64,000 nucleotides of DNA from Blastococcus aggregatus. Lineage in GTDB: Bacteria > Actinomycetota > Actinomycetes > Mycobacteriales > Geodermatophilaceae. This document shows positions 1-64,000 of this stretch, in pieces. Made by a program: the position numbers and the translations under genes. The stretch spans positions 124,001 through 188,000 of the forward strand of contig NZ_OBQI01000005.1 in the NCBI RefSeq assembly GCF_900221005.1, in the 5' to 3' direction. Position 1 is the first letter of the stretch; each line of letters opens with the position of its first letter. The notes beneath the pieces were generated by a model, which saw nothing but the letters and a program-made list of their open reading frames with translations, did not search any database and was not told the DNA's origin.

Positions 1-104
1 TCGTCCCGCGTCCCGAGGCGGACCGCGATCCGGGCCAGCCACGGCCCGACCACGACGGCGGTCAGCAGGACGGTGACGGCGAGCGCCGGCCGCGAGAGCT
101 CCAC
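1..104 (-). CDS. Probable prepilin peptidase (A24 family), N-terminal fragment
   Basis: Only the first 34 codons are in the window, read from a GTG at 104. The peptide starts VELSRPALAVTVLLTAVVVG and is a single hydrophobic segment, consistent with the first transmembrane helix of a polytopic membrane protein. It begins 11 bases after the aroE stop on the same strand, so it is probably the next gene of that operon. In actinobacteria the gene after mltG-aroE is often an A24 prepilin peptidase; that assignment rests on gene order only, because the catalytic aspartates would lie outside the window. Confidence 0.4.
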   Translation of the reverse strand, partial: MELSRPALAVTVLLTAVVVGPWLARIAVRLGTRD

Positions 105-114
105 GGCGGCGGGC

Positions 115-933
115 TCAGTCGCGCGCGAGCGCGGCGTCCAGGGCGCGCCGCATCTCGGCGATGGGAGCCGGGCGGCCGGTCATGAGCTCGACCTGGACGG
201 TGGCCTGCCAGAACAGCACCTCCGCACCCCCGATCACGGTGCCGCCGGCGGCGGTGACCCGCTCGGCCAGCGGGGTCGGCCACGGCGCGTACAGCACGTC
301 GAGGACGGTCTGCCCCGCCCGCCACGGCAGCGCGCTCACGGCCGGCTGCCCGGCGACCGGCACCGTGCTGACCACGACCGGAGCGTCGACGACGGCGCCC
401 TCGAGCCGCGAGACGGTGACCGGGACCTGCAGCACGTCGAGGACGCGGACGAGGTCGTCGGCCCGGGCCGGCTCGCGGACGACGACGTCGATGTGCCGGG
501 CCCCGAGCGAGGCGAGCGCCACCGCGGCCGCGGCGGCGGTCCCGCCGGCCCCGAGGACGGCCACCCGGTCGACCGACTCGACGCCGGCGACCTGCAGCGC
601 GGTGCCGATGCCGGCGACGTCGGTGTTCTCCGCCCGCCAGCCGCCGTCCTGGCGGATCAGCGTGTTCGCCGCGTGCAGCAGTCGCGGGAGCGGTTCCACC
701 ACGTCGGCGACGTCCACCGCCGCCTGCTTGCACGGCATCGTCACCGAGAACCCGCACCACTCGTCGCCCAGCCCGGCCAGCAGGTCGGGCAGGTCCTCGG
801 CCCCGACGTCCAGCGCGTCGTAGCGCCAGTCGTCGAGCCCGAGGGCGGCGTAGGCCGCACGGTGCAGCAGCGGCGAGAGCGAGTGCGAGACCGGCCGGCC
901 CAGCACCGCCGCCCGCCGCGGCCGGTCAGCCAC
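115..933 (-). CDS. aroE: Shikimate dehydrogenase (NADP+)
   Basis: This enzyme reduces 3-dehydroshikimate to shikimate in the aromatic amino-acid pathway in the cytoplasm. The 272-residue length is normal. The substrate-binding SHSLS (16-20), the catalytic lysine K69 in SVTMPCK, the NTD motif (103-105) and the GAGGTA dinucleotide loop (about 128-133) are all visible. The GTG start at 933 overlaps the 3' end of mltG by 8 bases, so the two are translationally coupled. The mltG-aroE arrangement is common in actinobacteria. The product is expected to be a functional housekeeping enzyme. Confidence 0.93.
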   Translation of the reverse strand: MADRPRRAAVLGRPVSHSLSPLLHRAAYAALGLDDWRYDALDVGAEDLPDLLAGLGDEWCGFSVTMPCKQAAVDVADVVEPLPRLLHAANTLIRQDGGWRAENTDVAGIGTALQVAGVESVDRVAVLGAGGTAAAAAVALASLGARHIDVVVREPARADDLVRVLDVLQVPVTVSRLEGAVVDAPVVVSTVPVAGQPAVSALPWRAGQTVLDVLYAPWPTPLAERVTAAGGTVIGGAEVLFWQATVQVELMTGRPAPIAEMRRALDAALARD

Positions 934-2584
934 CGCAGCCGAGACCGGCCTCGGCGCACCGCTGCCGGGCAGCCTGGAACTCCGCGTAGTCGGAGGTGAA
1001 GAAGTGCGCTCCCTCGTCGCTCTCGAGCACGTAGTACAGGAGGTCGCCGGAACTCGGCGCGAGCGCCGCCTCCAGGCTGGCCTCGCCCGGGGAGCTGATC
1101 GCCGTGGGCGGGAGCCCGACCCGGGTGCGGGTGTTGAAGGGGCTGTCGGTCCGCAGGTCGGTGACGGTCAGGTCGTTGCCGCTCTTGCCGAGGCCGAAGG
1201 CCAGGGTGGCGTCGATGCCGAGCGGGATGCCCTGGCCCAGCCGGTTGTAGATCACCTGCGCGACGTCCGGCCGCTCCTCGTCCAGCCGCGTCTCGGACTG
1301 GATCATCGAGGCGACGGTCACGATCTCCGCGGGCGTCCGGCCCAGCGCGGCCGCCCGCGCCTCGAGCTGCAGGCTGCCCGCCACCTTGGTGAACTGCTGC
1401 ACCATCGCCCGCAGCACGTCGGCCGGGGTCTGGTCGGGGTCGACGTCGTAGGTGGCCGGGAAGAGGTAGCCCTCCAGCTGGCCGTTGGCGTACGCCGGCA
1501 GCCCGAGTGCGGCCCCGTCCGCCGCCGCGGCCTGCAGCTCCTCGATCGGGCGCCCGGTCTCGGTGGCGACGCGCTCGAGCACCCGGGCGACGGTGAGCCC
1601 CTCGGGGATGGTCACGCGGGTCACCAGCCGGGATCCCTCGCCGAGCAGCAGGTCCAGCGCCGCCTGGCCGCTCATCTGCGACCGCAGGCCGTAGACGCCC
1701 GGCTGGATCCCGGTCGCCTCGGGGCGGCCCTCGGCGGCGTTCACGAACGGCCGCGTCGAGGCGATCACGTCCGCCTCGGCCAGGGTGCGGGCGATGTCGC
1801 TGAGCGTGTCGCCCTGAGTGACGCGGATCTCGACGGTGCCGGTGCCCTCGCCGGTGTAGTCCTCGGCCTCGGTGAGACCCAGCAGCGCCTGGACGCCGAG
1901 GACGATGCCGACGACCAGCCCGCCGAGCACGAGGAGGCTGAGCAGCACCGCCACGGGCCTGCGGCGGCGGCGCTTCGGCGCCGCGACGGCGGTCGCGCCG
2001 CCCCGCCCGTTCCCGTCGTGGTCGTTCCCGTCGTGGTCGTCGTGGTCGTGTCCGTCGTGGTGGCGCGCGTCGTCGTGGGTGCCGATGACCTCGAGGCCGC
2101 CGGTGCGGTCCCACGAGTCGGTGTCGCCGTCGGCCGGGTGCCCGTGCTGCTCGTCCGGTCCGCCGTGGTGCGCGGCGTCGGCGTCGGGGTCCGCGGGCGG
2201 GTCGTACCGCTGGGCGACCGTCGCGTCGTCGTCGGCCGGGCCGTCGGTACGCGGCTGCAGCCGGCCCCAGCCGCCGGTCGGGAGCGGCGGCAGGGGGGCG
2301 GAGGGGTGCTGGGGGCCGGGCCCGTCGGCCGGCCGGGCGGGTTCGTCGTCCCCGCCGGCGTGCCGGGCGCGGGGGTGGTCGGGGTGAGCGGTGGAGCCGT
2401 AGGACCACCACTCCGGCTCGGGCAGCGGCCCGGTCCGGTCGTCGCCCCGGTGTGAGCCGCCGGGGAGCGGCGGGACACCGGGAGGAGCCGTCGGGCCGGC
2501 GGTCCAGGGCAGGGACGGGAATCCGCCGGTGCCGTCTCCGGCGGAGTGTCGCCCCCGCCGGCCCGGACCACCGGGCGTGGTCAC
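926..2584 (-). CDS. mltG: Endolytic murein transglycosylase MltG (YceG-like)
   Basis: MltG is a membrane-anchored lytic transglycosylase that cleaves nascent peptidoglycan strands. I start it at the GTG at 2584, which overlaps the ruvX stop as GTGA; much longer in-frame extensions exist but run through ruvX and alaS in the wrong frame. The 552-residue protein has a cytosolic N-terminal tail (about 1-205) rich in Pro, Gly, His and Asp, a basic stretch, one transmembrane helix (about 208-235), a LysM-like start of the external domain, and the YceG domain with SMIQSET, whose Glu is the expected catalytic residue, followed by VIYNRL and the PFNTRTRVGLPPTAIS region. The cytosolic tail is far longer than in E. 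coli MltG and includes an almost pure His/Asp segment near residues 169-191. Function is secure; the role of the tail is unknown. Confidence 0.9.
   Translation of the reverse strand: MTTPGGPGRRGRHSAGDGTGGFPSLPWTAGPTAPPGVPPLPGGSHRGDDRTGPLPEPEWWSYGSTAHPDHPRARHAGGDDEPARPADGPGPQHPSAPLPPLPTGGWGRLQPRTDGPADDDATVAQRYDPPADPDADAAHHGGPDEQHGHPADGDTDSWDRTGGLEVIGTHDDARHHDGHDHDDHDGNDHDGNGRGGATAVAAPKRRRRRPVAVLLSLLVLGGLVVGIVLGVQALLGLTEAEDYTGEGTGTVEIRVTQGDTLSDIARTLAEADVIASTRPFVNAAEGRPEATGIQPGVYGLRSQMSGQAALDLLLGEGSRLVTRVTIPEGLTVARVLERVATETGRPIEELQAAAADGAALGLPAYANGQLEGYLFPATYDVDPDQTPADVLRAMVQQFTKVAGSLQLEARAAALGRTPAEIVTVASMIQSETRLDEERPDVAQVIYNRLGQGIPLGIDATLAFGLGKSGNDLTVTDLRTDSPFNTRTRVGLPPTAISSPGEASLEAALAPSSGDLLYYVLESDEGAHFFTSDYAEFQAARQRCAEAGLGCGG
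2010..2078 (-). repeat. His/Asp-codon low-complexity repeat inside mltG
   Basis: On the plus strand, units of the type TCCCGTCGTGGTCG recur irregularly about four times. Read on the coding strand they encode an almost pure His-Asp stretch with a few Gly and Asn, in the cytosolic tail of MltG just before the transmembrane helix. It looks like slippage-driven expansion of CAC/GAC codons. Confidence 0.7.
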
Positions 2585-3264
2585 GACCGGGCCCGCCGGC
2601 TGTCCAGGTACTGCTGCAGGATGACCACGGCGGCGGCCTGGTCGATCACGGAGCGCTGGTTGCGGCTGTCGATGCCGCCCTGACGCAGGTGACTGGCTGC
2701 GGTCACGGTCGAAAGCCTTTCGTCGATCAGGTACACAGGCACATCCGCCATGCGGTCGGCCAGTGCCTGAGAGTAGGCAGTGGCGTCCGCTGCGGACGCG
2801 CCCGACGCACCCGACAGATGCCTCGGCTCCCCCACCACCACCTCGGTCACCTCGTGTTCCACCACGAGGGCCGCCAGGCGGTCCAGATCGGCTCCGTCCT
2901 TGGCCCGGTGCACCGTCTCCAGCGGGCTGGCGAGGGTGCCGGTGGGGTCGGACAGCGCCAGCCCGACCCGCACGGTGCCGACGTCGACGCCGAGCACGCG
3001 GCCCGACGGACCGGACGCCGTCGGCTTCGGTGGCACCTTGAGGTGCGCCGGCCAGCCGCCGGACAGGTCGATCTCCGTCGTCTCGTTCGTGACCGGCGGA
3101 AAGCCCTGGCTCAGGTCGATCTCGGTGGTCGGGTGGTGCGCCGGCTGGCCGGCCGGCGGACGCGGACGGGCCGGCGGGACCGCCGGCAGCTCGCGCCGCC
3201 GGCTCCCGACCGGACCGGTGTCGTCGGGGTTGTACTCGGAACCGTTGTCCTCGGTCGTGGGCAC
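2581..3264 (-). CDS. ruvX: Putative pre-16S rRNA nuclease RuvX/YqgF
   Basis: RuvX is an RNase H-like nuclease of the YqgF family, implicated in maturing the 5' end of 16S rRNA and, in mycobacteria, in Holliday-junction processing. The RNase H fold starts at GVDVGTVRVG (92-101) and continues with VVVGEPRHL, DERLSTV and DQAAAVVILQ, all expected for the family. The start is a choice between GTG at 3273 (GTGA overlap with alaS) and GTG at 3264; I prefer 3264 because GGAAGGTG sits at good spacing upstream. At 227 residues it is 60-80 longer than usual: the first 85 residues are a disordered Pro/Arg-rich tail containing TTEIDLS twice (46-52 and 62-68). It lies between alaS and mltG, its normal actinobacterial place. 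Confidence 0.88.
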   Translation of the reverse strand: MPTTEDNGSEYNPDDTGPVGSRRRELPAVPPARPRPPAGQPAHHPTTEIDLSQGFPPVTNETTEIDLSGGWPAHLKVPPKPTASGPSGRVLGVDVGTVRVGLALSDPTGTLASPLETVHRAKDGADLDRLAALVVEHEVTEVVVGEPRHLSGASGASAADATAYSQALADRMADVPVYLIDERLSTVTAASHLRQGGIDSRNQRSVIDQAAAVVILQQYLDSRRARS

Positions 3265-3269
3265 GGTGC

Positions 3270-5954
3270 TCACCTTCCCGTGGCGGCCGCAACCGCCTGC
3301 TCGCCGGCCTGCAACGCGGCGGGGATCCCCGCAGCATCGGTGCCGCCCCCCTGGGCGACGTCGGCCTTTCCGCCACCCCGACCGCCGACGGGACCCGCCG
3401 CGGCCTTCAGCACGTCGTTGGCCGACAGCCCCTGCGCCAGGGCGGCCGGGTTCAGCGCCGCGACGAGAGCCACTTTGCCACCGGACTCCGAAGCCAGCAG
3501 CACGACCGACGGGCGCTCGCCCAGCCGGCCCCGGACGTCGAGGGCCAGGGTGCGCAGGTCGCCGCCCGCGAGCCCGGCAGGCGCGCCGGTGACGACGGCC
3601 ACCCCGCCCACGTCGCGGGCGTCGCCGGCCAGCTGCCCGGCGACGGCGAGGCTCTGCTGACCGCGCAGCTCCGCCAGCTCCCGGTCGACGTCGCGCAGCC
3701 GCGAGAGCATGCCGCCGACCCGCTCGACCAGCCCGTCCTGCGGGGTCTTGAGCAGCTCGGCGAGCTGGCGGACCAGGTCGCGCTCGCGGGCCAGGTAGCG
3801 GAAGCCCTCCAGGCCCACCACGGCCTCGACGCGGCGCGAGCCCGAACCGACCGACGACTCCCCGGTCAGCGCCAGCGTGCCGATCTGCGCGCTGCCCCGG
3901 ACGTGGGTGCCACCGCAGAGCTCGCGCGACCACGGGCCGCCGATCTCCACCACGCGGACCTGCTCGCCGTAGGTCTCGCCGAACAGCGCCAGGGCGCCGA
4001 AGGCGCGCGCCTCGGGCAGCGTCATCCACGACGCGGACACCGCGTGGTCCGCGCGGACGGCGGCGTTGGCGACGTCCTCGATGTCGGTGCGCTGCTGCGC
4101 GGTGAGCGCGCCCTGCCAGGCGAAGTCCAGCCGCAGGTAGCCGGGGCGGTTGTAGGACCCCGACTGCAGCGCCTGCGGGCCGAGCACCTGGCGCAGCGCG
4201 GCGTGCACCACGTGGGTGCCCGAGTGCGCCTGGCAGGCCGACAGCCGCCACTCCCGGTCCACCTCGGCGGTGAGCTCGGCGCCCTCGGTCAGCTCGCCCT
4301 CGAGGACGCGCACCTGGTGGGCGACCAGGCCCTTGACCGGGCGCTGGACGTCGATGACCTCGGCCCGGCCGCCGTCCCAGGTGAGGATGCCGGCGTCGGC
4401 GACCTGCCCACCGGACTCGGCGTAGAACGGCGTGCGGTCGAGGACCACGCGGCTGATCTCGCCGGGTCCGACCGGGCGCGCGGCGGCGTCGTCGTCCTCG
4501 TCGGAGACGATGCCGAGCACCCGGGAGTCGGTCCGCAGGGTCTCGTAGGCCTGCCAGTCGGTGGGCCCGTGGTCGGCGAGCAGCCGCCGGTAGGCCAGGA
4601 CGTCGACCGAGCCGGTGCGCTTGGCGCGGGCGTCGGCGCGGGCCCGGTCGCGCTGCTCCTTCATGAGCGCGCGGAACCCCGCCTCGTCGACGGTCACGCC
4701 CTGCTCGGCGGCCATCTCGAGGGTGACGTCGATCGGGAAGCCGAAGGTGTCGTGCAGGCTGAACGCCTGCTCGCCCGAGAGCGACGGGGTGCCCGCCTGC
4801 TTGGCCTGCGCGACCGCGGTGTCGAACAGCGCCGTCCCCGAGGTGAGGGTGCGGCGGAACGCCTCCTCCTCGGCGTAGGCCACCGAGGAGATGCGGGCGA
4901 AGTCGGTGGCCAGCTCCGGGTAGCTGGCGCTCATCGCGTCGCGGGAGACCGGCAGCAGCTCCGGCAGCGTGGCGTCCTCGACCCCGAGGAGCTTCATCGA
5001 GCGGACGGCGCGGCGCAGCAGCCGGCGCAGGATGTAGCCGCGGCCCTCGTTGCCCGGCGTGACGCCGTCGCCGATGAGCATGAGACCGCTGCGCACGTGG
5101 TCGGCGACCACGCGCAGGCGCACGTCGGCCTCGTGGTCCTTGCCGTAGGTGACCCCCGCGAGCTCGGCGGCCCGCCGCAGCACCGGCGCGACCTCGTCGA
5201 TCTCGTACATGTTGTCGACGCCCTGCAGCAGGAAGGCCACCCGCTCCAGGCCCATGCCGGTGTCGATGTTCTTGTTGGGCAGCTCACCGACGACGGTGAA
5301 CTCCTCCTTGCTGCGCACGTCGGTCAGCTCGTACTGCATGAAGACGAGGTTCCAGATCTCCAGGAACCGGTCGCCGCCGGTGTCCACCAGCGGGCCGCCC
5401 TCGGGGCCGAACTCCGGGCCGCGGTCGTAGTAGATCTCCGAGCACGGGCCGCCGGGGCCGGCCGCCCCGGTGTGCCAGTAGTTGTCCTTCTTGCCCAGCC
5501 GCTGGATGCGCTCGACCGGCAGGCCCGCGATGCGGTGCCAGGCCTCGGCGGCCTCGTCGTCGTCCAGGTAGACCGTCACCCAGAGCCGGTCGGGGTCGAA
5601 GCCCAGACCGCCGGCCTCGACCGAGCCGGTGAGCAGCTCCCAGGCGAGCTGGATGGCGCCTTCCTTGAAGTAGTCGCCGAAGGAGAAGTTGCCGTTCATC
5701 TGGAAGAACGTGCCGTGGCGGGTGGTCTTGCCCACCTCCTCGATGTCGAGGGTGCGCACGCACTTCTGCACGCTGGTGGCCCGCGCGAACGGCGCGGGCT
5801 CGCGGCCGGTCAGGTACGGGATGAACGGCACCATGCCGGCCACGGTGAACAGCAGCGAGGGGTCCGGGGACACCAGCGACGCGCTGGGGACGACGGTGTG
5901 GCCGCGCGTGGCGAAGTGCTCCAGGAAGCGGCGGCGGATCTCGGCGGTCTGCAT
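3270..5954 (-). CDS. alaS: Alanyl-tRNA synthetase
   Basis: This class II synthetase charges tRNA-Ala and edits mischarged Ser and Gly. At 894 residues it is full length. The aminoacylation core at the N-terminus (RRRFLEHFATRGH, RTLDIEEVGKTTRHGTFFQM) is followed by the editing domain, with HSGTHVVH near residue 573 and CGGTHV near residue 678 carrying the zinc-type ligands, and by the C-terminal oligomerisation domain. It starts at ATG 5954, and its stop lies only a few bases from the chosen ruvX start. About 60 bases separate it from the small membrane gene upstream. No odd features seen. Confidence 0.96.
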   Translation of the reverse strand: MQTAEIRRRFLEHFATRGHTVVPSASLVSPDPSLLFTVAGMVPFIPYLTGREPAPFARATSVQKCVRTLDIEEVGKTTRHGTFFQMNGNFSFGDYFKEGAIQLAWELLTGSVEAGGLGFDPDRLWVTVYLDDDEAAEAWHRIAGLPVERIQRLGKKDNYWHTGAAGPGGPCSEIYYDRGPEFGPEGGPLVDTGGDRFLEIWNLVFMQYELTDVRSKEEFTVVGELPNKNIDTGMGLERVAFLLQGVDNMYEIDEVAPVLRRAAELAGVTYGKDHEADVRLRVVADHVRSGLMLIGDGVTPGNEGRGYILRRLLRRAVRSMKLLGVEDATLPELLPVSRDAMSASYPELATDFARISSVAYAEEEAFRRTLTSGTALFDTAVAQAKQAGTPSLSGEQAFSLHDTFGFPIDVTLEMAAEQGVTVDEAGFRALMKEQRDRARADARAKRTGSVDVLAYRRLLADHGPTDWQAYETLRTDSRVLGIVSDEDDDAAARPVGPGEISRVVLDRTPFYAESGGQVADAGILTWDGGRAEVIDVQRPVKGLVAHQVRVLEGELTEGAELTAEVDREWRLSACQAHSGTHVVHAALRQVLGPQALQSGSYNRPGYLRLDFAWQGALTAQQRTDIEDVANAAVRADHAVSASWMTLPEARAFGALALFGETYGEQVRVVEIGGPWSRELCGGTHVRGSAQIGTLALTGESSVGSGSRRVEAVVGLEGFRYLARERDLVRQLAELLKTPQDGLVERVGGMLSRLRDVDRELAELRGQQSLAVAGQLAGDARDVGGVAVVTGAPAGLAGGDLRTLALDVRGRLGERPSVVLLASESGGKVALVAALNPAALAQGLSANDVLKAAAGPVGGRGGGKADVAQGGGTDAAGIPAALQAGEQAVAAATGR

Positions 5955-6014
5955 CAGGTCTTCTCAGGTCGGCGGACGGTTGCCGGGCCGGGACGGAACC
6001 CCGGACCGGGGAGA

Positions 6015-6296
6015 TCAATCGGCGCTGTGCGCCCCGCGGCCGGGCAGCTGCACCTGGTCGCCGGTCGGCAGCGGGGAGTCCAGGCCCGTGCCGGCACGCA
6101 GCTCCTGCTCGCGCTCGGCCATCGCGTCGCGCACGTCGGCGCCGAAGTCACCGATGGCGTCGGCCAGGTCGCGCAGCCCGTCGGCGATGGAGGCGCCGAT
6201 GCCCGCGGGGGTCATCTTCTCGGCGGCCCGGCTCAGCTTGCGGACGACGAGCGCGCCGATGGTGATGCCCATGGCGAGCCAGAACAGCCGGCGCAT
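6015..6296 (-). CDS. Small membrane protein (DUF6167-like)
   Basis: This 93-residue protein starts MRRLFWLAMG at ATG 6296. It has one N-terminal hydrophobic helix (about 4-18) and then an amphipathic, acidic soluble tail (DGLRDLADAIGDFGADVRDAM). The start codon overlaps the stop of the DUF948-like gene by one base (TGATG), so it is coupled to that gene. The pair upstream of alaS is conserved in actinobacteria and is usually annotated as unknown. I infer that it forms a membrane complex with the DUF948-like protein; no enzymatic motif is visible. Confidence 0.75.
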   Translation of the reverse strand: MRRLFWLAMGITIGALVVRKLSRAAEKMTPAGIGASIADGLRDLADAIGDFGADVRDAMAEREQELRAGTGLDSPLPTGDQVQLPGRGAHSAD

Positions 6297-6721
6297 CAGG
6301 CGCTCCGCCGCGCGGCACGACGGGCGCGGCGCGCCTCCTTGTCGCGGCGGGCGGCCTCGGCGAGCGCCTCGCCCTCGCGCTTCTTCCGGGTCGCGCTGCG
6401 CACGCCGTAGGAGAACGCGGCGACCTTGATCAGCGGGCTGCCGAGCGTGGCGGCCACGACACTGGTCAGGGCGGCGACGTTGCTGGAGACGTTCGCGGCG
6501 TTGCCGGTGATGTCGTCGACCCGCTCGAGGTTGCTGTTCACGTGGGTCACCGTCGTGCTGGCCTGGCTCAGGATCGGCGCGCTCTGCTCGCGCACCTGCC
6601 GGATGGTCAGCGTGGTCTCGTCGAGCGTGCGACCGAGCTTGAGCAGCGGGACGGCGACCAGCACCACCAGCAGCACCAACGCACCGGCTGCGACCAGCCC
6701 GGCGATCTCTCCTGCGGACAC
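6296..6721 (-). CDS. DUF948-family membrane protein
   Basis: The protein has 141 residues from GTG 6721, preceded by GAGGAG at good spacing. An N-terminal transmembrane helix (about 5-28) is followed by a long heptad-like region (TLDETTLTIRQVREQSAPI and onwards) typical of DUF948 proteins, and by a very basic C-terminal tail ([11 protein letters not shown]). DUF948 proteins resemble general-stress or methyl-accepting coiled-coil proteins, but their role is not established. It sits between rarA (140 bases upstream, with a terminator in the gap) and the small membrane gene. Confidence 0.8.
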   Translation of the reverse strand: MSAGEIAGLVAAGALVLLVVLVAVPLLKLGRTLDETTLTIRQVREQSAPILSQASTTVTHVNSNLERVDDITGNAANVSSNVAALTSVVAATLGSPLIKVAAFSYGVRSATRKKREGEALAEAARRDKEARRARRAARRSA

Positions 6722-6764
6722 ACGTGCTCCTCGTCTGGGGGTCTCGGCGACCGGCCGCTCGCCC

Positions 6765-6792
6765 GGCGATGCCGGGTGCTCCCGGCATCGCC
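6765..6792 (-). terminator. Rho-independent-type hairpin after rarA
   Basis: The sequence contains a perfect 12-bp stem (GGCGATGCCGGG with CCCGGCATCGCC) and a 4-base loop TGCT, about 70 bases past the rarA stop and 44 bases before the DUF948 start. There is no long U tract, as is common in high-GC actinobacteria. It probably ends rarA transcription and separates it from the DUF948-alaS operon. Confidence 0.65.
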
Positions 6793-6861
6793 CGGAGAGG
6801 TCACAGTAGTCGCGGGGGCGGGTCGGCCGTTCTGCGTCCCCGCTCCTCATCGGCAGTTGCG

Positions 6862-8199
6862 TCAGCGGCTGCGCCGGAGGATCGCCCGGAGCTTGGCCAG
6901 CCGTTCTCCCAGCCTCGCCTCCGCACCCCGGCCGGTGGGCCGGTAGTAGTCCCTGCCGACGAGCGCGTCCGGCGGGTACTGCTGCGGGACGACGCCGTCG
7001 GGATGGCTGTGCGGGTACACGTAGGTCTGGGCGTGCCCCAGCTTCTTCGCCCCGGCGTAGTGCCCGTCGCGGAGGCCCGGCGGCACCGGGCCGGCCAGGC
7101 CCGCGCGGACGTCGGCCACCGACTCCCCCATGGCCTTGGTGACGGCATCGGACTTGGGCGCGGTGGCCAGGTGGACGACGGCCTGGGCGAGCGGGAAGTG
7201 CCCCTCGGGCATCCCGATGAAGGCGACGGCGTCGGCGGCCGCGACCGCGGTCAGCAGTGCCGTCGGGTCCGCCATGCCGATGTCCTCGCTGGCGGAGATG
7301 ACCAGCCGGCGGGCGATGAAGCGCGGGTCCTCCCCCGCCTCCACCATGCGGGCCAGGTAGTGCATCGCGGCGTCGACGTCGCTGCCCCGGATGCTCTTGA
7401 TCAGCGCGCTGGCGACGTCGTAGTGCTGGTCGCCCTGCCGGTCGTAGCGCACCGCGGCCTGGGCGACGGCCGTCTCCAGCGTGGCCAGGTCGATCTCCGT
7501 CGCGCCCACCGCCTGCGCGGCCCCGGCGGCGGACTCCAGCGCGGTCAGCGCCTTGCGGCCGTCCCCGCCGGCGATGCGGACCAGGTGCTCCTCCGCCTCC
7601 GCGTCCAGCGTGACGGCGCCGTCGAGTCCCCGGTCGCTGGTGAGCGCCCGGTGCAGCAGCGTCCGGACGTCGTCGTCCTCCAGCGGCTGGAGCGCCAGGA
7701 CCAGGCTGCGGGAGAGCAGCGGGCTGACGACCGAGAAGAAGGGGTTCTCGGTGGTCGCGGCGATCAGGCTCACGATCCGGTCCTCGACCGCGGACAGCAG
7801 GCTGTCCTGCTGGGTCTTGGAGAAGCGGTGCACCTCGTCGATGAACAGGACGGTGCGGCGGCTGGAGAAGGTGAGCTCGCGCTTGGCGTTCTGGATCACC
7901 GCGCGCACCTCCTTCACGCCGGAGTCCAGGGCCGAGAGCTGCACGAACTGCCGCTTGGTGGCCAGGGAGATGACGTGGGCGAGGGTGGTCTTGCCCGTGC
8001 CGGGCGGGCCGTAGAGCACCAGCGACATCGGCTCGTCGGACTCCACCAGCCGGCGCAGCGGCGCGCGCGGGCCGAGCAGGTGCTGCTGGCCGACGACCTC
8101 GTCCAGCGCCCTCGGGCGCATCCGGACGGCCAGCGGCGCGCCCGGGTCGACCGCCGGGGCGCCGCTCTCGTCCGGCGCCGGGTCGAACAACGTCGTCAC
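6862..8199 (-). CDS. rarA: Replication-associated recombination protein RarA (MgsA/WRNIP1 family AAA+ ATPase)
   Basis: RarA is a clamp-loader-like AAA+ ATPase that acts at stalled replication forks. The 445-residue protein starts at GTG 8199 (VTTLFDP). Walker [10 protein letters not shown] is at 64-72, Walker B FIDEVHRF around 119-126, and sensor-like [11 protein letters not shown] follows. The C-terminal part has the MgsA tetramerisation signatures ([38 protein letters not shown]). It is transcribed divergently from the aldo-keto reductase with only 36 bases between the starts, so the promoters must overlap. Confidence 0.95.
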
Positions 8200-8235
8200 G
8201 GTTCCCGACGCTACCCGCGGGGCACGACACCCCTC

Positions 8236-9093
8236 GTGCAGCAGCGACGCATCGGGGACATGACGGTCAGCGCCATCGGGCTGGGGGCCATGCCGCTCTC
8301 CACGAAGAAGCCCCGGCCCTCCCGGGAGGAGGCCGTCGGCGTCGTGCACGCCGCGCTGGACGCGGGGGTGACGCTGATCGACACCGCCGACGCCTACTCC
8401 CGGGACGAGGCGGAGTTCGGGCACAACGAGTCCCTCGTGGCCGAGGCGCTGGCCGCCTACGGCTCCGGCGCGGCCGACGTGCTGGTGGCGACCAAGGGCG
8501 GGCACACCCGGTCGGGCACCGACTGGGGGCTGGACGGGTCGCCGGTGTACCTCCGCCGCGCGTGCGAGGACTCCCTGCGCCGGCTGGGTGTCGAGGCGAT
8601 CGGGCTCTACCAGTTCCACCGGCCCGACCCGCGAACTCCGTGGGAGGAGTCGATGGGCGCCCTGCGGCAGCTCGCCGACGACGGGCTGGTCCGGATGGTC
8701 GGCGTCTCCAACGCCGACATCGCGCAGATCGACGCCGCCCGGGCGATCGTGGGCGAGGCCTTCGTGAGCGTGCAGAACCAGTTCTCCCCCGGCTGGCGGC
8801 ACTCGGCCGACGAGCTGGCGCACTGCGCGGCGCACGGGCTGGCGTTCCTCCCGTGGAGCCCCTTCGGCGGCGTCGGTGCCGCCGGTTCGCTCGACACGAC
8901 GGCACCGGCGTTCGCCGAGGTGGCCGCCGAGCTCGACGTCTCGGTGTACCGCGTGACCCTGGCGTGGCACCTCGCGCAGGCCGACGTCGTCGTCCTCATC
9001 CCCGGCGCCTCGCGGGCCGCGTCGATCCAGGACTCGGCCGCCGCTGCCGAACTGCGCCTGAGCCCGGAGCAGCTGGCCCGGCTGGCCGGCTGA
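8236..9093 (+). CDS. Aldo/keto reductase
   Basis: This NAD(P)H-dependent oxidoreductase has the (beta/alpha)8 AKR fold; its substrate is unknown. The GTG start at 8236 gives 285 residues. The catalytic tetrad can be read as D49, Y54 (DTADAYS), K87 (VATKGGH) and H128 (YQFHRPD). The C-terminal cofactor segment [13 protein letters not shown] is present. It lies divergently from rarA and 59 bases before the membrane cyclase gene, so it may share transcription with the signalling genes downstream, but no functional link is evident. Confidence 0.88.
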
Positions 9094-9152
9094 GCCCGGG
9101 GGCGGGCCAAAGTCCCTGGTGCCCGGCGCGGGGCCCGGCGCAGACTCGGCCG

Positions 9153-10637
9153 GTGGCCCCGGCCGGGCTGTTGCCCTCCGACGCTCCGGGCCGCGGACGC
9201 CTCCAGCGCGTCCGCGGTGCTGCGCTGTCGCTCGGCCCCGGCGGGGCGCTGGTGGTGCTGGGCCTGTGCCTCCCGCTGGTCGGGCTGGTCCTGCTGCTGC
9301 GCCCCGACCTCACCGCCGTGCAGTGGCGCGGACCCGACCTGCACTTCGCCGTCTTCCTCGTGGTGGGCGGCCTCGCGGCCAGCCTCTCGGTGGTCGCCGG
9401 GGAGGCGGCCAAGCTCCGGGGTGACGCCCGGGTGTTCCTGCTCTCGCTGGCCTTCCTGACCACCAGCGGCTTCATGGCCCTGCACGCGGCCGGCACCCAG
9501 CACGTCCTCACCCACCGGGCGCTGCCCGGGTTCACCGTGGCGATCTCGGTGGGCCTGCTGCTGGCCGCGCCACTCGCGCTGGCCTCGGCCTACGTGGACA
9601 TCCGGCCGTGGGCCGGTCCCGCCGTCATGCGCGCCCGGCCGTGGCTGCGCGCCGCCGTCGTCGCGGCGCTGCTGCTCTGGGGGATCTGGTCGCTGGGCAA
9701 CTGGCCGCCGATCGACGTCATCACCGGCGAGGGACCCAGCGGCGACGCGCTGGAGATCGCCGCCGCGACGGCCGCCCTGGCCTACGCGACCGGCGCGGTC
9801 CGCCTGTGGTGGGTGCACCGCGAGCAGCCCGGCTTCCTCGTCCTCAGCCTGGTGGCCTGCTACGGACTGCTGGCCGAGGCGCTGCTGGGCGTGGCCGTCG
9901 CCGGGGAGCGCAGCTTCCACCCCTCCTGGTGGGTGTGGCACGCCCTGATCGTCGTGGGGTTCCTGCTGGTCTTCGTCGCCGCCCAGCGGGAGTGGCGGGA
10001 GGAGCGCTTCCGGCCGCTCTACCTGCCGGGCACGCGCGAGCAGCGGCAGGAGGTGTCCGTGCTCGTCGGCGACCTGGCCGGCTACACCGGCTTCGCCGAG
10101 GACCGCGACCCCGCCGAGGTGGCCGCGATGCTCCGCGCCTACTACGCGGTCGCCGCGCCGCTGATCTCCCGCCGGTTCCGGGGCGAGGTGGAGAAGTTCG
10201 CCGGGGACGGCATCTTCGCCACCTTCAACCGGCGCGGCGACCAGCCCGACCACGCCCGCCGGGCCGTCGAGGCGGCGGCGGCGCTGCAGGCCGAGGTGGC
10301 CCGCATCCGGCAGTCGCACGAGGACTGGCCGGGGCTGCGGGTCGGGGTCAACAGCGGCCCGGTCGTCGTCTCCGAGATGGGGGGCCGCGGGTACGTCGTC
10401 TACGCCGCCGTCGGCGACACGGTGAACGTGGCCGCCCGGCTGCAGGCGGCCGCCCCGGTCGGCGGCGTCCTGGTCGGCGCGCGGACCCGCGCCCTCATCG
10501 GCGAGGACGCCCCGCTCGCACCGACGCCGCAGCTGCGGGTCAAGGGCAAGACCGACCCGGTGGCCGCCTACCTGCTGCAGCTGCCCGTGCCCCGGCCCGC
10601 GCCCGGCACAGGCGTGCCGCACCGCAGATCCCGCTGA
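9153..10637 (+). CDS. Membrane-bound class III adenylate/guanylate cyclase
   Basis: The product is predicted to make cAMP (or cGMP). The N-terminal 290 residues hold about seven hydrophobic helices, beginning [20 protein letters not shown]; the C-terminal 200 form one class III catalytic domain starting near residue 298. Metal-binding aspartates are seen in [12 protein letters not shown] and [11 protein letters not shown], and the transition-state Asn/Arg in VNVAARL. The GTG at 9153 is my best start, but no clear ribosome site is seen and an internal start is possible. It is followed within 22 bases by a CBS gene, then by a kinase with a cyclic-nucleotide-binding domain on the other strand, which suggests the second messenger is used locally. 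Nucleotide specificity cannot be read with confidence. Confidence 0.85.
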
Positions 10638-10659
10638 CCCGACCGACGAGGAGCCCGAG

Positions 10660-11100
10660 ATGCCCCCCTCCCCCTCCGCCCCCGACCTCACCGTCCGCGA
10701 GGTCATGCGCCCGGCGGTGACCACGGTGGAGCGCACCGCGCACGTCGCCGCGGCCGCCTACCTGATGAAGAGGTCGCACGACAACGCACTCGTGGTGCTC
10801 GCCGACAGCTCCTCCCGGGTTCCGGTCACCCTGGTCTGCGACGGCGACGTCACCCAGGCCGTCGCCGACGGGCGCGATCTCGAGCAGATCCGGCTGGTCG
10901 ACCTGGACCTGCCGGTGATGGTGGGGCTGTCGCCGGACACCCCCGTGCCGGAGGCGGCCGAGCGGATGCTGCAGGCGGCGGTCGCCTACGCCCCCGTCGT
11001 GGAGGACGGCGCGCTGGTGGGGCTGGTGGACCTGGCGGCGCTGACCCGGGGGCTGCTCATCGGGCGGCGGCAGGACCGGCTGGCCGACGCGCGGCCCTGA
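10660..11100 (+). CDS. CBS-domain protein
   Basis: This 146-residue soluble protein consists of a CBS pair: TVREVMRPAVTTVERTAHV in the first repeat and MVGLSPDTPVPEAAERML in the second. CBS pairs bind adenosyl ligands such as AMP, ATP or SAM. The ATG at 10660 has GAGGAG upstream. It follows the membrane cyclase by 22 bases and is likely co-transcribed. Its 3' end overlaps the histidine kinase gene on the other strand by 44 bases (11057-11100), so the two mRNAs are antisense there. Confidence 0.88.
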   Translation: MPPSPSAPDLTVREVMRPAVTTVERTAHVAAAAYLMKRSHDNALVVLADSSSRVPVTLVCDGDVTQAVADGRDLEQIRLVDLDLPVMVGLSPDTPVPEAAERMLQAAVAYAPVVEDGALVGLVDLAALTRGLLIGRRQDRLADARP

Positions 11101-12466
11101 GCTCCGCCGGGTCGTCGTCCCCCCGCGGCAGCACGACCCGTGCGCGGGTGACCCCGTCGGCCGAGGTGAGGGTCAGCTCGCCGTGGTGCTGCTGGGCGAT
11201 CACGGCCAGCGCGGTGGTCAGGCCGAGCCCGGTGCCCTCCCCGACGGGCTTGGTGGTGAAGAAGGCGTCGAAGACGCGCTCGGTCACCTCCGGCGGGACC
11301 GGCGGGCCGGTGTTCTCGACGTCGACGAGGACCCGGTCGCCGGCGTCGGCGGTGCGGACGGTGATCGTGCCGTCGGTCCCCACGGCGGCGACCGCGTTGT
11401 CGAGCAGGTTGATCCAGACCAGGGCCAGGTCGGCCGGCCGGCCACGGACGGTGCGGGCGTCCGGGGAGAGGTCGCGCACCACGCGGACGCCGGGTGGGAG
11501 CTTGTGCCGCAGCAGCACCAGCGCCTGCTCCAGGCCGGCGTGCAGGTCCACCTCGGTCAGCCCCTGGTCGGCGGCGTAGGCGAGCGGGCGGACCCCGGTC
11601 ACGATCCGGGAGAGGTGCTCGGCTCCGGTGAGGAGCTCCTCCAGCAGCCTGCCCACCTCGTGCTCGCGGAGGAACCGCCGCAGCTCGGCCGCCCGGTGCT
11701 CGCCCGGCAGCGCGGCGAGCGCCACCTCGAGCGCCGGCGCGGCGATCCCCGCGGCGGCCAGCTGCTCGGCCGCGGCCCGGCCGGTGCCCGGTGCGAGGCG
11801 GGCGAGGACGCCGGCCAGCGCGGTGGCCGCGTCGGCACGGGCGAGGGAGTCCGCGGGCGCCGGGCCGGCCAGCTCGTCCAGCGGCCCCGTACGCCGCTGC
11901 TCGGTCAGCAGGCGGCGCAGCCGGGCGGCGCTGCGCGACACCGCCGCCGCCGGGTTGTTGATCTCGTGCAGCAGGCCCGCGGCGAGCCCACCGAGGGCGG
12001 CCATCCGCTCCCGCTGGCGGAGCAGCCCCTCCTCGCGCGCCAGGCGGCGCGCGGTCGCCTGCAGCAGGGCCCGCGCCGAGTGCGGATGGGCCAGCAGGCG
12101 GTCGAGGGCGTCGACGTCGATGCGCTGCACCCGCGCCGCGGTGCGCGCCCGCACGGTCGCCGACCGCGGCACCCCCTGCAGCACGCCGAGCTCGCCCAGC
12201 AGGTCGCCGCGGGAGCAGAGGTTGAGCAGGACCGCCGGCCCGCCCCCGCCGCCCCGGGTGACCTCCAGCTGCCCGTCCAGCACGACGAGCATGGCGTCGG
12301 CCGGCGCGCCCTCGGCCATGAGCACCGCGCCCGCCGGCACCTCGAGCGTCCGCCCGCCGGCCGCCAGCGCGGCGACGTCGTCGTCGGGCAGCTGGGCGAA
12401 CAACGGCGAGGTGCGCAGCGCGGCCACGACGTCGTCGGCCGGGACGTCGTCGACCGGGCCGGTCAC
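11057..12466 (-). CDS. Sensor histidine kinase with N-terminal cyclic-nucleotide-binding domain
   Basis: The 469-residue protein has a cNMP-binding domain (about 15-135) with the phosphate-binding cassette signature GDLLGELGVLQGVPRSATV, including the Glu and Arg expected to contact cAMP. A HisKA dimerisation domain follows (H-box LLHEINNP, phospho-His near 169), then a GHKL ATPase (N-box NLLDNAVAAV, G1 VENTGPPVPPE, G2 EGTGLGLTTAL). There is no transmembrane segment, so the sensor is cytosolic. The GTG start at 12466 overlaps the stop of the response-regulator/flavoprotein gene as GTGA, so both are co-translated and almost certainly form a two-component pair. The intact cassette argues for real cyclic-nucleotide control of phosphorylation; that control is inferred. 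Confidence 0.9.
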   Translation of the reverse strand: MTGPVDDVPADDVVAALRTSPLFAQLPDDDVAALAAGGRTLEVPAGAVLMAEGAPADAMLVVLDGQLEVTRGGGGGPAVLLNLCSRGDLLGELGVLQGVPRSATVRARTAARVQRIDVDALDRLLAHPHSARALLQATARRLAREEGLLRQRERMAALGGLAAGLLHEINNPAAAVSRSAARLRRLLTEQRRTGPLDELAGPAPADSLARADAATALAGVLARLAPGTGRAAAEQLAAAGIAAPALEVALAALPGEHRAAELRRFLREHEVGRLLEELLTGAEHLSRIVTGVRPLAYAADQGLTEVDLHAGLEQALVLLRHKLPPGVRVVRDLSPDARTVRGRPADLALVWINLLDNAVAAVGTDGTITVRTADAGDRVLVDVENTGPPVPPEVTERVFDAFFTTKPVGEGTGLGLTTALAVIAQQHHGELTLTSADGVTRARVVLPRGDDDPAELRAARRPAGPAAAR

Positions 12467-14103
12467 CGCCCGGCCAGGCGCTCGTGGGCGAAGCTCACCG
12501 CCATCGCGCCCTCCCCCACCGCCGTGGCGATCCGCTTCACCGAGCCGGAGCGCACGTCACCGGCGGCGAACACCCGAGGCACCGACGTCTCCAGCGGGAG
12601 GGGCGGCACCGGCAGCGGCCAGTCCGGCGGGGACGCCCCCAGGTCCGCGCCGGTGAGCACGAAGCCGCGGGCATCCCGCCGCACCGCACCGTCCAGCCAG
12701 CCCGTGCGCGGCGCCTGCCCGATGAAGGCGAAGACTGCGTCCGCCGGCACCTCCCGCTCCTCGGTGCCGCTGCGCAGCCGCAGCGCCTCCAGCCGCTGCG
12801 TCCCGACGGCTCCGGCCACCTCCGTCCGCGGCGCGACCGTGATCCGGTCGGAGGCCTCGATCCGGTCGCTGAGGTAGCGGGACATGGTGCTGGTGAGGTC
12901 CGGGCCGCGGACGAGCAGCGTCACCTCGGCGGCGAAGGCGGAGAGGAAGACCGCGGCCTGACCGGCGGAGTTCCCGCCGCCCACCACGAACACCCGCCCT
13001 CCGGCGTGGTCGGCGGCCTCGGCCCGCCCGGCGCCGTAGTAGACCCCGCGGCCGGAGAGCTCGGCCGCGCCCGGGACCGACAGCGTGCGGTAGGTGACGC
13101 CGGAGGCGATGACGAGAGCCGAGGCGCTGACCTCCCCGCCGTCGGCGAGCCTGAGCACGGAGTAGGGATCGGCCCGCAGCAACCCCACCGCCTCCGCGGG
13201 CACGAGCATCTCCGCGCCGAACCGGGTCGCCTGCTCCCGGGCCCGGAGGGTGAGGTCGGCGCCGGAGAGCCCGACGGGGAAGCCGAGGTAGTTCTCGATC
13301 CGGCTGGTCGTGCCCGCCTGCCCGCCGGGCGCGTTGCACTCGAGCAGCAGCGTCGCCAGGCCCTCGGAGGCGCCGTAGACCGCGGCCGCCAGCCCCGCGG
13401 GGCCGGCTCCGGCGATGACGAGGTCGTAGGCGTCCCGCTCGGCCCGCACGTGCAGTCCGATGCGGGCGGCGAGCTGGTGCAGGTCCGGGGTCGTCAGCAC
13501 CTCGCCGTCGTCGAGGACGACGACCGGCAGCTCGCCGGCACCGGCGCCGGCGAACTCGAGCAGCTCGCGGGCCTGTCCGTCGGCCTCCACGTCCATCCAC
13601 CGGTAGGGCACGAGGTTGCGGGCGAGGAACTGGCGCAACTCGTGGGCCTCTGCCGACCAGCGGTCACCGATCAGCCGCAGGTTCGCGACCGGCGCCGGGC
13701 GCCGCCAGGTCTCCAGCAGGTCGTCCAGCACGGGGTAGAGCCGGTCCTCGGGAGGGTCCCAGGGCTTGAGGAGGTAGTGCTCCACGCCGGCGTCGTTGAT
13801 CGCCCGGATGGCGGCATCGGTGTCGGCGTAGGCGGTGAGCAGCACCCGCCGGGCGTCGGGGTAGAGCCGCCGCGAGGCGCTCAGCAGCTCGACCCCGGTC
13901 ATGCCGGGCATGCGCTGGTCGACCAGGAGGAGCGCGACCGGCTCCTCGCGCAGCCGCAGCCGGCGCAGCAGGTCCAGCGCCTGGTCGCCCGAGGGGGCGG
14001 TGAGCACCTGGTAGTGCTCGGCGTAGCGGTCGCGCAGGTCCCGCTCGACCGCCGCGAGCACGGGCGCGTCGTCGTCCACGGCCAGCAGCACCGGTCGGCC
14101 CAT
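12463..14103 (-). CDS. Response regulator fused to thioredoxin-reductase-like flavoprotein (no CxxC)
   Basis: The 546-residue fusion starts at ATG 14103 with GGAGGAG upstream. Residues 1-125 are a receiver domain with D62 in VDQRMPGM as phospho-acceptor, T90 and K113. Residues 140-215 resemble a glutaredoxin-type fold without cysteines. Residues 225-546 are a thioredoxin-reductase-like FAD/NAD(P)H domain: GAGPAGLAA (232-240), PGGQAGTTSRIENYLGFP, GGGNSAGQA (375-383) and the C-terminal FAD motif RVFAAGDVR. Where thioredoxin reductases carry CATC, this protein reads YYGAGRAEA (about 355-363). C256 is the only cysteine in the whole protein, so dithiol chemistry is impossible. Fused regulators of this class are known in actinobacteria, but their reaction is not. 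It is coupled to the cNMP-binding kinase. Confidence 0.88.
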   Translation of the reverse strand: MGRPVLLAVDDDAPVLAAVERDLRDRYAEHYQVLTAPSGDQALDLLRRLRLREEPVALLLVDQRMPGMTGVELLSASRRLYPDARRVLLTAYADTDAAIRAINDAGVEHYLLKPWDPPEDRLYPVLDDLLETWRRPAPVANLRLIGDRWSAEAHELRQFLARNLVPYRWMDVEADGQARELLEFAGAGAGELPVVVLDDGEVLTTPDLHQLAARIGLHVRAERDAYDLVIAGAGPAGLAAAVYGASEGLATLLLECNAPGGQAGTTSRIENYLGFPVGLSGADLTLRAREQATRFGAEMLVPAEAVGLLRADPYSVLRLADGGEVSASALVIASGVTYRTLSVPGAAELSGRGVYYGAGRAEAADHAGGRVFVVGGGNSAGQAAVFLSAFAAEVTLLVRGPDLTSTMSRYLSDRIEASDRITVAPRTEVAGAVGTQRLEALRLRSGTEEREVPADAVFAFIGQAPRTGWLDGAVRRDARGFVLTGADLGASPPDWPLPVPPLPLETSVPRVFAAGDVRSGSVKRIATAVGEGAMAVSFAHERLAGR

Positions 14104-14219
14104 GACGGCTCCTCCGCGCGGGGGCGAGGTCGGGCACCGCGGGAGCCGCAGGTCCACGCGGAGCACCGCGGACGCTACGCCCGGCGGTCGGCGCTGACCA
14201 GCGACTCGACGCCCGCGTC

Positions 14220-15548
14220 TCAGCCGGCGACGGCGAACAGCGGCCAGGTGCCGGGCACACCCCGCAGCGGGCGCGTCCCCCGGTCGGCGAAGGCCAGCCC
14301 CGAGCCGATGACGAGGTCCTTGACGGTGCCGGACACCAGCACCTCGCCCGGCTCGGCCTCGGCCATCACCCGTGCGCCGATGTGCACGGCGAGCCCGGCC
14401 ACCTGACCGCCGGCGAGCCGCTGCACCTCCCCGGCGTGCACCCCCACCCGCAGCCGCAGCCCGGCGCCGTCGGTGGCCTCGCGCAGTGCCAGCGCGCAGC
14501 GGATCGCCCGGATGGGGCCGTCGAAGGTCGCCAGCAGGCCGTCACCGGCGACGTCGACCTCGACGCCACCGAAGCGGAGCAGGGCGTCGCGCGCCAGGCC
14601 GAGGAAGCGCTCCCGGATGCCGGCCCACACGGCGTCACCGACGTCCGCGACGAGTTCGGTGGATCCGGCGACGTCCACGAACAGGACGGTGGCCAGCACG
14701 GTGCTCACCGGCGTCGGCGCCGGGCGGTACCCGGTCAGGAACTCCTCGATCTCGGCCAGCGGGGTCTCGGTGTCGCCGACGAAGAAGAGGTGGTCGGCGC
14801 CCTCGAGCTCGACCAGCCGCGCGTCGGGGAGGTGCTCCGCGAGGTAGCGGGCCACGGCGATCGGCACCATCCGGTCGCCGCGGCGGTGCAGCACGAGCGC
14901 CGGTACGCGGACGGCCGGCAGCACGTCCCGCATGTCGAGATCCTGGTAGTGACCCACCAGCCCCCGGGCCATGCCGGGGCTGGCCCCCAGTCGCTGTAGG
15001 GTCCCCCACCACGCCCGGAGCGCGGGGTCCCGCCGGCGGCTCGGCGCCCAGGCGCTGAGCCCCGCACCCTCGCCCCAGTGCTCGATGAGCCGGTCCAGCA
15101 TCCCGGCCATGACCCCGGCGTCGACCCCCGAGGGGAACCCGGGCGCCTCGGTGATCCGTGGAAAGGCGCCGTAGAGCACGAGCGAGGAGACCCGCTCGGG
15201 GCGCTGCGCGGCGAACAGCATCGCCATCGCCCCGCCCTCCGAGATGCCGAGGATGGCCGCGCGCTCCGAGCCGGCGGCGTCCATCACGGCCGCGAGGTCG
15301 GCGGTGCGCTCCTCGAGCGTCGCGGGGCCGGGTACGGGGTCGGACAGCCCGGTGCCCCGCTTGTCGAACAGGATCAGCCGGGTGAACTCGGTGAGGCGCT
15401 CCATGAACGCCCGCAGCTCGGGCTCCTGCCAGTTCCAGTCGAGGTGCGAGATGAACCCCGGGGCGGCCACCAGGTCGAGCGGCCCCTGCCCGACCACCTG
15501 GTAGGCGATGGACAGGCTCCCGCTGCGGGCGTAGCGCGTCGGCACCAC
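14220..15548 (-). CDS. Alpha/beta hydrolase fused to class III nucleotide cyclase
   Basis: Residues 1-265 are an alpha/beta hydrolase with nucleophile elbow GISEGG (S103), acid in RRGDRMVP and catalytic His in EGADHLFF. Residues 280-442 are a class III cyclase with metal-binding Asp in VLFVDVAGST and VAGDGLLATF. The layout resembles mycobacterial LipJ (Rv1900c). The start is uncertain: GTG 15548 matches the usual VPTRYARSG beginning, but an ATG at 15602 would add 18 residues. It lies 116 bases upstream of the response-regulator fusion on the same strand, so it may feed cyclic nucleotide to the kinase pair. The hydrolase substrate is unknown. Confidence 0.86.
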   Translation of the reverse strand: MVPTRYARSGSLSIAYQVVGQGPLDLVAAPGFISHLDWNWQEPELRAFMERLTEFTRLILFDKRGTGLSDPVPGPATLEERTADLAAVMDAAGSERAAILGISEGGAMAMLFAAQRPERVSSLVLYGAFPRITEAPGFPSGVDAGVMAGMLDRLIEHWGEGAGLSAWAPSRRRDPALRAWWGTLQRLGASPGMARGLVGHYQDLDMRDVLPAVRVPALVLHRRGDRMVPIAVARYLAEHLPDARLVELEGADHLFFVGDTETPLAEIEEFLTGYRPAPTPVSTVLATVLFVDVAGSTELVADVGDAVWAGIRERFLGLARDALLRFGGVEVDVAGDGLLATFDGPIRAIRCALALREATDGAGLRLRVGVHAGEVQRLAGGQVAGLAVHIGARVMAEAEPGEVLVSGTVKDLVIGSGLAFADRGTRPLRGVPGTWPLFAVAG

Positions 15549-15617
15549 GCCGCGAGTCTGGCACCGGGGCCGCCCCAGCGGGCCCCTCCCGCCCACGCCC
15601 ATGTGGAGTTGGCGGGG

Positions 15618-16706
15618 TCAGCGGGACAGGACGTCCTTCAGCGCGGCGAGGACGAGGGCGACGCGGTCGGGGGCGGCGTTGGGGCCCATGAGCCCGATCC
15701 GCCACACCGACGACGCGAAGGCTCCCGCACCCGCGCCGATCTCCAGGTCGTAGCGCTCGAGCAGCTCGGCCCGGACGGCCGCGGAGTCCACGCCGTCGGG
15801 GACCTTCACGGTGGTCAGCTCCGGCAGCCGCGAGCCCTCGTCGGCGAAGAGCTCCAGCCCGAGCTCGGCCAGCCCGGCGTGCAGCAGCCGGCCGGCCTCG
15901 GCGTGCCGGGCGTGGACGGCGTCCAGCCCCTCCTCGAGGATCCGGCCCAGGCCCGCGTGCAGCGAGACGACCATCCCGGTCGGGGCGGTGTGGTGGTACG
16001 TCCGCCCCGACCCTGCCGCCTCGCCCGCGTACCCGCCCAGCAGCCCCAGGTCGAGGTACCAGCTCTGCGGCCGCTCGATCCGGCGCGCCCACGCCCGGTC
16101 GTTGATCGTGAACGGCGCCAGCCCCGGAGGCACGCCGAGGCACTTCTGCGACCCGGAGTAGGCGAGGTCCACGCCCCACTCGTCCAGCCGCACCGGGATG
16201 CCGCCGAGCGAGGTGACGCAGTCGGCGAGCAGCAGCGCGTCACCCTTGCCGGCGGCGAGCGGCTCGAGGTCCGAGAGCACGCCGGTCGAGGTCTCCGCGT
16301 GCACCGCGGCGATCAGCTTCGGCGCCGGGTGCGCGGCCAGCACGCGGTCGGCGTCGATCGGCTGCCCCCACTCGTGCTCCACGGCCACGACCTCGGCGCC
16401 GCAGCGCGACGCCACCTCCACCATGCGCTGCCCGAACAGCCCGTTCACCGCGACGACGACGACGTCGCCCGGCCCCACGGTGTTGACGAACGCCGCCTCC
16501 ATGCCTGCGGACCCGGTCGCCGACAGCGGCAGCGTGCGCCGGTTCGCCGTGCCGAAGACCTGCCGCAGCCGCTCGGACGTCTCGTCCAGGACCTGCAGGA
16601 ACAGCGGGTCCAGGTGGCCGAGCAGCGGGAAGCCGAGCGCGACCTGCGCCTCCGGGTACGGGTTCGACGGGCCGGGACCGAGCAGGGTGCGGGCGCGCAG
16701 GCTCAT
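15618..16706 (-). CDS. Class V aminotransferase (alanine-glyoxylate / serine-pyruvate type)
   Basis: This PLP enzyme of 362 residues begins [20 protein letters not shown], typical of alanine-glyoxylate or serine-glyoxylate aminotransferases. The PLP lysine lies in [10 protein letters not shown], and the aspartate contacting the cofactor in [10 protein letters not shown]. The ATG overlaps the aspS stop as ATGA, so it is coupled to aspS. The exact substrate pair cannot be settled from sequence. It could act in glyoxylate detoxification or serine metabolism. Confidence 0.88.
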
Positions 16707-18448
16707 GACGGGTCGGCCTCCGTGGGCTCCTCGGGCTGGGCGTCGATACCGGCCTCGCGGCGCTGGGCGTCGCTGATCGGCGTCGGCGCGCCGGTGAGCG
16801 GGTCGAAGCCGGCACCGGTCTTCGGGAAGGCGATGACCTCGCGGATCGAGTCCACGCCGGTCAGCAGCGCGGTGAGCCGGTCCCAGCCCAGGGCGGCGCC
16901 GGCGTGCGGCGGCGGGCCGTAGGCGAAGGCCTCGAGGAAGAAGCCGAACCGCTCCCGGGCCTCCTCGCGTGACATGCCCAGGGTCTCGAACACCCGCTCC
17001 TGCAGGTCGGCGTCGTGGATACGCACCGAGCCGCTCATGACCTCGTTGCCGTTGATCACCATGTCGTAGGCGTCGGACAGGGCCGCGCCCTTGTCCTCGG
17101 CGAACCGGTCGCGCCACTCGGGCGTGGGCGAGGTGAACGGGTGGTGCATGAACGTCCAGTCGCCGTCCTCGGTCTCCTCGAACATCGGGAAGTCGACGAC
17201 GAACAGGAAGGACCAGGAGCCGGGCTCGATGAGCTCCAGCCGCTTGGCGATCTCGTTGCGGGCCGCGCCGAGCAGCTCCTGCGAGGAGCGGCGCTGGCCC
17301 GCGGCGAAGAACACGCAGTCGCCGGGCTTCGCGCCCACGGCCTCCAGCAGCCCGTCGCGCTCGGCCTCGGAGATGTTCTTCGAGACCGGGCCACCGAGCG
17401 TTCCGTCCTCGGCGATCGTCACGTAGGCCAGCCCGCGGGCGCCGCGGGACTTCGCCCAGTCCTGCCAGGCGTCGAAGGCCCGCCGGGGCTGCGAGCCGCC
17501 GCCGGGCATGACCACGGCGCCGACGTAGGGCGCCTGGAACACCCGGAACGGGGTGTCGGCGAAGTACGAGGTGAGCTCGGTGAGCTCGATGCCGAAGCGG
17601 AGGTCGGGCTTGTCGGACCCGAACCGGTCCATCGCCTCGCGGTAGGTCATCCGCGGGATCTCGGGCACCTCGTAGGACGCGAGCTCGCGCCACAGCGCCC
17701 GGACGACGTCCTCGGCGATCGCCAGGACGTCGTCGCGGTCGACGAAGCTCATCTCGAAGTCCAGCTGGGTGAACTCCGGCTGCCGGTCGGCGCGGAAGTC
17801 CTCGTCCCGGAAGCAGCGGGCGATCTGGTAGTACCGCTCCAGACCGCCGATCATCAGCAGCTGCTTGAACAGCTGGGGCGACTGCGGCAGCGCGTACCAC
17901 TTGCCCGGCTGCAGCCGCACGGGGACGACGAAGTCGCGCGCGCCCTCGGGCGTCGAGCGGGTCAGCGACGGCGTCTCCACCTCGGCGAAGCCGTGCTCGT
18001 GCATGACGGCGCGGGCGACCCGGCTGACCTCCGAGCGCAGCCGCATGGCCCGCGCGGGGCCCTGCCGGCGGAGGTCGAGGTAGCGGTACTTGTAGCGGAC
18101 GTCGTCGGACGCGGCCTGGTCGGTCTCGATGGGGAACGGCAGCGGCGCGGCCGAGGAGAGCACCCGCAGCTCCGTCGTCGCCACCTCGATCTGGCCGGTG
18201 GGCAGCTCCGGGTTCTCGTTGCCCTCGGGACGGCGGCGCACCTCACCGGTGACGAGCACGCAGTACTCGTTGCGCAGGTGGTGCGCCTCCTCCTCGCGGA
18301 CGACGACCTGCACGTAGCCGGACGCGTCGCGCAGGTCGAGGAAGACCACGCCACCGTGGTCGCGGCGACGGGCGACCCAGCCGGCGAGGGTGACGGTGGT
18401 GCCGGCGTCGGCGGCGCGGAGGGCGCCGGCGTCGTGGGTGCGGAGCAA
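16703..18448 (-). CDS. aspS: Aspartyl-tRNA synthetase (bacterial type)
   Basis: This class IIb synthetase charges tRNA-Asp. The 581-residue protein has the N-terminal OB anticodon-binding fold ([16 protein letters not shown]), motif 2 [18 protein letters not shown], the bacterial GAD insertion domain and motif 3 GAALGWDRL. The start is TTG at 18448 (LLRTHDAG): no ATG/GTG fits, GAGAGG precedes it at good spacing, and actinobacterial AspRS usually begins this way. It may be non-discriminating if the organism uses GatCAB; that cannot be decided here. It is followed by the coupled aminotransferase gene. Confidence 0.95.
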
Positions 18449-18504
18449 GGGATGTGGCCTCTCGGGGTGGTGGGTGGGAGGAATCGAGCAGAGAGGGAGG
18501 GCGG

Positions 18505-19491
18505 TTACCAGCGGTCGTGCACGTGGGCGCGGATGCGCTCGTCGTACAGCCGCTCGAGATCGGCGAGCTCGGTGTCGGTGAGGGGCGGCAGGGCGGCCGC
18601 GGCGACGTTGCCGCGGACCTGCTCGACGTTGCGCGCGCCGGGGATGACGGCGGTCACGCCGGGCTGGTCGATCACCCAGCGCAGCGCGAAGGCGCCCGTG
18701 TCGACGTCGCGGGCGATCGCGGCGACCTCGCGGGCGGCGGCCACGCCGACCTCGAAGGGCACTCCAGCGAACGTCTCGCCGACGTCGAAGGCCTCGCCGC
18801 CACGGTTGAAGTTCCGGTGGTCGTCGGCGGCGAACGTCGTCGACTCGTCGTACTTCCCGGTCAGCAGCCCGCTGGCCAGCGGCACCCGGGCCAGGACGCC
18901 GACGCCGGCGCGGGCCGCTGCCGGCAGCAGTTCCTCCAGCGGCTTGCGCCGGAAGATGTTCAGCACGAGCTGGATCGAGACGACGCCGGGGTGCTGCAGC
19001 GCGGTCAGCCCCTCGGCGACGGTCTCGACCGAGACGCCGTACGCGGCGATCGAGCCGTCGTCGACGAACGAGTCGAGTGCGTCGTACACCCGCTGATCGG
19101 AGTAGACGGCGGTCGGCGGGCAGTGCAGCTGCACGAGGTCGAGGGTCTCGACGCCGAGGTTCCGGCGGGACCGGTCGATCCACGCGCGCAGGTTCTCGGG
19201 CGTGTACTGCTCCGCCTCGAACGGGTCGGCGCGGCGGCCGGCCTTGGTCGCGACGAACGGCCGGTCCGACCGCGCGGCGAGCGCCTTCCGGATACGGACC
19301 TCCGAGCGCCCGTCGCCGTACACGTCCGCGGTGTCCAGCAGGGTGACCCCGGCGTCCAGGGCGGCGTCCAGCACCTCGGCGGCGGCGTCCTCGGGGACGT
19401 CGCCCCAGTCGCCGCCCAGCTGCCAGGTGCCCAGGCCGACGACGCCGACCTCGGCGCCGGTCCGCCCGAGCGGCCGCTGCTCCATCGTCAC
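18505..19491 (-). CDS. Aldo/keto reductase
   Basis: This second AKR-family oxidoreductase has 328 residues; the GTG at 19491 forms a GTGA overlap with the hisS stop. An ATG two codons on is an alternative. The tetrad reads D53, Y58 (DTADVYGDG), K83 (VATKAG) and H123 (LVQLHCPP). The C-terminal cofactor loop [14 protein letters not shown] is intact. Its position between hisS and aspS suggests it is carried along in a tRNA-synthetase operon. Substrate unknown. Confidence 0.88.
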
Positions 19492-20753
19492 TCCCCCACC
19501 GTCGCACGCTTCAGCGCGTCGAACAGCTCGGCAACGGGGACGGTGGTCTGCTCGCCGGTGCGCATGTCCTTGAGCTGCCCGACGCCCTCGGCCAGGTCGC
19601 GCTCCCCGATGACGAGGACGTGCGAGGCACCCGACCGGTCGGCCGCCTTCATCGCGCCCTTGAGCCCGCGGTCGCCGTAGACGGTGTCGGCGGCGACCCC
19701 GGCCGAGCGCAGCTGCCCGACCAGCCGCACGGCCAGCCGCTTCGCCTCCGCGCCCAGCGGCACGACGAAGGCCTGCACGCCGGCGGTGGCGCCGAGGTCG
19801 AGGCCCTCGGCCTGCACCGCGAGCAGGGTGCGGTCGACGCCCACCGCGTAGCCGATGCCCGACAGGTCCGGACCGCCGAGCGCCGCGGAGAGCCCGTCGT
19901 AGCGGCCACCGCCGCCGATCGCCGACTGCGCGCCGAGACCTGCGTGCACGAACTCGAACGTCGTCTTCGTGTAGTAGTCCAGTCCGCGGACCAGCCGGGG
20001 TGCCTCGGTCCAGGTCACGCCGAGGTCGGTCAGGTGCTGGCGGACGGCGTCGTAGTGCGCCTTCGTGGAGTCCGAGAGGTGGTCGACCATCAGGGGGGCG
20101 TCACCGAGCTGCGCCTGCACCTCGGGGCGCTTGTCGTCGAGCACGCGCAGCGGGTTGATCTCCGCGCGCCGCCGCGTCTCCTCGTCCAGGTCGAGCTTCG
20201 CCAGGAAGTCCACCAGCAGCTCGCGGTACTGCGGGCGGCAGGTGGCGTCGCCCAGCGAGGTCAGCAGCAGCTCGAAGTCGGTCAGCCCCAGGTCGCGGAA
20301 GCCCTGCACGCCCAGCGCCACGACCTCGGCGTCCAGCGCCGGGTCGTCGACGCCGAGCGCCTCCATGTCCACCTGGGTGAAGTGCCGGTAGCGCCCGGCC
20401 TGCGGCCGCTCGTAGCGGAACGCCGAACCGACGGTCCACAGCTTCACCGGCAGCGCGCCCATGTGCAGGCGGTGCTCGATGAAGGCGCGCATGAGCCCGG
20501 CGGTGAGCTCGGGGCGCAGCGTCAGCGAGCGGCCGCCGCGGTCGTCGAAGGTGTACATCTCCTTCGTGACCACGTCGGTGGACTCACCGACCCCGCGGGA
20601 GAAGACGGCCGTCTCCTCGAACACCGGCGTCTCGACGTAGCCGTAGCCCGCCCGCCGCAGCGGCGCGGTGAGGGTGTCGCGGACGGCCAGGAAGCGGGCC
20701 GAGTCCGGCGGCAGCGTGTCGAACGTGCCCTTGGGTGCGGTCAGGTCCGCCAT
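19488..20753 (-). CDS. hisS: Histidyl-tRNA synthetase
   Basis: This class IIa synthetase has 421 residues, the normal length. It begins [18 protein letters not shown]; motif 2 is in the [20 protein letters not shown] segment, the histidine-specific loops LVRGLDYYT and GGGGRYDGL follow, and the C-terminal anticodon-binding domain ends the protein. The ATG overlaps the stop of the metallo-hydrolase gene by one base (TGATG). The MBL hydrolase-hisS order is conserved in actinobacteria. Confidence 0.95.
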
Positions 20754-21436
20754 CAGAGCCCGCGCCCCTTGGGCTCCGCAGCGGCCTCGGCCAGATACGG
20801 GTTGGTGGCCCGCTCGCGGCCGATCGTCGTCGCCGGGCCGTGGCCGGGCAGCACGATCGTCTCGTCGTCCAGCGGGAGGACGACGTCACGCAGCGAGGTG
20901 AGCATCGCGTCCCACGACCCGCCGGGCAGGTCGACGCGGCCCACCGACCCGGCGAACAGCACGTCCCCGGCCAGCAGCCCCGGCGCCTCGCCCAGGTCCA
21001 GGGAGAACATCACCGAGCCCTGGGTGTGCCCCGGCGCGTGCCGCACGGTCAGGTCGACGCCGGCCAGCGAGAGCACCGCGCCGTCGTCCAGTCGCTTCAC
21101 GTCGCTCGGATCCGGCAGCTTCAGCCCGCCGAGCAACGGCGCCAGTTGAGGGCCGTGCCAGCGCATCGGGTCCGACAGCATCCCGAAGTCGTCCGGGTGC
21201 AGGTAGGCGGGGATGTCGTAGCCCTCGCACACCGGGAGCACGGAGAAGGTGTGGTCGAGGTGGCCGTGGGTGAGCACAACGGCGACCGGCTTGAGCCCGT
21301 CGTCGGCCAGCATGCGGGCCAGCGGCTCGACGGCGTCCATGCCCGGGTCGACGACGACGCACTCCTGCCCGGGGCCGGACGCGACGGCATAGCAGTTGGT
21401 CCCGAAGGCACCGGCGGGGAACGAGCGGATGAGCAC
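20753..21436 (-). CDS. Metallo-beta-lactamase-fold hydrolase (glyoxalase II-like)
   Basis: This 227-residue hydrolase has the dinuclear zinc motif HGHLDH (57-62), further ligands in [26 protein letters not shown] and the final LPGHGPAT. This pattern matches the hydroxyacylglutathione-hydrolase branch; in actinobacteria, which lack glutathione, a mycothiol or other thioester substrate is plausible but unproven. It begins at GTG 21436, and a -10-like TAACCT ends six bases upstream, which suggests a leaderless transcript. hisS is coupled downstream. Confidence 0.88.
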
Positions 21437-21442
21437 CCGTGC

Positions 21443-21448
21443 AGGTTA
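21443..21448 (-). promoter_or_regulatory. -10 element (TAACCT) of a leaderless transcript
   Basis: On the minus strand, TAACCT ends six bases before the GTG of the metallo-hydrolase gene. This is the spacing expected when transcription begins at the first base of the start codon, which is common in actinobacteria. No clear -35 was recognised. Confidence 0.4.
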
Positions 21449-21604
21449 CGCGGGCGCCCGCTCGTGAGCGGGCGTGCCAGGGCAGCGTGCATTCAGGGAC
21501 ATGACAGCCCGCCCACCTAGACTCCGTCGTCGACCGCGTCGAGCGGCGCCCCTTCTTCCGGGCCGCCGCCCCGCCGAGCAGCCGTCCGTCCGAGGAGTCC
21601 CACT

Positions 21605-22381
21605 GTGTCCACGAACAAGCAGCGCCGCGAGGCCGCCCAGCGCCACCTCCAGCGCCAGTTGGAGCGCCGCGCCGAGCAGGCCCAGAAGCGCCGCCGCACT
21701 CTGGGCATCGCTCTCGCCGCCCTCGCCGCCGTCGTGGTGGTCGCCGCCGTCCTGCTGATCAGCGGCGTGTTCTCCGGCGACGACGAGGACCCCGAGGCCG
21801 CCGCGCCGGAGAGCACCTGCGACTACGTCGCCACCGACCCCGGGGTGAACCCGAACCTGACCGACGTCGGGCTGCCGGACGGGAACCCGCCGACCGACGG
21901 CACGCAGGCGCTCACCATGTCCACCGACGCCGGGGACATCGGACTCACGCTCGACCGGGCCGCCGCCCCCTGCGCGGCCGGCGCGATCAGCTACCTCGCC
22001 GAGCAGGGCTTCTTCGACGGCACGGGCTGCCACCGGCTCACCACCAGCCCCGGCCTGCAGGTGCTCCAGTGCGGTGACCCGAGCGGCACCGGCCGCGGCG
22101 GCGCGGCGTTCGACTACCCGACCGCGGCGACCGGCGACGAGACCTACCCCCGCGGCACGATCGCCATGGCCAACTCCGGCCAGGGCTTCGACGGCAGCCA
22201 GTTCTTCCTGGTCTACGGCGACAGCCTCGAGGGCAACCCGAACTACACCGTCGTCGGCACGATCGACGAGGCCGGCCTCGGCGTCCTCGACGCCATCGCC
22301 GCGAAGGGCGTCGCCGACGGCGGCCAGGACGGCGCCCCGGCCGAGCCGGTCACCATCACGGCCATGACGCTCGCCGGATAG
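21605..22381 (+). CDS. Membrane-anchored cyclophilin-type peptidyl-prolyl cis-trans isomerase
   Basis: The protein has 258 residues from GTG 21605. A basic, glutamine/arginine-rich cytosolic tail (1-33) is followed by one transmembrane helix (about 34-53), an acidic linker and an extracytoplasmic cyclophilin domain (about 95-258). Cyclophilin signatures seen are FFDGTGCHRLT, GTIAMANSGQGFDGSQFFLVYGD (split across a strand turn) and NPNYTVVGTIDEAG. It probably assists folding of exported proteins. It lies convergent to rel, with hairpins in between, and is divergent from the metallo-hydrolase. Confidence 0.9.
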   Translation: MSTNKQRREAAQRHLQRQLERRAEQAQKRRRTLGIALAALAAVVVVAAVLLISGVFSGDDEDPEAAAPESTCDYVATDPGVNPNLTDVGLPDGNPPTDGTQALTMSTDAGDIGLTLDRAAAPCAAGAISYLAEQGFFDGTGCHRLTTSPGLQVLQCGDPSGTGRGGAAFDYPTAATGDETYPRGTIAMANSGQGFDGSQFFLVYGDSLEGNPNYTVVGTIDEAGLGVLDAIAAKGVADGGQDGAPAEPVTITAMTLAG

Positions 22382-22422
22382 CTCAGCTCGACGGCCTCGG
22401 CCCCGTCCTCCCTCACCGCGCT

Positions 22423-22458
22423 GCGTCCTCCCTCACGGTGTGCGGTGAGGGAGGACGC
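22423..22458. terminator. Bidirectional terminator hairpin between cyclophilin and rel
   Basis: A perfect 14-bp inverted repeat (GCGTCCTCCCTCAC with GTGAGGGAGGACGC) has an 8-base loop. It sits 42 bases after the cyclophilin stop and 42 bases before the rel stop. Part of the left arm (CGTCCTCCCTCAC) is also present as a direct copy at about 22404, so an alternative stem is possible. It likely terminates both convergent genes. Confidence 0.75.
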
Positions 22459-22463
22459 TCGAT

Positions 22464-22480
22464 GATCAGGTCACCTGATC
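22464..22480. repeat. Palindrome GATCAGGT-C-ACCTGATC
   Basis: A near-perfect palindrome with 8-base arms and a single central base lies six bases after the terminator hairpin and 19 bases before the rel stop. The loop is too short for a normal hairpin, so a protein-binding site is as likely as a terminator element. Confidence 0.45.
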
Positions 22481-22499
22481 CCAGCGCAGGGGGGGCCGA

Positions 22500-25004
22500 T
22501 CAGGCGGTGACGCGCTCCACGTCGAAGACGCCGTCGACGTTGCGCACCGTCTGCAGCACCGCACCCAGGTGGGCGGGGTCGGCCAGCTCGAAGGTGAACC
22601 GGCTGATCGCGACGCGGTCGCGGCTGGTCTGCACCGACGCGGACAGGATGTTGACCCGCTCGTCGGCCAGCGCCTTGGTGACGTCGGAGAGCAGCCGGTG
22701 CCGGTCCAGCGCCTCGACCTGGATCGCGACGAGGAAGACCGAGCCCGGCGCGCTGGCCCACTCCACCTCGACCAGCCGCTCGGGCTTGCGCTGCAGGTCG
22801 CCGGCGTTCGTGCAGTCGGTGCGGTGCACGCTCACCCCGCCGCCGCGGGTGACGAAGCCCAGGATCTTGTCGCCGGGCACCGGCGTGCAGCACTTCGCCA
22901 GCTTGGCCCAGACGTCGGTCATGCCGTGCACGACGATGCCCGGGTCGCTACTGGACGAGCGGCGGGGCGTCGGCCGGTTGGTCGGGATCGCCGTCTCGGC
23001 GATGTCCTCGACCGCGCCCTCGGTGCCGCCGAGCGCGATCATCAGCTTCTCGACGACCGAGGCCGCGGAGATCTGGTTCTCCCCCACCGCCGCGTACAGG
23101 GCGGTGACGTCGGCGTAGCGGAGGTCCTTCGCCAGGGTGCTCAGCGCCTCGCCGCCCAGGAGCCGCTGCAGCGGCAGCCCGGCCTTGCGCATGGCGCGGG
23201 TGAGCGCCTCCTTGCCCGCCTCGACCGCGTCCTCGCGGCGCTCCTTGGTGAACCACTGGCGGATCTTGGTGCGCGCCCGCGACGACCCGACGAAGGACAG
23301 CCAGTCCTGCGAGGGCCCGGCGGTCGGCGACTTGGAGGTGAAGATCTCGACGACGTCGCCGTTGGAGAGCTTGCTGTCCAACGACACGAGCGAGCCGTTG
23401 ACCCGGGCGCCGATCGTGCGGTGCCCGACCTCGGTGTGCACGGCGTAGGCGAAGTCGACCGGCGTCGACTCCCCCGGCAGGCTGACCACGTCGCCCTTGG
23501 GCGTGAAGACGAAGACCTCCTGCGGACCGAGGTCGTAGCGCAGGGTCTCGAGGAACTCGCCGGGCTCCTGCGCCTCGCGCTGCCAGTCCAGCAGCTGCCG
23601 CAGCCACAGCATGTCGTCGGGCGAGCCGACCTTGGGCGGCGCACCGAACTCGCCGGCGCTCGGCCGGCCCCCGGCCCGGGCGCTCTCCTTGTACTTCCAG
23701 TGCGCCGCGATGCCGTAGTCGGCCGTGCGGTGCATGTCGTGCGTGCGGATCTGCAGCTCCACGGGCTTGCCGTGCGGCCCGATCACCGTGGTGTGCAGCG
23801 ACTGGTACATGTTGAACTTCGGCATCGCCACGAAGTCCTTGAAGCGGCCGGGCAGCGGCTGCCAGTGCGCGTGCATGATGCCCAGCGCGGCGTAGCAGTC
23901 GCGCACCGAGTCGACCAGGATCCGGATGCCGACGAGGTCCCAGATGTCGGTGAAGTCGCGGCCGCGGACGATCATCTTCTGGTAGATCGAGTAGTAGTGC
24001 TTGGGCCGGCCGGTGACGACCGCCTCGATCTTCGCCGCCTTGAGCTGCTCCTGGACGGTGGTGGTCACCTCGGCCAGGTAGGTGTCGCGGGACGGCGCCC
24101 GCTCGGCGACCAGCCGGACGATCTCGTCGTAGCGCTTGGGGTACAGCGTCGCGAACGCGAGGTCCTCGAGCTCCCACTTGATCGTGTTCATGCCCAGCCG
24201 GTGGGCCAGCGGGGCGAGGATCTCCAGCGTCTCGCGCGCCTTCTTCTCCTGCTTCTCGGGCGGGAGGAAGCGCAGCGTGCGCATGTTGTGCAGCCGGTCG
24301 GCGAGCTTGATGACCAGCACCCGCGGGTCGCGGGCCATCGCGACGATCATCTTGCGGATCGTCTCGGCCTGGGCTGCGTCGCCCAGCTTCACCTTGTCGA
24401 TCTTGGTGACGCCGTCGACCAGGTGGGCGACCTCGGAGCCGAAGTCGGCGGTGATCGAGTCCAGCGTGACGCCGGTGTCCTCGACGGTGTCGTGCAGCAG
24501 CGCCGCCACCAGCGTCGTGGTGTCCATGCCGAGGCCGGCGAGGATCGTCGCGACGGCGAGCGGGTGGGTGATGTAGGGATCGCCGCTCTTGCGCTTCTGC
24601 GCGGCGTGCGCGGACTCGGCGACGTCGTAGGCCCGCTGCAGCAGGACGAGGTCGGCCTTGGGGTGGCTCTGGCGGTGCAGCGCGGCCAGCGGCTCGAGCA
24701 CCGGGCGGACGACGGTGCTGCGCTGCCCGGCGACGATCCGGCGGGCCAGCCGGTCGCGCACGCGGCGACGAGGCGTGCCGGCGTCGCCGTCCCCGGGCTC
24801 GGCGCCGACGTCGTCCGGCCGGCGCACGGCCGGGCGCTCCGGGAGGGGCGGCCGGTGGGCCGGCGCGGGTGTCGCGACCGCACCCTGCGCCGCCGAATCC
24901 GGCGGGGTGCCGGGCGGCCCGGGACGTGCAGGAGCCGCATTTGCGGCTACGTCGGAGGCCACGGCGACTCCCGCGGGGTTCGAGGAGAGGAGGTCCCTGT
25001 CCAT
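22500..25004 (-). CDS. rel: Bifunctional (p)ppGpp synthetase/hydrolase Rel
   Basis: Rel makes and degrades (p)ppGpp in the stringent response. From ATG 25004 the protein has 834 residues. A low-complexity N-terminal tail (1-85) is unusually long. The hydrolase HD domain follows with HDTVEDTG near residue 170, so hydrolysis should be active, then the synthetase domain with the [11 protein letters not shown] region near residue 398, a TGS domain (about 490-550), the zinc-finger-like segment KCCTPVPGD and a C-terminal ACT domain. It follows apt on the same strand, the classical secDF-apt-rel order. Earlier in-frame extension upstream runs through apt and is not used. Confidence 0.95.
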
Positions 25005-25057
25005 GCTAGCCGCGCCGGGCGTGGCGGGGCCGCACCCGGCGGGGCTCTCTCCCCCGG

Positions 25058-25657
25058 TCAGGTGGTCCAGAGCGCGTGCACGGCGTGCGGCGCGATCCGC
25101 TCCCGTCCGCCGAGCGCCGCCAGCTCCACGACGACCGACACCGCGGTCACGACGCCGCCCACCCGCTCCACCAGCTCGACCGCCGCGGCGAGGGTGCCAC
25201 CGGTCGCCAGGACGTCGTCCACGACCAGCACCCGCTGCCCCGGCCGGATGGAGTCGGCGTGCAGCTCCAGCGTCGCGGTGCCGTACTCGAGCACGTAGTC
25301 GGCCGAGATCCGCTCCCGCGGCAGCTTCCCGGCCTTGCGCACCGGGACGACGCCGACCCCGGCCGCCAGCGCGACGGCGGCGGCGAGCAGGAAGCCGCGC
25401 GCCTCCACCCCGACGACGACGTCGAACGCGGGGGTCGCGTCGTCGGTGCCGGCCATCGCCGCGGCCCGGGGGTCGGACTCCGCCGGCGCGGCGAGCCCCT
25501 CCACCACGCGGGCGAACGCCGGGCCGTCGCCGAACACCGGCGTCAGGTCCCGGAACAGCACCCCGGGCTCGGGGTGGTCGGGGACGTCGACGGTCAGCGA
25601 GGCGATCAGCTCGTCCAGCGGCTGCTGCACCTGCTCCCCGGCCGCGGCCGCCGTCAC
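25058..25657 (-). CDS. apt: Adenine phosphoribosyltransferase
   Basis: Apt salvages adenine to AMP using PRPP. The 199-residue protein contains the type I PRTase PRPP-binding motif [13 protein letters not shown] and the flexible-loop region [10 protein letters not shown]. The GTG at 25657 overlaps the secF stop as GTGA. It lies between secF and rel, the conserved actinobacterial order. The N-terminus is slightly extended with alanines. Confidence 0.95.
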
Positions 25658-27021
25658 CGGCGCTTCTTCCCGGACGGCCGCTGCGGACGGGCACCCGGCC
25701 GCGGCGCGGACGTGGCACCCGACTCGCGGCGCACCGACGCGGGCGACTCGACGACCACGTCGGCCTGCACCTCGGCGGGGAGCTCGGCGACGGCGGTGCC
25801 ACCACCGGCAGCCGGCCGACGGCCGCGACGCGCGCTGGCCACCGGACCGGCCGGAGCACCCGAGCCGCCCTGGCGGGCGGCCGAGGAGCGACGGGCGAGC
25901 ACCCGGCGGCGCAGCGCCTGGACCTCGGGCTCGCGCTCCTTGAGGTCGGCCACGATCGGCGTCGCGAGGACGATCGACGAGTAGGTGCCCGCCGCGAGCC
26001 CGACGAACAGCACCAGCGCCAGGTCCTTGAGCGTGCCGACCCCGAGCAGCCCGGCGCCGACGAACAGCAGACCGGCCACCGGCAGCAGCGCGATGATCGA
26101 GGTGTTGATCGAGCGCATCAGCGTCTGGTTGACCGCGAGGTTGGCCGCCTCGCTCCACGTCATGCGGGCCGACTTGTCCAGGTCCTTGACGTTCTCGTCC
26201 ACCTTGTCGAACACGACGACGGTGTCGTACAGCGAGAAGCCGAGGATGGTGAGGAAGCCGATGACCGTGGACGGCGTCACCTCGAAGCCGATCAGCGCGT
26301 AGACGCCGGCGGTCACGATGATGTCGTGCAGCAGCGCGGCCATCGCGCCGATCGCCATCTTGAGCTGGAAGCGCACCGCCAGGAAGGCGACCACCGCCAC
26401 GAGGAAGACGACGAGCGCGACCAGCGCCTGCTGGGTGATGTCCCGGCCCCAGTCGGCGCTCACCGACTCCGGGCTGACCTGGGACGGCTCCACACCGGCC
26501 GCCTCGGCGACCGCCTCGACCACGGCACGCTCGGCGTCGCCCTCCAGGGCCCCGGTGCGCAGCAGCACGGTGTCGCCACCGACGATCTGCGCCGAGGCGA
26601 CGTCGGCCCCGGCCTCCTCGGCCGCCTCGCGCACCTCGGTGAGCTGCGACTGCTCGCCGGGCAGCCGGAAGCTGTTGCCGCCCTCGAAGTCGATGCCGAA
26701 GTTGAAGCCGCGGAACAGCATGGCGGCCAGGCACAGCAGCACGACCGCCGCGGTGATCTTGTAGACCAGCCGGCTGCGGCCGACGACGTTCAGCCCGGCC
26801 TCACCGTTGTAGAGCCGGTGCGCCAGTGAGGCACGCGGCATCCGGTACCGGTCGCCGGCGCCCTCGCGCGGCAGACCGGCCTCGGCCAGGTCGTCGTCCC
26901 CCATGGCGGCGGCGGCCTCGCTGCCGGCATCGCTGGCGTCGCGGGCCTCGTCGGCCTCGGTCCCGATCGGGACCGGCTCGTCCCCGGGCTCCCGGGCCTC
27001 GCCCAGCGCGTCGCGGGTCAT
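25654..27021 (-). CDS. secF: Protein translocase subunit SecF
   Basis: SecF works with SecD to use the proton-motive force for late steps of protein export. The protein has 455 residues: an acidic N-terminal cytosolic tail (1-75), TM1 (about 88-105), a periplasmic P1 domain, then TM2-6 with [19 protein letters not shown], containing the conserved Asp of the SecDF channel. The C-terminal tail is long, Pro/Arg-rich and basic. The ATG overlaps the secD stop (ATGA). Confidence 0.94.
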
Positions 27022-28694
27022 GAGCTGCTCCTGTTCTGTGCCGGGGCGCCGGCTGCGGCACCGACCGGCTCGCGGTCCATGCGGGACGACGACGTCCAGC
27101 CCGACTTGTCGACCTGCCCCAGGCCGGAGATCCGGCCGCTGCCGAACCACCGGTACCGCGACAGCACCGACATCAGCGGGTGGGTGAAGAGGAAGACGAC
27201 GACGAGGTCGAGGACCGTGGACATGCCGAGGGTGAACGCGAAGCCCTTCACGTCGCCGATGGCGAGCACGTAGAGGATCGCCGCGGCGAGGAAGCTCACC
27301 GCGTCGGCCGAGAGGATGGTGCGCCGGGCCCGGACCCAGGCACGCGGCACCGCGGAGCGGACGCTGCGCCCCTCCCGGATCTCGTCCTTCAACCGTTCGA
27401 AGTAGACGACGAACGAGTCGGCGGTGATGCCGAGCGACACGATGAAGCCCGCGATGCCGGCGAGGCTCAGCGTGAAGCCGATCTCGCGGCCGAGGACCAC
27501 CAGGACCCCGTAGACGACGACGCCCGACAGCACCAGGCTGGCGATCATCACCAGGCCCAGAGCCCGGTAGTAGAGCAGCGAGTACACGAAGACCAGGGCG
27601 ATGCCGAGCGCGCCCGCGATGAGGCCAGCGCGCAGCTGCTCCTCGCCGAGCTCGGTGGAGATCGACTGGGCCGTGGCCTGGGTGAAGCTCAACGGCAGCG
27701 CGCCGTACTTCAGCTGGTTGGCCAGCTCGGTGGCCGACTCCTGGTCGAAGCTGCCGGTGATCTCCGTGCCGCCACCCAGGATGGCGGAGTTGATCGTCGG
27801 CGCGGAGATGACCCGGCCGTCGAGGGTGATCGCGACCGAGTTGCCGATGTTGGCCGAGGTGAACTCGCCCCAGGCGCGGGTGCCCTCGCGGTTGAAGTCG
27901 AGGTTGACGACCCACTCGCCGGTGCCGGCGCGGGTGCCGGCCGAGGCGTCGGTGACCGACGTGCCCTCGACGACGGCGGGGCCGAGGAGGTACTTGAACT
28001 CGCCGTCCTCACCGCAGGCGGCGACGTGGTCGTCCGGCCGCGCGACGTCGCTGGTGGCCGCACCGCCGCAGGTCAGCGCGTCGAAGGCGACCTGCGCCTC
28101 CTCCTGCGTGATCGCCGGGGCGTCCGGGGCGCGGGTCGGCGCCGCGGTGTCCGCACCGTCGGTCGGCGCCGCGGCGTCGGTGGGCTCGGCCGGGTCGGTG
28201 GGCTCGGCCGGGTCGGTGGGCTCGGCGCCGTCCGTCGGCTCGGCGCCGTCGGTCGGCGCCGCCGGCTCGGTCGCCTCGGCGCCGTCGCTGGGAGCCGCGT
28301 CCTCGGCAGGCGCCTGATCGGCCGGCTGGATGTTCAGCACCGGGCGGAACCGCAGCTGGGCGGTCTCGCCCAGCTCGCGCGCCTGGTCGCCGTCGTCGCC
28401 GGGGACGGAGATGACGATGTTCGAGTCGCCCTCGGTGACCACCTCGGCCTCGGCGACGCCGAGGCCGTTCACCCGCTGCTCGATGATCTGGCGGGCCAGC
28501 TCGAGGTCCTCGCGGTCCGGCGCGTTGCCGTCGGGCGTCCGGGCGGTCAGCGTGACCGTCGTGCCGCCGCGCAGGTCCAGCCCGAGCTGGGGCGTCCGGT
28601 CCGAGCCCGCGAAGAAGACGAGGCCGTAGAGCACGGCCAGGATGAGGACGAACGCCCCGAAGTACCGGCGGGCCGGCAACGAGCGGTTGGCCAC
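27018..28694 (-). CDS. secD: Protein translocase subunit SecD
   Basis: SecD is the partner of SecF. The protein has 558 residues: TM1 (about 12-28), then the external P1 domain beginning QLGLDLRGGTTVTL, and a C-terminal five-helix bundle with SLGITADSFVVYFERLKDE. Between the two P1 halves lies an insertion of acidic Pro-Thr-Asp-rich hexapeptide repeats (see repeat entry), which lengthens the external part. The GTG/ATG chain yajC-secD-secF-apt is tightly packed. The start at 28694 leaves 13 bases after the yajC stop. Confidence 0.94.
   Translation of the reverse strand: MANRSLPARRYFGAFVLILAVLYGLVFFAGSDRTPQLGLDLRGGTTVTLTARTPDGNAPDREDLELARQIIEQRVNGLGVAEAEVVTEGDSNIVISVPGDDGDQARELGETAQLRFRPVLNIQPADQAPAEDAAPSDGAEATEPAAPTDGAEPTDGAEPTDPAEPTDPAEPTDAAAPTDGADTAAPTRAPDAPAITQEEAQVAFDALTCGGAATSDVARPDDHVAACGEDGEFKYLLGPAVVEGTSVTDASAGTRAGTGEWVVNLDFNREGTRAWGEFTSANIGNSVAITLDGRVISAPTINSAILGGGTEITGSFDQESATELANQLKYGALPLSFTQATAQSISTELGEEQLRAGLIAGALGIALVFVYSLLYYRALGLVMIASLVLSGVVVYGVLVVLGREIGFTLSLAGIAGFIVSLGITADSFVVYFERLKDEIREGRSVRSAVPRAWVRARRTILSADAVSFLAAAILYVLAIGDVKGFAFTLGMSTVLDLVVVFLFTHPLMSVLSRYRWFGSGRISGLGQVDKSGWTSSSRMDREPVGAAAGAPAQNRSSS
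28161..28286 (-). repeat. 18-bp tandem repeat in secD encoding PTDxAx hexapeptides
   Basis: Seven consecutive 18-base units on the plus strand, two of them identical (GGTGGGCTCGGCCGGGTC at 28179 and 28197), encode Pro-Thr-Asp-(Gly/Pro/Ala)-Ala-(Glu/Ala) hexapeptides on the coding strand. The stretch lies in the external P1 region of SecD and is likely disordered. Copy number probably varies between strains. Confidence 0.85.
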
Positions 28695-28707
28695 GGGAAC
28701 TCCCCGA

Positions 28708-29031
28708 TCAGAGGGTGTCGTCGGCCGGGCGTCCCCCGGCCGAACCGGGAGCGTCGTCGCCGGGGATCCCCGTGGCCGGCTGGCGGATCTCGAGGATCGC
28801 CTGCCGGGCGAAGGTCACGACGACGCCGGGCGCGAGCTCGAGGTCCACGGTGCCCTCGCCGAGCCCGGCCACCGTGGCGTGCATGCCGCTGGTGGTCATC
28901 ACCGGCGCACCCACGGTCAGCGACTCCTGGAGCGCCTGGGCCCGGGCCTGCATCGTCTTGCGCTGGCGTGCCGGGAGCACGAACAGCAGCACGGCCAGCA
29001 GGACCAGCATGATCAGAGGGAAGAACTCCAC
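28708..29031 (-). CDS. yajC: Preprotein translocase subunit YajC
   Basis: YajC is a small accessory subunit of SecDF. The 107-residue protein has an N-terminal hydrophobic helix (VEFFPLIMLVLLAVLLFVLP), a basic cytosolic stretch RQRKTM and a soluble domain with VGAPVMTTSGMHATV, characteristic of the family. It starts at GTG 29031. The order ruvB-yajC-secD-secF is conserved in actinobacteria. Confidence 0.92.
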   Translation of the reverse strand: MEFFPLIMLVLLAVLLFVLPARQRKTMQARAQALQESLTVGAPVMTTSGMHATVAGLGEGTVDLELAPGVVVTFARQAILEIRQPATGIPGDDAPGSAGGRPADDTL

Positions 29032-29074
29032 GACAGGTGTGCCTCTCTACCGCGCGTGCTGCTCCGCGGTGGGT

Positions 29075-29091
29075 GCGGCCCGAGGGGCCGC
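29075..29091 (-). terminator. Possible hairpin between ruvB and yajC
   Basis: A 7-bp perfect stem (GCGGCCC with GGGCCGC) and a 3-base loop lie about 105 bases past the ruvB stop and 44 bases before yajC. It is a weak candidate terminator or leader hairpin, and there is no U tract. Confidence 0.35.
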
Positions 29092-29195
29092 TCGGGTACT
29101 CGGTTGCCTGCGCGCATCCGGACCACGGCACGCGGCGACCCGGTAGGGGCGCGCACGGCCGCGGCCTCTCCGTGTGCGCGCCAGCGTCCCGGAGT

Positions 29196-30320
29196 CTAGG
29201 CGTCGAAGAGCGGCTCTGACGACGAGCCTGCGCCCGGTGGGTCTGCTGTGACCCGGCCGAGCGGAATCCCGCCGCGGGGCACCGCCAGCCCCAGGTGCCG
29301 CCAGGCCGCCTCGGTCGCGACCCGCCCACGGGGGGTGCGCGCGAGCAGACCCGCGCGGACGAGGAAGGGCTCGCAGACCTCCTCGACGGTGTGCGGCTCC
29401 TCCCCCACGGCGACGGCCAGGGTGGCGACGCCGACCGGGCCGCCGCCGAACTTGGTCACCAGCGCCTCGAGCACCTCGCGGTCGAGCCGGTCCAGCCCGA
29501 GGTGGTCGACGTCGTACAGCGCGAGCGCGGCCTCGGCGACGGCGCGGGTGACCCGGCCGTCGGCCTCCACCTCGGCGTAGTCGCGGACCCGGCGCAGCAG
29601 CCGGTTGGCGATCCGCGGCGTGCCGCGCGACCGCCCGGCGATCTCCGCCGAGCCCTCGTCGGTGAGCTCCACGCCCAGCAGGTCGGCGCTGCGCGCGAGC
29701 ACCAGCTGCAGCTCGGCGGGCTCGTAGAACTCCATCTGCCCCACGAACCCGAAGCGGTCGCGCAGCGGTCCGGTGAGCAGGCCGGCCCGGGTGGTGGCGC
29801 CGACGAGGGTGAACGGGTTGATCTCCAGCGGGATCGCCGTTGCACCGGGCCCCTTGCCGACGACGACGTCGACCCGGAAGTCCTCCATCGCCATGTACAG
29901 CAGCTCTTCGGCCGGGCGGGCGATGCGGTGGATCTCGTCGATGAACAGCACGTCACCGGGCGAGAGGTTGGACAGCATGGCCGCGAGGTCGCCGGAGCGC
30001 TCGATGGCCGGGCCGCTGGTGATCTTGACCGCCGTCCCCAGCTCCGAGCCGATGATCAGGGCCAGGCTGGTCTTGCCGAGCCCCGGAGGGCCGGAGAGCA
30101 GCACGTGGTCCGGCGGGCGACCGCGCCGCTTCGCGCCCTCCAGCACCAGGGCCAGCTGCCGGGCCACCTTGGGCTGGCCGATGAAGTCGTGCAGCGAGTG
30201 CGGGCGCAGCGCCGATTCGACGACCCGCTCCTCGTCACCGGCCTGCGGGGACACCGCCCAGTCCTGGCCGACGTCGCCGTTCACCTCCCCGGTCAGCGAC
30301 CGGTCGAACGGGGCGCTCAT
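29196..30320 (-). CDS. ruvB: Holliday junction branch migration ATPase RuvB
   Basis: RuvB is the AAA+ motor of the RuvAB branch-migration complex. The 374-residue protein starts at ATG 30320, overlapping ruvA as ATGA. Walker [10 protein letters not shown], Walker [10 protein letters not shown], the sensor-1 region GATTRAGLL and the C-terminal winged helix with [13 protein letters not shown] are seen. It is the third gene of a LexA-type SOS operon ruvCAB. Confidence 0.96.
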
Positions 30321-30955
30321 GCCCGGCCCAGCAGCTGCAGGGCGCGGCGCAGCAGCACGGCGACCTCCACCGACCCGGTCTCCACGATCTGGGCGTCGGC
30401 GACCGGCGCCAGCTCGACGACCGCCGTCTCCGCCTCCTTGCCCGACCAGCCCAGGCCGACGAGGGCGGAGGTGAGCTGGTCACGCCACGGCGCGACGGGC
30501 GTCACCGACGGGAGGCCGGCGGGCGCCGGGCCGTCCAGCGAGGTGTCGGTGCTGATCGAGCCCAGCCGGTCGCGCAGCTCCAGGATGAGCCGCTCCGCGC
30601 CCTTCTTGCCGATGCCGGGCACCTGCATGAGCGCCTTGACGTCGGCCAGCGAGACCGCGCGGCGCACCTCGCGGGGCGGGTGGATGGCCAGCACCGCCTG
30701 GGCCAGGCGCGGGCCGACGCCGTTCGCCGTCTGCAGCAGCTCGAACAGCTGGCGCTCGTCGTCGTCGGCGAACCCGTAGAGGGTCAGCGAGTCCTCGCGC
30801 ACGATCAGGCTGGTCGACAGCCGGGCGTTCTCGCCCACCTGCAGCCGGGCGATCGTGCCCGGCGTGCACTGCACCGCCAGGCCGATCCCGCCCACCTCCA
30901 CCACCGCGCCGTCGGGCGAGACCGCGGCCACCCGGCCGTTCACGCTGGCGATCAT
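30317..30955 (-). CDS. ruvA: Holliday junction DNA helicase subunit RuvA
   Basis: RuvA is the junction-recognising tetramer. The 212-residue protein has an N-terminal OB fold ([21 protein letters not shown]), two helix-hairpin-helix motifs ([11 protein letters not shown] and [11 protein letters not shown]) and a C-terminal RuvB-binding domain with [12 protein letters not shown]. The ATG overlaps the ruvC stop (ATGA). Confidence 0.96.
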
Positions 30956-31521
30956 CGGGCCGCCACCCCCTGCCAGCGGGGCAGCGTGCGCTGCACGACG
31001 GGCGCGCCGATGCCGCCGGCGAGGGCGGCCGTGCGCAGCCGCTGCTGGGCCGGGCCGCGCCACACGTGGCAGACGGCCAGCGCGAGAGCGTCGGCGGCAT
31101 CCGCCGGCTTCGGCGCCTCGGTGAGGCCGAGCACGCGGGTGACCATGAGGGTGACCTGCTCCTTGTCCGCGCGGCCGTTGCCCGAGATGGCCGCCTTGAC
31201 CTCGCTGGGTGTGTGCCAGGCGACCGGCCGGTCGGCCTGCGCGGCGGCCAGCGCGGCCACGCCAGCGGCCTGCGCGGTCCCCATGGCGGTGCCCTTGTTG
31301 TTCTGGGTGAAGACCCGCTCGATGGCGATCACGTCGGGCCGGTGCTCGCGCAGCAGCGCGGTCACCGCGGTGTGCAGCTCGAGCAGGCGCAGCTCCAGGT
31401 CCAGCTCCGCCAGGGTGCGGATCACGCCCACCCCGATCGCCGTCGGCCGGGCGCCGGGGCGGCCGTCGACCACGCCCCAGCCGCACCGGGTCAGCCCCGG
31501 ATCGATGCCGAGCACCCGCAT
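30952..31521 (-). CDS. ruvC: Crossover junction endodeoxyribonuclease RuvC
   Basis: RuvC is the Holliday-junction resolvase. The 189-residue protein has the four catalytic carboxylates D7 (GIDPG), E68 (IERV), D141 and D144 (PADAADAL) at the expected spacing. ATG 31521 is preceded by AGGAG at 8 bases. An SOS box lies 22-35 bases upstream of the start, as expected for DNA-damage control of ruvCAB. The upstream yebC gene ends 172 bases away. Confidence 0.95.
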
Positions 31522-31542
31522 GGCCACGCTCCTAGCTTCGCA

Positions 31543-31556
31543 CGAACACCTGTTCG
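31543..31556. promoter_or_regulatory. LexA-type SOS box (CGAACACCTGTTCG) upstream of ruvC
   Basis: The palindrome has perfect CGAAC and GTTCG half-sites separated by four bases, which agrees with the Bacillus/Mycobacterium LexA consensus CGAAC-N4-GTTCG. It is 22 bases upstream of the ruvC start, where it would cover the promoter. LexA repression of ruvC is known in mycobacteria, so conserved SOS control of ruvCAB is expected here. Confidence 0.8.
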
Positions 31557-31693
31557 ATCCGAACGCTAGCCCGCACACCCGACAGCCCCGGCACGACGCG
31601 CCGGACCGCCGTCACGCGTCGATGTCTCTGGACGCCTTCCGGTGCCGGTCCGCTCCTCGGTCGCTGGCGCTCCCTGCGATGCTCCCACCACCG

Positions 31694-32449
31694 TCAGGCG
31701 TCGATCGTCTCCATGACCTCGTCGGACACGTCGTAGTTCGCGTAGACGTTCTGGACGTCGTCGAGGTCCTCGAGGGCGTCGATGAGGCGGAAGACCTTGC
31801 CCGCGCCGTCCGCGTCGAGCTCGACCTGCACGCTGGGCAGGAAGCCCATGTCGGCGGAGTCGTAGTCGATGCCCGCATCCTGCAGGGCGGTGCGCACGGC
31901 CACCATGTCACCGGGCTCGCTGACGACCTCGAGGCTGTCGCCGAGGTCGCGCACCTCCTCGGCGCCGGCGTCGAGGACGGCGAGCAGGACCGAGTCCTCA
32001 TCCACGCCGTCGGACTTCGGCACGACGACGACGCCCTTGCGGGAGAAGAGGTAGGAGACCGAGCCGGGGTCGGCCATGTTCCCGCCGTTGCGGGTCATGG
32101 CGGTGCGGACCTCCATGGCCGAGCGATTCTTGTTGTCCGTCAGGCACTCGATGAGCACGGCGACGCCGCTGGGGCCGTAGCCCTCGTAGGTGATGCCCTG
32201 GTAGTCGACGCCGCCGGCCTCGGCGCCGGACCCGCGCTTGACCGCGCGGTCGATGTTGTCGTTCGGCACCGAGCTCTTCTTCGCCTTCTGGACGGCGTCG
32301 TAGAGCGTCGGGTTGCCGGACAGGTCTCCGCCGCCAGTGCGGGCCGCGACCTCGATGTTCTTGATCAGCTTGGCGAAGAGCTTGCCGCGCTTCGCATCGA
32401 TGCCGGCCTTCTTGTGCTTGGTCGTCGCCCACTTGGAATGGCCGCTCAT
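31694..32449 (-). CDS. YebC/PmpR family protein
   Basis: The 251-residue protein begins [20 protein letters not shown], diagnostic of the YebC/TACO1 family. Members are DNA-binding regulators or, more recently proposed, translation factors that ease ribosome stalling. The ATG overlaps the pdxT stop (ATGA), and ruvC follows after 172 bases. The classical actinobacterial order pdxS-pdxT-yebC-ruvCAB is conserved. Confidence 0.93.
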
Positions 32450-33108
32450 GAGATCTCCTCCTCGGTTCCGGCGGCGACGCCGGCCTGCTGGGCTGGGCGC
32501 GCGGCGACCCGACGTCGGACGATGTCGACGAACAGCGCGTGCACCCGGCGGTCCCCGGTCAGTTCGGGGTGGAAGCTCGTGGCCACCAGGTTCCCCTGGC
32601 GGACCGCGACGATCCTACCGTCGGCCGCTCCCCCCACGATCCTGCCGAGGACGACGACCTCGTCGCCGGCCTCCTCGACCCACGGCGCCCTGATGAACAC
32701 CGCGTGCAGCGAGCCCCCACCGAGGCCCGCGAGGTCGATCTCGGACTCGAAGCTGTCCGCCTGCCGACCGAAGGCGTTGCGGCGGACGGTGACGTCCAGA
32801 CCGCCGATCGTCTCCTGGTCCTGCGGCGCGTCGAGCAGCCGGTCGGCGAGCAGGATCATCCCCGCGCAGCTGCCGTACACGGGCAGCCCGGCCCGCACTG
32901 CGGCGCGCAGCGGGTCGAGCAGGCCGAACCGGCGGGCGAGCTTGGCGATCGTCGTGGACTCCCCGCCGGGGAGGACCAGCCCGTCGACGGCGGCGAGCTC
33001 CTCGGGCCGCCGCACGGCGACCGCCCCGGCACCCTGGTCCCGCAGGGCGGCCAGGTGTTCCCGGACGTCGCCCTGCAGCGCGAGCACCCCGATGAGGGGC
33101 CGGGTCAC
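32446..33108 (-). CDS. pdxT: Pyridoxal 5'-phosphate synthase glutaminase subunit PdxT
   Basis: PdxT supplies ammonia from glutamine to PdxS for ribose-5-phosphate-dependent PLP synthesis. The 220-residue class I amidotransferase has a triad C81 (YGSCAGM), H180 and E182 (SFHPELTGD). GTG 33108 overlaps the pdxS stop as GTGA. The C-terminal tail is a little longer than usual. It is coupled to yebC downstream. Confidence 0.95.
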
Positions 33109-34001
33109 CAGCCGCGGGTGGCGAAGCGCTGGTCGGCCGGCAGCGTGGAGACGTTCAGCCCCACCATCGCCTCACCCAGACCGCGGGAGACCTTGGCGAT
33201 CACGTCGGGGTCGTCGTGGAAGGTCGTCGCCTGCACGATGGCGGCCGCGCGGAGCGCCGGGTCGCCGGACTTGAAGATGCCGGAGCCCACGAAGACGCCC
33301 TCGGCGCCCAGCTGCATCATCATCGCCGCGTCCGCGGGGGTGGCGATGCCGCCGGCGGTGAACAGCACGACCGGCAGCTTGCCCAGGCGGGCCACCTCGA
33401 CGACCAGGTCGTACGGCGCGCGCAGCTCCTTGGCCGCGACGAACAGCTCGGTCTCGTCCATGGTGCCCAGCGCCCGGATGCCTGCGCGGATCGAGCGCAT
33501 GTGCCGGGTGGCCTCGACGACGTTGCCGGTGCCGGCCTCGCCCTTCGAGCGGATCATCGCCGCGCCCTCGGAGATCCGGCGCAGCGCCTCGCCCAGGTCG
33601 GTGGCGCCGCAGACGAACGGCACGGTGAACTCGGACTTGGCGATGTGGTGGGCCTCGTCGGCCGGCGTCAGCACCTCGGACTCGTCGATGTAGTCGACGC
33701 CGAGGGACTGCAGGACGCGGGCCTCCACGAAGTGGCCGATGCGCGCCTTGGCCATCACCGGGATCGAGACCGCCCGGATGATCCCGTCGATCATGTCGGG
33801 GTCGCTCATCCGGGAGATGCCGCCCTCGGCGCGGATGTCGGCCGGCACCCGCTCCAGCGCCATGACGGCGACCGCCCCGGCGTCCTCGGCGATCTTCGCC
33901 TGCTCGGGGGTGACGACGTCCATGATGACGCCGCCCTTGAGCTGCTCGGCCATGCCGCGCTTGACGCGATCGGTACCGGTGGAGGGGGTCTGCGCAGACA
34001 C
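33105..34001 (-). CDS. pdxS: Pyridoxal 5'-phosphate synthase lyase subunit PdxS
   Basis: PdxS condenses ribose-5-phosphate, glyceraldehyde-3-phosphate and ammonia to PLP. The 298-residue protein has the active-site K85 in [10 protein letters not shown] and the Asp at 28 (IMDVV) near the start, in a (beta/alpha)8 barrel. The start is GTG 34001. It is the first gene of the pdxS-pdxT-yebC unit; the upstream neighbour pimA cluster may read through it, as only 43 bases separate it from the LemA-like gene. Confidence 0.96.
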
Positions 34002-34044
34002 GGGGATGGCCTATCGGCTCGGAGGGAGGTGTGGGGCCTCCATC

Positions 34045-34599
34045 CTACGGCCGGTCGGCCGACGGGCTTCCCGCGCTCGTGCCGGTGAGCACGTCGGGGC
34101 GGTCGTCGATGTCGAAGAACCGGGGCAGCGGGCGGCCCGCGTGCAGCCGCAGCACCCGGGGCAACCGCCGGCTGCGCAGCGCCTGGGTGTCCCGGACGGC
34201 GTCGTTGTAGAAGCGCCGGGCCAGCACGACCCGGGTACCGGTGCCGGCCAGGTCGGCCTGCAGCGGGGCCGGGACACCCGGCAGCTCGGCGGGGAGCTCG
34301 CGCAGCTCGCGCCCGAGCGCGTTCTCGGCCGCCTCGCGGTCCTCCGGCGCGGCCACCCGGGCCCCTCCCGCCGCCGCCGCGAGGGCGCGCGCACGATCCG
34401 GGCCGAGCGCGTCCGGGTACTCGCGGGCCAGCTCCGCGGCCAGCCCGGCGCGGCGCCCGAGCTGGGTCTCCAGTGCCGTGCGCGCCCGGTGCACGCGGCT
34501 CTCCAGGCGGCCCAGCCGCACGAGCGACCAGACGGTCCAGGCCAGGAGCACGAGGACGACGACCGCGAGGGCCGTCCACATCCACGCCTGCGCACCCAT
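34045..34599 (-). CDS. Small membrane protein of the PIM cluster (LemA-like)
   Basis: The 184-residue protein starts at ATG 34599 with MGAQAWMWTAL. An N-terminal transmembrane helix (about 5-24) is followed by a helical, arginine-rich cytosolic part (RVHRARTALETQLGRRAGLA). The segment ARRFYNDAVRDTQALRSRRLPRVL resembles the LemA motif YN..V..YN....P. In mycobacteria the corresponding position between pimA and pdxS holds a different conserved membrane protein. It lies 10 bases after pimA. The function is unknown; a structural role near the PIM machinery is only suggested by context. Confidence 0.7.
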   Translation of the reverse strand: MGAQAWMWTALAVVVLVLLAWTVWSLVRLGRLESRVHRARTALETQLGRRAGLAAELAREYPDALGPDRARALAAAAGGARVAAPEDREAAENALGRELRELPAELPGVPAPLQADLAGTGTRVVLARRFYNDAVRDTQALRSRRLPRVLRLHAGRPLPRFFDIDDRPDVLTGTSAGSPSADRP

Positions 34600-34609
34600 G
34601 GGGCGGAGG

Positions 34610-35830
34610 CTAGCGGTCGCTCCCCCGCCAGCGGGAGCCCCGCGGCGCTGCATCAGGCGGCGGCGCGGCATCCGGGGGCGGCCCGGCCGGGATGTCGTCG
34701 TCCAGTGCGGTGACCCCGCCCCCGCCCGGCAGCACGACGGTCTCGTAGACGGCGAGGATGCGCCGGGCCAGGACCGGCCAGTCGTAGGCCCGGGCGACCT
34801 CGGCGCCGCGCTCGGAGAGCCGGGCCCGGCGCTCGGGGTCGCCCAGGAGGTCGGCGAGCGCCTCGCCGAGCGCGGCCGCGTCGCCCCGGGGCACCAGCAC
34901 GCCGACGGCGCCGCCCTCGAGCACCCGCGCGAACGCGTCCAGGTCGCTGGCGACGATCGGCGCACCGGCGGACAGGGCCTCGATGAGCACGATCCCGAAG
35001 GACTCCCCCAGCAGGTTCGGCGCGCAGTAGACGTCCACCGAGCGGAGGAACGCGGCCTTGTCCGCCTCGGAGACCTCGCCCAGCAGCTCGACGTGCGGCC
35101 GCAGGTCCTCCCCCACCATCCGCTGGAGCTGGTCGGCATCTCCGCGGCCGGCGATCAGCAGCCGCGCGCCCGGGTGCCGGGCCACGACGGTGCGCATCGC
35201 CTCCAGCAGCGTGGGCAGCCCCTTGCGCGGCTCGTCGTACCTGCCCAGGAAGCCGATCGTGGGGCCTGCACCGGAGGCTGCGGGGAGAAGCGGCCCGTCG
35301 GCGAAGGCGTCGACGTGCACCCCGTTCGGGATGATCACGGCGTCCCCGCCGAGGTGCTCCACCTGCACCCGCCGGGCGAAGTCCGACACCGCGATCCGGC
35401 CGCTGATCCGCTCCAGCCACGGCCGGACCACGGGGCCGAAGGCGGCCAGCACCTTCGACCGGGTGGTGGCCGCGTGGAAGGTCGCGACGATCGGCCCGCT
35501 CGCGATCATGCAGACCAGCAGGGCCACCGACGGGGGCGCCGGCTCGTGCACGTGGACGACGTCGAACTTCCCGTCCCGGAGCCACCGGCGCACCCGCGCC
35601 GCCGAGACGGGCCCGAACTGCACGCTGGCCATCGAGCCGTTGTACGGGATCGGGACGGCGCGGCCGGCGAAGGTGATCCAGGGATCGGTGAGCGACTCCT
35701 CGTGGTCGGCCGGGGTGAGCACCTCGACGTGGTGGCCCATGCCGCGCAGGGTCTCGGCCAGGTCGCGCACGTGGTACTGCACGCCGCCGGGGACGTCCCA
35801 CTTGTAGGGGCAGACGAGGCCGATGCGCAT
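34610..35830 (-). CDS. pimA: Phosphatidylinositol alpha-mannosyltransferase PimA
   Basis: PimA transfers the first mannose from GDP-mannose to phosphatidylinositol at the cytosolic membrane face. The 406-residue GT-B enzyme (GT4) begins MRIGLVCPYKWDVPGGVQYH. Family motifs include HVHEPAPPS, TFHAATTRSK, PNGV and the C-terminal LGESFGIVLIEALSAG with the E-x7-E retaining signature. It overlaps the patA stop by one base (TGATG). The C-terminal tail beyond about residue 375 is Pro/Asp-rich with an imperfect PPPDAA repeat. Confidence 0.92.
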   Translation of the reverse strand: MRIGLVCPYKWDVPGGVQYHVRDLAETLRGMGHHVEVLTPADHEESLTDPWITFAGRAVPIPYNGSMASVQFGPVSAARVRRWLRDGKFDVVHVHEPAPPSVALLVCMIASGPIVATFHAATTRSKVLAAFGPVVRPWLERISGRIAVSDFARRVQVEHLGGDAVIIPNGVHVDAFADGPLLPAASGAGPTIGFLGRYDEPRKGLPTLLEAMRTVVARHPGARLLIAGRGDADQLQRMVGEDLRPHVELLGEVSEADKAAFLRSVDVYCAPNLLGESFGIVLIEALSAGAPIVASDLDAFARVLEGGAVGVLVPRGDAAALGEALADLLGDPERRARLSERGAEVARAYDWPVLARRILAVYETVVLPGGGGVTALDDDIPAGPPPDAAPPPDAAPRGSRWRGSDR

Positions 35831-36798
35831 CAGCGGACAGCCGGGGTCGTCGCGGCGGGGAGCACCCGTCGGGGCGGGTCGGGCGGCACGTCGGCCCAGA
35901 TCCGGCCCAGCATGTGCCAGTCCTCGGGGTGCTCGGCGATCCCGGCGGTGAAGACGTCGGCGACCGCCTGCATGGCGTCGGTCACCCGGGTGGCCAGCCG
36001 GCCCTCCCCGGTCACCGGCACCTCGGGGTGCACCCGGATCCGCCAGCCGGCGCCGTCGAAGCGGGGGACGGCGGGGAGCAGCGCGGCGCCGGTGCGGGCG
36101 GCCAGGAGGGCGGCGCCGCTGGGCATGACCGCCGGACGGCCGAAGAAGTCCACCGGCACGCCCCCGGTGCCGAAGTTGCGGTCGACGAGCAGGCAGCTGA
36201 CACCGCCCTCGAGCAGCCACTGGCGGAGCACCTCGGAGCCCGGCTTCGGGCCGCCGGTGAGCGGGGTGACCTTCATGCCCAGGCTCTCGCGGTACTCGAG
36301 GAACCGGCGGTAGAGCGACTCGGGCTTGAGCCGCTCGGCGATGGTGAGGAAGGGCTCCCCCAGCCAGTCGGCCAGCCAGGCGCCCGCGGCGTCCCAGTTC
36401 CCGCTGTGCGGCAGCGCCAGGACGACGCCCCGCCCCTCGCTGCGCGCCCGGCTGATGTGCTCGATCCCCGGCACCTCGGTGTCCCGGCGGATGCGGTCGA
36501 TGCCCAGCGTCGGCAGGCGGAACGCCTCCTGCCAGTAGCGCGCGTAGGACGCCATGGCGCGCGCGGTGAGCTCGTCGAGCTCCGGCTCGGACAGCGCCCC
36601 GGAGGTGGCCACCCGCAGGTTGGCCCGCAGCTGGCGCACCCCGGTGCCGTCCCGGCGCGCGGCCCAGCGGCCGCCGCGGTCGAAGGCCGCCCGGGCGGCC
36701 GGCTCGGGCAGCATCCGCACCGCCCGCCACCCGGCCGCGTACCCCGCGTCGGTCAGCCGTCCGGTGATCCGGCTGCGCAGCCCCGCGGGCCCGGTCAC
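35830..36798 (-). CDS. patA: Phosphatidylinositol mannoside acyltransferase
   Basis: PatA-type enzymes acylate the mannose of PIM1/PIM2. The 322-residue LPLAT-fold protein has the catalytic HSGNWD motif (His-x4-Asp) and the PFLTIAERLKPESLY region. The GTG at 36798 overlaps the pgsA stop (GTGA). The clustered pgsA-patA-pimA order is conserved in actinobacteria with PIM glycolipids. Confidence 0.9.
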   Translation of the reverse strand: MTGPAGLRSRITGRLTDAGYAAGWRAVRMLPEPAARAAFDRGGRWAARRDGTGVRQLRANLRVATSGALSEPELDELTARAMASYARYWQEAFRLPTLGIDRIRRDTEVPGIEHISRARSEGRGVVLALPHSGNWDAAGAWLADWLGEPFLTIAERLKPESLYRRFLEYRESLGMKVTPLTGGPKPGSEVLRQWLLEGGVSCLLVDRNFGTGGVPVDFFGRPAVMPSGAALLAARTGAALLPAVPRFDGAGWRIRVHPEVPVTGEGRLATRVTDAMQAVADVFTAGIAEHPEDWHMLGRIWADVPPDPPRRVLPAATTPAVR

Positions 36799-37427
36799 GG
36801 CTGCGGCGGGGACGAGGGCAGCGCGGCCCCGGCGGCGCCCCGGCGGACGGCGACCATCCGCTGGGCGACGGTCACCGCGCTGCCGGCGACGAGGACCACC
36901 AGCGCCACGTGCAGCGAGTACGGGATGCCGAGTCCGGTGAAGCCGGTGCCCACGAGGACGATGATCAGCCGTTCGGTGCGCTCGACGATGCCGACGTCGC
37001 AGGACAGGCCGACGCCCTCGGCGCGCGCCTTGATGTAGCTGGTGAGGACGCCGAGCACGAGGCAGATCAGGGACAGCAGCACGAACAGCCGGTTGTCCCC
37101 GCCGCCGGAGAACCACCAGGCCAGCGCCCCGAAGATGGCGGCGTCGGCGGCCCTGTCCCCGACCGAGTCCAGCACCGCGCCGAACACCGTGCCGCCGCCG
37201 CGGGCGCGGGCCAGCGCGCCGTCGAGCATGTCCAGCATCACGAACATCCAGACGGCGAAGGCGCCCCAGAACAGGTGCCCGGAGCCGATGAGGAACACCG
37301 CGGAGGCGACCGCGCCGAGGGTCCCGGTGATCGTCACCATGTCCGGGGTGATCCCGACGCGGACCAGCCCGGGCACGATCGGGGCCACCACCTTGGCGAC
37401 GGCGGGACGCGCGTTGACGCCGAGCAT
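36795..37427 (-). CDS. pgsA: Phosphatidylinositol phosphate synthase (CDP-alcohol phosphotransferase)
   Basis: This enzyme makes phosphatidylinositol phosphate from CDP-diacylglycerol and inositol phosphate. The 210-residue polytopic protein carries the CDP-alcohol signature DG-x2-AR-x8-G-x3-D-x3-D as D69-G70, A73-R74, G83, D87 and D91, with D66 preceding. About six helices are apparent. It overlaps the HIT gene by one base at its start (TGATG) and feeds lipid to the neighbouring pimA. In sequence it belongs to the PIP-synthase, not the PgsA-PGP, branch by context only. Confidence 0.9.
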   Translation of the reverse strand: MLGVNARPAVAKVVAPIVPGLVRVGITPDMVTITGTLGAVASAVFLIGSGHLFWGAFAVWMFVMLDMLDGALARARGGGTVFGAVLDSVGDRAADAAIFGALAWWFSGGGDNRLFVLLSLICLVLGVLTSYIKARAEGVGLSCDVGIVERTERLIIVLVGTGFTGLGIPYSLHVALVVLVAGSAVTVAQRMVAVRRGAAGAALPSSPPQP

Positions 37428-37975
37428 CAGGCCTGCCCACCCGGCTGCGCGGGAGCCGGCCGCGTCCCCGTGCCGGGCTCGGGCCATGCCGCGGCCAGCA
37501 GGTCGCGGGTCTCCCCCAGCACCTGCGGCAGCACGCGGGTCAGCCCGAGGACCGGCATGAAGTTGGTGTCCCCGCCCCACCGCGGGACGGCGTGCTGGTG
37601 CAGGTGGTCGGCGATCCCGGCACCGGCGACCGACCCCTGGTTCATGCCGATGTTGAAGCCGTGCGCGCCGGAGACCTCGCGGACCACGCGCATGGCGGTC
37701 TGGGTGACCGCCCCGAGTTCGGCGACCTCGGCGTCGGTCAGGTCGGTGTAGTCGGGGACGTGCCGGTACGGCACGACCATCAGGTGCCCGGCGTTGTACG
37801 GGTACAGGTTGAGCACCGCGTACACCGTCGTGCCCCGGGCGACGATCAGTCCGTCCTCGTCGCTCATCGCCGGGATGGCGCAGAACGGGCAGTCGTGCGC
37901 GCCGGTGGGCTTGCCCGCGCCCCGGATGTAGGCCATCCGGTACGGCGTCCACAGGTGCTCGAAGGCCTCGCTCAT
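37427..37975 (-). CDS. HIT-family hydrolase
   Basis: The 182-residue HIT protein has the HLHQH triad (H124, H126, H128) and two cysteines C29 and C32 in DCPFCAIP, giving the zinc site of HIT-like proteins next to thrS. It probably hydrolyses nucleotide-type substrates such as diadenosine polyphosphates or AMP derivatives. The ATG overlaps the thrS stop (ATGA). Confidence 0.9.
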
Positions 37976-40053
37976 CCGGCCACCACGGTCGCGGCCTGCT
38001 CGTCGGCGGCCGAGGGGTCGACGTTGGACCGCGAGGCGATCCACGAGACCACCTGCTGCACCGCGTCGTCGACCGGGACGCCGTTGCGCTGGGAGCCGTC
38101 GCGGTAGCGGAAGGAGACCGCGCCCGCCTCGGCATCGGTGGCCCCGGCGATCAGCACGAACGGGATCTTCTGCTTGCTCGCGGTGCGGATCTTCTTCTGC
38201 ATCCGGTCGTCGGAGTCGTCCACCTCGACGCGGACGCCGTGCTGCCGCAGCGACGCGGCGACGTCGGCCAGGTAGGGCACCTGCTCGTCGGTGATCGGGA
38301 TGGCGACGACCTGCACCGGGGCCAGCCACGCCGGGAAGGCGCCGGCGTAGTGCTCGGTGAGGACGCCGAAGAAGCGCTCGATGGACCCGAACAGCGCCCG
38401 GTGCAGCATGACCGGCCGCTGGCGGGAGCCGTCGGCCGCGGTGTACTCCAGACCGAAGCGCTCGGGCAGGTTGAAGTCGACCTGGATGGTCGACATCTGC
38501 CAGGTGCGCCCGATCGCGTCCTTGGCCTGGACGGAGATCTTCGGCCCGTAGAACGCGGCGCCGCCCGGGTCGGGGAAGAGCTCCAGGCCGGAGTCGAGCG
38601 CGGCCTGCCGCAGCGCCTCGGTGGCCACCTCCCAGCTCTCGTCGGTCCCGACCGACTTCTCCGGGTTCCGGGTGGAGAGCTCGAGGTAGAAGTCGCTCAG
38701 GCCGTAGTCCGCCAGCAGCCCCAGCACGAAGTCGAGCAGGCCGCGCAGCTCGCCGGCCATCTGCTCGGGGGTGCAGTAGATGTGCGCGTCGTCCTGGGTG
38801 AATCCGCGGGCGCGGGTCAGCCCGTGCACCACGCCCGACTTCTCGTAGCGGTAGACGGTGCCGAACTCGAACAGCCGGAGCGGCAGCTCCCGGTACGAGC
38901 GGCCGCGCGAGTCGAAGACCAGGTTGTGCATCGGGCAGTTCATCGGCTTGAGGTAGTAGTCCTGCCCCTGCCGCTTGACGTTGCCGTCGGCGTCGCGCTC
39001 CTCGTCCAGGTGCATCGCCGGGTACATGCCCTCGGCGTACCAGTCCAGGTGCCCGGAGGTCTCGAACAGGTGCCCCTTGGTGATGTGCGGGGTGTTGACG
39101 AAGGAGTAGCCGGCCTCCTCGTGCCGCCGCTGGCTGTACTTCTCCAGCTCCCGCCGGATGATGCCGCCCTTGGGGTGGAACACCGCCAGCCCCGACCCCA
39201 CCTGGTCGGGGAAGCTGAACAGGTCCAGCTCGGCGCCCAGGCGGCGGTGGTCGCGGCGCTCGGCCTCGGCGACCTGCTCGAGGTAGGCCTTGTGCGCGTC
39301 CTTGCTCTCCCACGCGGTGCCGTAGATCCGCTGGAGCTGCTTGTTCTCCTCGCTGCCGCGCCAGTACGCCGCCGCGCTCCGGGTCAGGCTGAACGCCGGG
39401 ATGGTGCTGGTGCGCGGCAGGTGCGGCCCGCGGCACAGGTCGGTCCAGACCCGCTCGCCCGAACGCGGGTCCAGGTTGTCGTACATGGTCAGCTGCGCGC
39501 CGCCGACCTCGACGGAGGCGCCGTCGACCTCGGCGGGAGCCTCCCCGGCGCCGCCCTTGAGCCCGATCAGCTCGAGCTTGTAGGGCTCGTGCGCGAGCTC
39601 GGCCTGCGCGTCGGCGTCGCTGATCTCCCGCCGGGAGAAGTTCTGGCCGGCCCGCACGATCTCGGTCATCTTCTTCTCGAGGGCGGTGAGGTCCTCGGGG
39701 GTGAAGGGCCGCTCGGGGTCGAAGTCGTAGTAGAAGCCGTTCTCCACCGGCGGGCCGATGCCCAACCGGGTGCCCGGGAAGAGCTCCTGCACGGCCTGTG
39801 CCAGCACGTGCGCCGCGGAGTGCCGGATGACCGCTCGGCCGTCCGCGCTGGCGGCCGGGACCGGTTCGACGTCGGCGTCGGCGTCCGGGGCCCAGGTCAG
39901 GTCCTTGAGGTCACCGCCGGCCACGTCCCGGACGACGACGGCGCCGTCGGGGCCCTTGAGCGGGACGCCGGCGTCCTTGAGCGCCTGCATCGCCGTCGTC
40001 CCGGCCGGCACCCGCACGGTCGCGGTGGCGGGAGGCGAGGGCGGGGTCGACAC
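37972..40053 (-). CDS. thrS: Threonyl-tRNA synthetase
   Basis: This class IIa synthetase has 693 residues. It contains an N-terminal TGS domain, the editing domain with [10 protein letters not shown], the catalytic domain with [12 protein letters not shown] and [14 protein letters not shown], and a C-terminal anticodon-binding domain (VQVVAIPI). The start is GTG 40053 ([15 protein letters not shown]) with GGAGAG at good spacing; longer forms are not supported. It is the first gene of the thrS-HIT-pgsA-patA-pimA run. Confidence 0.95.
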
Positions 40054-40138
40054 GAGAGCTCTCCAAGGGTGGGAAGGGTGGGACGAGGCAGATCGGGGTG
40101 CAACGGATACCGGGAGGGAGCCTAGTGCGCGACCGGGC

Positions 40139-41272
40139 TCAGCCCGGGACGACTTCCAGTCCGGCGTCCACCGCACCCCTGCGGTCCAGGACACCCGCGA
40201 TCCGCGTGAAGCTCTCCGGGTCGGCCGGCACGATGCGCACGCCGTCGTCGCCGATCTCGATCCGCAGCGGCACCGCCTCGGCCTTCGAGACGGTGAACCG
40301 CCCGTCCGCGCCGCGGGAGAAGGTGAACCGGGCGGCCACCGAGTCCTCCGTCGGGTACCCCTGGGTCGAGTGCTCGGCGAGATGGTTGCCCAGGCCGTAG
40401 GCGACCCACTCGCCGCCGATCCGCTCGACGGGCTGCACGACGTGCGCGTGGTGACCGAGCACCAGGTCCACGTCCGGGGACGCCAGCAGCGTCCGGACGG
40501 CGGCCACCTGGGCCTCGGTCGGGTCGTTGTCGTACTCCCGGCAGCAGTGCAGGCTCGCGACGACGACGTCGGCCCCCGCGGCGCGTGCCCGGGCCGCCGC
40601 GGCCAGCACCCCGCCGAGATCCGGCACGGCGGCGACGTCGACCGCCCACTCGCGCCCTCGTGGCAGCGGCACCCCGTTGAGGCCGTACGTCGCGGCGACG
40701 TGCCCGATCCGCACGCCTCCGACGTCGACGATCGTCGGCTCCCGGCTCGCCGATGCGCTGCGGTGGGTACCGGCGTGCGCGATCCCGGCCGCGTCGAGGG
40801 CGTCGAGAGTGCGGGTGAGGCCGTCGAACCCGTCGTCGAGCGAGTGGTTGGACGCGGTCGAGCACAGGTCGTACCCGGCTGCGTCGAGGGCGTCGACGAT
40901 CTCCGGCTGCACCGCGAAGCTCGGATAGCCGCGGTACGGCCCGCCCGCGGCGGCGACGGGCGTCTCGAGGTGGCAGATCGCCAGATCGGCCCCGCCGATC
41001 AGCCCGGCGACCGGCGCGAACACCCCGGTGAAGTCGTAGCTGCCGTCCGGTTGCCGCGCTCCGTCGGTGAGCGCCCCGTCCTGGTGGACCAGCACGTCGC
41101 CGGTGGCGAGCAGCGTGACGCTGTCGGGCGCCGGGGGCGCGGACGGTTCGGTCGGCGCGGTCGGCGCGGTCGACGGCACGTCGGCCGAGGACGGGTCGGC
41201 CGGCGCCTCGGAGCAGCCGGCCGCGAGCAGCAGCACCATGGCTGCGAGGGCGGCGGATCGGCGGCGGAGCAC
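40139..41272 (-). CDS. CapA-family (poly-gamma-glutamate biosynthesis-like) lipoprotein
   Basis: The 377-residue protein starts at GTG 41272 with a lipoprotein signal peptide ([20 protein letters not shown]; lipobox LAAGC). A PT-rich linker precedes a CapA domain (PF09587-like metallophosphoesterase) with [32 protein letters not shown] and [12 protein letters not shown]. CapA-like proteins are membrane-associated phosphoesterases; their substrate is often unknown. It is a single-gene unit convergent to nothing near, located between thrS and a MOSC gene on the same strand. Confidence 0.88.
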
Positions 41273-41282
41273 GAACCGGACG

Positions 41283-41837
41283 CTAGAGCAGAACGGCGTC
41301 CCCCACCGCGATCTCGCCCGGCTGTCGCACCTCGGCGTAGACACCCAGGCAGTGCTTCGGCGTCCGGGTGACGGCCAGCTCCGCGTCGCCGATGCGCAGC
41401 GTGCGCCCCACCCAGGTGCGCTCGTCGCCGCCGTCGGCCAGGTCGAGCAGCACGTTGGCGCGCGGGTCGTCCGCCGAGCACCCCTCGGGGACGTCGCCGG
41501 CCGCGGCCCGCTCGATCGCCTGCCGCGAGACCAGGTGCACCGCCGCGACGTCGGCCGCCGACCCCTGAGCGGCGCGCAACCGGACCTCCCGGCCGAGCAC
41601 GTCGGACACGGCGCGCGCGTCGGCGTCGGGATGGCCCGTCGGCTGCACCGCGGCGAGCCCGGGAGCGTGCTTGCCGCGCACCGTCTCGCCGGTCGCCGCG
41701 TCGACCACCGACCAGACCCGGTCCCCCTCGGGTCCGGCGACGTCGAGGCGCACCCGGTCGCGGGCGGTGCTCCCGAGCGACTTCACCGGGTAGATCCACA
41801 GGCGCGCCACGCGGCCGGCCGTCGTCGTCGTCGTCAC
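41283..41837 (-). CDS. MOSC-domain protein
   Basis: The 184-residue protein has an N-terminal beta-barrel motif (RVARLWIYPVKSLG) and a MOSC domain with the conserved cysteine in TRTPKHCLGVYAEV, which binds molybdenum-sulphur in the MOCO sulphurase C-terminal family. The start is GTG 41837. It diverges from the copper lipoprotein gene 212 bases away. Its substrate is unknown. Confidence 0.85.
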   Translation of the reverse strand: MTTTTTAGRVARLWIYPVKSLGSTARDRVRLDVAGPEGDRVWSVVDAATGETVRGKHAPGLAAVQPTGHPDADARAVSDVLGREVRLRAAQGSAADVAAVHLVSRQAIERAAAGDVPEGCSADDPRANVLLDLADGGDERTWVGRTLRIGDAELAVTRTPKHCLGVYAEVRQPGEIAVGDAVLL

Positions 41838-41877
41838 GAGCCGAATCTAGGCGCCGGGAGCGTCCGGTCCCACCGTC

Positions 41878-41905
41878 GTGCACGGGATGTGCACGGGCCT
41901 GCACG
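41878..41905. repeat. Three 11-bp spaced GTGCAC/TGCACG motifs (operator-like iterons)
   Basis: GTGCACGGG occurs at 41878 and again at 41889, and TGCACG recurs at 41900, so the motifs are spaced exactly 11 bases apart, one turn of the helix. GTGCAC is itself a palindrome. The array lies in the divergent region between the MOSC gene and the copper lipoprotein gene, 173 bases upstream of the lipoprotein start. It looks like a binding site for a multimeric regulator. Confidence 0.5.
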
Positions 41906-42049
41906 AACGGTCCCGGCTCGCGGACGCGCGGGCGGGGCGGGTCCGCGGGAGTGACGCGCAGCACCCTGCGGACAGCGCCGACCAGGAACCTCTCCGGTCA
42001 TGGCGGCCGGCAGGGCGTCGTCCGCCCAGGTCGAAGGCGAGGTTCAGAC

Positions 42050-42883
42050 ATGACGGGACGGACACGGCTGAGTCGCTGGTCCTCGGGGGGTGCCGCCCTG
42101 CTGATGGCCGCCGCCCTGGCTGCCTGCGGTTCGGACGACGACGGCGGGGACGACGGCGGCTCTGCGGCCGCGGAGACCAGCGCCTCCGAGGAGAGCGCCG
42201 ACCCCGCCGAGTTCTGCGAGGCATCGGTCGACCTCGAGGGCGCGTTCTCGATGGGCCCCCAGGTGGACGACACGGCACCGCCCGAGGAGCAGCAGGCCGC
42301 GCTGGAGGAGTTCGGCGCCACGGTGGAGCCCCTGCTCGCCGACGTGGAGGAGACCGCGCCCGAGGAGATCTCCGAGGACGTCACGACTGCCGCAGGCATC
42401 GTCCGCGAGGCCCTCGAGAGCGGCGACCCCTCCGCGATGGAGGGCCCGGAGTTCCAGGAGGCCGACGACAACATCGACGAGTACATGCTCGCCGAGTGCG
42501 GCTACGAGCAGGTCGAGGCCACCGGCGTGGACTACGAGTACGAGGGACTGCCCGAGTCCGTGCCCGCCGGCGTCGTGGCGGTGACCCTGACGAACGAGGG
42601 CACGGAGCTGCACGAGATCGGCATCGCCCGGATCAACGACGACGTCACCGAGCCGATCGAGGAGCTGCTCACCCTCCCCGAGGAGGAGGTCTTCTCGAAG
42701 CTGGAGCTGAAGGGCGTCACCGTGGTGGAGCCCGGCCAGTCGGAGACCACCTTCATGCGCATGGACGAGGGCCGGTACGGCGCGGCCTGCTTCATCCCCG
42801 AGGGGACGACGAGCATGGAGATGCCGGGCATGGGCGCACCCCACTTCACGATGGGCATGTTCGCGGAGTTCACGGCCGAGTGA
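42050..42883 (+). CDS. Lipoprotein with cupredoxin-like C-terminal domain
   Basis: The 277-residue protein starts at ATG 42050. A signal peptide ends in the lipobox AALAACGSDD, then an acidic linker follows, then a helical domain (about 50-155) and a C-terminal beta domain (about 155-277). That domain has His in TELHEIGIAR, Cys in YGAACFIPEG and His/Met in APHFTMGM, which is the order His-Cys-His-Met of type 1 copper proteins, although the Cys-His spacing of 18 is unusually long. The GTGA-coupled downstream gene is a multicopper oxidase, so this may be a surface copper donor or electron partner. The family is not one I can name. Confidence 0.75.
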   Translation: MTGRTRLSRWSSGGAALLMAAALAACGSDDDGGDDGGSAAAETSASEESADPAEFCEASVDLEGAFSMGPQVDDTAPPEEQQAALEEFGATVEPLLADVEETAPEEISEDVTTAAGIVREALESGDPSAMEGPEFQEADDNIDEYMLAECGYEQVEATGVDYEYEGLPESVPAGVVAVTLTNEGTELHEIGIARINDDVTEPIEELLTLPEEEVFSKLELKGVTVVEPGQSETTFMRMDEGRYGAACFIPEGTTSMEMPGMGAPHFTMGMFAEFTAE

Positions 42884-44286
42884 CGGGAGGTCCGCACGCG
42901 CCGGCCACCCGGCGCCAGTTCCTCGGCCTCACCGCAGCGGCCGGCTTCGCGCTCGTCACCGGCTGCTCGGCGCGGCAGCCGACGGCCGCAGGCCCCTCGA
43001 CCTCGACCCCGGGGGGCCTGCGGCTGACGGCCGCGCCGATGCGGGTGGACCTGGCCGGCTCCGAGATCCCGACGTGGGGGTACGGCACGCTGCCCGGCCC
43101 GGAGATCCGGCTCCGGGCCGGCGACCGCCTGCGGGTGGAGCTGGACAACGAGCTCCCGGACGACACGACGATCCACTGGCACGGCCTGGCGCCACCGAAC
43201 CGGATGGACGGCGTCCCCGGGCTGACCCAGGACCCGGTCGCTCCGGGCGAGCGCTTCACCTACGAGTTCGAGACGCCGACCGCCGGCTCGTTCATGTACC
43301 ACGCGCACGTCGGGATGCAGCTCGACCGCGGGCTGTACGGACCGCTCGTCGTCGAGCCGCGGTCGGAGGAGCTCTCCTACGACCGCGAGTACACGCTGAT
43401 GCTCGACGACTGGCGGGACGGCATGGACGCCCACGGCGGGCACGGCGCGGACGCCGGGCACGGGTCCGCCGCCGAGGACGACGGCGGCGACGCGGTCTCC
43501 TTCGGCGGGCGGTCCTATCCCCTGCTGCTGGTCAACGGACGGCCGCCGGAGGACCCACCGGTGCTCGAGACCCGGCCGGGCGACCGGTTGCGGCTGCGCG
43601 TCATGAACATCGCGGCCGACACCGGCTTCCGGTTCGCGATCGCCGGGCACCGGTTGACGGTCACGCACACCGACGGGATGCCGGTCGAGCCGATTCCGGT
43701 CGACGCCCTGCGGCTGGGCATGGGCGAGCGGTACGACGTCCTGGTCGAGTCCGCGCAGCGCGGCGGCGCCTGGCAGGTCGGCGTCCAGGCGGAGGGCCGC
43801 GGGGGCTGGGGCCGGGCCGTCCTCCGGTACGGCGGCAGCCCGGCGTCGTCGCCGCCCGCCGTCGCACAGCGGCCCGGTGAACTGGACGGCCGGCTGGTGG
43901 CCTACGCCGACCTGCTGGCCCGGGAGCCGCTGACGCTGCCCGCAGGCTCGCCCGACCGGGTGTACGACCTGGAGCTCTCCGGGACCCAGATCGGCGGGCA
44001 GAGCTACCCCGACGCTGATCCGTTGCCCGTGGCCGAGGGCGAGTGGGTCCGCATCACGATGCGCAACACCAGCGCGAAGTGGCACCCGATGCACCTGCAC
44101 GGCCACCACTTCCAGGTGCTGACGCCCACCGGCCGCGGTCCGGTCAAGGACACCGCGACGGTGGCCGCGCGCGGCGGCGTCCTGAGCTTCGACTTCCTCG
44201 CCACGAACCCGGGCGACTGGCTGTTCCACTGCCACAACCACCACCACATGGAGGACGGCATGGTGCGGGTGGTGCGCTACCGCTGA
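42880..44286 (+). CDS. Tat-exported multicopper oxidase
   Basis: The 468-residue protein begins at GTG 42880, overlapping the lipoprotein stop (GTGA). It has a twin-arginine signal (ATRRQFLGLTAAAGF) followed by a lipobox-like VTGCSA, so the mature protein may also be lipid-anchored. Copper motifs are HWHG, YHAHVG, HPMHLHGHH and LFHCHNHHHMEDGM, giving the type 1, 2 and 3 sites of a three-domain laccase/CueO-type oxidase. An internal His/Asp-rich loop (DAHGGHGADAGHG) may bind extra copper. It likely oxidises Cu(I) or phenolic substrates at the cell surface. Confidence 0.9.
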   Translation: MTGGPHAPATRRQFLGLTAAAGFALVTGCSARQPTAAGPSTSTPGGLRLTAAPMRVDLAGSEIPTWGYGTLPGPEIRLRAGDRLRVELDNELPDDTTIHWHGLAPPNRMDGVPGLTQDPVAPGERFTYEFETPTAGSFMYHAHVGMQLDRGLYGPLVVEPRSEELSYDREYTLMLDDWRDGMDAHGGHGADAGHGSAAEDDGGDAVSFGGRSYPLLLVNGRPPEDPPVLETRPGDRLRLRVMNIAADTGFRFAIAGHRLTVTHTDGMPVEPIPVDALRLGMGERYDVLVESAQRGGAWQVGVQAEGRGGWGRAVLRYGGSPASSPPAVAQRPGELDGRLVAYADLLAREPLTLPAGSPDRVYDLELSGTQIGGQSYPDADPLPVAEGEWVRITMRNTSAKWHPMHLHGHHFQVLTPTGRGPVKDTATVAARGGVLSFDFLATNPGDWLFHCHNHHHMEDGMVRVVRYR

Positions 44287-44368
44287 CGCGACGGCGATGA
44301 GATCGGACCTGCGCGTCGGTCAGGACACGGGACGGGGCGGAGCACCCGCCCGGATCCGGAGGAGACGC

Positions 44369-44926
44369 ATGGCCAAGCTCGTGTACGGGATGGTGACCTC
44401 GCTGGACGGGTACGCGGTGCCGGCCGACGGCGACCTCGGCGCCGGAGCCGAGGACGAGGAGGTGCACACCTACATCGGGGACCTCTTCCGCGACCTCGGC
44501 ACGTACCTCTACGGCCGGCGCATGTACGAGACGATGGTCTTCTGGGAGACCGCGCACGCCGAACCCGAGGCACCGCCGCACATCGTGCAGTACGCGCGCG
44601 ACTGGCAGGCGGCCGAGAAGGTCGTCTACTCCACGACGCTGGAGTCCGTGTCGAGCGAGAGGACCCGGATCGAGCGGACCTTCGATCCCGGCGCGGTGCG
44701 CAGGCTGAAGGACGAATCCGAGCAGGACCTCTCCGTCGACGGCCCGACCCTGGCTGCGCAGGCGATCGCCGCCGGCCTGGTGGACGAGTACCACCTGTTC
44801 ATCACCACGAGCGTGGTCGGCGGCGGCACGCGCTTCTTCCCCGACGGCGTGCGCCTGGACCTCGACCTGGTCGGAACGCGCGCCTTCGCCGGCGGGCTGA
44901 TCCACGCGCACTACCGGACGCGCTGA
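44369..44926 (+). CDS. Dihydrofolate-reductase/RibD C-terminal-like protein
   Basis: The 185-residue protein starts at ATG 44369 with GGAGGAG upstream (MAKLVYGMVTSLDGYAVPAD). It matches the RibD C-terminal reductase fold: SLDGY near the start, LYGRRMYETM and the NADPH-facing DLSVDGPTLAAQAIAAGLVDEY. Such proteins are common in actinobacteria and of unknown substrate. It lies 82 bases after the multicopper oxidase on the same strand, so linkage to copper is weak. A pair of nested short inverted repeats (about 44933-44988) follows as a possible terminator. Confidence 0.85.
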   Translation: MAKLVYGMVTSLDGYAVPADGDLGAGAEDEEVHTYIGDLFRDLGTYLYGRRMYETMVFWETAHAEPEAPPHIVQYARDWQAAEKVVYSTTLESVSSERTRIERTFDPGAVRRLKDESEQDLSVDGPTLAAQAIAAGLVDEYHLFITTSVVGGGTRFFPDGVRLDLDLVGTRAFAGGLIHAHYRTR

Positions 44927-44996
44927 GAGAGCCAGGGCCCGCACACGACGAAGGACCAGGCTGCCCGTCTCCGGGGAACCTGGCCCTGCGTGCCGG

Positions 44997-45068
44997 TGGG
45001 CGATACTGGGTTCGAACCAGTGACCTCTTCGGTGTGAACGAAGCGCTCTACCACTGAGCCAATCGCCC
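44997..45068 (-). tRNA. tRNA-Val (CAC anticodon)
   Basis: The 72-base cloverleaf is read on the minus strand. The acceptor stem GGGCGAT pairs with ATCGCCC, the discriminator is A, and the T loop is TTCGAAC. The anticodon loop is TTCACAC with CAC at 45034-45036. No CCA is encoded. It lies alone, 1.6 kb from the Gly-Cys-Val tRNA cluster. Confidence 0.95.
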
Positions 45069-45109
45069 GGCACGGTCGCTCGCGACCGCTCCGTCATTCT
45101 GCCAGACGC

Positions 45110-45580
45110 TCACCGCCAGAGCGGAACCCACCCCGGCACCCAACTCGGAACCCCCGTGAGGTGCAGCGCAAGCACGAGGGCGCCGTAGACGCAGGCCGCC
45201 GTCGCCAGCGCCAGGAGCCCGCGCACCCAGACCGGCTGCCTCGTGACCCAGTCGGTCCAGCGGCTCACCTGCGCCTTGGTGAACTCCAGCAGCCGCTCGG
45301 CCCAGGTGAACTCGCTCGCCAGGACGAACAGGCCGGCGATCACGACGAGCCAGCCGGGCCCGGGCAGCGGGATGGTGACCAGGCCGACGCTGACGATCAG
45401 CCCGCCCACCACGCCGACGGCGACCCGGTAGGCATGGTTGGTGCTGCGGCGGGCGGCCAGCCGCCGCCGCCACTTCGCGTCCGCGACGCGCTCGCGCAGG
45501 CTGTTGACGTCGTCCGTGTCGTACCGGGCCCGCCGCTCGCTCCCGGTCTCGCGCTGCGGGTGCCGGTCCGGCGGAGCCAC
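45110..45580 (-). CDS. PGPGW (TIGR02611) family transmembrane protein
   Basis: The C-terminal hydrophobic part carries the family motif PLPGPGWLVV, with about three transmembrane helices. From GTG 45580 the protein has 156 residues. A GTG at 45679 would add 33 basic residues; AGGAG just before 45580 makes the shorter form preferable. It follows tRNA-Val on the same strand. The function of the family is unknown. Confidence 0.75.
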   Translation of the reverse strand: MAPPDRHPQRETGSERRARYDTDDVNSLRERVADAKWRRRLAARRSTNHAYRVAVGVVGGLIVSVGLVTIPLPGPGWLVVIAGLFVLASEFTWAERLLEFTKAQVSRWTDWVTRQPVWVRGLLALATAACVYGALVLALHLTGVPSWVPGWVPLWR

Positions 45581-45796
45581 GGTCTCCTGTCCGCTCAGCG
45601 GGTCACCTCCACGATCCGGGTGCGCCGTCGCGCACTGTCCCGCGCGCGATCTCCGCAGCCTACGTCGGACCCGGGGCACGAAAGCTCCTCGGCAACCTCA
45701 TCGGCCCCGACTGCCACAAACCCGTTTCCGAACGGTCCTCGGCGGACACACACCCCTCCATGACCGACAAGCGTGGCCGGTGCGACAGGTGTGACA

Positions 45797-45819
45797 GGAG
45801 TGACTCACTGCGTCACTCC
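45797..45819. promoter_or_regulatory. Palindromic operator candidate upstream of the ssgA-like gene
   Basis: GGAGTGAC and GTCACTCC form a perfect 8-bp inverted repeat with a 7-base spacer, and AGTGA-C-TCACT at 45799-45809 is a second overlapping palindrome. The AGTGA/TCACT half-sites resemble those reported for BldD in Streptomyces. The site ends 25 bases before the ATG of the SsgA-family gene, which would suit repression. Confidence 0.45.
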
Positions 45820-45844
45820 CCCAGCGGAACGTCGTTGACCTGAC

Positions 45845-46309
45845 ATGACCAGCCGCTGGAACCCCGGTCACACGTCCCCCATCACGCTGCAGCTGATCGG
45901 TCCGCAATCGTGGACCGAGGTGCCGGCGCTGCTCTGCTACGACGCGACGGACCCCTTCGCCGTCCGGATCGCCTTCGGTGACATCGGCGACGACAGCGGC
46001 GCCGTCGACACCGACGAGGGCATCGCCTGGCTGGTCAGCCGCGAGCTGCTCCAGGTCGGCCTCGACCGCCCGTCGGGTGAGGGCGACGTGCGCGTCTGGC
46101 CCGCGCACTCGGCCAGCGACGTGCTCTTCCTGCACCTGCGCGCCCCGTCGGGCGAGGCGCTGTTCGAGCTGTCCCGAGCCGTCGTCGCCGGCTTCCTGCG
46201 GCAGACCGAGGCACTCGTCCCGTCGGGGTCGGAGAGCGAGCTGCTCCACCTCGACGACGAGCTGCACGTGCTCCTGTCCAACGGCGGAGCGGACCCGTCA
46301 GGGCACTGA
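45845..46309 (+). CDS. SsgA-family sporulation/cell-division protein
   Basis: The 154-residue protein aligns with SsgA-like proteins: CYDATDPFAVRIAF, WLVSRELLQVGL, GEGDVRVWPAHS and LHLRAPSGEALFEL occur in the right order. SsgA-like proteins guide septum position and peptidoglycan maintenance during sporulation or multicellular growth, and are restricted to morphologically complex actinomycetes. SsgB is the most widespread member and this could be it, but paralogue identity cannot be settled. It starts at ATG 45845. A tRNA cluster follows on the same strand. Confidence 0.9.
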   Translation: MTSRWNPGHTSPITLQLIGPQSWTEVPALLCYDATDPFAVRIAFGDIGDDSGAVDTDEGIAWLVSRELLQVGLDRPSGEGDVRVWPAHSASDVLFLHLRAPSGEALFELSRAVVAGFLRQTEALVPSGSESELLHLDDELHVLLSNGGADPSGH

Positions 46310-46363
46310 CCTGCAGAAACGTCACCGCCGGACGTCGGGCGACACATCGGGGGGACCCCCTCG

Positions 46364-46392
46364 TTGGACGCCGAAAATCCGTCAGGTAACGT
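46364..46392 (+). promoter_or_regulatory. Promoter of the tRNA Gly-Cys-Val cluster
   Basis: TTGGAC (46364-46369) and TAACGT (46387-46392) are separated by exactly 17 bases and match the sigma-70-type -35 and -10 boxes. Transcription is expected near 46399, just before the first tRNA at 46405. Confidence 0.65.
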
Positions 46393-46404
46393 TCTTCCTG
46401 CAAC

Positions 46405-46476
46405 GCGGATGTGGCTCAGTGGTAGAGCATCACCTTGCCAAGGTGAGGGTCGCGGGTTCGAATCCCGTCATCCGCT
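46405..46476 (+). tRNA. tRNA-Gly (GCC anticodon)
   Basis: The 72-base cloverleaf has acceptor stem GCGGATG/CATCCGC, T loop TTCGAAT and anticodon loop TTGCCAA, with GCC at 46437-46439. The discriminator is T. It is the first of three tRNAs on the plus strand. Confidence 0.96.
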
Positions 46477-46517
46477 CGGAACCTCGGGCGCTGATCGCGA
46501 GATCAGCGCCCGCGTGC

Positions 46518-46588
46518 GGTGGAGTGGCCGAGAGGCGAGGCAACGGCCTGCAAAGCCGTCTACACGGGTTCAAATCCCGTCTCCACCT
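46518..46588 (+). tRNA. tRNA-Cys (GCA anticodon)
   Basis: The 71-base cloverleaf has acceptor stem GGTGGAG/CTCCACC and discriminator T, as expected for tRNA-Cys. The anticodon loop is CTGCAAA with GCA at 46550-46552. Confidence 0.96.
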
Positions 46589-46643
46589 CGTTCTCCTCCG
46601 CGGAGCACGAGCGCGGAGGAGGGACCGGTCGCACGACCGGACC

Positions 46644-46715
46644 GGGCGATTGGCGCAGCGGTAGCGCGCTTCCCTGACACGGAAGAGGTCACTGGTTCGA
46701 TCCCAGTATCGCCCA
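46644..46715 (+). tRNA. tRNA-Val (GAC anticodon)
   Basis: The 72-base cloverleaf has acceptor stem GGGCGAT/ATCGCCC and discriminator A. The anticodon loop is CTGACAC with GAC at 46676-46678. It differs from the CAC tRNA-Val nearby mainly in the D and anticodon arms, and the acceptor stems are the same, suggesting an old duplication. Confidence 0.96.
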
Positions 46716-46719
46716 CCGA

Positions 46720-46755
46720 AGAACCCCAGGACGCCGATCAGGCTCCTGGGGTTCT
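46720..46755 (+). terminator. Terminator after the tRNA cluster
   Basis: A perfect 12-bp stem (AGAACCCCAGGA with TCCTGGGGTTCT) and a 12-base loop begin 5 bases after tRNA-Val. It would end the tRNA transcript and lies just downstream of the convergent methyltransferase remnant. Confidence 0.8.
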
Positions 46756-46778
46756 CTCGTTCCCGGGCCGCGCAGCCC

Positions 46779-47355
46779 TCACGGCGCCCGTCGGGCGATG
46801 AGGACGCACTGCGGCACCGGGGCCGCCGCGCTGGTGGGCTCCGGGGCCGTGACCATCCGGGCGGCCGGGTCGAACCCCGCGCCGTCCAGCAGCCCTGCGA
46901 CGTCGTCCGGCTGGAGCCGGTGGAAGTCCAGCGACACCGCCCGGCCGAACGCCTCGGTGAGGTGCAGGGTGTCGTCCCCGACCTGGAACGCGATCAGCAC
47001 GTACCCCCCGGCCGGAGCACCCGGTGGAACTCCTCGAGCACCGCCCCCCGGTCCGGTCCGGGCACGTGGATGAGCGAGTACCAAGAGACCACGCCGGCCA
47101 GTTCGCCGTCCCGCCGGTCGAGGCTGCCCATCTCCCCCACGTCGAAGCCGAGGTGCGGATGCTCACGGCGTGCGAGGTCGACCATCGCCGAGGACAGATC
47201 GATGCCGCGCACGTCCAGGTGCAGCTCGGCGAACCCGGCCAGCAGAGCCCGGTCCAGCGGGGCCTGCGCGAGTTCGGCGCGGACGTCTCTGCGTACTCGC
47301 CGGCGACGGCGTCGTAGCCGCTCCGCGCCGCCGTCAGGTGCGCCGGCTCGTCCAC
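46779..47355 (-). pseudogene. Decayed class I SAM-dependent methyltransferase
   Basis: Family-like protein is readable only by using three frames. From GTG 47355 one frame gives DEPAHLTAARSGYDAVAGEY, then near 47283-47290 the frame shifts to one reading ELAQAPLDRALLAGFAEL. There the text jumps straight to LDVRGIDLSSAMVDLARR, so the glycine-rich SAM-binding motif I expected in between is missing (an in-frame loss of roughly 80 bases around 47215-47232). A third lesion is a 6-G run at 47004-47009 (7 G would keep frame), after which GYVLIAFQVGDDTLHL continues to the stop at 46779. It follows coaE by 9 bases. Independent lesions make sequencing error an unlikely sole cause. Confidence 0.85.
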
Positions 47356-47364
47356 GACGGGCGG

Positions 47365-47961
47365 CTAACCGCGGGCAGGCTCGACCCGCTCCACCCAGAA
47401 GCGCTCCACCTGCTCGGCCAGCTGCTCGCGCGTCCCGCTGTTGTCCAGCACGACGTCGGCCGCCGCGCGGCGCTGCTCGTCCGTCGCCTGCGCCGCGATG
47501 CGGGCGCGGGCGTCGGCTTCGGGCAGCCCGCGCTCCCCCAGCCGCGCCAGCCGGATGTCCAGCCCGGCCTCGACGACGAGCACGAGGTCGTAGGAGCCCG
47601 CCTGGCCGGTCTCGACCAGCAGCGGGACGTCGTTGACGAGGACGGCGTCCGCCGGTGCGCCGGCGGCCAGCTCGACGGCCCGGTCGCGCACCAGCGGGTG
47701 GACGATGGCGTCCAGCCGCGCCCGGGCCGCGGGGTCGGAGAAGACGACGGCGGCCAGCGCCGGGCGGTCCAGCGAGCCGTCGGCGGCGAGGACGCCGTTC
47801 CCGAACGCCTCGACGACGGCGGCCAGGCCCGGGGTCCCGGGTTCGACGACCTCCCGCGCGATCCGGTCGGCGTCGATGACGACCGCCCCGCGCGCGGCCA
47901 GCAACGCCGACACCGTGCTCTTCCCCGAGCCGATCCCACCGGTCAGTCCGATCCGCAGCAT
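47365..47961 (-). CDS. coaE: Dephospho-CoA kinase
   Basis: CoaE performs the last step of CoA biosynthesis. The 198-residue protein has the P-loop GGIGSGKST near its start, the substrate-binding [10 protein letters not shown] and lid regions, and the [19 protein letters not shown] segment. ATG 47961 ([13 protein letters not shown]) matches the usual family start. The rpsA-coaE order is typical for actinobacteria (as at Rv1630-Rv1631), although here a small plus-strand gene separates them. Confidence 0.94.
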
Positions 47962-48107
47962 GTGCGCAGAGTAGCGACAGGACGCGCGGAACATCACGGA
48001 CAGGTAACACGGGCCAGGGCCCTCGGCGCGTCGCACGAGTCCCACCAGTCACAGCACTAACTTCGGCCACGGCGATCTTCCCCCGCCGAGAGAGGCAGGA
48101 CCCCACC

Positions 48108-48383
48108 ATGTCGCGTCACAGGCCCGCTGCTGACTCCCCGTCCACCCGCGCCACCTCCCGTGGCGCCGGCCGGCACCGCACGGGTTCCCCCGCGGGTGTG
48201 CCGTGCGCGGACATCCCCGCGGTGCGCGAGCGCATGGCGTTCCAGCGCCCTCAGAGCGGACCGCGCAACGCCTTCCTGCGCTGGCTGGTGCAGACTCCCC
48301 CCGCCGGGCGGCACACCTGGACGTTCCTCGCCGGCAACGGCGGTCGTCCGCGCACCGCGTTCGCGATCATCCTCAGCCTCTGA
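48108..48383 (+). CDS. Small basic protein of unknown function
   Basis: The 91-residue frame starts at ATG 48108, preceded by GAGAGGCAGGA, and shows strong G/C at third codon positions across its whole length. It is rich in Arg, Pro and Ser. The C-terminal part has TWTFLAGNGGRPRTAF and ends AIILSL. No domain is recognised. A strong hairpin terminator follows 11 bases after the stop, and it lies alone between coaE and rpsA, both on the other strand. I consider it real but unidentified; DNA-binding or RNA-binding is possible from the charge, but nothing shows it. Confidence 0.6.
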   Translation: MSRHRPAADSPSTRATSRGAGRHRTGSPAGVPCADIPAVRERMAFQRPQSGPRNAFLRWLVQTPPAGRHTWTFLAGNGGRPRTAFAIILSL

Positions 48384-48394
48384 CCCACGCGTAG

Positions 48395-48423
48395 AGGCCC
48401 CGTGGACGCCGTCCACGGGGCCT
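48395..48423 (+). terminator. Terminator of the small gene
   Basis: A perfect 13-bp stem (AGGCCCCGTGGAC with GTCCACGGGGCCT) and a 3-base loop are followed by TTCGCG. It lies 11 bases after the stop of the 91-residue gene. Confidence 0.85.
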
Positions 48424-48452
48424 TTCGCGTGCGCGCTGCCCACGGCGGGGCG

Positions 48453-48501
48453 TGAACCACCGAGGCCCAGAACCTGTCCGGTTCTGGGCCTCGGTGGTTC
48501 A
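48453..48501 (-). terminator. Terminator of rpsA (22-bp perfect stem)
   Basis: A perfect 22-bp inverted repeat (arms 48453-48474 and 48480-48501) with a 5-base loop TGTCC starts 14 bases after the rpsA stop. It is one of the strongest hairpins in the window. It also faces the small gene's terminator, so the region isolates the two convergent transcripts. Confidence 0.88.
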
Positions 48502-48514
48502 GAGCTGTTCCTGC

Positions 48515-49984
48515 TTACTCGCCGCCGGCGAGCTTGGCCCGCAGCGCGGCCAGGGCCTCGTCGCTGGCCAGCGTGCCGCCGGTGCTGGCCGGGGCGTCCG
48601 GACCAGCAGCGTCGTCGCTGGAGTAGCTGCCACCGGCCGCAGCCTCGGCGTCGGCCTCCTTGGCCGCCGCGATCTGCTTGCGGTGCGCCTCGAAGCGGGC
48701 CTGAGCCTCGGCGTACTGGCGCTCCCAGGTCTCGCGAGCCTCGTCGAAGCCCTCGAGCCACTCACCCGTCTCGGGGTCGAAGCCCTCGGGGTAGATGTAG
48801 TTGCCCTGGTCGTCGTAGGACGCCGACATGCCGTAGGCGGCCGGGTCGAACTGCTCCTCGTCGCCGACGACGCCCTCGTTGGCCTGCTTGAGCGAGAGCG
48901 AGATGCGGCGACGGTCCAGGTCGATGTCGATGACCTTGACCAGGAGCTCGTCGCCGACCTGCACGACCTGCTCCGGGATCTCCACGTGGCGCTCGGCCAG
49001 CTCGGAGATGTGCACCAGGCCCTCGATGCCCTCGTCGACGCGCACGAACGCACCGAAGGGAACCAGCTTGGTGACCTTGCCCGGGACGACCTGCCCGATC
49101 TGGTGGGTCCGGGCGAACTGACGCCACGGGTCCTCCTGCGTCGCCTTCAGCGACAGCGAGACCCGCTCGCGGTCCAGGTCGACGTCGAGGACCTCGACGG
49201 TGACCTCCTGGCCGACCTCGACGACCTCGGACGGGTGGTCGATGTGCTTCCAGGACAGCTCGGAGACGTGCACCAGGCCGTCGACGCCGCCCAGGTCCAC
49301 GAAGGCACCGAAGTTGACGATCGAGGAGACGACACCCGTCCGGACCTGGCCCTTGGCGAGCTTGTTGAGGAACTCGCTGCGGACCTCGGACTGGGTCTGC
49401 TCCAGCCACTGGCGACGCGAGAGCACGACGTTGTTGCGGTTCTTGTCGAGCTCGATGATCTTCGCCTCGAGCTCGCGGCCCACGTAGGGCTGGAGGTCGC
49501 GGACGCGGCGCATCTCGACCAGCGAGGCCGGGAGGAACCCGCGGAGACCGATGTCCAGGATGAGGCCGCCCTTGACGACCTCGATGACGGTGCCGGTGAC
49601 GACCTCGTCGGCTTCCTTCTTGGCCTCGATCGTGCCCCAGGCGCGCTCGTACTGTGCGCGCTTCTTGGAGAGGATCAGCCGCCCTTCCTTGTCCTCCTTC
49701 TGGAGAACCAGGGCTTCCACCTCGTCGCCGACCTTGACGACCTCGTTGGGGTCGACGTCGTGCTTGATGGAGAGCTCGCGCGAGGGGATGACGCCCTCGG
49801 TCTTGTAGCCGATGTCCAGCAGCACCTCGTCCCGGTCGACCTTGACGATGACGCCCTCGACGATGTCGCCATCGTTGAAGTACTTGATCGTCGCGTCGAT
49901 GGCGGCGAGGAAGTCCTCGGCGCTACCGATGTCGTTGATGGCGACCTGGGGGGTGCTGGAAGGACGGACCTGAGTGGAGGTCAT
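48515..49984 (-). CDS. rpsA: 30S ribosomal protein S1
   Basis: S1 helps mRNA binding to the ribosome. The 489-residue protein has four S1 (OB) domains: residues about 38-107, 125-190, 211-279 and 296-365, recognisable by patterns such as GFLPASLVEMR, GAFVDLGGVDGLVHVSELSW and GAFVRVDEGIEGLVHISELA. The acidic, alanine-rich C-terminal tail is typical of actinobacteria. It starts at ATG 49984 and is followed by the 22-bp terminator. Confidence 0.96.
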   Translation of the reverse strand: MTSTQVRPSSTPQVAINDIGSAEDFLAAIDATIKYFNDGDIVEGVIVKVDRDEVLLDIGYKTEGVIPSRELSIKHDVDPNEVVKVGDEVEALVLQKEDKEGRLILSKKRAQYERAWGTIEAKKEADEVVTGTVIEVVKGGLILDIGLRGFLPASLVEMRRVRDLQPYVGRELEAKIIELDKNRNNVVLSRRQWLEQTQSEVRSEFLNKLAKGQVRTGVVSSIVNFGAFVDLGGVDGLVHVSELSWKHIDHPSEVVEVGQEVTVEVLDVDLDRERVSLSLKATQEDPWRQFARTHQIGQVVPGKVTKLVPFGAFVRVDEGIEGLVHISELAERHVEIPEQVVQVGDELLVKVIDIDLDRRRISLSLKQANEGVVGDEEQFDPAAYGMSASYDDQGNYIYPEGFDPETGEWLEGFDEARETWERQYAEAQARFEAHRKQIAAAKEADAEAAAGGSYSSDDAAGPDAPASTGGTLASDEALAALRAKLAGGE

Positions 49985-50027
49985 GTGGTTGGTTGCTCCG
50001 GACGGTTTATGCGTAGGGACAGGGGAA

Positions 50028-50049
50028 CCCGTGGCCTCGGGGCCACGGG
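50028..50049 (-). promoter_or_regulatory. Hairpin in the rpsA 5' leader
   Basis: A perfect 9-bp stem (CCCGTGGCC with GGCCACGGG) and a TCGG tetraloop lie 43-65 bases upstream of the rpsA start, on the transcribed leader. It could take part in autogenous control of S1, known for rpsA in other bacteria, but no motif identity is claimed. Confidence 0.5.
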
Positions 50050-50203
50050 GTGTTCAGCGGGGAGAGCCGACTCTGGCGTTCCGTGTGGGGAAAACCACGA
50101 CAGACCTCTGGCGCATTCCTCATGGTACGGACGTGGGCACGTCCGGGTCCACCTGGGTGCGCGCCCCTCTGCCACCCCGGCGGCGTGTCACCATCGGCGT
50201 GTC

Positions 50204-51058
50204 ATGAGCGCATCCACGCCGCCCCGGAGCGGGCTGCCCCTCGGCAGCGACGGCTACCCCGCGGCCGGCGGTGTGGCCCGCCGCCCGGCCGGCCAGGACG
50301 AGTCGGCCCGCGCCAACCGGCACTGGTGGGACGCCGCCGCGCCCGCCTACCTCGCCGAGCACGGCTCGGACCTCGGCGACGCCGACTTCCTCTGGTGCCC
50401 GGAGGGTCTGCGCGAGGCCGACGCCCGGCTGCTGGGGGACGTCGCGGGGCGGCGCGTGGTCGAGATCGGCTGCGGCTCGGCGCCCTGCGCGCGCTGGCTG
50501 GCCGGCGAGGGCGCCGACGTCGTGGCGCTGGACGTCTCCGCGGGCATGCTCGCCCGCGCCGTCGAGCTGAACCGGGCCACCGGCCTCGCCGTCCCGCTGC
50601 TGCAGGCCGACGCCGGTGCGCTGCCGCTGGCCACGGCGTCGATGGACCTCGCGTGCTCCGCGTTCGGCGGCCTGCCCTTCGTCGCCGACGCGCGGGCCGT
50701 GCTGGCCGAGGTGGCGCGGGTGCTGCGGCCGGGCGGCCGGTTCGTCGCCTCGGTGAACCACCCGATGCGCTGGCCCTTCCCGGACTCCCCCGACCCCGAG
50801 GACCTGCAGGTCACCTCGTCCTACTTCGACCGGCGGCCCTACGTCGAGACCGACGGCTCGGGCAGCACGGTCTACGTCGAGCACCACCGGACGGTCGGCG
50901 ACTGGGCGCGGGCCGTCGTCGGCGCGGGGCTGGTGCTCGAGGACCTGGTCGAGCCGGAGTGGACGCCCGGCCGGACCCAGACCTGGGGTCAGTGGTCCCC
51001 CGAGCGCGGCGCCCTCGTCCCGGGCACGCTGATCCTGGTCTGCAGCACGCCCGCCTGA
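50204..51058 (+). CDS. Class I SAM-dependent methyltransferase
   Basis: The 284-residue protein begins at ATG 50204. It has motif I VVEIGCGSAPCARWLA, motif II ALDVSAGML, motif III LPLATASMDLACSAFG and motif IV RVLRPGGRFVAS, so the SAM fold is intact. The N-terminal tail (about 1-30) is disordered. Substrate unknown. It is divergent from rpsA, 219 bases apart. Confidence 0.85.
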   Translation: MSASTPPRSGLPLGSDGYPAAGGVARRPAGQDESARANRHWWDAAAPAYLAEHGSDLGDADFLWCPEGLREADARLLGDVAGRRVVEIGCGSAPCARWLAGEGADVVALDVSAGMLARAVELNRATGLAVPLLQADAGALPLATASMDLACSAFGGLPFVADARAVLAEVARVLRPGGRFVASVNHPMRWPFPDSPDPEDLQVTSSYFDRRPYVETDGSGSTVYVEHHRTVGDWARAVVGAGLVLEDLVEPEWTPGRTQTWGQWSPERGALVPGTLILVCSTPA

Positions 51059-51158
51059 CGCATCGCGCCGATCGGTCTGTCCGCAGCGCCCCGACGCGGG
51101 GACACTGGGCCCGTCGGCCGGCCCGCCCGGAGCCGGCCACCTCCCCGAGGGAGCAGAC

Positions 51159-51410
51159 ATGGCCTTGTTCATGGACGTGCACAACCACGTCGAGGGGCTC
51201 ACCGCCGAGGCGGTCCAGGGGGCGCACCAGCGAGACCTCGAGGTGCAGGCGCGGTACGGCGTGGACTACAAGCAGTACTGGTTCGACGAGGCCAGCGGCA
51301 AGGTGTTCTGCCTCGTCGAGGCACCGGATGCTGACGCGGCAGCGGCGGTGCACCGCGAGGCGCACGGTCTGGTCGCCGACGACATCACACCGGTGAACCA
51401 GGGCAGCTGA
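51159..51410 (+). CDS. SCO4226-family nickel-binding protein (DUF4242)
   Basis: The 83-residue protein with KQYWFDEASGKVFCLVEAPD and HREAHGLVADDI matches the DUF4242/SCO4226 family, small dimeric proteins in which nickel binding has been reported for the Streptomyces member. ATG 51159 has GAGGGAGC upstream. It stands between a methyltransferase and a phosphatase gene on the same strand. Confidence 0.8.
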   Translation: MALFMDVHNHVEGLTAEAVQGAHQRDLEVQARYGVDYKQYWFDEASGKVFCLVEAPDADAAAAVHREAHGLVADDITPVNQGS

Positions 51411-51463
51411 TCCGCAGGGGCTCGGACCTGCCGCCGGCAGCCGGCGCACGATCGACTGCCGGC

Positions 51464-52054
51464 GTGCAGATCTACGTGGTGACACATGCCGAGGTCGCCG
51501 TCGACCCCGCCGTGCCGGTTCCGGAGTGGGGCCTGTCCGCCGCCGGTCGCGCCCGTCTGACCCATCTGGTGGCGCAGCCGTGGGTGCCGACGCTGACCGG
51601 TGTGGTCAGCAGCGCGGAGCGCAAGGCGCTGCAGACCGCCGAGGTGCTGGCGGACGCGGCGGGGCTCCCGGTCGGGGTGGACGAGGAGCTCGGCGAGAAC
51701 GACCGGTCCTCGACCGGCTACCTCCGGCCCGAGGAGTTCGAGGCAGTGGCCGACGCGTTCTTCGCCCGCCCGGAGGAGAGCGTGCGGGGATGGGAGCGGG
51801 CCGTCGACGCCCAGCGGCGCTTCGTGGCCGCGGTGCAGCGGGCGGTGGCGGGCGCCACGGGGGACGTCGCGGTCGTCGCCCACGGCGCGGTCGGTGCGCT
51901 CCTGCTGTGCTCGTTGCTCGGCGTGCCCGTCGACCGCCGCTACGACCAGCCCGGCCAGGGCAGCTTCTTCCGCTTCGACGCCGTCACGGGGCGGGTGCTG
52001 CACGGCTGGCAACGCCTCGACGGGGCGGTCCGGGACGCAGCTCTGGGCCTCTAG
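51464..52054 (+). CDS. Histidine phosphatase-superfamily protein with altered RHG motif
   Basis: The 196-residue protein starts at GTG 51464 (VQIYVVTHAEVAVD). The canonical LxRHGE is here VTHAE, so Arg and Gly of the RHG motif are lost while His is kept. The other conserved parts are present: SSAERKALQTAEVLA, ENDRSSTGY and VVAHGAVGALL with the second His. Some actinobacterial members carry a comparable THPE motif, so activity may be retained or altered. Substrate unknown. Confidence 0.8.
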   Translation: MQIYVVTHAEVAVDPAVPVPEWGLSAAGRARLTHLVAQPWVPTLTGVVSSAERKALQTAEVLADAAGLPVGVDEELGENDRSSTGYLRPEEFEAVADAFFARPEESVRGWERAVDAQRRFVAAVQRAVAGATGDVAVVAHGAVGALLLCSLLGVPVDRRYDQPGQGSFFRFDAVTGRVLHGWQRLDGAVRDAALGL

Positions 52055-52113
52055 TCGAGGGTCAGACTCTGCGTCGAGGTCCGCGGTGCGCGACCGGGGT
52101 CGTCGTCACGGCC

Positions 52114-52653
52114 TCAGCCCTCGGCCAGGGCGCGGGCGTACCGGCGGCGGTACCGGCGCTGGGCCACCAGGACTGCGGGGAAGGCCAGGCGCCATCGACC
52201 GGAGCCGGGTGCGGTCACCGACCGCAGCGTCAGCCGGACGACACCGTCCTCGTCACGGTGCAGCACGAAGGCCTCCTCGCCCGAGACCGGGTGACCCTCC
52301 AGCGTGCCGTAGGCGAAGCCGCAGCGGTCCGGCCGGTCGACGACCGCGATCACGCGGGCCGGCTCCCGGATCCGGAGCGGGCCGACAGCGGCCAGGAGCC
52401 AGTAGTCGGCGCCGTTCCGCACGCCCGGGTCGGCCCCGGACGCGGGCTCGACCGCGAAGCCACTGCGGGTCTTCACCCCCCAGGAGAGCAGCGCCGCCTT
52501 CGCCTGCCCCCAGCACTCGTCGCCCTGGCCGACCAACACGGACCGCTCGTAGGCTCGGCGCCCGGCGGGCGCCGACCACTGCTGCTCCCCCGGCGCCGTC
52601 ACCCCGGCCGGGCCGTAGGTCAGCGACCGGGCCGCGAGCTCCCCGGGCACCAT
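52114..52653 (-). CDS. DUF1990 family protein
   Basis: The 179-residue protein starts at ATG 52653 and lies 2 bases after the polA stop. It begins MVPGELAARSLTYGPAGVT; the DUF1990 pattern WGVKTRSGF, YGTLEGHPVSGEEAF and VTAPGSGRWRL is readable. The family is unknown, found often in actinobacteria. Co-transcription with polA is likely from spacing. Confidence 0.78.
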   Translation of the reverse strand: MVPGELAARSLTYGPAGVTAPGEQQWSAPAGRRAYERSVLVGQGDECWGQAKAALLSWGVKTRSGFAVEPASGADPGVRNGADYWLLAAVGPLRIREPARVIAVVDRPDRCGFAYGTLEGHPVSGEEAFVLHRDEDGVVRLTLRSVTAPGSGRWRLAFPAVLVAQRRYRRRYARALAEG

Positions 52654-52655
52654 CC

Positions 52656-55394
52656 CTAGTGCGCGGCCTCGTCCCAGGTGCGGCCGGAGCCGACCGAGAC
52701 CTCGAGCGGGACCGACAGCTCGGCAGCGCCGGCCATCTCGCGCCGCACCAGCGCCTCCAGCGTCTCCCGCTCCCCCGCCGCGACCTCGAACACGAGCTCG
52801 TCGTGCACCTGGAGCAGCATCCGCGAGCGCAGCCCCTCGGCGGCGATCGCCTTCTCCACGTTCAGCATCGCGACCTTGATGACGTCGGCCGCCGAACCCT
52901 GGATGGGTGCGTTGAGCGCCATGCGCTCGGCCATCTGCCGGCGCTGCCCGTTGTCGCTGGTGAGGTCGGGCAGGTAGCGCCGCCGACCCAGGGTCGTCTC
53001 GGTGTAGCCGGTCTGCCGGGCGTCGTCCACGACGCCGTCGAGGTAGTCGCGGATGCCGCCGAAGCGCTCGAAGTAAGCGTGCATCTGCTCGCGGGCCTCC
53101 TCCACGGAGATGCGCAGCTGCCCGGACAGCCCGTAGGCGCTCAGCCCGTAGGCCAGGCCGTAGCTCATCGCCTTGATCCGGCGGCGCATCTCCGGGTCGA
53201 CCTCGGAGATCGGGATGTCGAAGGCCCGGGAGGCGACGAAGGAGTGCAGGTCCTCCCCCGACATGAAGGCCTCGATCAGCCCCTCGTCCTTGGAGAGGTG
53301 CGCCATGATCCGCATCTCGATCTGGCTGTAGTCCGCCGTCATCAGGGACTCGTAGCCCTGCCCGACGACGAACGCCTGCCGGATGCGCCGGCCCTCCGCG
53401 GTGCGGATCGGGATGTTCTGCAGGTTCGGGTCGGTCGAGGAGAGCCGGCCGGTCGCGGCGATCGTCTGCTGGAACGTGGTGTGGATCCGCGAGGCGTCGT
53501 CGACCATCGGGATCAGGCCGTCGATGACGGTGCGGAGCCGGGTGACGTCTCGGTGCCGGAGCAGGTGCTCGAGGAAGGGGTGCCCGGTCGAGGCGAGCAG
53601 CGAGGTCAGCGCATCGGCGTCCGTGGTGTACCCGGTCTTGTTCTTCTTCGTCTTCGGCAGCCCGAGCTCGTCGAAGAGCACCGCCTGCAACTGCTTGGGC
53701 GAGCCGAGGTTCACCTCGCGGCCGATCACCGCGTAGCACTCGGCCGCGGCCGCGGCGACGCCGTCGGCGAACTCCTTCTGCAGGTCGTGCAGGAAGTCCA
53801 GGTCGACGGCGATGCCCCGGTACTCCATCGCGGCCAGCACCCGGGTGAGCGGCAGCTCGATGCCGCCGAGCAGCGCGTCGCCGCCCTTCTCCCCCAGCAC
53901 CGTCTCCAACGCCTCGGACAGGTCGTTGACCGCCACGGCCTTGAGCGCGTCGGCGTGCGCGGCCTCGCGGGCGACGTCGTCCTCCGACGGGCCGAGCCCG
54001 TCCAGCGTGAGCTGGCCCTCGGGCTCCGCGGTGTCCTTGAGCTCACGGCGCAGGTAGCGCACGGCAAGGTCGCCGAGGTCGAAGGAGCGCTGCCCAGGCA
54101 TGGCCAGGTAGGCGGCGAGCGCGGTGTCGCTGGTGATGCCCGCGACCTCCCAGCCGCGGGCCCAGATCGCCAGCAGCGGCCCCTTGACCTCGTGCACGAC
54201 CTTGGGCACCGCGGCATCGGCGAGCCAGGCGGCCAGCGCCTGCTCGTCGGCGGCGTCCAGCTCGGGGCCGAGGTCGACGAACGTGGCGTGCCCGTCGCCC
54301 GCCGCGAGCGCGAGGCCGGTCAGCTCGCCGGTGCCGCGACCCCAGGTGCCGCGGAAGATCACCCCGGTGTGCCCGGTGCGGGTGTGCGCGTCCAGCCACT
54401 CCCCCAGCCCGCCGGCGGCCGGCTCGTCGAGCTCGACGTCGAAACCGCCCTCGACCTCGGGCTCGGCACTGGTGAGCGTGGCGAACAGCCGGTCGCGCAG
54501 TACCCGGAACTGCAGGTTGTCGAAGAGGGTGTGCACCTCGTTGCGGTCCCACGCCTGGACGGCGAGGTCCTGCGGACCGATCTCCAGCGGCACGACCCGG
54601 TCGAGCTCGGTGAGCCGGCGGTTCTGCATCACCGAGGAGAGGTGCTCGCGCAGCTTCTCCCCGACCTTGCCCTTGACGGTGTCGACCTGGTCGACGAGCT
54701 CGGCGAGCGAGCCGTACTCGCGGATCCACTTCGCGGCGGTCTTCTCCCCCACGCTGGGGATGCTGGGCAGGTTGTCGCTCGGGTCGCCCCGGAGCGCGGC
54801 GAAGTCCGGGTACTGCGTCGGGGTCAGGCCGTACTTCTCCTCGACCGCGGACGGGGTGAACCGGGTCATGTCCGAGACGCCCTTGCGCGGGTAGAGCACC
54901 GTCACGTGCTCGTTGACCAGCTGCAGCGCGTCCCGGTCGCCGGTGGCGATGAGCACGTCCATCCCCTGCTCGACCGCCTGCACGGTGAGCGTGGCGATGA
55001 CGTCGTCGGCCTCGTAGCCCTCAGCGGTGATCACCGGGACGCGCAGCGCGCCGAGCACCTCCTGGACGAGGCTGACCTGGCCCCGGAAGTCGGTCGGACT
55101 CTCGGCGCGATTGGCCTTGTACTCGGCGAAGATCTCGCTGCGGAACGTCTTGCGGCCGACGTCGAACGCCACGGCGAGGTGCGAGGGCTGCTCGTCGCGC
55201 AGGATGTTGATCAGCATCGACGTGAAGCCGTAGACGGCGTTGGTCGGCTGCCCCGTGGTGGTCGAGAAGTTCTCGACCGGCAGCGCGAAGAAGGCGCGGT
55301 AGGCCAGCGAGTGCCCGTCGAGGAGCAGGAGCCGCGGACGGACCCCCGGCATCGTGGGGACGGCGGGCGCTGAGGTGGAGACCGGAGCGGACAT
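52656..55394 (-). CDS. polA: DNA polymerase I
   Basis: PolA works in Okazaki fragment processing and repair. The 912-residue protein has the 5'-3' exonuclease domain (RLLLLDGHSLAYRAFFALP, TVQAVEQGMDVLIATGDRD, PSDNLPSIPSVGEKTA), a degenerate 3'-5' exonuclease domain (the DTET motif is replaced by GVIFRGTWG, so proofreading is expected to be absent as in mycobacteria) and the polymerase domain with SADYSQIEMRIMAH and MLLQVHDELVFE. It starts at ATG 55394, divergent from a thioesterase gene 74 bases away. Confidence 0.95.
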   Translation of the reverse strand: MSAPVSTSAPAVPTMPGVRPRLLLLDGHSLAYRAFFALPVENFSTTTGQPTNAVYGFTSMLINILRDEQPSHLAVAFDVGRKTFRSEIFAEYKANRAESPTDFRGQVSLVQEVLGALRVPVITAEGYEADDVIATLTVQAVEQGMDVLIATGDRDALQLVNEHVTVLYPRKGVSDMTRFTPSAVEEKYGLTPTQYPDFAALRGDPSDNLPSIPSVGEKTAAKWIREYGSLAELVDQVDTVKGKVGEKLREHLSSVMQNRRLTELDRVVPLEIGPQDLAVQAWDRNEVHTLFDNLQFRVLRDRLFATLTSAEPEVEGGFDVELDEPAAGGLGEWLDAHTRTGHTGVIFRGTWGRGTGELTGLALAAGDGHATFVDLGPELDAADEQALAAWLADAAVPKVVHEVKGPLLAIWARGWEVAGITSDTALAAYLAMPGQRSFDLGDLAVRYLRRELKDTAEPEGQLTLDGLGPSEDDVAREAAHADALKAVAVNDLSEALETVLGEKGGDALLGGIELPLTRVLAAMEYRGIAVDLDFLHDLQKEFADGVAAAAAECYAVIGREVNLGSPKQLQAVLFDELGLPKTKKNKTGYTTDADALTSLLASTGHPFLEHLLRHRDVTRLRTVIDGLIPMVDDASRIHTTFQQTIAATGRLSSTDPNLQNIPIRTAEGRRIRQAFVVGQGYESLMTADYSQIEMRIMAHLSKDEGLIEAFMSGEDLHSFVASRAFDIPISEVDPEMRRRIKAMSYGLAYGLSAYGLSGQLRISVEEAREQMHAYFERFGGIRDYLDGVVDDARQTGYTETTLGRRRYLPDLTSDNGQRRQMAERMALNAPIQGSAADVIKVAMLNVEKAIAAEGLRSRMLLQVHDELVFEVAAGERETLEALVRREMAGAAELSVPLEVSVGSGRTWDEAAH

Positions 55395-55468
55395 CGCCGT
55401 CGATCCTAGGTGCGGGCACCGACACCCGGGACCGGCCGACCCGCAGGGCCGGTGGCTACGGTGCCGGG

Positions 55469-55879
55469 GTGACCACTCCTCCTCCTGAATGGCTGCCCGG
55501 CAGCATGCGCAGCCCGCTGGACGACAAGCTCGGCATCGAGATCGTCGACTTCACCCCCGACCGCCTGGTCGCGACCATGCCGGTGGCGGGCAACGAGCAG
55601 CCGTTCGGCCTGCTGCACGGCGGAGCGACCTGCGCCCTGGTGGAGACGATCGGCTCGGTGGCCGCGGCGATCGGCGCCGGCGCGGGCAAGCAGGTGGTCG
55701 GCATCGAGCTCAACGCGAGCTACCTGCGGGCGGCGACGTCGGGCACGGTGACGGCGGTGTGCACGCCGGTCCGCCGCGGCCGCACGCTGTCGACCTTCCT
55801 CATCCAGGTCACCGACGACGACGGCCGGCCGACGGCGACCGCCCGGCTGACCTGCATGACGCTCAGCGGCCCGCAGTAG
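55469..55879 (+). CDS. PaaI-type hotdog-fold thioesterase
   Basis: The 136-residue protein has FGLLHGGATCALVETIGSVA, the active-site region of hotdog thioesterases (PaaI/YbgC subclass), and a C-terminal ATARLTCM strand. It starts at GTG 55469. Its 3' end overlaps the GNAT gene on the other strand by 17 bases. Substrate is likely an acyl-CoA, identity unknown. Confidence 0.88.
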   Translation: MTTPPPEWLPGSMRSPLDDKLGIEIVDFTPDRLVATMPVAGNEQPFGLLHGGATCALVETIGSVAAAIGAGAGKQVVGIELNASYLRAATSGTVTAVCTPVRRGRTLSTFLIQVTDDDGRPTATARLTCMTLSGPQ

Positions 55880-56495
55880 TCGAGGGCAGCGGGGGCAGGC
55901 TGCGCCGCCGGGCCATGGCCGGCACCCGCCGCGGCAGGGGCAGGATCCCCAGCCGGCGGCGCTGCCAGGCGGCCAGCGAGCGGCCGAGGGTGTTGACCGA
56001 GGCGATGCGCCGGGTGGTCAACGGGGCGAAGCCCATCCGCGCGAAGAAGCGCTGCCGGTCGGCCTCCTGCGGCACGGCGGCGACGACGTAGGCCGCACCG
56101 TTCGCCCGCGCGTAGGTCGCCGCCGCGGCGAGCAGGGCGGCACCGACGCCGGCGCGCCGGTGCTCCCGGTGCACCACGAACGTGTCGACGGTGACCTGCG
56201 GCGTGCCCAGCACGAGCGACAGCGGATCCAGGCCCAGCACCGCCAGCCCGACGCCGACCCCGGCGTCCGCGTCCCCGTCGGGCCCGGGCAGGACGGCGAG
56301 CACGACGCGGTGGCCGCCGTCCTCGAGCAGGCGCCGGAAGCCCGCACCGGCGGCGTGCACGGGCGGGTGCCCGGTCAGCACCTCTTCGGTGTGCGACTCC
56401 ACCCGGAGCTGGCGGACCAGCTCGAGGATCACCGACAGGTCGTCGGGACGAGCCACGCGCGTGACGACCGTGGACCGCGATGCGGATCCTGGCAC
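55863..56495 (-). CDS. GNAT-family N-acetyltransferase
   Basis: The 210-residue protein is read from GTG 56495, preceded by the strong GGGGGAGG; a longer frame extends to 56771 but lacks a supporting ribosome site. Motif A VHREHRRAGVGAALLAAAA carries the acetyl-CoA pyrophosphate loop. A basic C-terminal tail (RRRLGILPLPRRVPAMARR) is present. Substrate unknown. It is convergent with the thioesterase. Confidence 0.85.
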   Translation of the reverse strand: MPGSASRSTVVTRVARPDDLSVILELVRQLRVESHTEEVLTGHPPVHAAGAGFRRLLEDGGHRVVLAVLPGPDGDADAGVGVGLAVLGLDPLSLVLGTPQVTVDTFVVHREHRRAGVGAALLAAAATYARANGAAYVVAAVPQEADRQRFFARMGFAPLTTRRIASVNTLGRSLAAWQRRRLGILPLPRRVPAMARRRSLPPLPSTTAGR

Positions 56496-56657
56496 AGCTG
56501 CCTCCCCCTGCGAATTGACCGCAGAGTGCACCGCCTGATACGGGCCGTGACGACGGCGCGCCGCCTCGTGTGACGCGCGGGACGCGCGGTGCGAGATGCG
56601 ACCGGACGGTGAGCGAACGGCCCGGGCGGTGCCAGCCGGGGAGGCGGCCCGGAAACG

Positions 56658-56697
56658 CGTCGGGGCCCGGACGTCCGGAGACGTCCGGGCCCCGACG
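56658..56697 (-). terminator. Terminator of the liv operon (18-bp perfect stem)
   Basis: A perfect 18-bp inverted repeat with a 4-base loop CGGA (arms 56658-56675 and 56680-56697) lies 16 bases after the livF stop. It terminates the branched-chain amino-acid operon. Confidence 0.88.
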
Positions 56698-56712
56698 GGC
56701 CGGTTCAGCGGG

Positions 56713-57429
56713 TCAGACGTCGCCGCCGAGGTAGGCCGCCCGCACGCTGTCGTCGGCGGCCAGCTCGCCACCGGTCCCGGTGCGGACCACCTCGCCCGTC
56801 TCCAGGATGTAGGCGCGGTCGGCGATCTTGAGCGCCTGGGCGGCGTTCTGCTCGACCAGCAGGATCGTGGTGCCCTGCTCCCGGATCTCCTTGATGATCG
56901 TGAAGATCTGCTGGATCAGCTTCGGCGCCAGGCCCATGGACGGCTCGTCCAGCAGCAGCAGCGTCGGGTGGGACATCAGCGCCCGCCCGATCGCCAGCAT
57001 CTGCTGCTCGCCGCCGGACATCGTCCCGGCCGCCTGGTCCCGCCGCTCGAGCAGCCGCGGGAAGAGCGTGAACACCCGCTCCAGGTCCGCCGTCCGGGTC
57101 TTCGCCCGGTCGGCGCGCGCGTAGGCGCCCATGTCCAGGTTCTCGACCACGGTCATGCCCGGGAAGATCCGCCGGCCCTCGGGTGACTGGCTGATCCCCA
57201 GCGGCACGCGCTCGTGCGAGGCCATGTGGGTGATGTCCCGGTCCTGGAACCGGACCGAGCCGGCCCGCACCTTGCGCAGCCCCGACAGCGTCTTCAGCGT
57301 CGTCGTCTTGCCGGCGCCGTTGGCCCCGATGAGGGTGACCACCGACCCCTGCTCGACGGAGAACGTGATGTCCCGGATGGCCTCGATGCGCCCGTAGTTG
57401 ACGCACAGCCCCTCGACCTCGAGCAGCAT
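56713..57429 (-). CDS. livF: Branched-chain amino-acid ABC transporter ATPase
   Basis: The 238-residue ATPase has Walker A GANGAGKTT, signature MSGGEQQM, Walker B LLLLDEPSMG and the switch His in LVEQNAAQ. The ATG overlaps the livG stop by one base (TGATG). As the last gene, it completes the two-ATPase module of the HAAT family. Confidence 0.95.
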   Translation of the reverse strand: MLLEVEGLCVNYGRIEAIRDITFSVEQGSVVTLIGANGAGKTTTLKTLSGLRKVRAGSVRFQDRDITHMASHERVPLGISQSPEGRRIFPGMTVVENLDMGAYARADRAKTRTADLERVFTLFPRLLERRDQAAGTMSGGEQQMLAIGRALMSHPTLLLLDEPSMGLAPKLIQQIFTIIKEIREQGTTILLVEQNAAQALKIADRAYILETGEVVRTGTGGELAADDSVRAAYLGGDV

Positions 57430-58265
57430 CAGAGGTTCGCCTCCTCGTCGTCGAGATCGTCGACCTCGGTGCCGAGGTAGGCGGCGATGACCGCCGGGTC
57501 GTTGCGGATCTGGGCCGGAACGCCCTCGGCGATCTTCCGGCCGAACTCCAGGACGGCGACGCGGTCGCTGACACCCATGACCAGGCTCATGTCGTGCTCG
57601 ATGAGCAGCACGGTGAGGCCACGGTCGCGGATCCGCCGGATGAGGTCCATGAGCTGGGCCTTCTCCGCCGGGTTGAACCCGGCGGCCGGCTCGTCCAGGC
57701 AGAGCAGCCGGGGCTTGGTCGCCATCGCCCGGGCGATCTCCAGCCGGCGCTGCTCGCCATAGGAGAGGTTGCGCGCCAGCTCGTCGGCCCGCCGCTCCAG
57801 GCCGAGGAACTTCATCACCTCGCGGGCGGTCTCCTCGCCCTCCCGCTCCTCGCGGCGGTGCCGCGGGGAGCGGAAGAGCGCGTCGATCACGTTCGTGCGG
57901 TGATGGGCGTCCGCGCCGACCAGGACGTTCTCCAGCGCCGTCATGTTGCCGAACAGCCGGATGTTCTGGAAGGTGCGCGCGATGCCCAGGCGGGTGATCG
58001 CGAACCGCTTGCGCCGGCCCAGCGGGGAGCCGGCGAAGCGGACCTCGCCGGACGTGGGCTGGTAGACGCCGGTCATCACGTTGAAGCAGGTGGTCTTGCC
58101 GGCCCCGTTCGGTCCGATGAGCCCGAGGATCTCGCCCTCGCGCACGTCGAAGCTCACGTGGTCCAGCGCCTTGAGGCCACCGAACTGGATGCTGACGTCG
58201 TCGACCGACAGCAGCGCGGCACCCTCGCCGGTGGCGGGCTGCCCGGCCACGGGGATCTCAGACAC
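57429..58265 (-). CDS. livG: Branched-chain amino-acid ABC transporter ATPase
   Basis: The 278-residue ATPase has Walker [13 protein letters not shown] signature LSYGEQRR, Walker [11 protein letters not shown] and the LIEHDM switch segment. It starts at GTG 58265 with GGAGGGGACC upstream; a longer ATG-start form extends to 58316. It overlaps livM by 8 bases. The C-terminal tail is acidic ([12 protein letters not shown]). Confidence 0.93.
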
Positions 58266-59472
58266 GATCGGTCCCCTCCTCGAGTGCGTCGAGTTGCTCG
58301 TCGACGGCCTGGGCACGTCTGGTGCGCCGCGGTGGGATGAGCCCCTGGGGCCGGAAGTTGGCCAGGATCAGCAGGGCCATGCCGAAGACCAGCAGCCGCC
58401 ACTCCTCGAAGCCGCGGAACCGCTCCGGCAGGTAGGCCACCACGATCGCGCCCATGATGACGCCCCAGCGGTTGCCGGCACCGCCGACGACGACGGCGGC
58501 GACGAACAGGATGCTCAGGAGCAGCTGGAAGGACTCCGGGTTGATGAAGCCCTGCCGCGAGGCGAACAGGGCGCCGGAGAGGCCGCCGATGAACGCGCCA
58601 CAGGCGAAGGCCAGCAGCTTGAACTTGAACGTCGGGACGCCCATGAGCTCGGCGGCGTCCTCGTCCTCCCGGGTCGCCTCCCACGCACGACCGACGCGGG
58701 ACAGCCGCAGCATCCGGTCGGCTCCCAGCACGATGAAGATCACCGTGAGGGCGAGCCAGTAGTACGGCGCCTGGTCGGCCACGCCGAAGACGAGGAACTT
58801 CGTCTTGTCGTCGAGGTCGATGACCGCCGTCGCGCCCTCCCACTGGAGGTGCGGCAGCTCGAACAGCTCCACGCTCGGCGGGCGCGGCACGCCGGTGATG
58901 CCCTTGGCCGCGCCCAGCCACTCCGTGTTGAGCGCGGTCAGCCGGATGATCTCGCCGAACCCGAGAGTCACGATCGCCAGGTAGTCACCCCGCACCCGCA
59001 GGGTGGGGGCACCGAGCAGGATGCCGGAGATCGTGGTGATCACCACCGCGAGCGGGATCAGCAGCCACCAGGACAACTGCGCCTGGAGCGATCCGAGCAC
59101 GGCCACCGTGTAGGCGCCGACCGCGTAGAAGCCGACGTACCCGAGGTCCAGCAGACCCGCGTAGCCGAGGACGACGTTGAGCCCGAGGGCGACCAGCACG
59201 TAGCTGGCCACCGTGAAGAGCACGGCGCCGAAGTCGGTGTCGGGCGTGCTGAGGATCGGGATCTCCAGCAGCGGCAGCAGGTAGAGCAGCACCACGAACA
59301 GGCCGATCAGCGCCCACTTCGCGGGCCGGGGCAGCGCGGTCACCCGGCGGGAGAGCGCCAGCCGGTCCCAGCCGAAGCGGTTGCGCCCCATGTCGTCGGT
59401 CTGGCCGACGGTCGAGGCCGGCACCCCGCCGGCCGTGGAGCCCTCGCGCAAGGGGATGTGCGGTTCACTCAT
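58258..59472 (-). CDS. livM: Branched-chain amino-acid ABC transporter permease
   Basis: The 404-residue permease has about ten hydrophobic helices and the HAAT-family EAA-like region ([20 protein letters not shown]). It starts at ATG 59472, overlapping the livH stop as ATGA. The N-terminal 50 residues are a soluble, glycine-rich tail. It forms a heterodimer with LivH. Confidence 0.93.
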
Positions 59473-60458
59473 GCGCGGGCCCTCCCCAGGCTTTCGCCGA
59501 GCAGCCCCGTGGGGCGGAACAGCAGGATGACGACCAGCAGCAGGAACGCGACGACGTCGCGCCACTCGGAACCGATCAGGGCCGAACCGTAGTTCTCGGC
59601 CAGGCCGAGCACGAAGCCGCCGAGCAGCGCCCCGCGGACGTTGCCGATGCCGCCCAGGACGGCCGCGGTGAACGCCTTCACGCCGAGCAGGAAGCCGGCG
59701 TTCCAGCGGGTGACGCCGAAGCGCATCAGGTACAGCAGCGCCGCCGCACCGGCCATGATCCCGCCGACGAGGAACGTCGCGCGGATGATCCGGTTGCGGT
59801 TGACGCCCATGAGCGCCGCGGCCTCGGAGTCCTGGGCCACGGCGCGGATGCCGCGGCCGGTGCGGGTGCGGCGGATGAACTGGTCCAGCGCCACCATCAT
59901 GAGCACGGCGCTGACGATGATGATGACGTCGACGTTGCTGACGGTGTACCCGCCCACGGTGAACAGGCCCTCGGTCTCGAGGGGGTTCTGGAAGCGGGTG
60001 TTGTCGCGCGCCGAGCGGACGTAGGGGTCCAGGGTGTCGCGCAGGCCGATCCAGCCGGCGACGCGGTCACGCAGACCCATGATCTCGGCCAGCGCGAAGC
60101 TGGCGCCGATGGCGCTGATGAGCGCGACCAGCTTGGGGGCGTCGAGCCGGATGAGCCGGCGGTAGGCCACCCGCTCCAGGAGCAGGGCCACACCACCGCT
60201 CACGGTCATCGCGGCGAGCAGGGCGAGGAGCAGGACACCGATGACGACCGGCATCGCGCTGCCGGGGGCCACGCCCAGTGCCACGGTGACCCAGACCGCG
60301 GCGAAGCTGCCGAACATCCAGACTTCGGAGTGGGCGAAGTTGATCAGCTGGAGCACGCCGTAGACGAGCGTGTAGCCGAGCGCGACGAGGCCGTAGACGG
60401 CGCCGAGCACGAGACCGGTGACGGTCAGCTCGACGAAGTTGTTGAACAGGAAGGACAC
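59469..60458 (-). CDS. livH: Branched-chain amino-acid ABC transporter permease
   Basis: The 329-residue permease begins [20 protein letters not shown] at GTG 60458, with GGAGG upstream. It shows the LivH family features, including the [20 protein letters not shown] coupling segment. It is the first of the transport-module genes after livK and its start is 23 bases from an intercistronic hairpin. Confidence 0.93.
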
Positions 60459-60481
60459 TGGGCCTCCGAGCGGCAGAGGTA

Positions 60482-60523
60482 GGCGCGGCCGGGTCTCCTC
60501 AGCGAGGAGAGCCCGGCCGCGCC
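60482..60523 (-). terminator. Intercistronic hairpin between livK and livH
   Basis: The arms 60482-60500 and 60504-60523 form an almost perfect 19-bp stem with one bulged base and a 3-base loop. It lies 18 bases after the livK stop and 23 bases before the livH start, and may act as a partial terminator or RNA-stabilising element, which would keep the binding protein in excess. Confidence 0.7.
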
Positions 60524-60541
60524 CTGTGGGTCAGCGGGAGA

Positions 60542-61696
60542 TCAGTTGGTCTCGATCTCCTGGTCGGCGACGATCTCGCCGTTCTCCACCTTGTAGGCCC
60601 AGACCGAGATGTTCTCCGGCTCGCCGTCCTCGTCGAAGGTGATGGTCTTCGTGATGCCCTCACCCGAGTAGTCGTTGATCCACTCGAGCAGCGACTCACG
60701 GTCGGTGTTGCCCTCGAGGATTCCCTCGAGCATCACGTTGGCGGCGTCGAACGCCTCGGCCGAGTAGGTCGCCGGCGCAGCGCCGAAGGCCTCCTCGAAC
60801 GCGGCGTAGAACTCCTGCTCCTCCTCCGGGGGGAGGCAGGGGCAGGTGATGATCGTGCCCTCGGCAGCGTCACCGGCGGCCTCGATGAAGCCGGGGTCCT
60901 TCACGCCGTCGGCGACGACGAACGTCGCCTCGACACCGGCAGCACGCATCTGCTGCACGAGCAGGCCGGCCTCGGCGTAGTAGCCGCCGAAGAAGACCGA
61001 GTCGGCACCCGAGCTGCGGATGGCGGTCACGGTCGCCGAGAAGTCGGTCTGCCCGGTCTGGATCGTGTCGGTGCCGACGACGGCGTCACCGGCGCTCTCC
61101 TCGACGATCTCGGCCAGGCCGGCGCCGTAGGCGGAGGCGTCGTCGACGACGAACACCTTCTCGCTCTTGATGACGTCGGCGATGTAGGTCGCCGCCGCCG
61201 GGCCCTGGCTGGCGTCGTTGCCCAGCACGCGGTGGAAGGTGTCCCAGCCGTTCTGGCTCAGGTCGGGGTTGGTGGCCGACGCGGAGATGGTCGGCAGCCC
61301 GCCCTCGGCGAAGATCGGGCCGGCCGTGTCGGACTCACCCGAGAAGGCGGGGCCGACGATGCCGATGACCGAGTCGTCACCGATGGCCTGCGTGGCCAGA
61401 CCGGTCGCCTGGTTGGGGTCACCGGCGGAGTCGTACTCCTCCAGCGACACCTGGCAGTCGGCGTTCTCCTCGTTGAACTGGTCCACCGCGAGCTGGACGC
61501 CGTTGCGGATGTTGATGCCGAGGTTCGCCGCGGCGCCGGTCAGGGCACCGAAGTAGCCGATCGCGACGTCCTCGCAGGTACCGGCCTCGCCACCGCCGCT
61601 CGAGGCCTCCTCGTCGTCGCCGCCCGAGGTGCCGCAGGCGCTGAGTGCCAGCGCCAGGGCGAGCAGGGGCGCGCCCGTCTTGACCGAGAAACGCAC
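60542..61696 (-). CDS. livK: Branched-chain amino-acid ABC transporter substrate-binding lipoprotein
   Basis: The 384-residue periplasmic-type binding protein has a lipoprotein signal peptide ending in LALALSACGTS (lipobox) and the type I LivJ fold: AIGYFGALTGAAANLG, GIVGPAFSGES and FHRVLGNDAS. Its start is GTG 61696 with CTGGAGGACAT upstream. A -10-like TACTGT lies 80-90 bases upstream, with no clear -35. It delivers ligand to LivHMGF. Confidence 0.94.
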   Translation of the reverse strand: MRFSVKTGAPLLALALALSACGTSGGDDEEASSGGGEAGTCEDVAIGYFGALTGAAANLGINIRNGVQLAVDQFNEENADCQVSLEEYDSAGDPNQATGLATQAIGDDSVIGIVGPAFSGESDTAGPIFAEGGLPTISASATNPDLSQNGWDTFHRVLGNDASQGPAAATYIADVIKSEKVFVVDDASAYGAGLAEIVEESAGDAVVGTDTIQTGQTDFSATVTAIRSSGADSVFFGGYYAEAGLLVQQMRAAGVEATFVVADGVKDPGFIEAAGDAAEGTIITCPCLPPEEEQEFYAAFEEAFGAAPATYSAEAFDAANVMLEGILEGNTDRESLLEWINDYSGEGITKTITFDEDGEPENISVWAYKVENGEIVADQEIETN

Positions 61697-61993
61697 ATGT
61701 CCTCCAGAGCCAGATCGGCGGGCCGCTGTTCGGCCGCGCCGGTGGTCGTTGTGCCGTCCCGGTGGGAGCGGCTGGCAAACAGTAGGGCGCCCCCCGTGCC
61801 ACGTTGAGAGGCAGAGGTCGATTCGTGACCGTCTCGTGATCGCGCCCGGGAATGCCCGCGGACCGCGGTGGATCGGAGGCCGCAGCGCGGCTCCACGACA
61901 CTCCCGTTGCTTCGTAGGCGCAGGGGTCCGAGGGCCGACGATCGACAGGTGACCACCCCGGTGGAGTCGCTATAGCGACGGCACACTCGGCGG
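61697..61993. other. Gap between livK and pdtaR (297 bp)
   Basis: No gene is seen. The livK side holds the presumed liv promoter region, with minus-strand TACTGT at 61779-61784. The pdtaR side contains the 14-base palindrome GTCGCTATAGCGAC at 61966-61979, 15 bases after the pdtaR stop, and a shorter CCACC-CC-GGTGG element at about 61953. The palindrome may be a weak terminator or operator. Confidence 0.5.
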
Positions 61994-62593
61994 TCAGGCC
62001 GGGTCGGCCTCCGCGGGGACGCCGTCGGTGAGGATCCGCTCCGCGAGCGCCCTCATCGACGTCCGCTCGTTCATCGCGGTGCGCTGCAGCCAGCGGAACG
62101 CATCGGCCTCGGTCAGCCCGCGCTCGGCCATCAGCCGGCCCTTGGCCTTCTCCACCGCCTGGCGGGCCGCGAGCCGCTCCTCGAGCGTGCGCACCTCGCC
62201 GTCCAGCGCGGCCATCTCGGCGAACCGGCCACGGGCCACCTCGATCGCGGGCACCAGGTCGTTCTTCGAGAACGGCTTCACCAGGTAGGCCATGGCACCG
62301 GCGTCCCGCGCCCGCTCCACCAGCTCGCGCTGGCTGAACGCGGTCAGCACGATCACCGGGGCGATCCGGGCCGAGGCGATCTGCTCCGCCGCGGACAACC
62401 CGTCGAGCACCGGCATCTGGATGTCGAGGATCACCAGGTCCGGCGACAGCTCCATGGCGCGGTCCACGGCCTGCTGCCCGTCGCCCACCTCGGCAACGAC
62501 CTCGTACCCCTCCTCCTCGAGCATCTCCTTGAGATCGAGACGGATGAGTGCTTCGTCCTCGGCGATGAGAACCCTGGCCGGCGCGCTGCTCAC
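61994..62593 (-). CDS. pdtaR: ANTAR-domain response regulator (PdtaR-like)
   Basis: The 199-residue protein has an N-terminal receiver domain (VLIAEDEALIRLDL, phospho-Asp D57 in LVILDIQMPV, LTAFSQ and K in VKPFSK) and a C-terminal ANTAR RNA-binding domain (KAKGRLMAERGLTEADAF). PdtaR with its kinase PdtaS controls transcripts by antitermination in mycobacteria. It starts at GTG 62593; a -10 TAGGCT seven bases upstream suggests a leaderless mRNA. Confidence 0.93.
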   Translation of the reverse strand: MSSAPARVLIAEDEALIRLDLKEMLEEEGYEVVAEVGDGQQAVDRAMELSPDLVILDIQMPVLDGLSAAEQIASARIAPVIVLTAFSQRELVERARDAGAMAYLVKPFSKNDLVPAIEVARGRFAEMAALDGEVRTLEERLAARQAVEKAKGRLMAERGLTEADAFRWLQRTAMNERTSMRALAERILTDGVPAEADPA

Positions 62594-62600
62594 GAGGGCG

Positions 62601-62640
62601 AGCCTAGCCACGTCGGCCCCCACCGGGCCCCCGCTAGGCT
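62601..62640. promoter_or_regulatory. Inverted AGCCTAGC/GCTAGGCT: divergent -10 boxes of pdtaR and tRNA-Leu
   Basis: AGCCTAGC at 62601-62608 is the exact reverse complement of GCTAGGCT at 62633-62640. Each arm supplies a TAGGCT -10 hexamer pointing outward: the minus-strand copy ends seven bases before the pdtaR GTG, and the plus-strand copy lies 26 bases before tRNA-Leu. It may serve both promoters. Confidence 0.5.
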
Positions 62641-62666
62641 GATCCGGCTGCCGGCCCGACCGGCAC

Positions 62667-62740
62667 GCCCCCGTACCCCAATCGGCAGAGGGAGCGGATT
62701 CAAAACCCGCGCAGTGTGCGTTCGAGTCGCACCGGGGGCA
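62667..62740 (+). tRNA. tRNA-Leu (CAA anticodon), short variable loop
   Basis: The 74-base cloverleaf has acceptor stem GCCCCCG/CGGGGGC, discriminator A, T stem GTGCG/CGCAC and T loop TTCGAGT. The anticodon loop is TTCAAAA with CAA at 62701-62703. The variable loop is only GCAGT (5 bases), unlike the long class II arm expected of tRNA-Leu. The anticodon stem has one A-C mismatch at its loop end (GCGGA/CCCGC). Identity as Leu follows the anticodon only. Confidence 0.8.
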
Positions 62741-62821
62741 CTGGACCTGATCGTCGTCCTCCGGACGACACCGCCACCACGAGCCGTTCCCCGGCTGCGG
62801 CGAGCGTGTCCCTGCCGATCG

Positions 62822-62930
62822 TCGGGGACCCTCCGGGCCCCGCTCCTCTCGGCGCCTCGCGGGGCGCCTCACGTTCCAGCGTCTTCGTCCTGCGTCGCGA
62901 CATGCCTCGGGGACCCTCCGGGCCCCGCTC
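62822..62930. repeat. Two 24-bp direct repeats, 85 bp apart
   Basis: A 24-base sequence starting TCGGGGACCCTCCGGGCC is identical at 62822-62845 and 62907-62930. Each copy can form a small CGGGG/CCCCG hairpin. They lie between tRNA-Leu and the decarboxylase gene and may act as paired terminators; no gene was seen in this 213-bp gap. Confidence 0.6.
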
Positions 62931-62953
62931 GACCTGCCGCATACGGTGGCCAT

Positions 62954-64000
62954 GTGACCGAGCCCGCTCCGCACATGACTCCTGAGCAGTTCCGGCAGCA
63001 CGGCCACGAGGTCGTGGACTGGATCGCCGACTACTGGGCGCGGGTGGAGTCCCTGCCAGTGCGCTCGACGGTGGCGCCGGGCGATGTGCGGGCCGCGCTG
63101 CCGGACGCGCCCCCGGAGCGGGGCGAGCCGTTCGCCGACGTGCTGGGCGACCTCGACCGCGTCGTGGTCCCCGGCCTCACGCACTGGCAGCACCCGGGCT
63201 TCTTCGGCTACTTCCCCGCGAACACCTCCGGGCCCTCCGTGCTCGGCGACCTCGTCTCGGCGGGCCTCGGCGTCCAGGGCATGTCGTGGGTGACCAGCCC
63301 GGCCGCGACCGAGCTCGAGCAGCACGTCATGGACTGGTTCGCCGAGCTGCTCGGGCTGCCCGCGTCCTTCCGCTCCACCGGCACCGGCGGCGGCGTCGTC
63401 CAGGACTCCAGCTCCGGCGCCAACCTCGTCGCGCTGCTCGCCGCCCTGCACCGCGCCAGCGGCGGCGCGACAGTCCGCCGCGGCGTCGAACCCGAGCGGG
63501 CCACCGTCTACGTCTCCCGGGAGACCCACTCCTCGATGGAGAAGGCCGTCCGCATCGCCGGCCTGGGCAGCGACGCGGTCCGCATCGTCGAGGTCGACGG
63601 CGCCCTGGCCATGGACCCCGCCGCGCTCGCCGCCCGCATGGAGCGCGACGTCGCCCGCGGGTACACCCCGGTGCTGGTCTGCGCCACCGTCGGCACGACG
63701 TCGACCACCGCCATGGACCCGCTGGCCGCGATCGGCCCGATCTGCCAGAAGCACGGCGCGTGGCTGCACGTCGACGCCGCCTACGCCGGCGTCAGCGCCG
63801 TCGTCCCCGAGCTGCGCGCCCTCCAGGACGGCGTGGAGTGGGCCGACAGCTACACCACCGACGCGCACAAGTGGCTGCTCACCGGGTTCGACGCCACCCT
63901 CTTCTGGGTCGCCGACCGCGCCGCCCTGACCGGGGCCCTGTCGATCCTCCCGGAGTACCTGCGCAACGCCGCCACCGACGCCGGCACCGTCGTCGACTAC
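62954..64000 (+). CDS. Pyridoxal-dependent group II (aromatic-L-amino-acid-type) decarboxylase, 5' part
   Basis: The 349 codons in the window read to its right edge without a stop. The protein has LTHWQHPGFFGYFPANTS and GMSWVTSPAATELEQ near the start, the PLP-phosphate region QDSSSGANLVALLAA, the aspartate in HVDAAYAGVSA and the PLP lysine in TTDAHKWLLTGFD (about residue 304). It resembles tyrosine/aromatic or related L-amino-acid decarboxylases; exact substrate unknown. The start could be GTG 62954 or, more likely by homology, ATG 62975 (MTPEQFRQHGHEVVDWI). Confidence 0.9.
   Translation, partial: MTEPAPHMTPEQFRQHGHEVVDWIADYWARVESLPVRSTVAPGDVRAALPDAPPERGEPFADVLGDLDRVVVPGLTHWQHPGFFGYFPANTSGPSVLGDLVSAGLGVQGMSWVTSPAATELEQHVMDWFAELLGLPASFRSTGTGGGVVQDSSSGANLVALLAALHRASGGATVRRGVEPERATVYVSRETHSSMEKAVRIAGLGSDAVRIVEVDGALAMDPAALAARMERDVARGYTPVLVCATVGTTSTTAMDPLAAIGPICQKHGAWLHVDAAYAGVSAVVPELRALQDGVEWADSYTTDAHKWLLTGFDATLFWVADRAALTGALSILPEYLRNAATDAGTVVDY

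Follow-up and report, generated by a model that had tools for sequence, protein, structure and literature searches.

A histidine kinase with a cyclic-nucleotide-binding domain and its REC-flavoprotein partner lie beside class III cyclases in Geodermatophilaceae and Nitriliruptoria

In this study, we show that a soluble histidine kinase with a cyclic-nucleotide-binding (CNB) domain and a REC-flavoprotein encoded by a translationally coupled gene are accompanied by a class III nucleotide cyclase within 6 kb in all 18 loci with a readable kinase of a clade spanning Geodermatophilaceae and Nitriliruptoria. The pair was found in a stretch of 64,000 nucleotides (hereafter, the window) from a soil actinobacterium of the Geodermatophilaceae, a Blastococcus relative. 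The parts, their motifs, their coupling, their conservation and the co-location with cyclases are observed, and we give slightly better than even chances to the reading that they form a cyclase-linked two-component module in which cyclic nucleotide and phosphorylation signalling act in series. Bacterial cAMP is mostly viewed as acting via transcription factors, and two-component systems as direct sensors of a stimulus. If the module is real, cAMP and two-component signalling would be joined in series, with an enzyme as the end point, in at least two bacterial classes.

All five genes that a preliminary description had placed between positions 9153 and 15548 are present there by their domain matches (Table 1), and the GTGA overlap by which it had coupled the regulator to the kinase is real; GTGA was also found in all 13 further clade junctions examined (17 exist). 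The genes in 9153-15602 lie in two convergent units, cyclase-CBS on the plus strand and hydrolase/cyclase, REC-flavoprotein and kinase on the minus strand, and thus do not form one operon. Transcription of the two units towards each other speaks against a module in series. The window genome holds four PF00211 matches, two of them at this locus, where they flank the kinase, and three PF00027 (CNB) matches, one of which is this kinase; the cyclase and CNB matches at the locus exceed chance.

Table 1. Features of the locus in window coordinates
Feature	Position	Strand	Evidence
CYC1, membrane class III nucleotide cyclase, 494 aa	9153..10637	+	PF00211 E 3.2e-16
Two-CBS-domain protein, 146 aa, 22 nt after cyclase	10660..11100	+	PF00571 2.1e-13
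Overlap of converging CBS and kinase 3' ends, 44 nt	11057..11100	.	window sequence
Soluble histidine kinase: CNB, DHp (H-box HEINNP), HATPase_c	11057..12466	-	HATPase_c 8.1e-19
Kinase CNB domain, residues 42-126	12089..12343	-	PF00027 2.1e-16
Phosphate-binding cassette GELGVLQGVPRSATVRA	12146..12196	-	Glu92 and Arg101 invariant in 12 aligned kinases
GTGA overlap: REC-flavoprotein stop and kinase start	12463..12466	-	window sequence
REC, glutaredoxin-like domain and TrxR-like FAD/NAD(P) flavoprotein, 546 aa	12463..14103	-	PF00072 9e-17, PF07992 9.1e-34
Position of TrxR CxxC; GVYYGAG here, cysteine absent	13027..13047	-	alignment
LipJ-like alpha/beta hydrolase and divergent class III cyclase domain	14220..15548 (possible ATG 15602)	-	PF00561 1.3e-18, PF00211 9.9e-5

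The kinase has the H-box histidine and the ATPase domain of a two-component kinase, and no domain was recognised in it beyond CNB, DHp and HATPase_c. Its lack of a transmembrane sensor, claimed earlier, holds up: its most hydrophobic stretch, the 19 Ala-rich residues 236-254 (mean 1.74), separates the H-box from the ATPase domain and is judged not to be transmembrane. The claim of an apparently intact cyclic-nucleotide domain likewise stands, as both the Glu and the Arg of the canonical CNB cassette are kept here and in 18/18 clade kinases. An intact cassette is by itself no proof of cyclic nucleotide binding, and the pocket is a predicted one.

The reading frame of the partner reaches 14166; we took as its start the ATG at 14103, which is preceded by GGAGGAG. 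Its REC domain is a receiver by its residues, with Asp62, Lys113 and the acidic pair Asp10/Asp11 invariant among 16 aligned proteins, and phosphotransfer from the kinase to this domain may take place, as adjacency and the GTGA coupling suggest. The enzyme part has the thioredoxin reductase (TrxR) fold, with FAD and NAD(P) Rossmann domains seen in the motifs GAGPAGLAAA and GGGNSAG, in PF07992 and in Foldseek matches (3cty_A and 5mh4, with a target-length TM-score of 0.84; AhpF 4o5q top by E-value). It thus resembles low-Mr thioredoxin reductase and AhpF in fold and in FAD/NAD(P) motifs (TIGR01292 202.5 bits, cut-off 343.45), but it adds a REC domain, lacks both Cys pairs, including that of the glutaredoxin-like domain, and has a single Cys in its 546 residues. 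In the alignment, YGA-GRA stands opposite the CAVC of 7aaw and 4gcm, and none of the 35 aligned REC-flavoproteins has CxxC at this site. Because CxxC and nearly all cysteines are missing, we rejected thioredoxin reductase as its function, and annotation as such is inappropriate for proteins of this REC-TrxR-like type. The redox signalling of the preliminary description is therefore unlikely to follow a thiol route, and the electron acceptor would be something other than thioredoxin.

CYC1 consists of seven hydrophobic stretches followed by the cyclase domain (residues 296-475). The residues presumed to act in catalysis are all there: two Asp for the metal ions, the Lys, and an Asn and an Arg for the transition state. 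The base-selecting position holds Ala (in YAAVG) in place of the usual Asp/Thr, the residue presumed to select ATP, so the nucleotide specificity of CYC1 is uncertain. The membrane part has conserved His/Trp residues. CYC1 as a whole, this part included, is kept beside the pair at ~40% identity in two Nitriliruptoria loci, and this membrane type is common to both classes, the Geodermatophilaceae side and Nitriliruptoria. The two relatives (L255, L256) lie upstream of the pair on the same strand, whereas the window CYC1 is convergent, and they carry Asp at the base-selecting position but Gln in place of Lys. In the LipJ-like fusion the metal Asp and the Arg are kept, while Lys is replaced by Asp and the transition-state Asn by His (presumed roles again), an incomplete catalytic set. 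The fusion matches the LipJ-type lipase/adenylate cyclase family (NF058673) over its full length with 406.7 bits, below the curated cut-off of 800, and differs from LipJ in these replacements and in not being conserved in the module. It adjoins the pair in three of the six loci seen at the chromosomal site of the window (the window, L040, L082) and in L042 elsewhere; no remnant of it was found between the aminotransferase and the REC-flavoprotein in L038 and L041. A CBS match adjoins the pair in L038-L043 and L049 as well, and none was found in six Geodermatophilus/Modestobacter-type loci (L044-L047, L050, L051). In those six loci the cyclase-AAA-TPR protein, a type of which two representatives were scanned, has Gln or His in place of the catalytic Lys. 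Several neighbouring cyclases lack a predicted catalytic residue, and the uncertain product, and even activity, of the cyclases counts against the module.

Loci were drawn from 14 of 15 orthologous places (G034, at a contig end, was left out), 20 lower-identity places, and the best 40, 20 and 20 of three hit lists, mostly without partial matches and places already included. Gene positions come from tblastn or HMM matches; a simple gene caller, which called wrong-strand reading frames in several loci, was used for the comparison of flanks in 11 blocks. Cyclases near the pair were detected with an HMM built from the loci themselves, not that of Pfam, at a threshold of 1e-5. It finds every one of the four places where the window genome matches PF00211, as well as 15/15 earlier-mapped cyclase places inside the studied stretches; a weak match in L194 (E 6e-4) was not counted. 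The pattern for cassette Glu and Arg was broadened post hoc by one letter, as L256 (GELGLVSGQPRSVRI) has both residues and failed the first pattern. Duplicates, named copies or truncated loci (L082, L096, L102, L231-L234) were excluded from the cyclase counts, and short contigs (L228, L230, L246, L254, L266) in addition from the tree-based test; L097, with no REC-flavoprotein seen, and L099, whose REC-flavoprotein is cut by a contig end, were never in the counts.

The clade, which comprises 19 rows of the REC-flavoprotein tree (SH-aLRT 100), was expected from genome-wide cyclase density to yield 0.16 loci with a nearby cyclase, against the 18 observed, in a comparison that sets the locus-built HMM at the loci against PF00211 counts for the genomes and in which the loci are not mutually independent, so that 18 does not mean 18 separate events. 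Flanks, gene order and cyclase type (membrane, cyclase-AAA-TPR, LipJ-like or small soluble) vary among these loci while the presence of a cyclase is constant; flanking genes in the 11 compared blocks are common only to the Modestobacter trio L044-46 and to L038/L040 at the site of the window, and L042 and L043 have genes in common inside the block as drawn. Genome G912, with 4.6 Mb, has just one class III cyclase, and this lies 1.9 kb from the pair. The co-occurrence expected by the preliminary description thus stands for a cyclase with the kinase and flavoprotein and fails for the set of five genes, which we rejected as one conserved system since the LipJ-like and CBS genes are lineage-specific. 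We also rejected L048 as a true loss of the kinase: a run of 685 N bases covers about half of the expected kinase place, no kinase match was found in the readable rest of that region, and the locus is not assessable; its reading frame at 6801-8444 is open, with an in-frame TGA upstream of the likely ATG.

Over all loci, a cyclase is near 32 of 68 pairs whose kinase has both cassette residues and 1 of 28 whose kinase does not (Fisher test, p 1.5e-5), and outside the clade near 14 of 50 (2.1 expected) and 1 of 28 (p 0.008); density is missing for 16/28 loci without Glu/Arg and 17/24 without a kinase. In Chloroflexota a cyclase is near the pair in 1 of 11, against 0.8 expected, which counts against the module. 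The putative link of cyclase to pair is backed by the comparison within the clade. The rule that an intact cassette predicts a cyclase was rejected, as just three independent pairs lie on well-supported branches and the sign test is uninformative.

Which ligand binds, which way the signal runs and what the enzyme acts on are inferred. A class III cyclase, here mainly CYC1 and in relatives the cyclase-AAA-TPR protein or a smaller soluble cyclase, would make a cyclic nucleotide, probably cAMP. Bound in the CNB pocket of the soluble kinase, this nucleotide would alter how the kinase autophosphorylates or acts as a phosphatase. Phosphotransfer to the REC Asp would follow, and the phosphorylated REC domain would change how active the FAD/NAD(P)H enzyme fused to it is. 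A more detailed version, which we regard as possible and rather doubtful, is a circuit ending in an enzyme and not in a gene: from membrane cyclase through cyclic nucleotide and soluble kinase to an NAD(P)H flavoprotein that is gated by phosphorylation and has no redox cysteines, with a globin as electron acceptor in Nitriliruptoria and redox, NO or O2 feedback on the cyclase. A truncated globin is encoded there within the same gene run as the module.

The strongest rival to the module, itself unlikely, is that the pair is a self-standing cyclic-nucleotide-responsive two-component system that reads the global cAMP pool, with neighbouring cyclases helpful and not part of it. cAMP diffuses, and outside the clade a cyclase is absent from the 6 kb around 36 of the 50 intact-cassette kinases, which shows that the pair can do without a neighbouring one; set against this, all assessable clade loci (18/18) hold a cyclase despite rearrangement and replacement. 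A quite improbable reading is that the ligand of the pocket is some other nucleotide or a redox metabolite, with the system as a redox or energy sensor and the cyclases as a parallel output or feedback target. In its favour, and against the module, two Acidimicrobiia kinases (L099, L101) have lost the cassette Arg although a cyclase lies directly downstream. Further in its favour, L094 and L095 have a truncated globin gene between those of the kinase and the cyclase, and CNB domains with altered cassettes are able to bind heme or other ligands according to the available portion of Kannan et al. (2007; PMC2246266). The Glu and Arg of the clade kinases are, however, those of PKA and of the HisK-family consensus given in that portion. 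A chance or hot-spot neighbourhood of unrelated signalling genes is strongly disfavoured, for although the genes converge and some loci have the LipJ-like and CBS genes while others lack them, the excess of cyclases extends over various flanks and two classes.

Among CNB proteins, the available part of Kannan et al. (2007, Genome Biol 8:R264, PMC2246266) lists a HisK family, in which a histidine-kinase-type ATPase comes after the CNB domain and the consensus cassette is GELSLLTGGPRSATVRA. The window kinase resembles this family in domain order and cassette; the REC-flavoprotein partner and the cyclase neighbours found here go unmentioned in that part. To this family, listed in 2007, the present analysis adds a partner, a likely source of the signal and a defined lineage for study. 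The same part of the article describes the Bact_Pyrredox family, in which a pyridine nucleotide-disulphide oxidoreductase at the amino terminus is joined to tandem CNB domains; that family likewise ties CNB sensing to this broad enzyme fold, in a single polypeptide there and through a proposed two-protein phosphorelay here. In a Mycobacterium locus (L139), a CNB domain is fused directly, in front, to a TrxR-like enzyme of the same kind.

In this analysis, we show that a class III cyclase is retained beside a two-component pair, a soluble kinase with a cyclic-nucleotide-binding (CNB) domain and its translationally coupled REC-flavoprotein, throughout one clade of Geodermatophilaceae and Nitriliruptoria, while flanks, gene order and cyclase type change. 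The clade takes up 19 rows of a 115-row REC-flavoprotein tree (support 100). The preliminary description named co-occurrence in relatives as a test. For pair and cyclase it is borne out within the clade, where a cyclase lies within 6 kb of the pair in 18/18 loci with a readable kinase against 0.16 expected from genome-wide cyclase density, but only partly outside it, where 14 of the 50 kinases with the cassette Glu and Arg have one (expected 2.09).

The genes at the locus had been read correctly. Two of the four class III cyclase matches and one of the three CNB matches (this kinase) in the window's Blastococcus-like genome of 4.62 Mb lie here. The REC-flavoprotein and kinase genes have GTGA in common, and the plus- and minus-strand units are convergent, with the 3' ends of the CBS and kinase genes overlapping by 44 nt. 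Among named loci, L082 (Blastococcus sp. DSM 44205) comes closest, with 92-97% identity across kinase, REC-flavoprotein, LipJ-like protein and CYC1, the membrane cyclase.

Genes of the cyclase-linked locus in the window
Feature	Position	Strand	Order in transcription
Membrane class III cyclase (CYC1)	9153-10637	+	
Two-CBS protein	10660-11100	+	
LipJ-like hydrolase-cyclase	15548/15602-14220	-	first
REC-flavoprotein	14103-12463	-	second
CNB-histidine kinase	12466-11057	-	third

The simplest reading would run from cyclase through cNMP to kinase, REC and flavoprotein. Its first part is suggested by co-location and by an intact pocket, the cassette GELGVLQGVPRSATVRA having the canonical Glu and Arg. 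The step from kinase to REC is suggested by the neighbouring positions of the two genes, their coupling and preserved phosphorylation motifs (the H-box HEINNP, evident in the kinase sequence, and the REC Asp and Lys), and the last step by covalent fusion. In the kinase, Pfam recognises CNB and HATPase domains and no others; FAD and NAD(P) motifs are present in the flavoprotein. The earlier interpretation is partly supported: the proposed link between cyclic nucleotides and two-component signalling has real comparative support, whereas the unity of all five genes and a thiol-redox role gain none. YYGAG occupies the thioredoxin reductase CxxC site, the glutaredoxin-like domain has no Cys pair, and the 546 residues of the REC-flavoprotein include one cysteine. 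Its predicted model (pLDDT 73.9, 16 sequences) matches PDB structures of thioredoxin reductases and of AhpF; neither REC with TrxR nor CNB with kinase occurs in one solved chain among the matches listed (59 sequences, E ≤1e-10; best 60 of 120).

A REC-flavoprotein match occurs in 78/112 Geodermatophilaceae genomes (E ≤1e-60), and 14 orthologous loci (76-88% identity) were fetched. The kinase is present in 13, each of which has a class III cyclase no more than 6 kb away; in the 14th, a 685-base N run (L048:5807-6491) lies at the kinase's place just downstream of the REC-flavoprotein, so that its absence cannot be judged there. Four of the 13 lie at the same chromosomal site as the window's pair (rarA..aspS) and have CYC1. 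The other nine have a large cyclase (cyclase-AAA-TPR in two representatives), which adjoins the kinase convergently in six (L044-L047, L050, L051) and lies 0.8-5.1 kb off on the same strand in three (L042, L043, L049). In Blastococcus sp. TML/M2B, the REC-flavoprotein and CYC1 matches each fall in two frames (L041:7037-10024 and 10489-11902), likely reflecting frameshifts that stem from sequencing error or decay.

The pair also occurs in a second class, in four genomes of Nitriliruptoria (L094, L095, L255, L256), each time with a cyclase 0.25-1.9 kb away; L255 and the named L102 are apparently one contig. CYC1 itself, at about 40% identity, membrane part included, lies upstream on the same strand in L255/L102 and L256. 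In these relatives Gln replaces what we take to be the catalytic Lys; the window's CYC1, with Ala at the presumed base-selecting position, may use ATP or GTP. Conserved His and Trp in the membrane part (HF, LHA, SWWxWH; six aligned sequences) hint that it may be a sensor; the two Nitriliruptoria relatives match Pfam MASE3 below threshold, and the window's CYC1 has no such match. The cyclases of L094 and L095 are soluble, with canonical Lys and Asp, that of L095 with a sub-threshold HNOBA match. Between kinase and soluble cyclase lies a truncated globin gene (L094:5012-5476; L095:4138-4530, PF01152, 2.4e-14); L256 has a globin-like ORF, apparently truncated, after its kinase (L256:11079-11366).

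Outside the clade, Glu and Arg kinases have a nearby cyclase in 9/30 Acidimicrobiia (expected 1.18), 1/11 Chloroflexota (0.79) and 3/7 Nitriliruptoria (0.08), and of the remaining two, L098 has a cyclase while L100 has none. Kinases lacking Glu and Arg have one in 1/28 (L101, Glu kept, Arg lost), including 0/15 lower-identity Geodermatophilaceae loci; where no kinase is readable the count is 2/24 (L068; L230, where the contig ends), or 1/6 within the family (L068; L048 included in the six). L099, outside the count, resembles L101: its kinase lacks Arg and a cyclase is directly downstream. Most cassette-less kinases fall with one 23-row clade (cyclase 0/23), and cyclase presence switches at least 15 times across the tree. 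Independent pairs with good support number three, and therefore the cassette-cyclase association is not established beyond common descent. The 15/15 fetched family loci of the second pair form that have a kinase (L052-L061, L064-L066, L070, L071) show a degenerate cassette (e.g. SGAVQFY.., AGGFRAW..), so this form probably senses something else. In three loci of Chloroflexota and Acidimicrobiia (L098:9925-13587, L099:1717-4191, L101:9101-11845), the pair is immediately followed on its own strand by a gene for a cyclase-domain protein, which in L098 and L099 also has an ATPase domain.

Kannan et al. (2007; PMC2246266) already list both CNB-histidine kinases (56 sequences from NR, 11 from GOS) and fusions of CNB to pyridine-nucleotide oxidoreductases (38 NR, 70 GOS). 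Our searches, with most subscription journals outside their coverage, found no literature on the REC-flavoprotein pair or its cyclase link; the parts are therefore known and, as far as these searches go, the cyclase-linked module is undescribed. In Mycobacterium sp. IS-1496, a single ORF (L139:9958-11604) joins a CNB domain, its cassette Arg apparently lost, to a TrxR-like flavoprotein.
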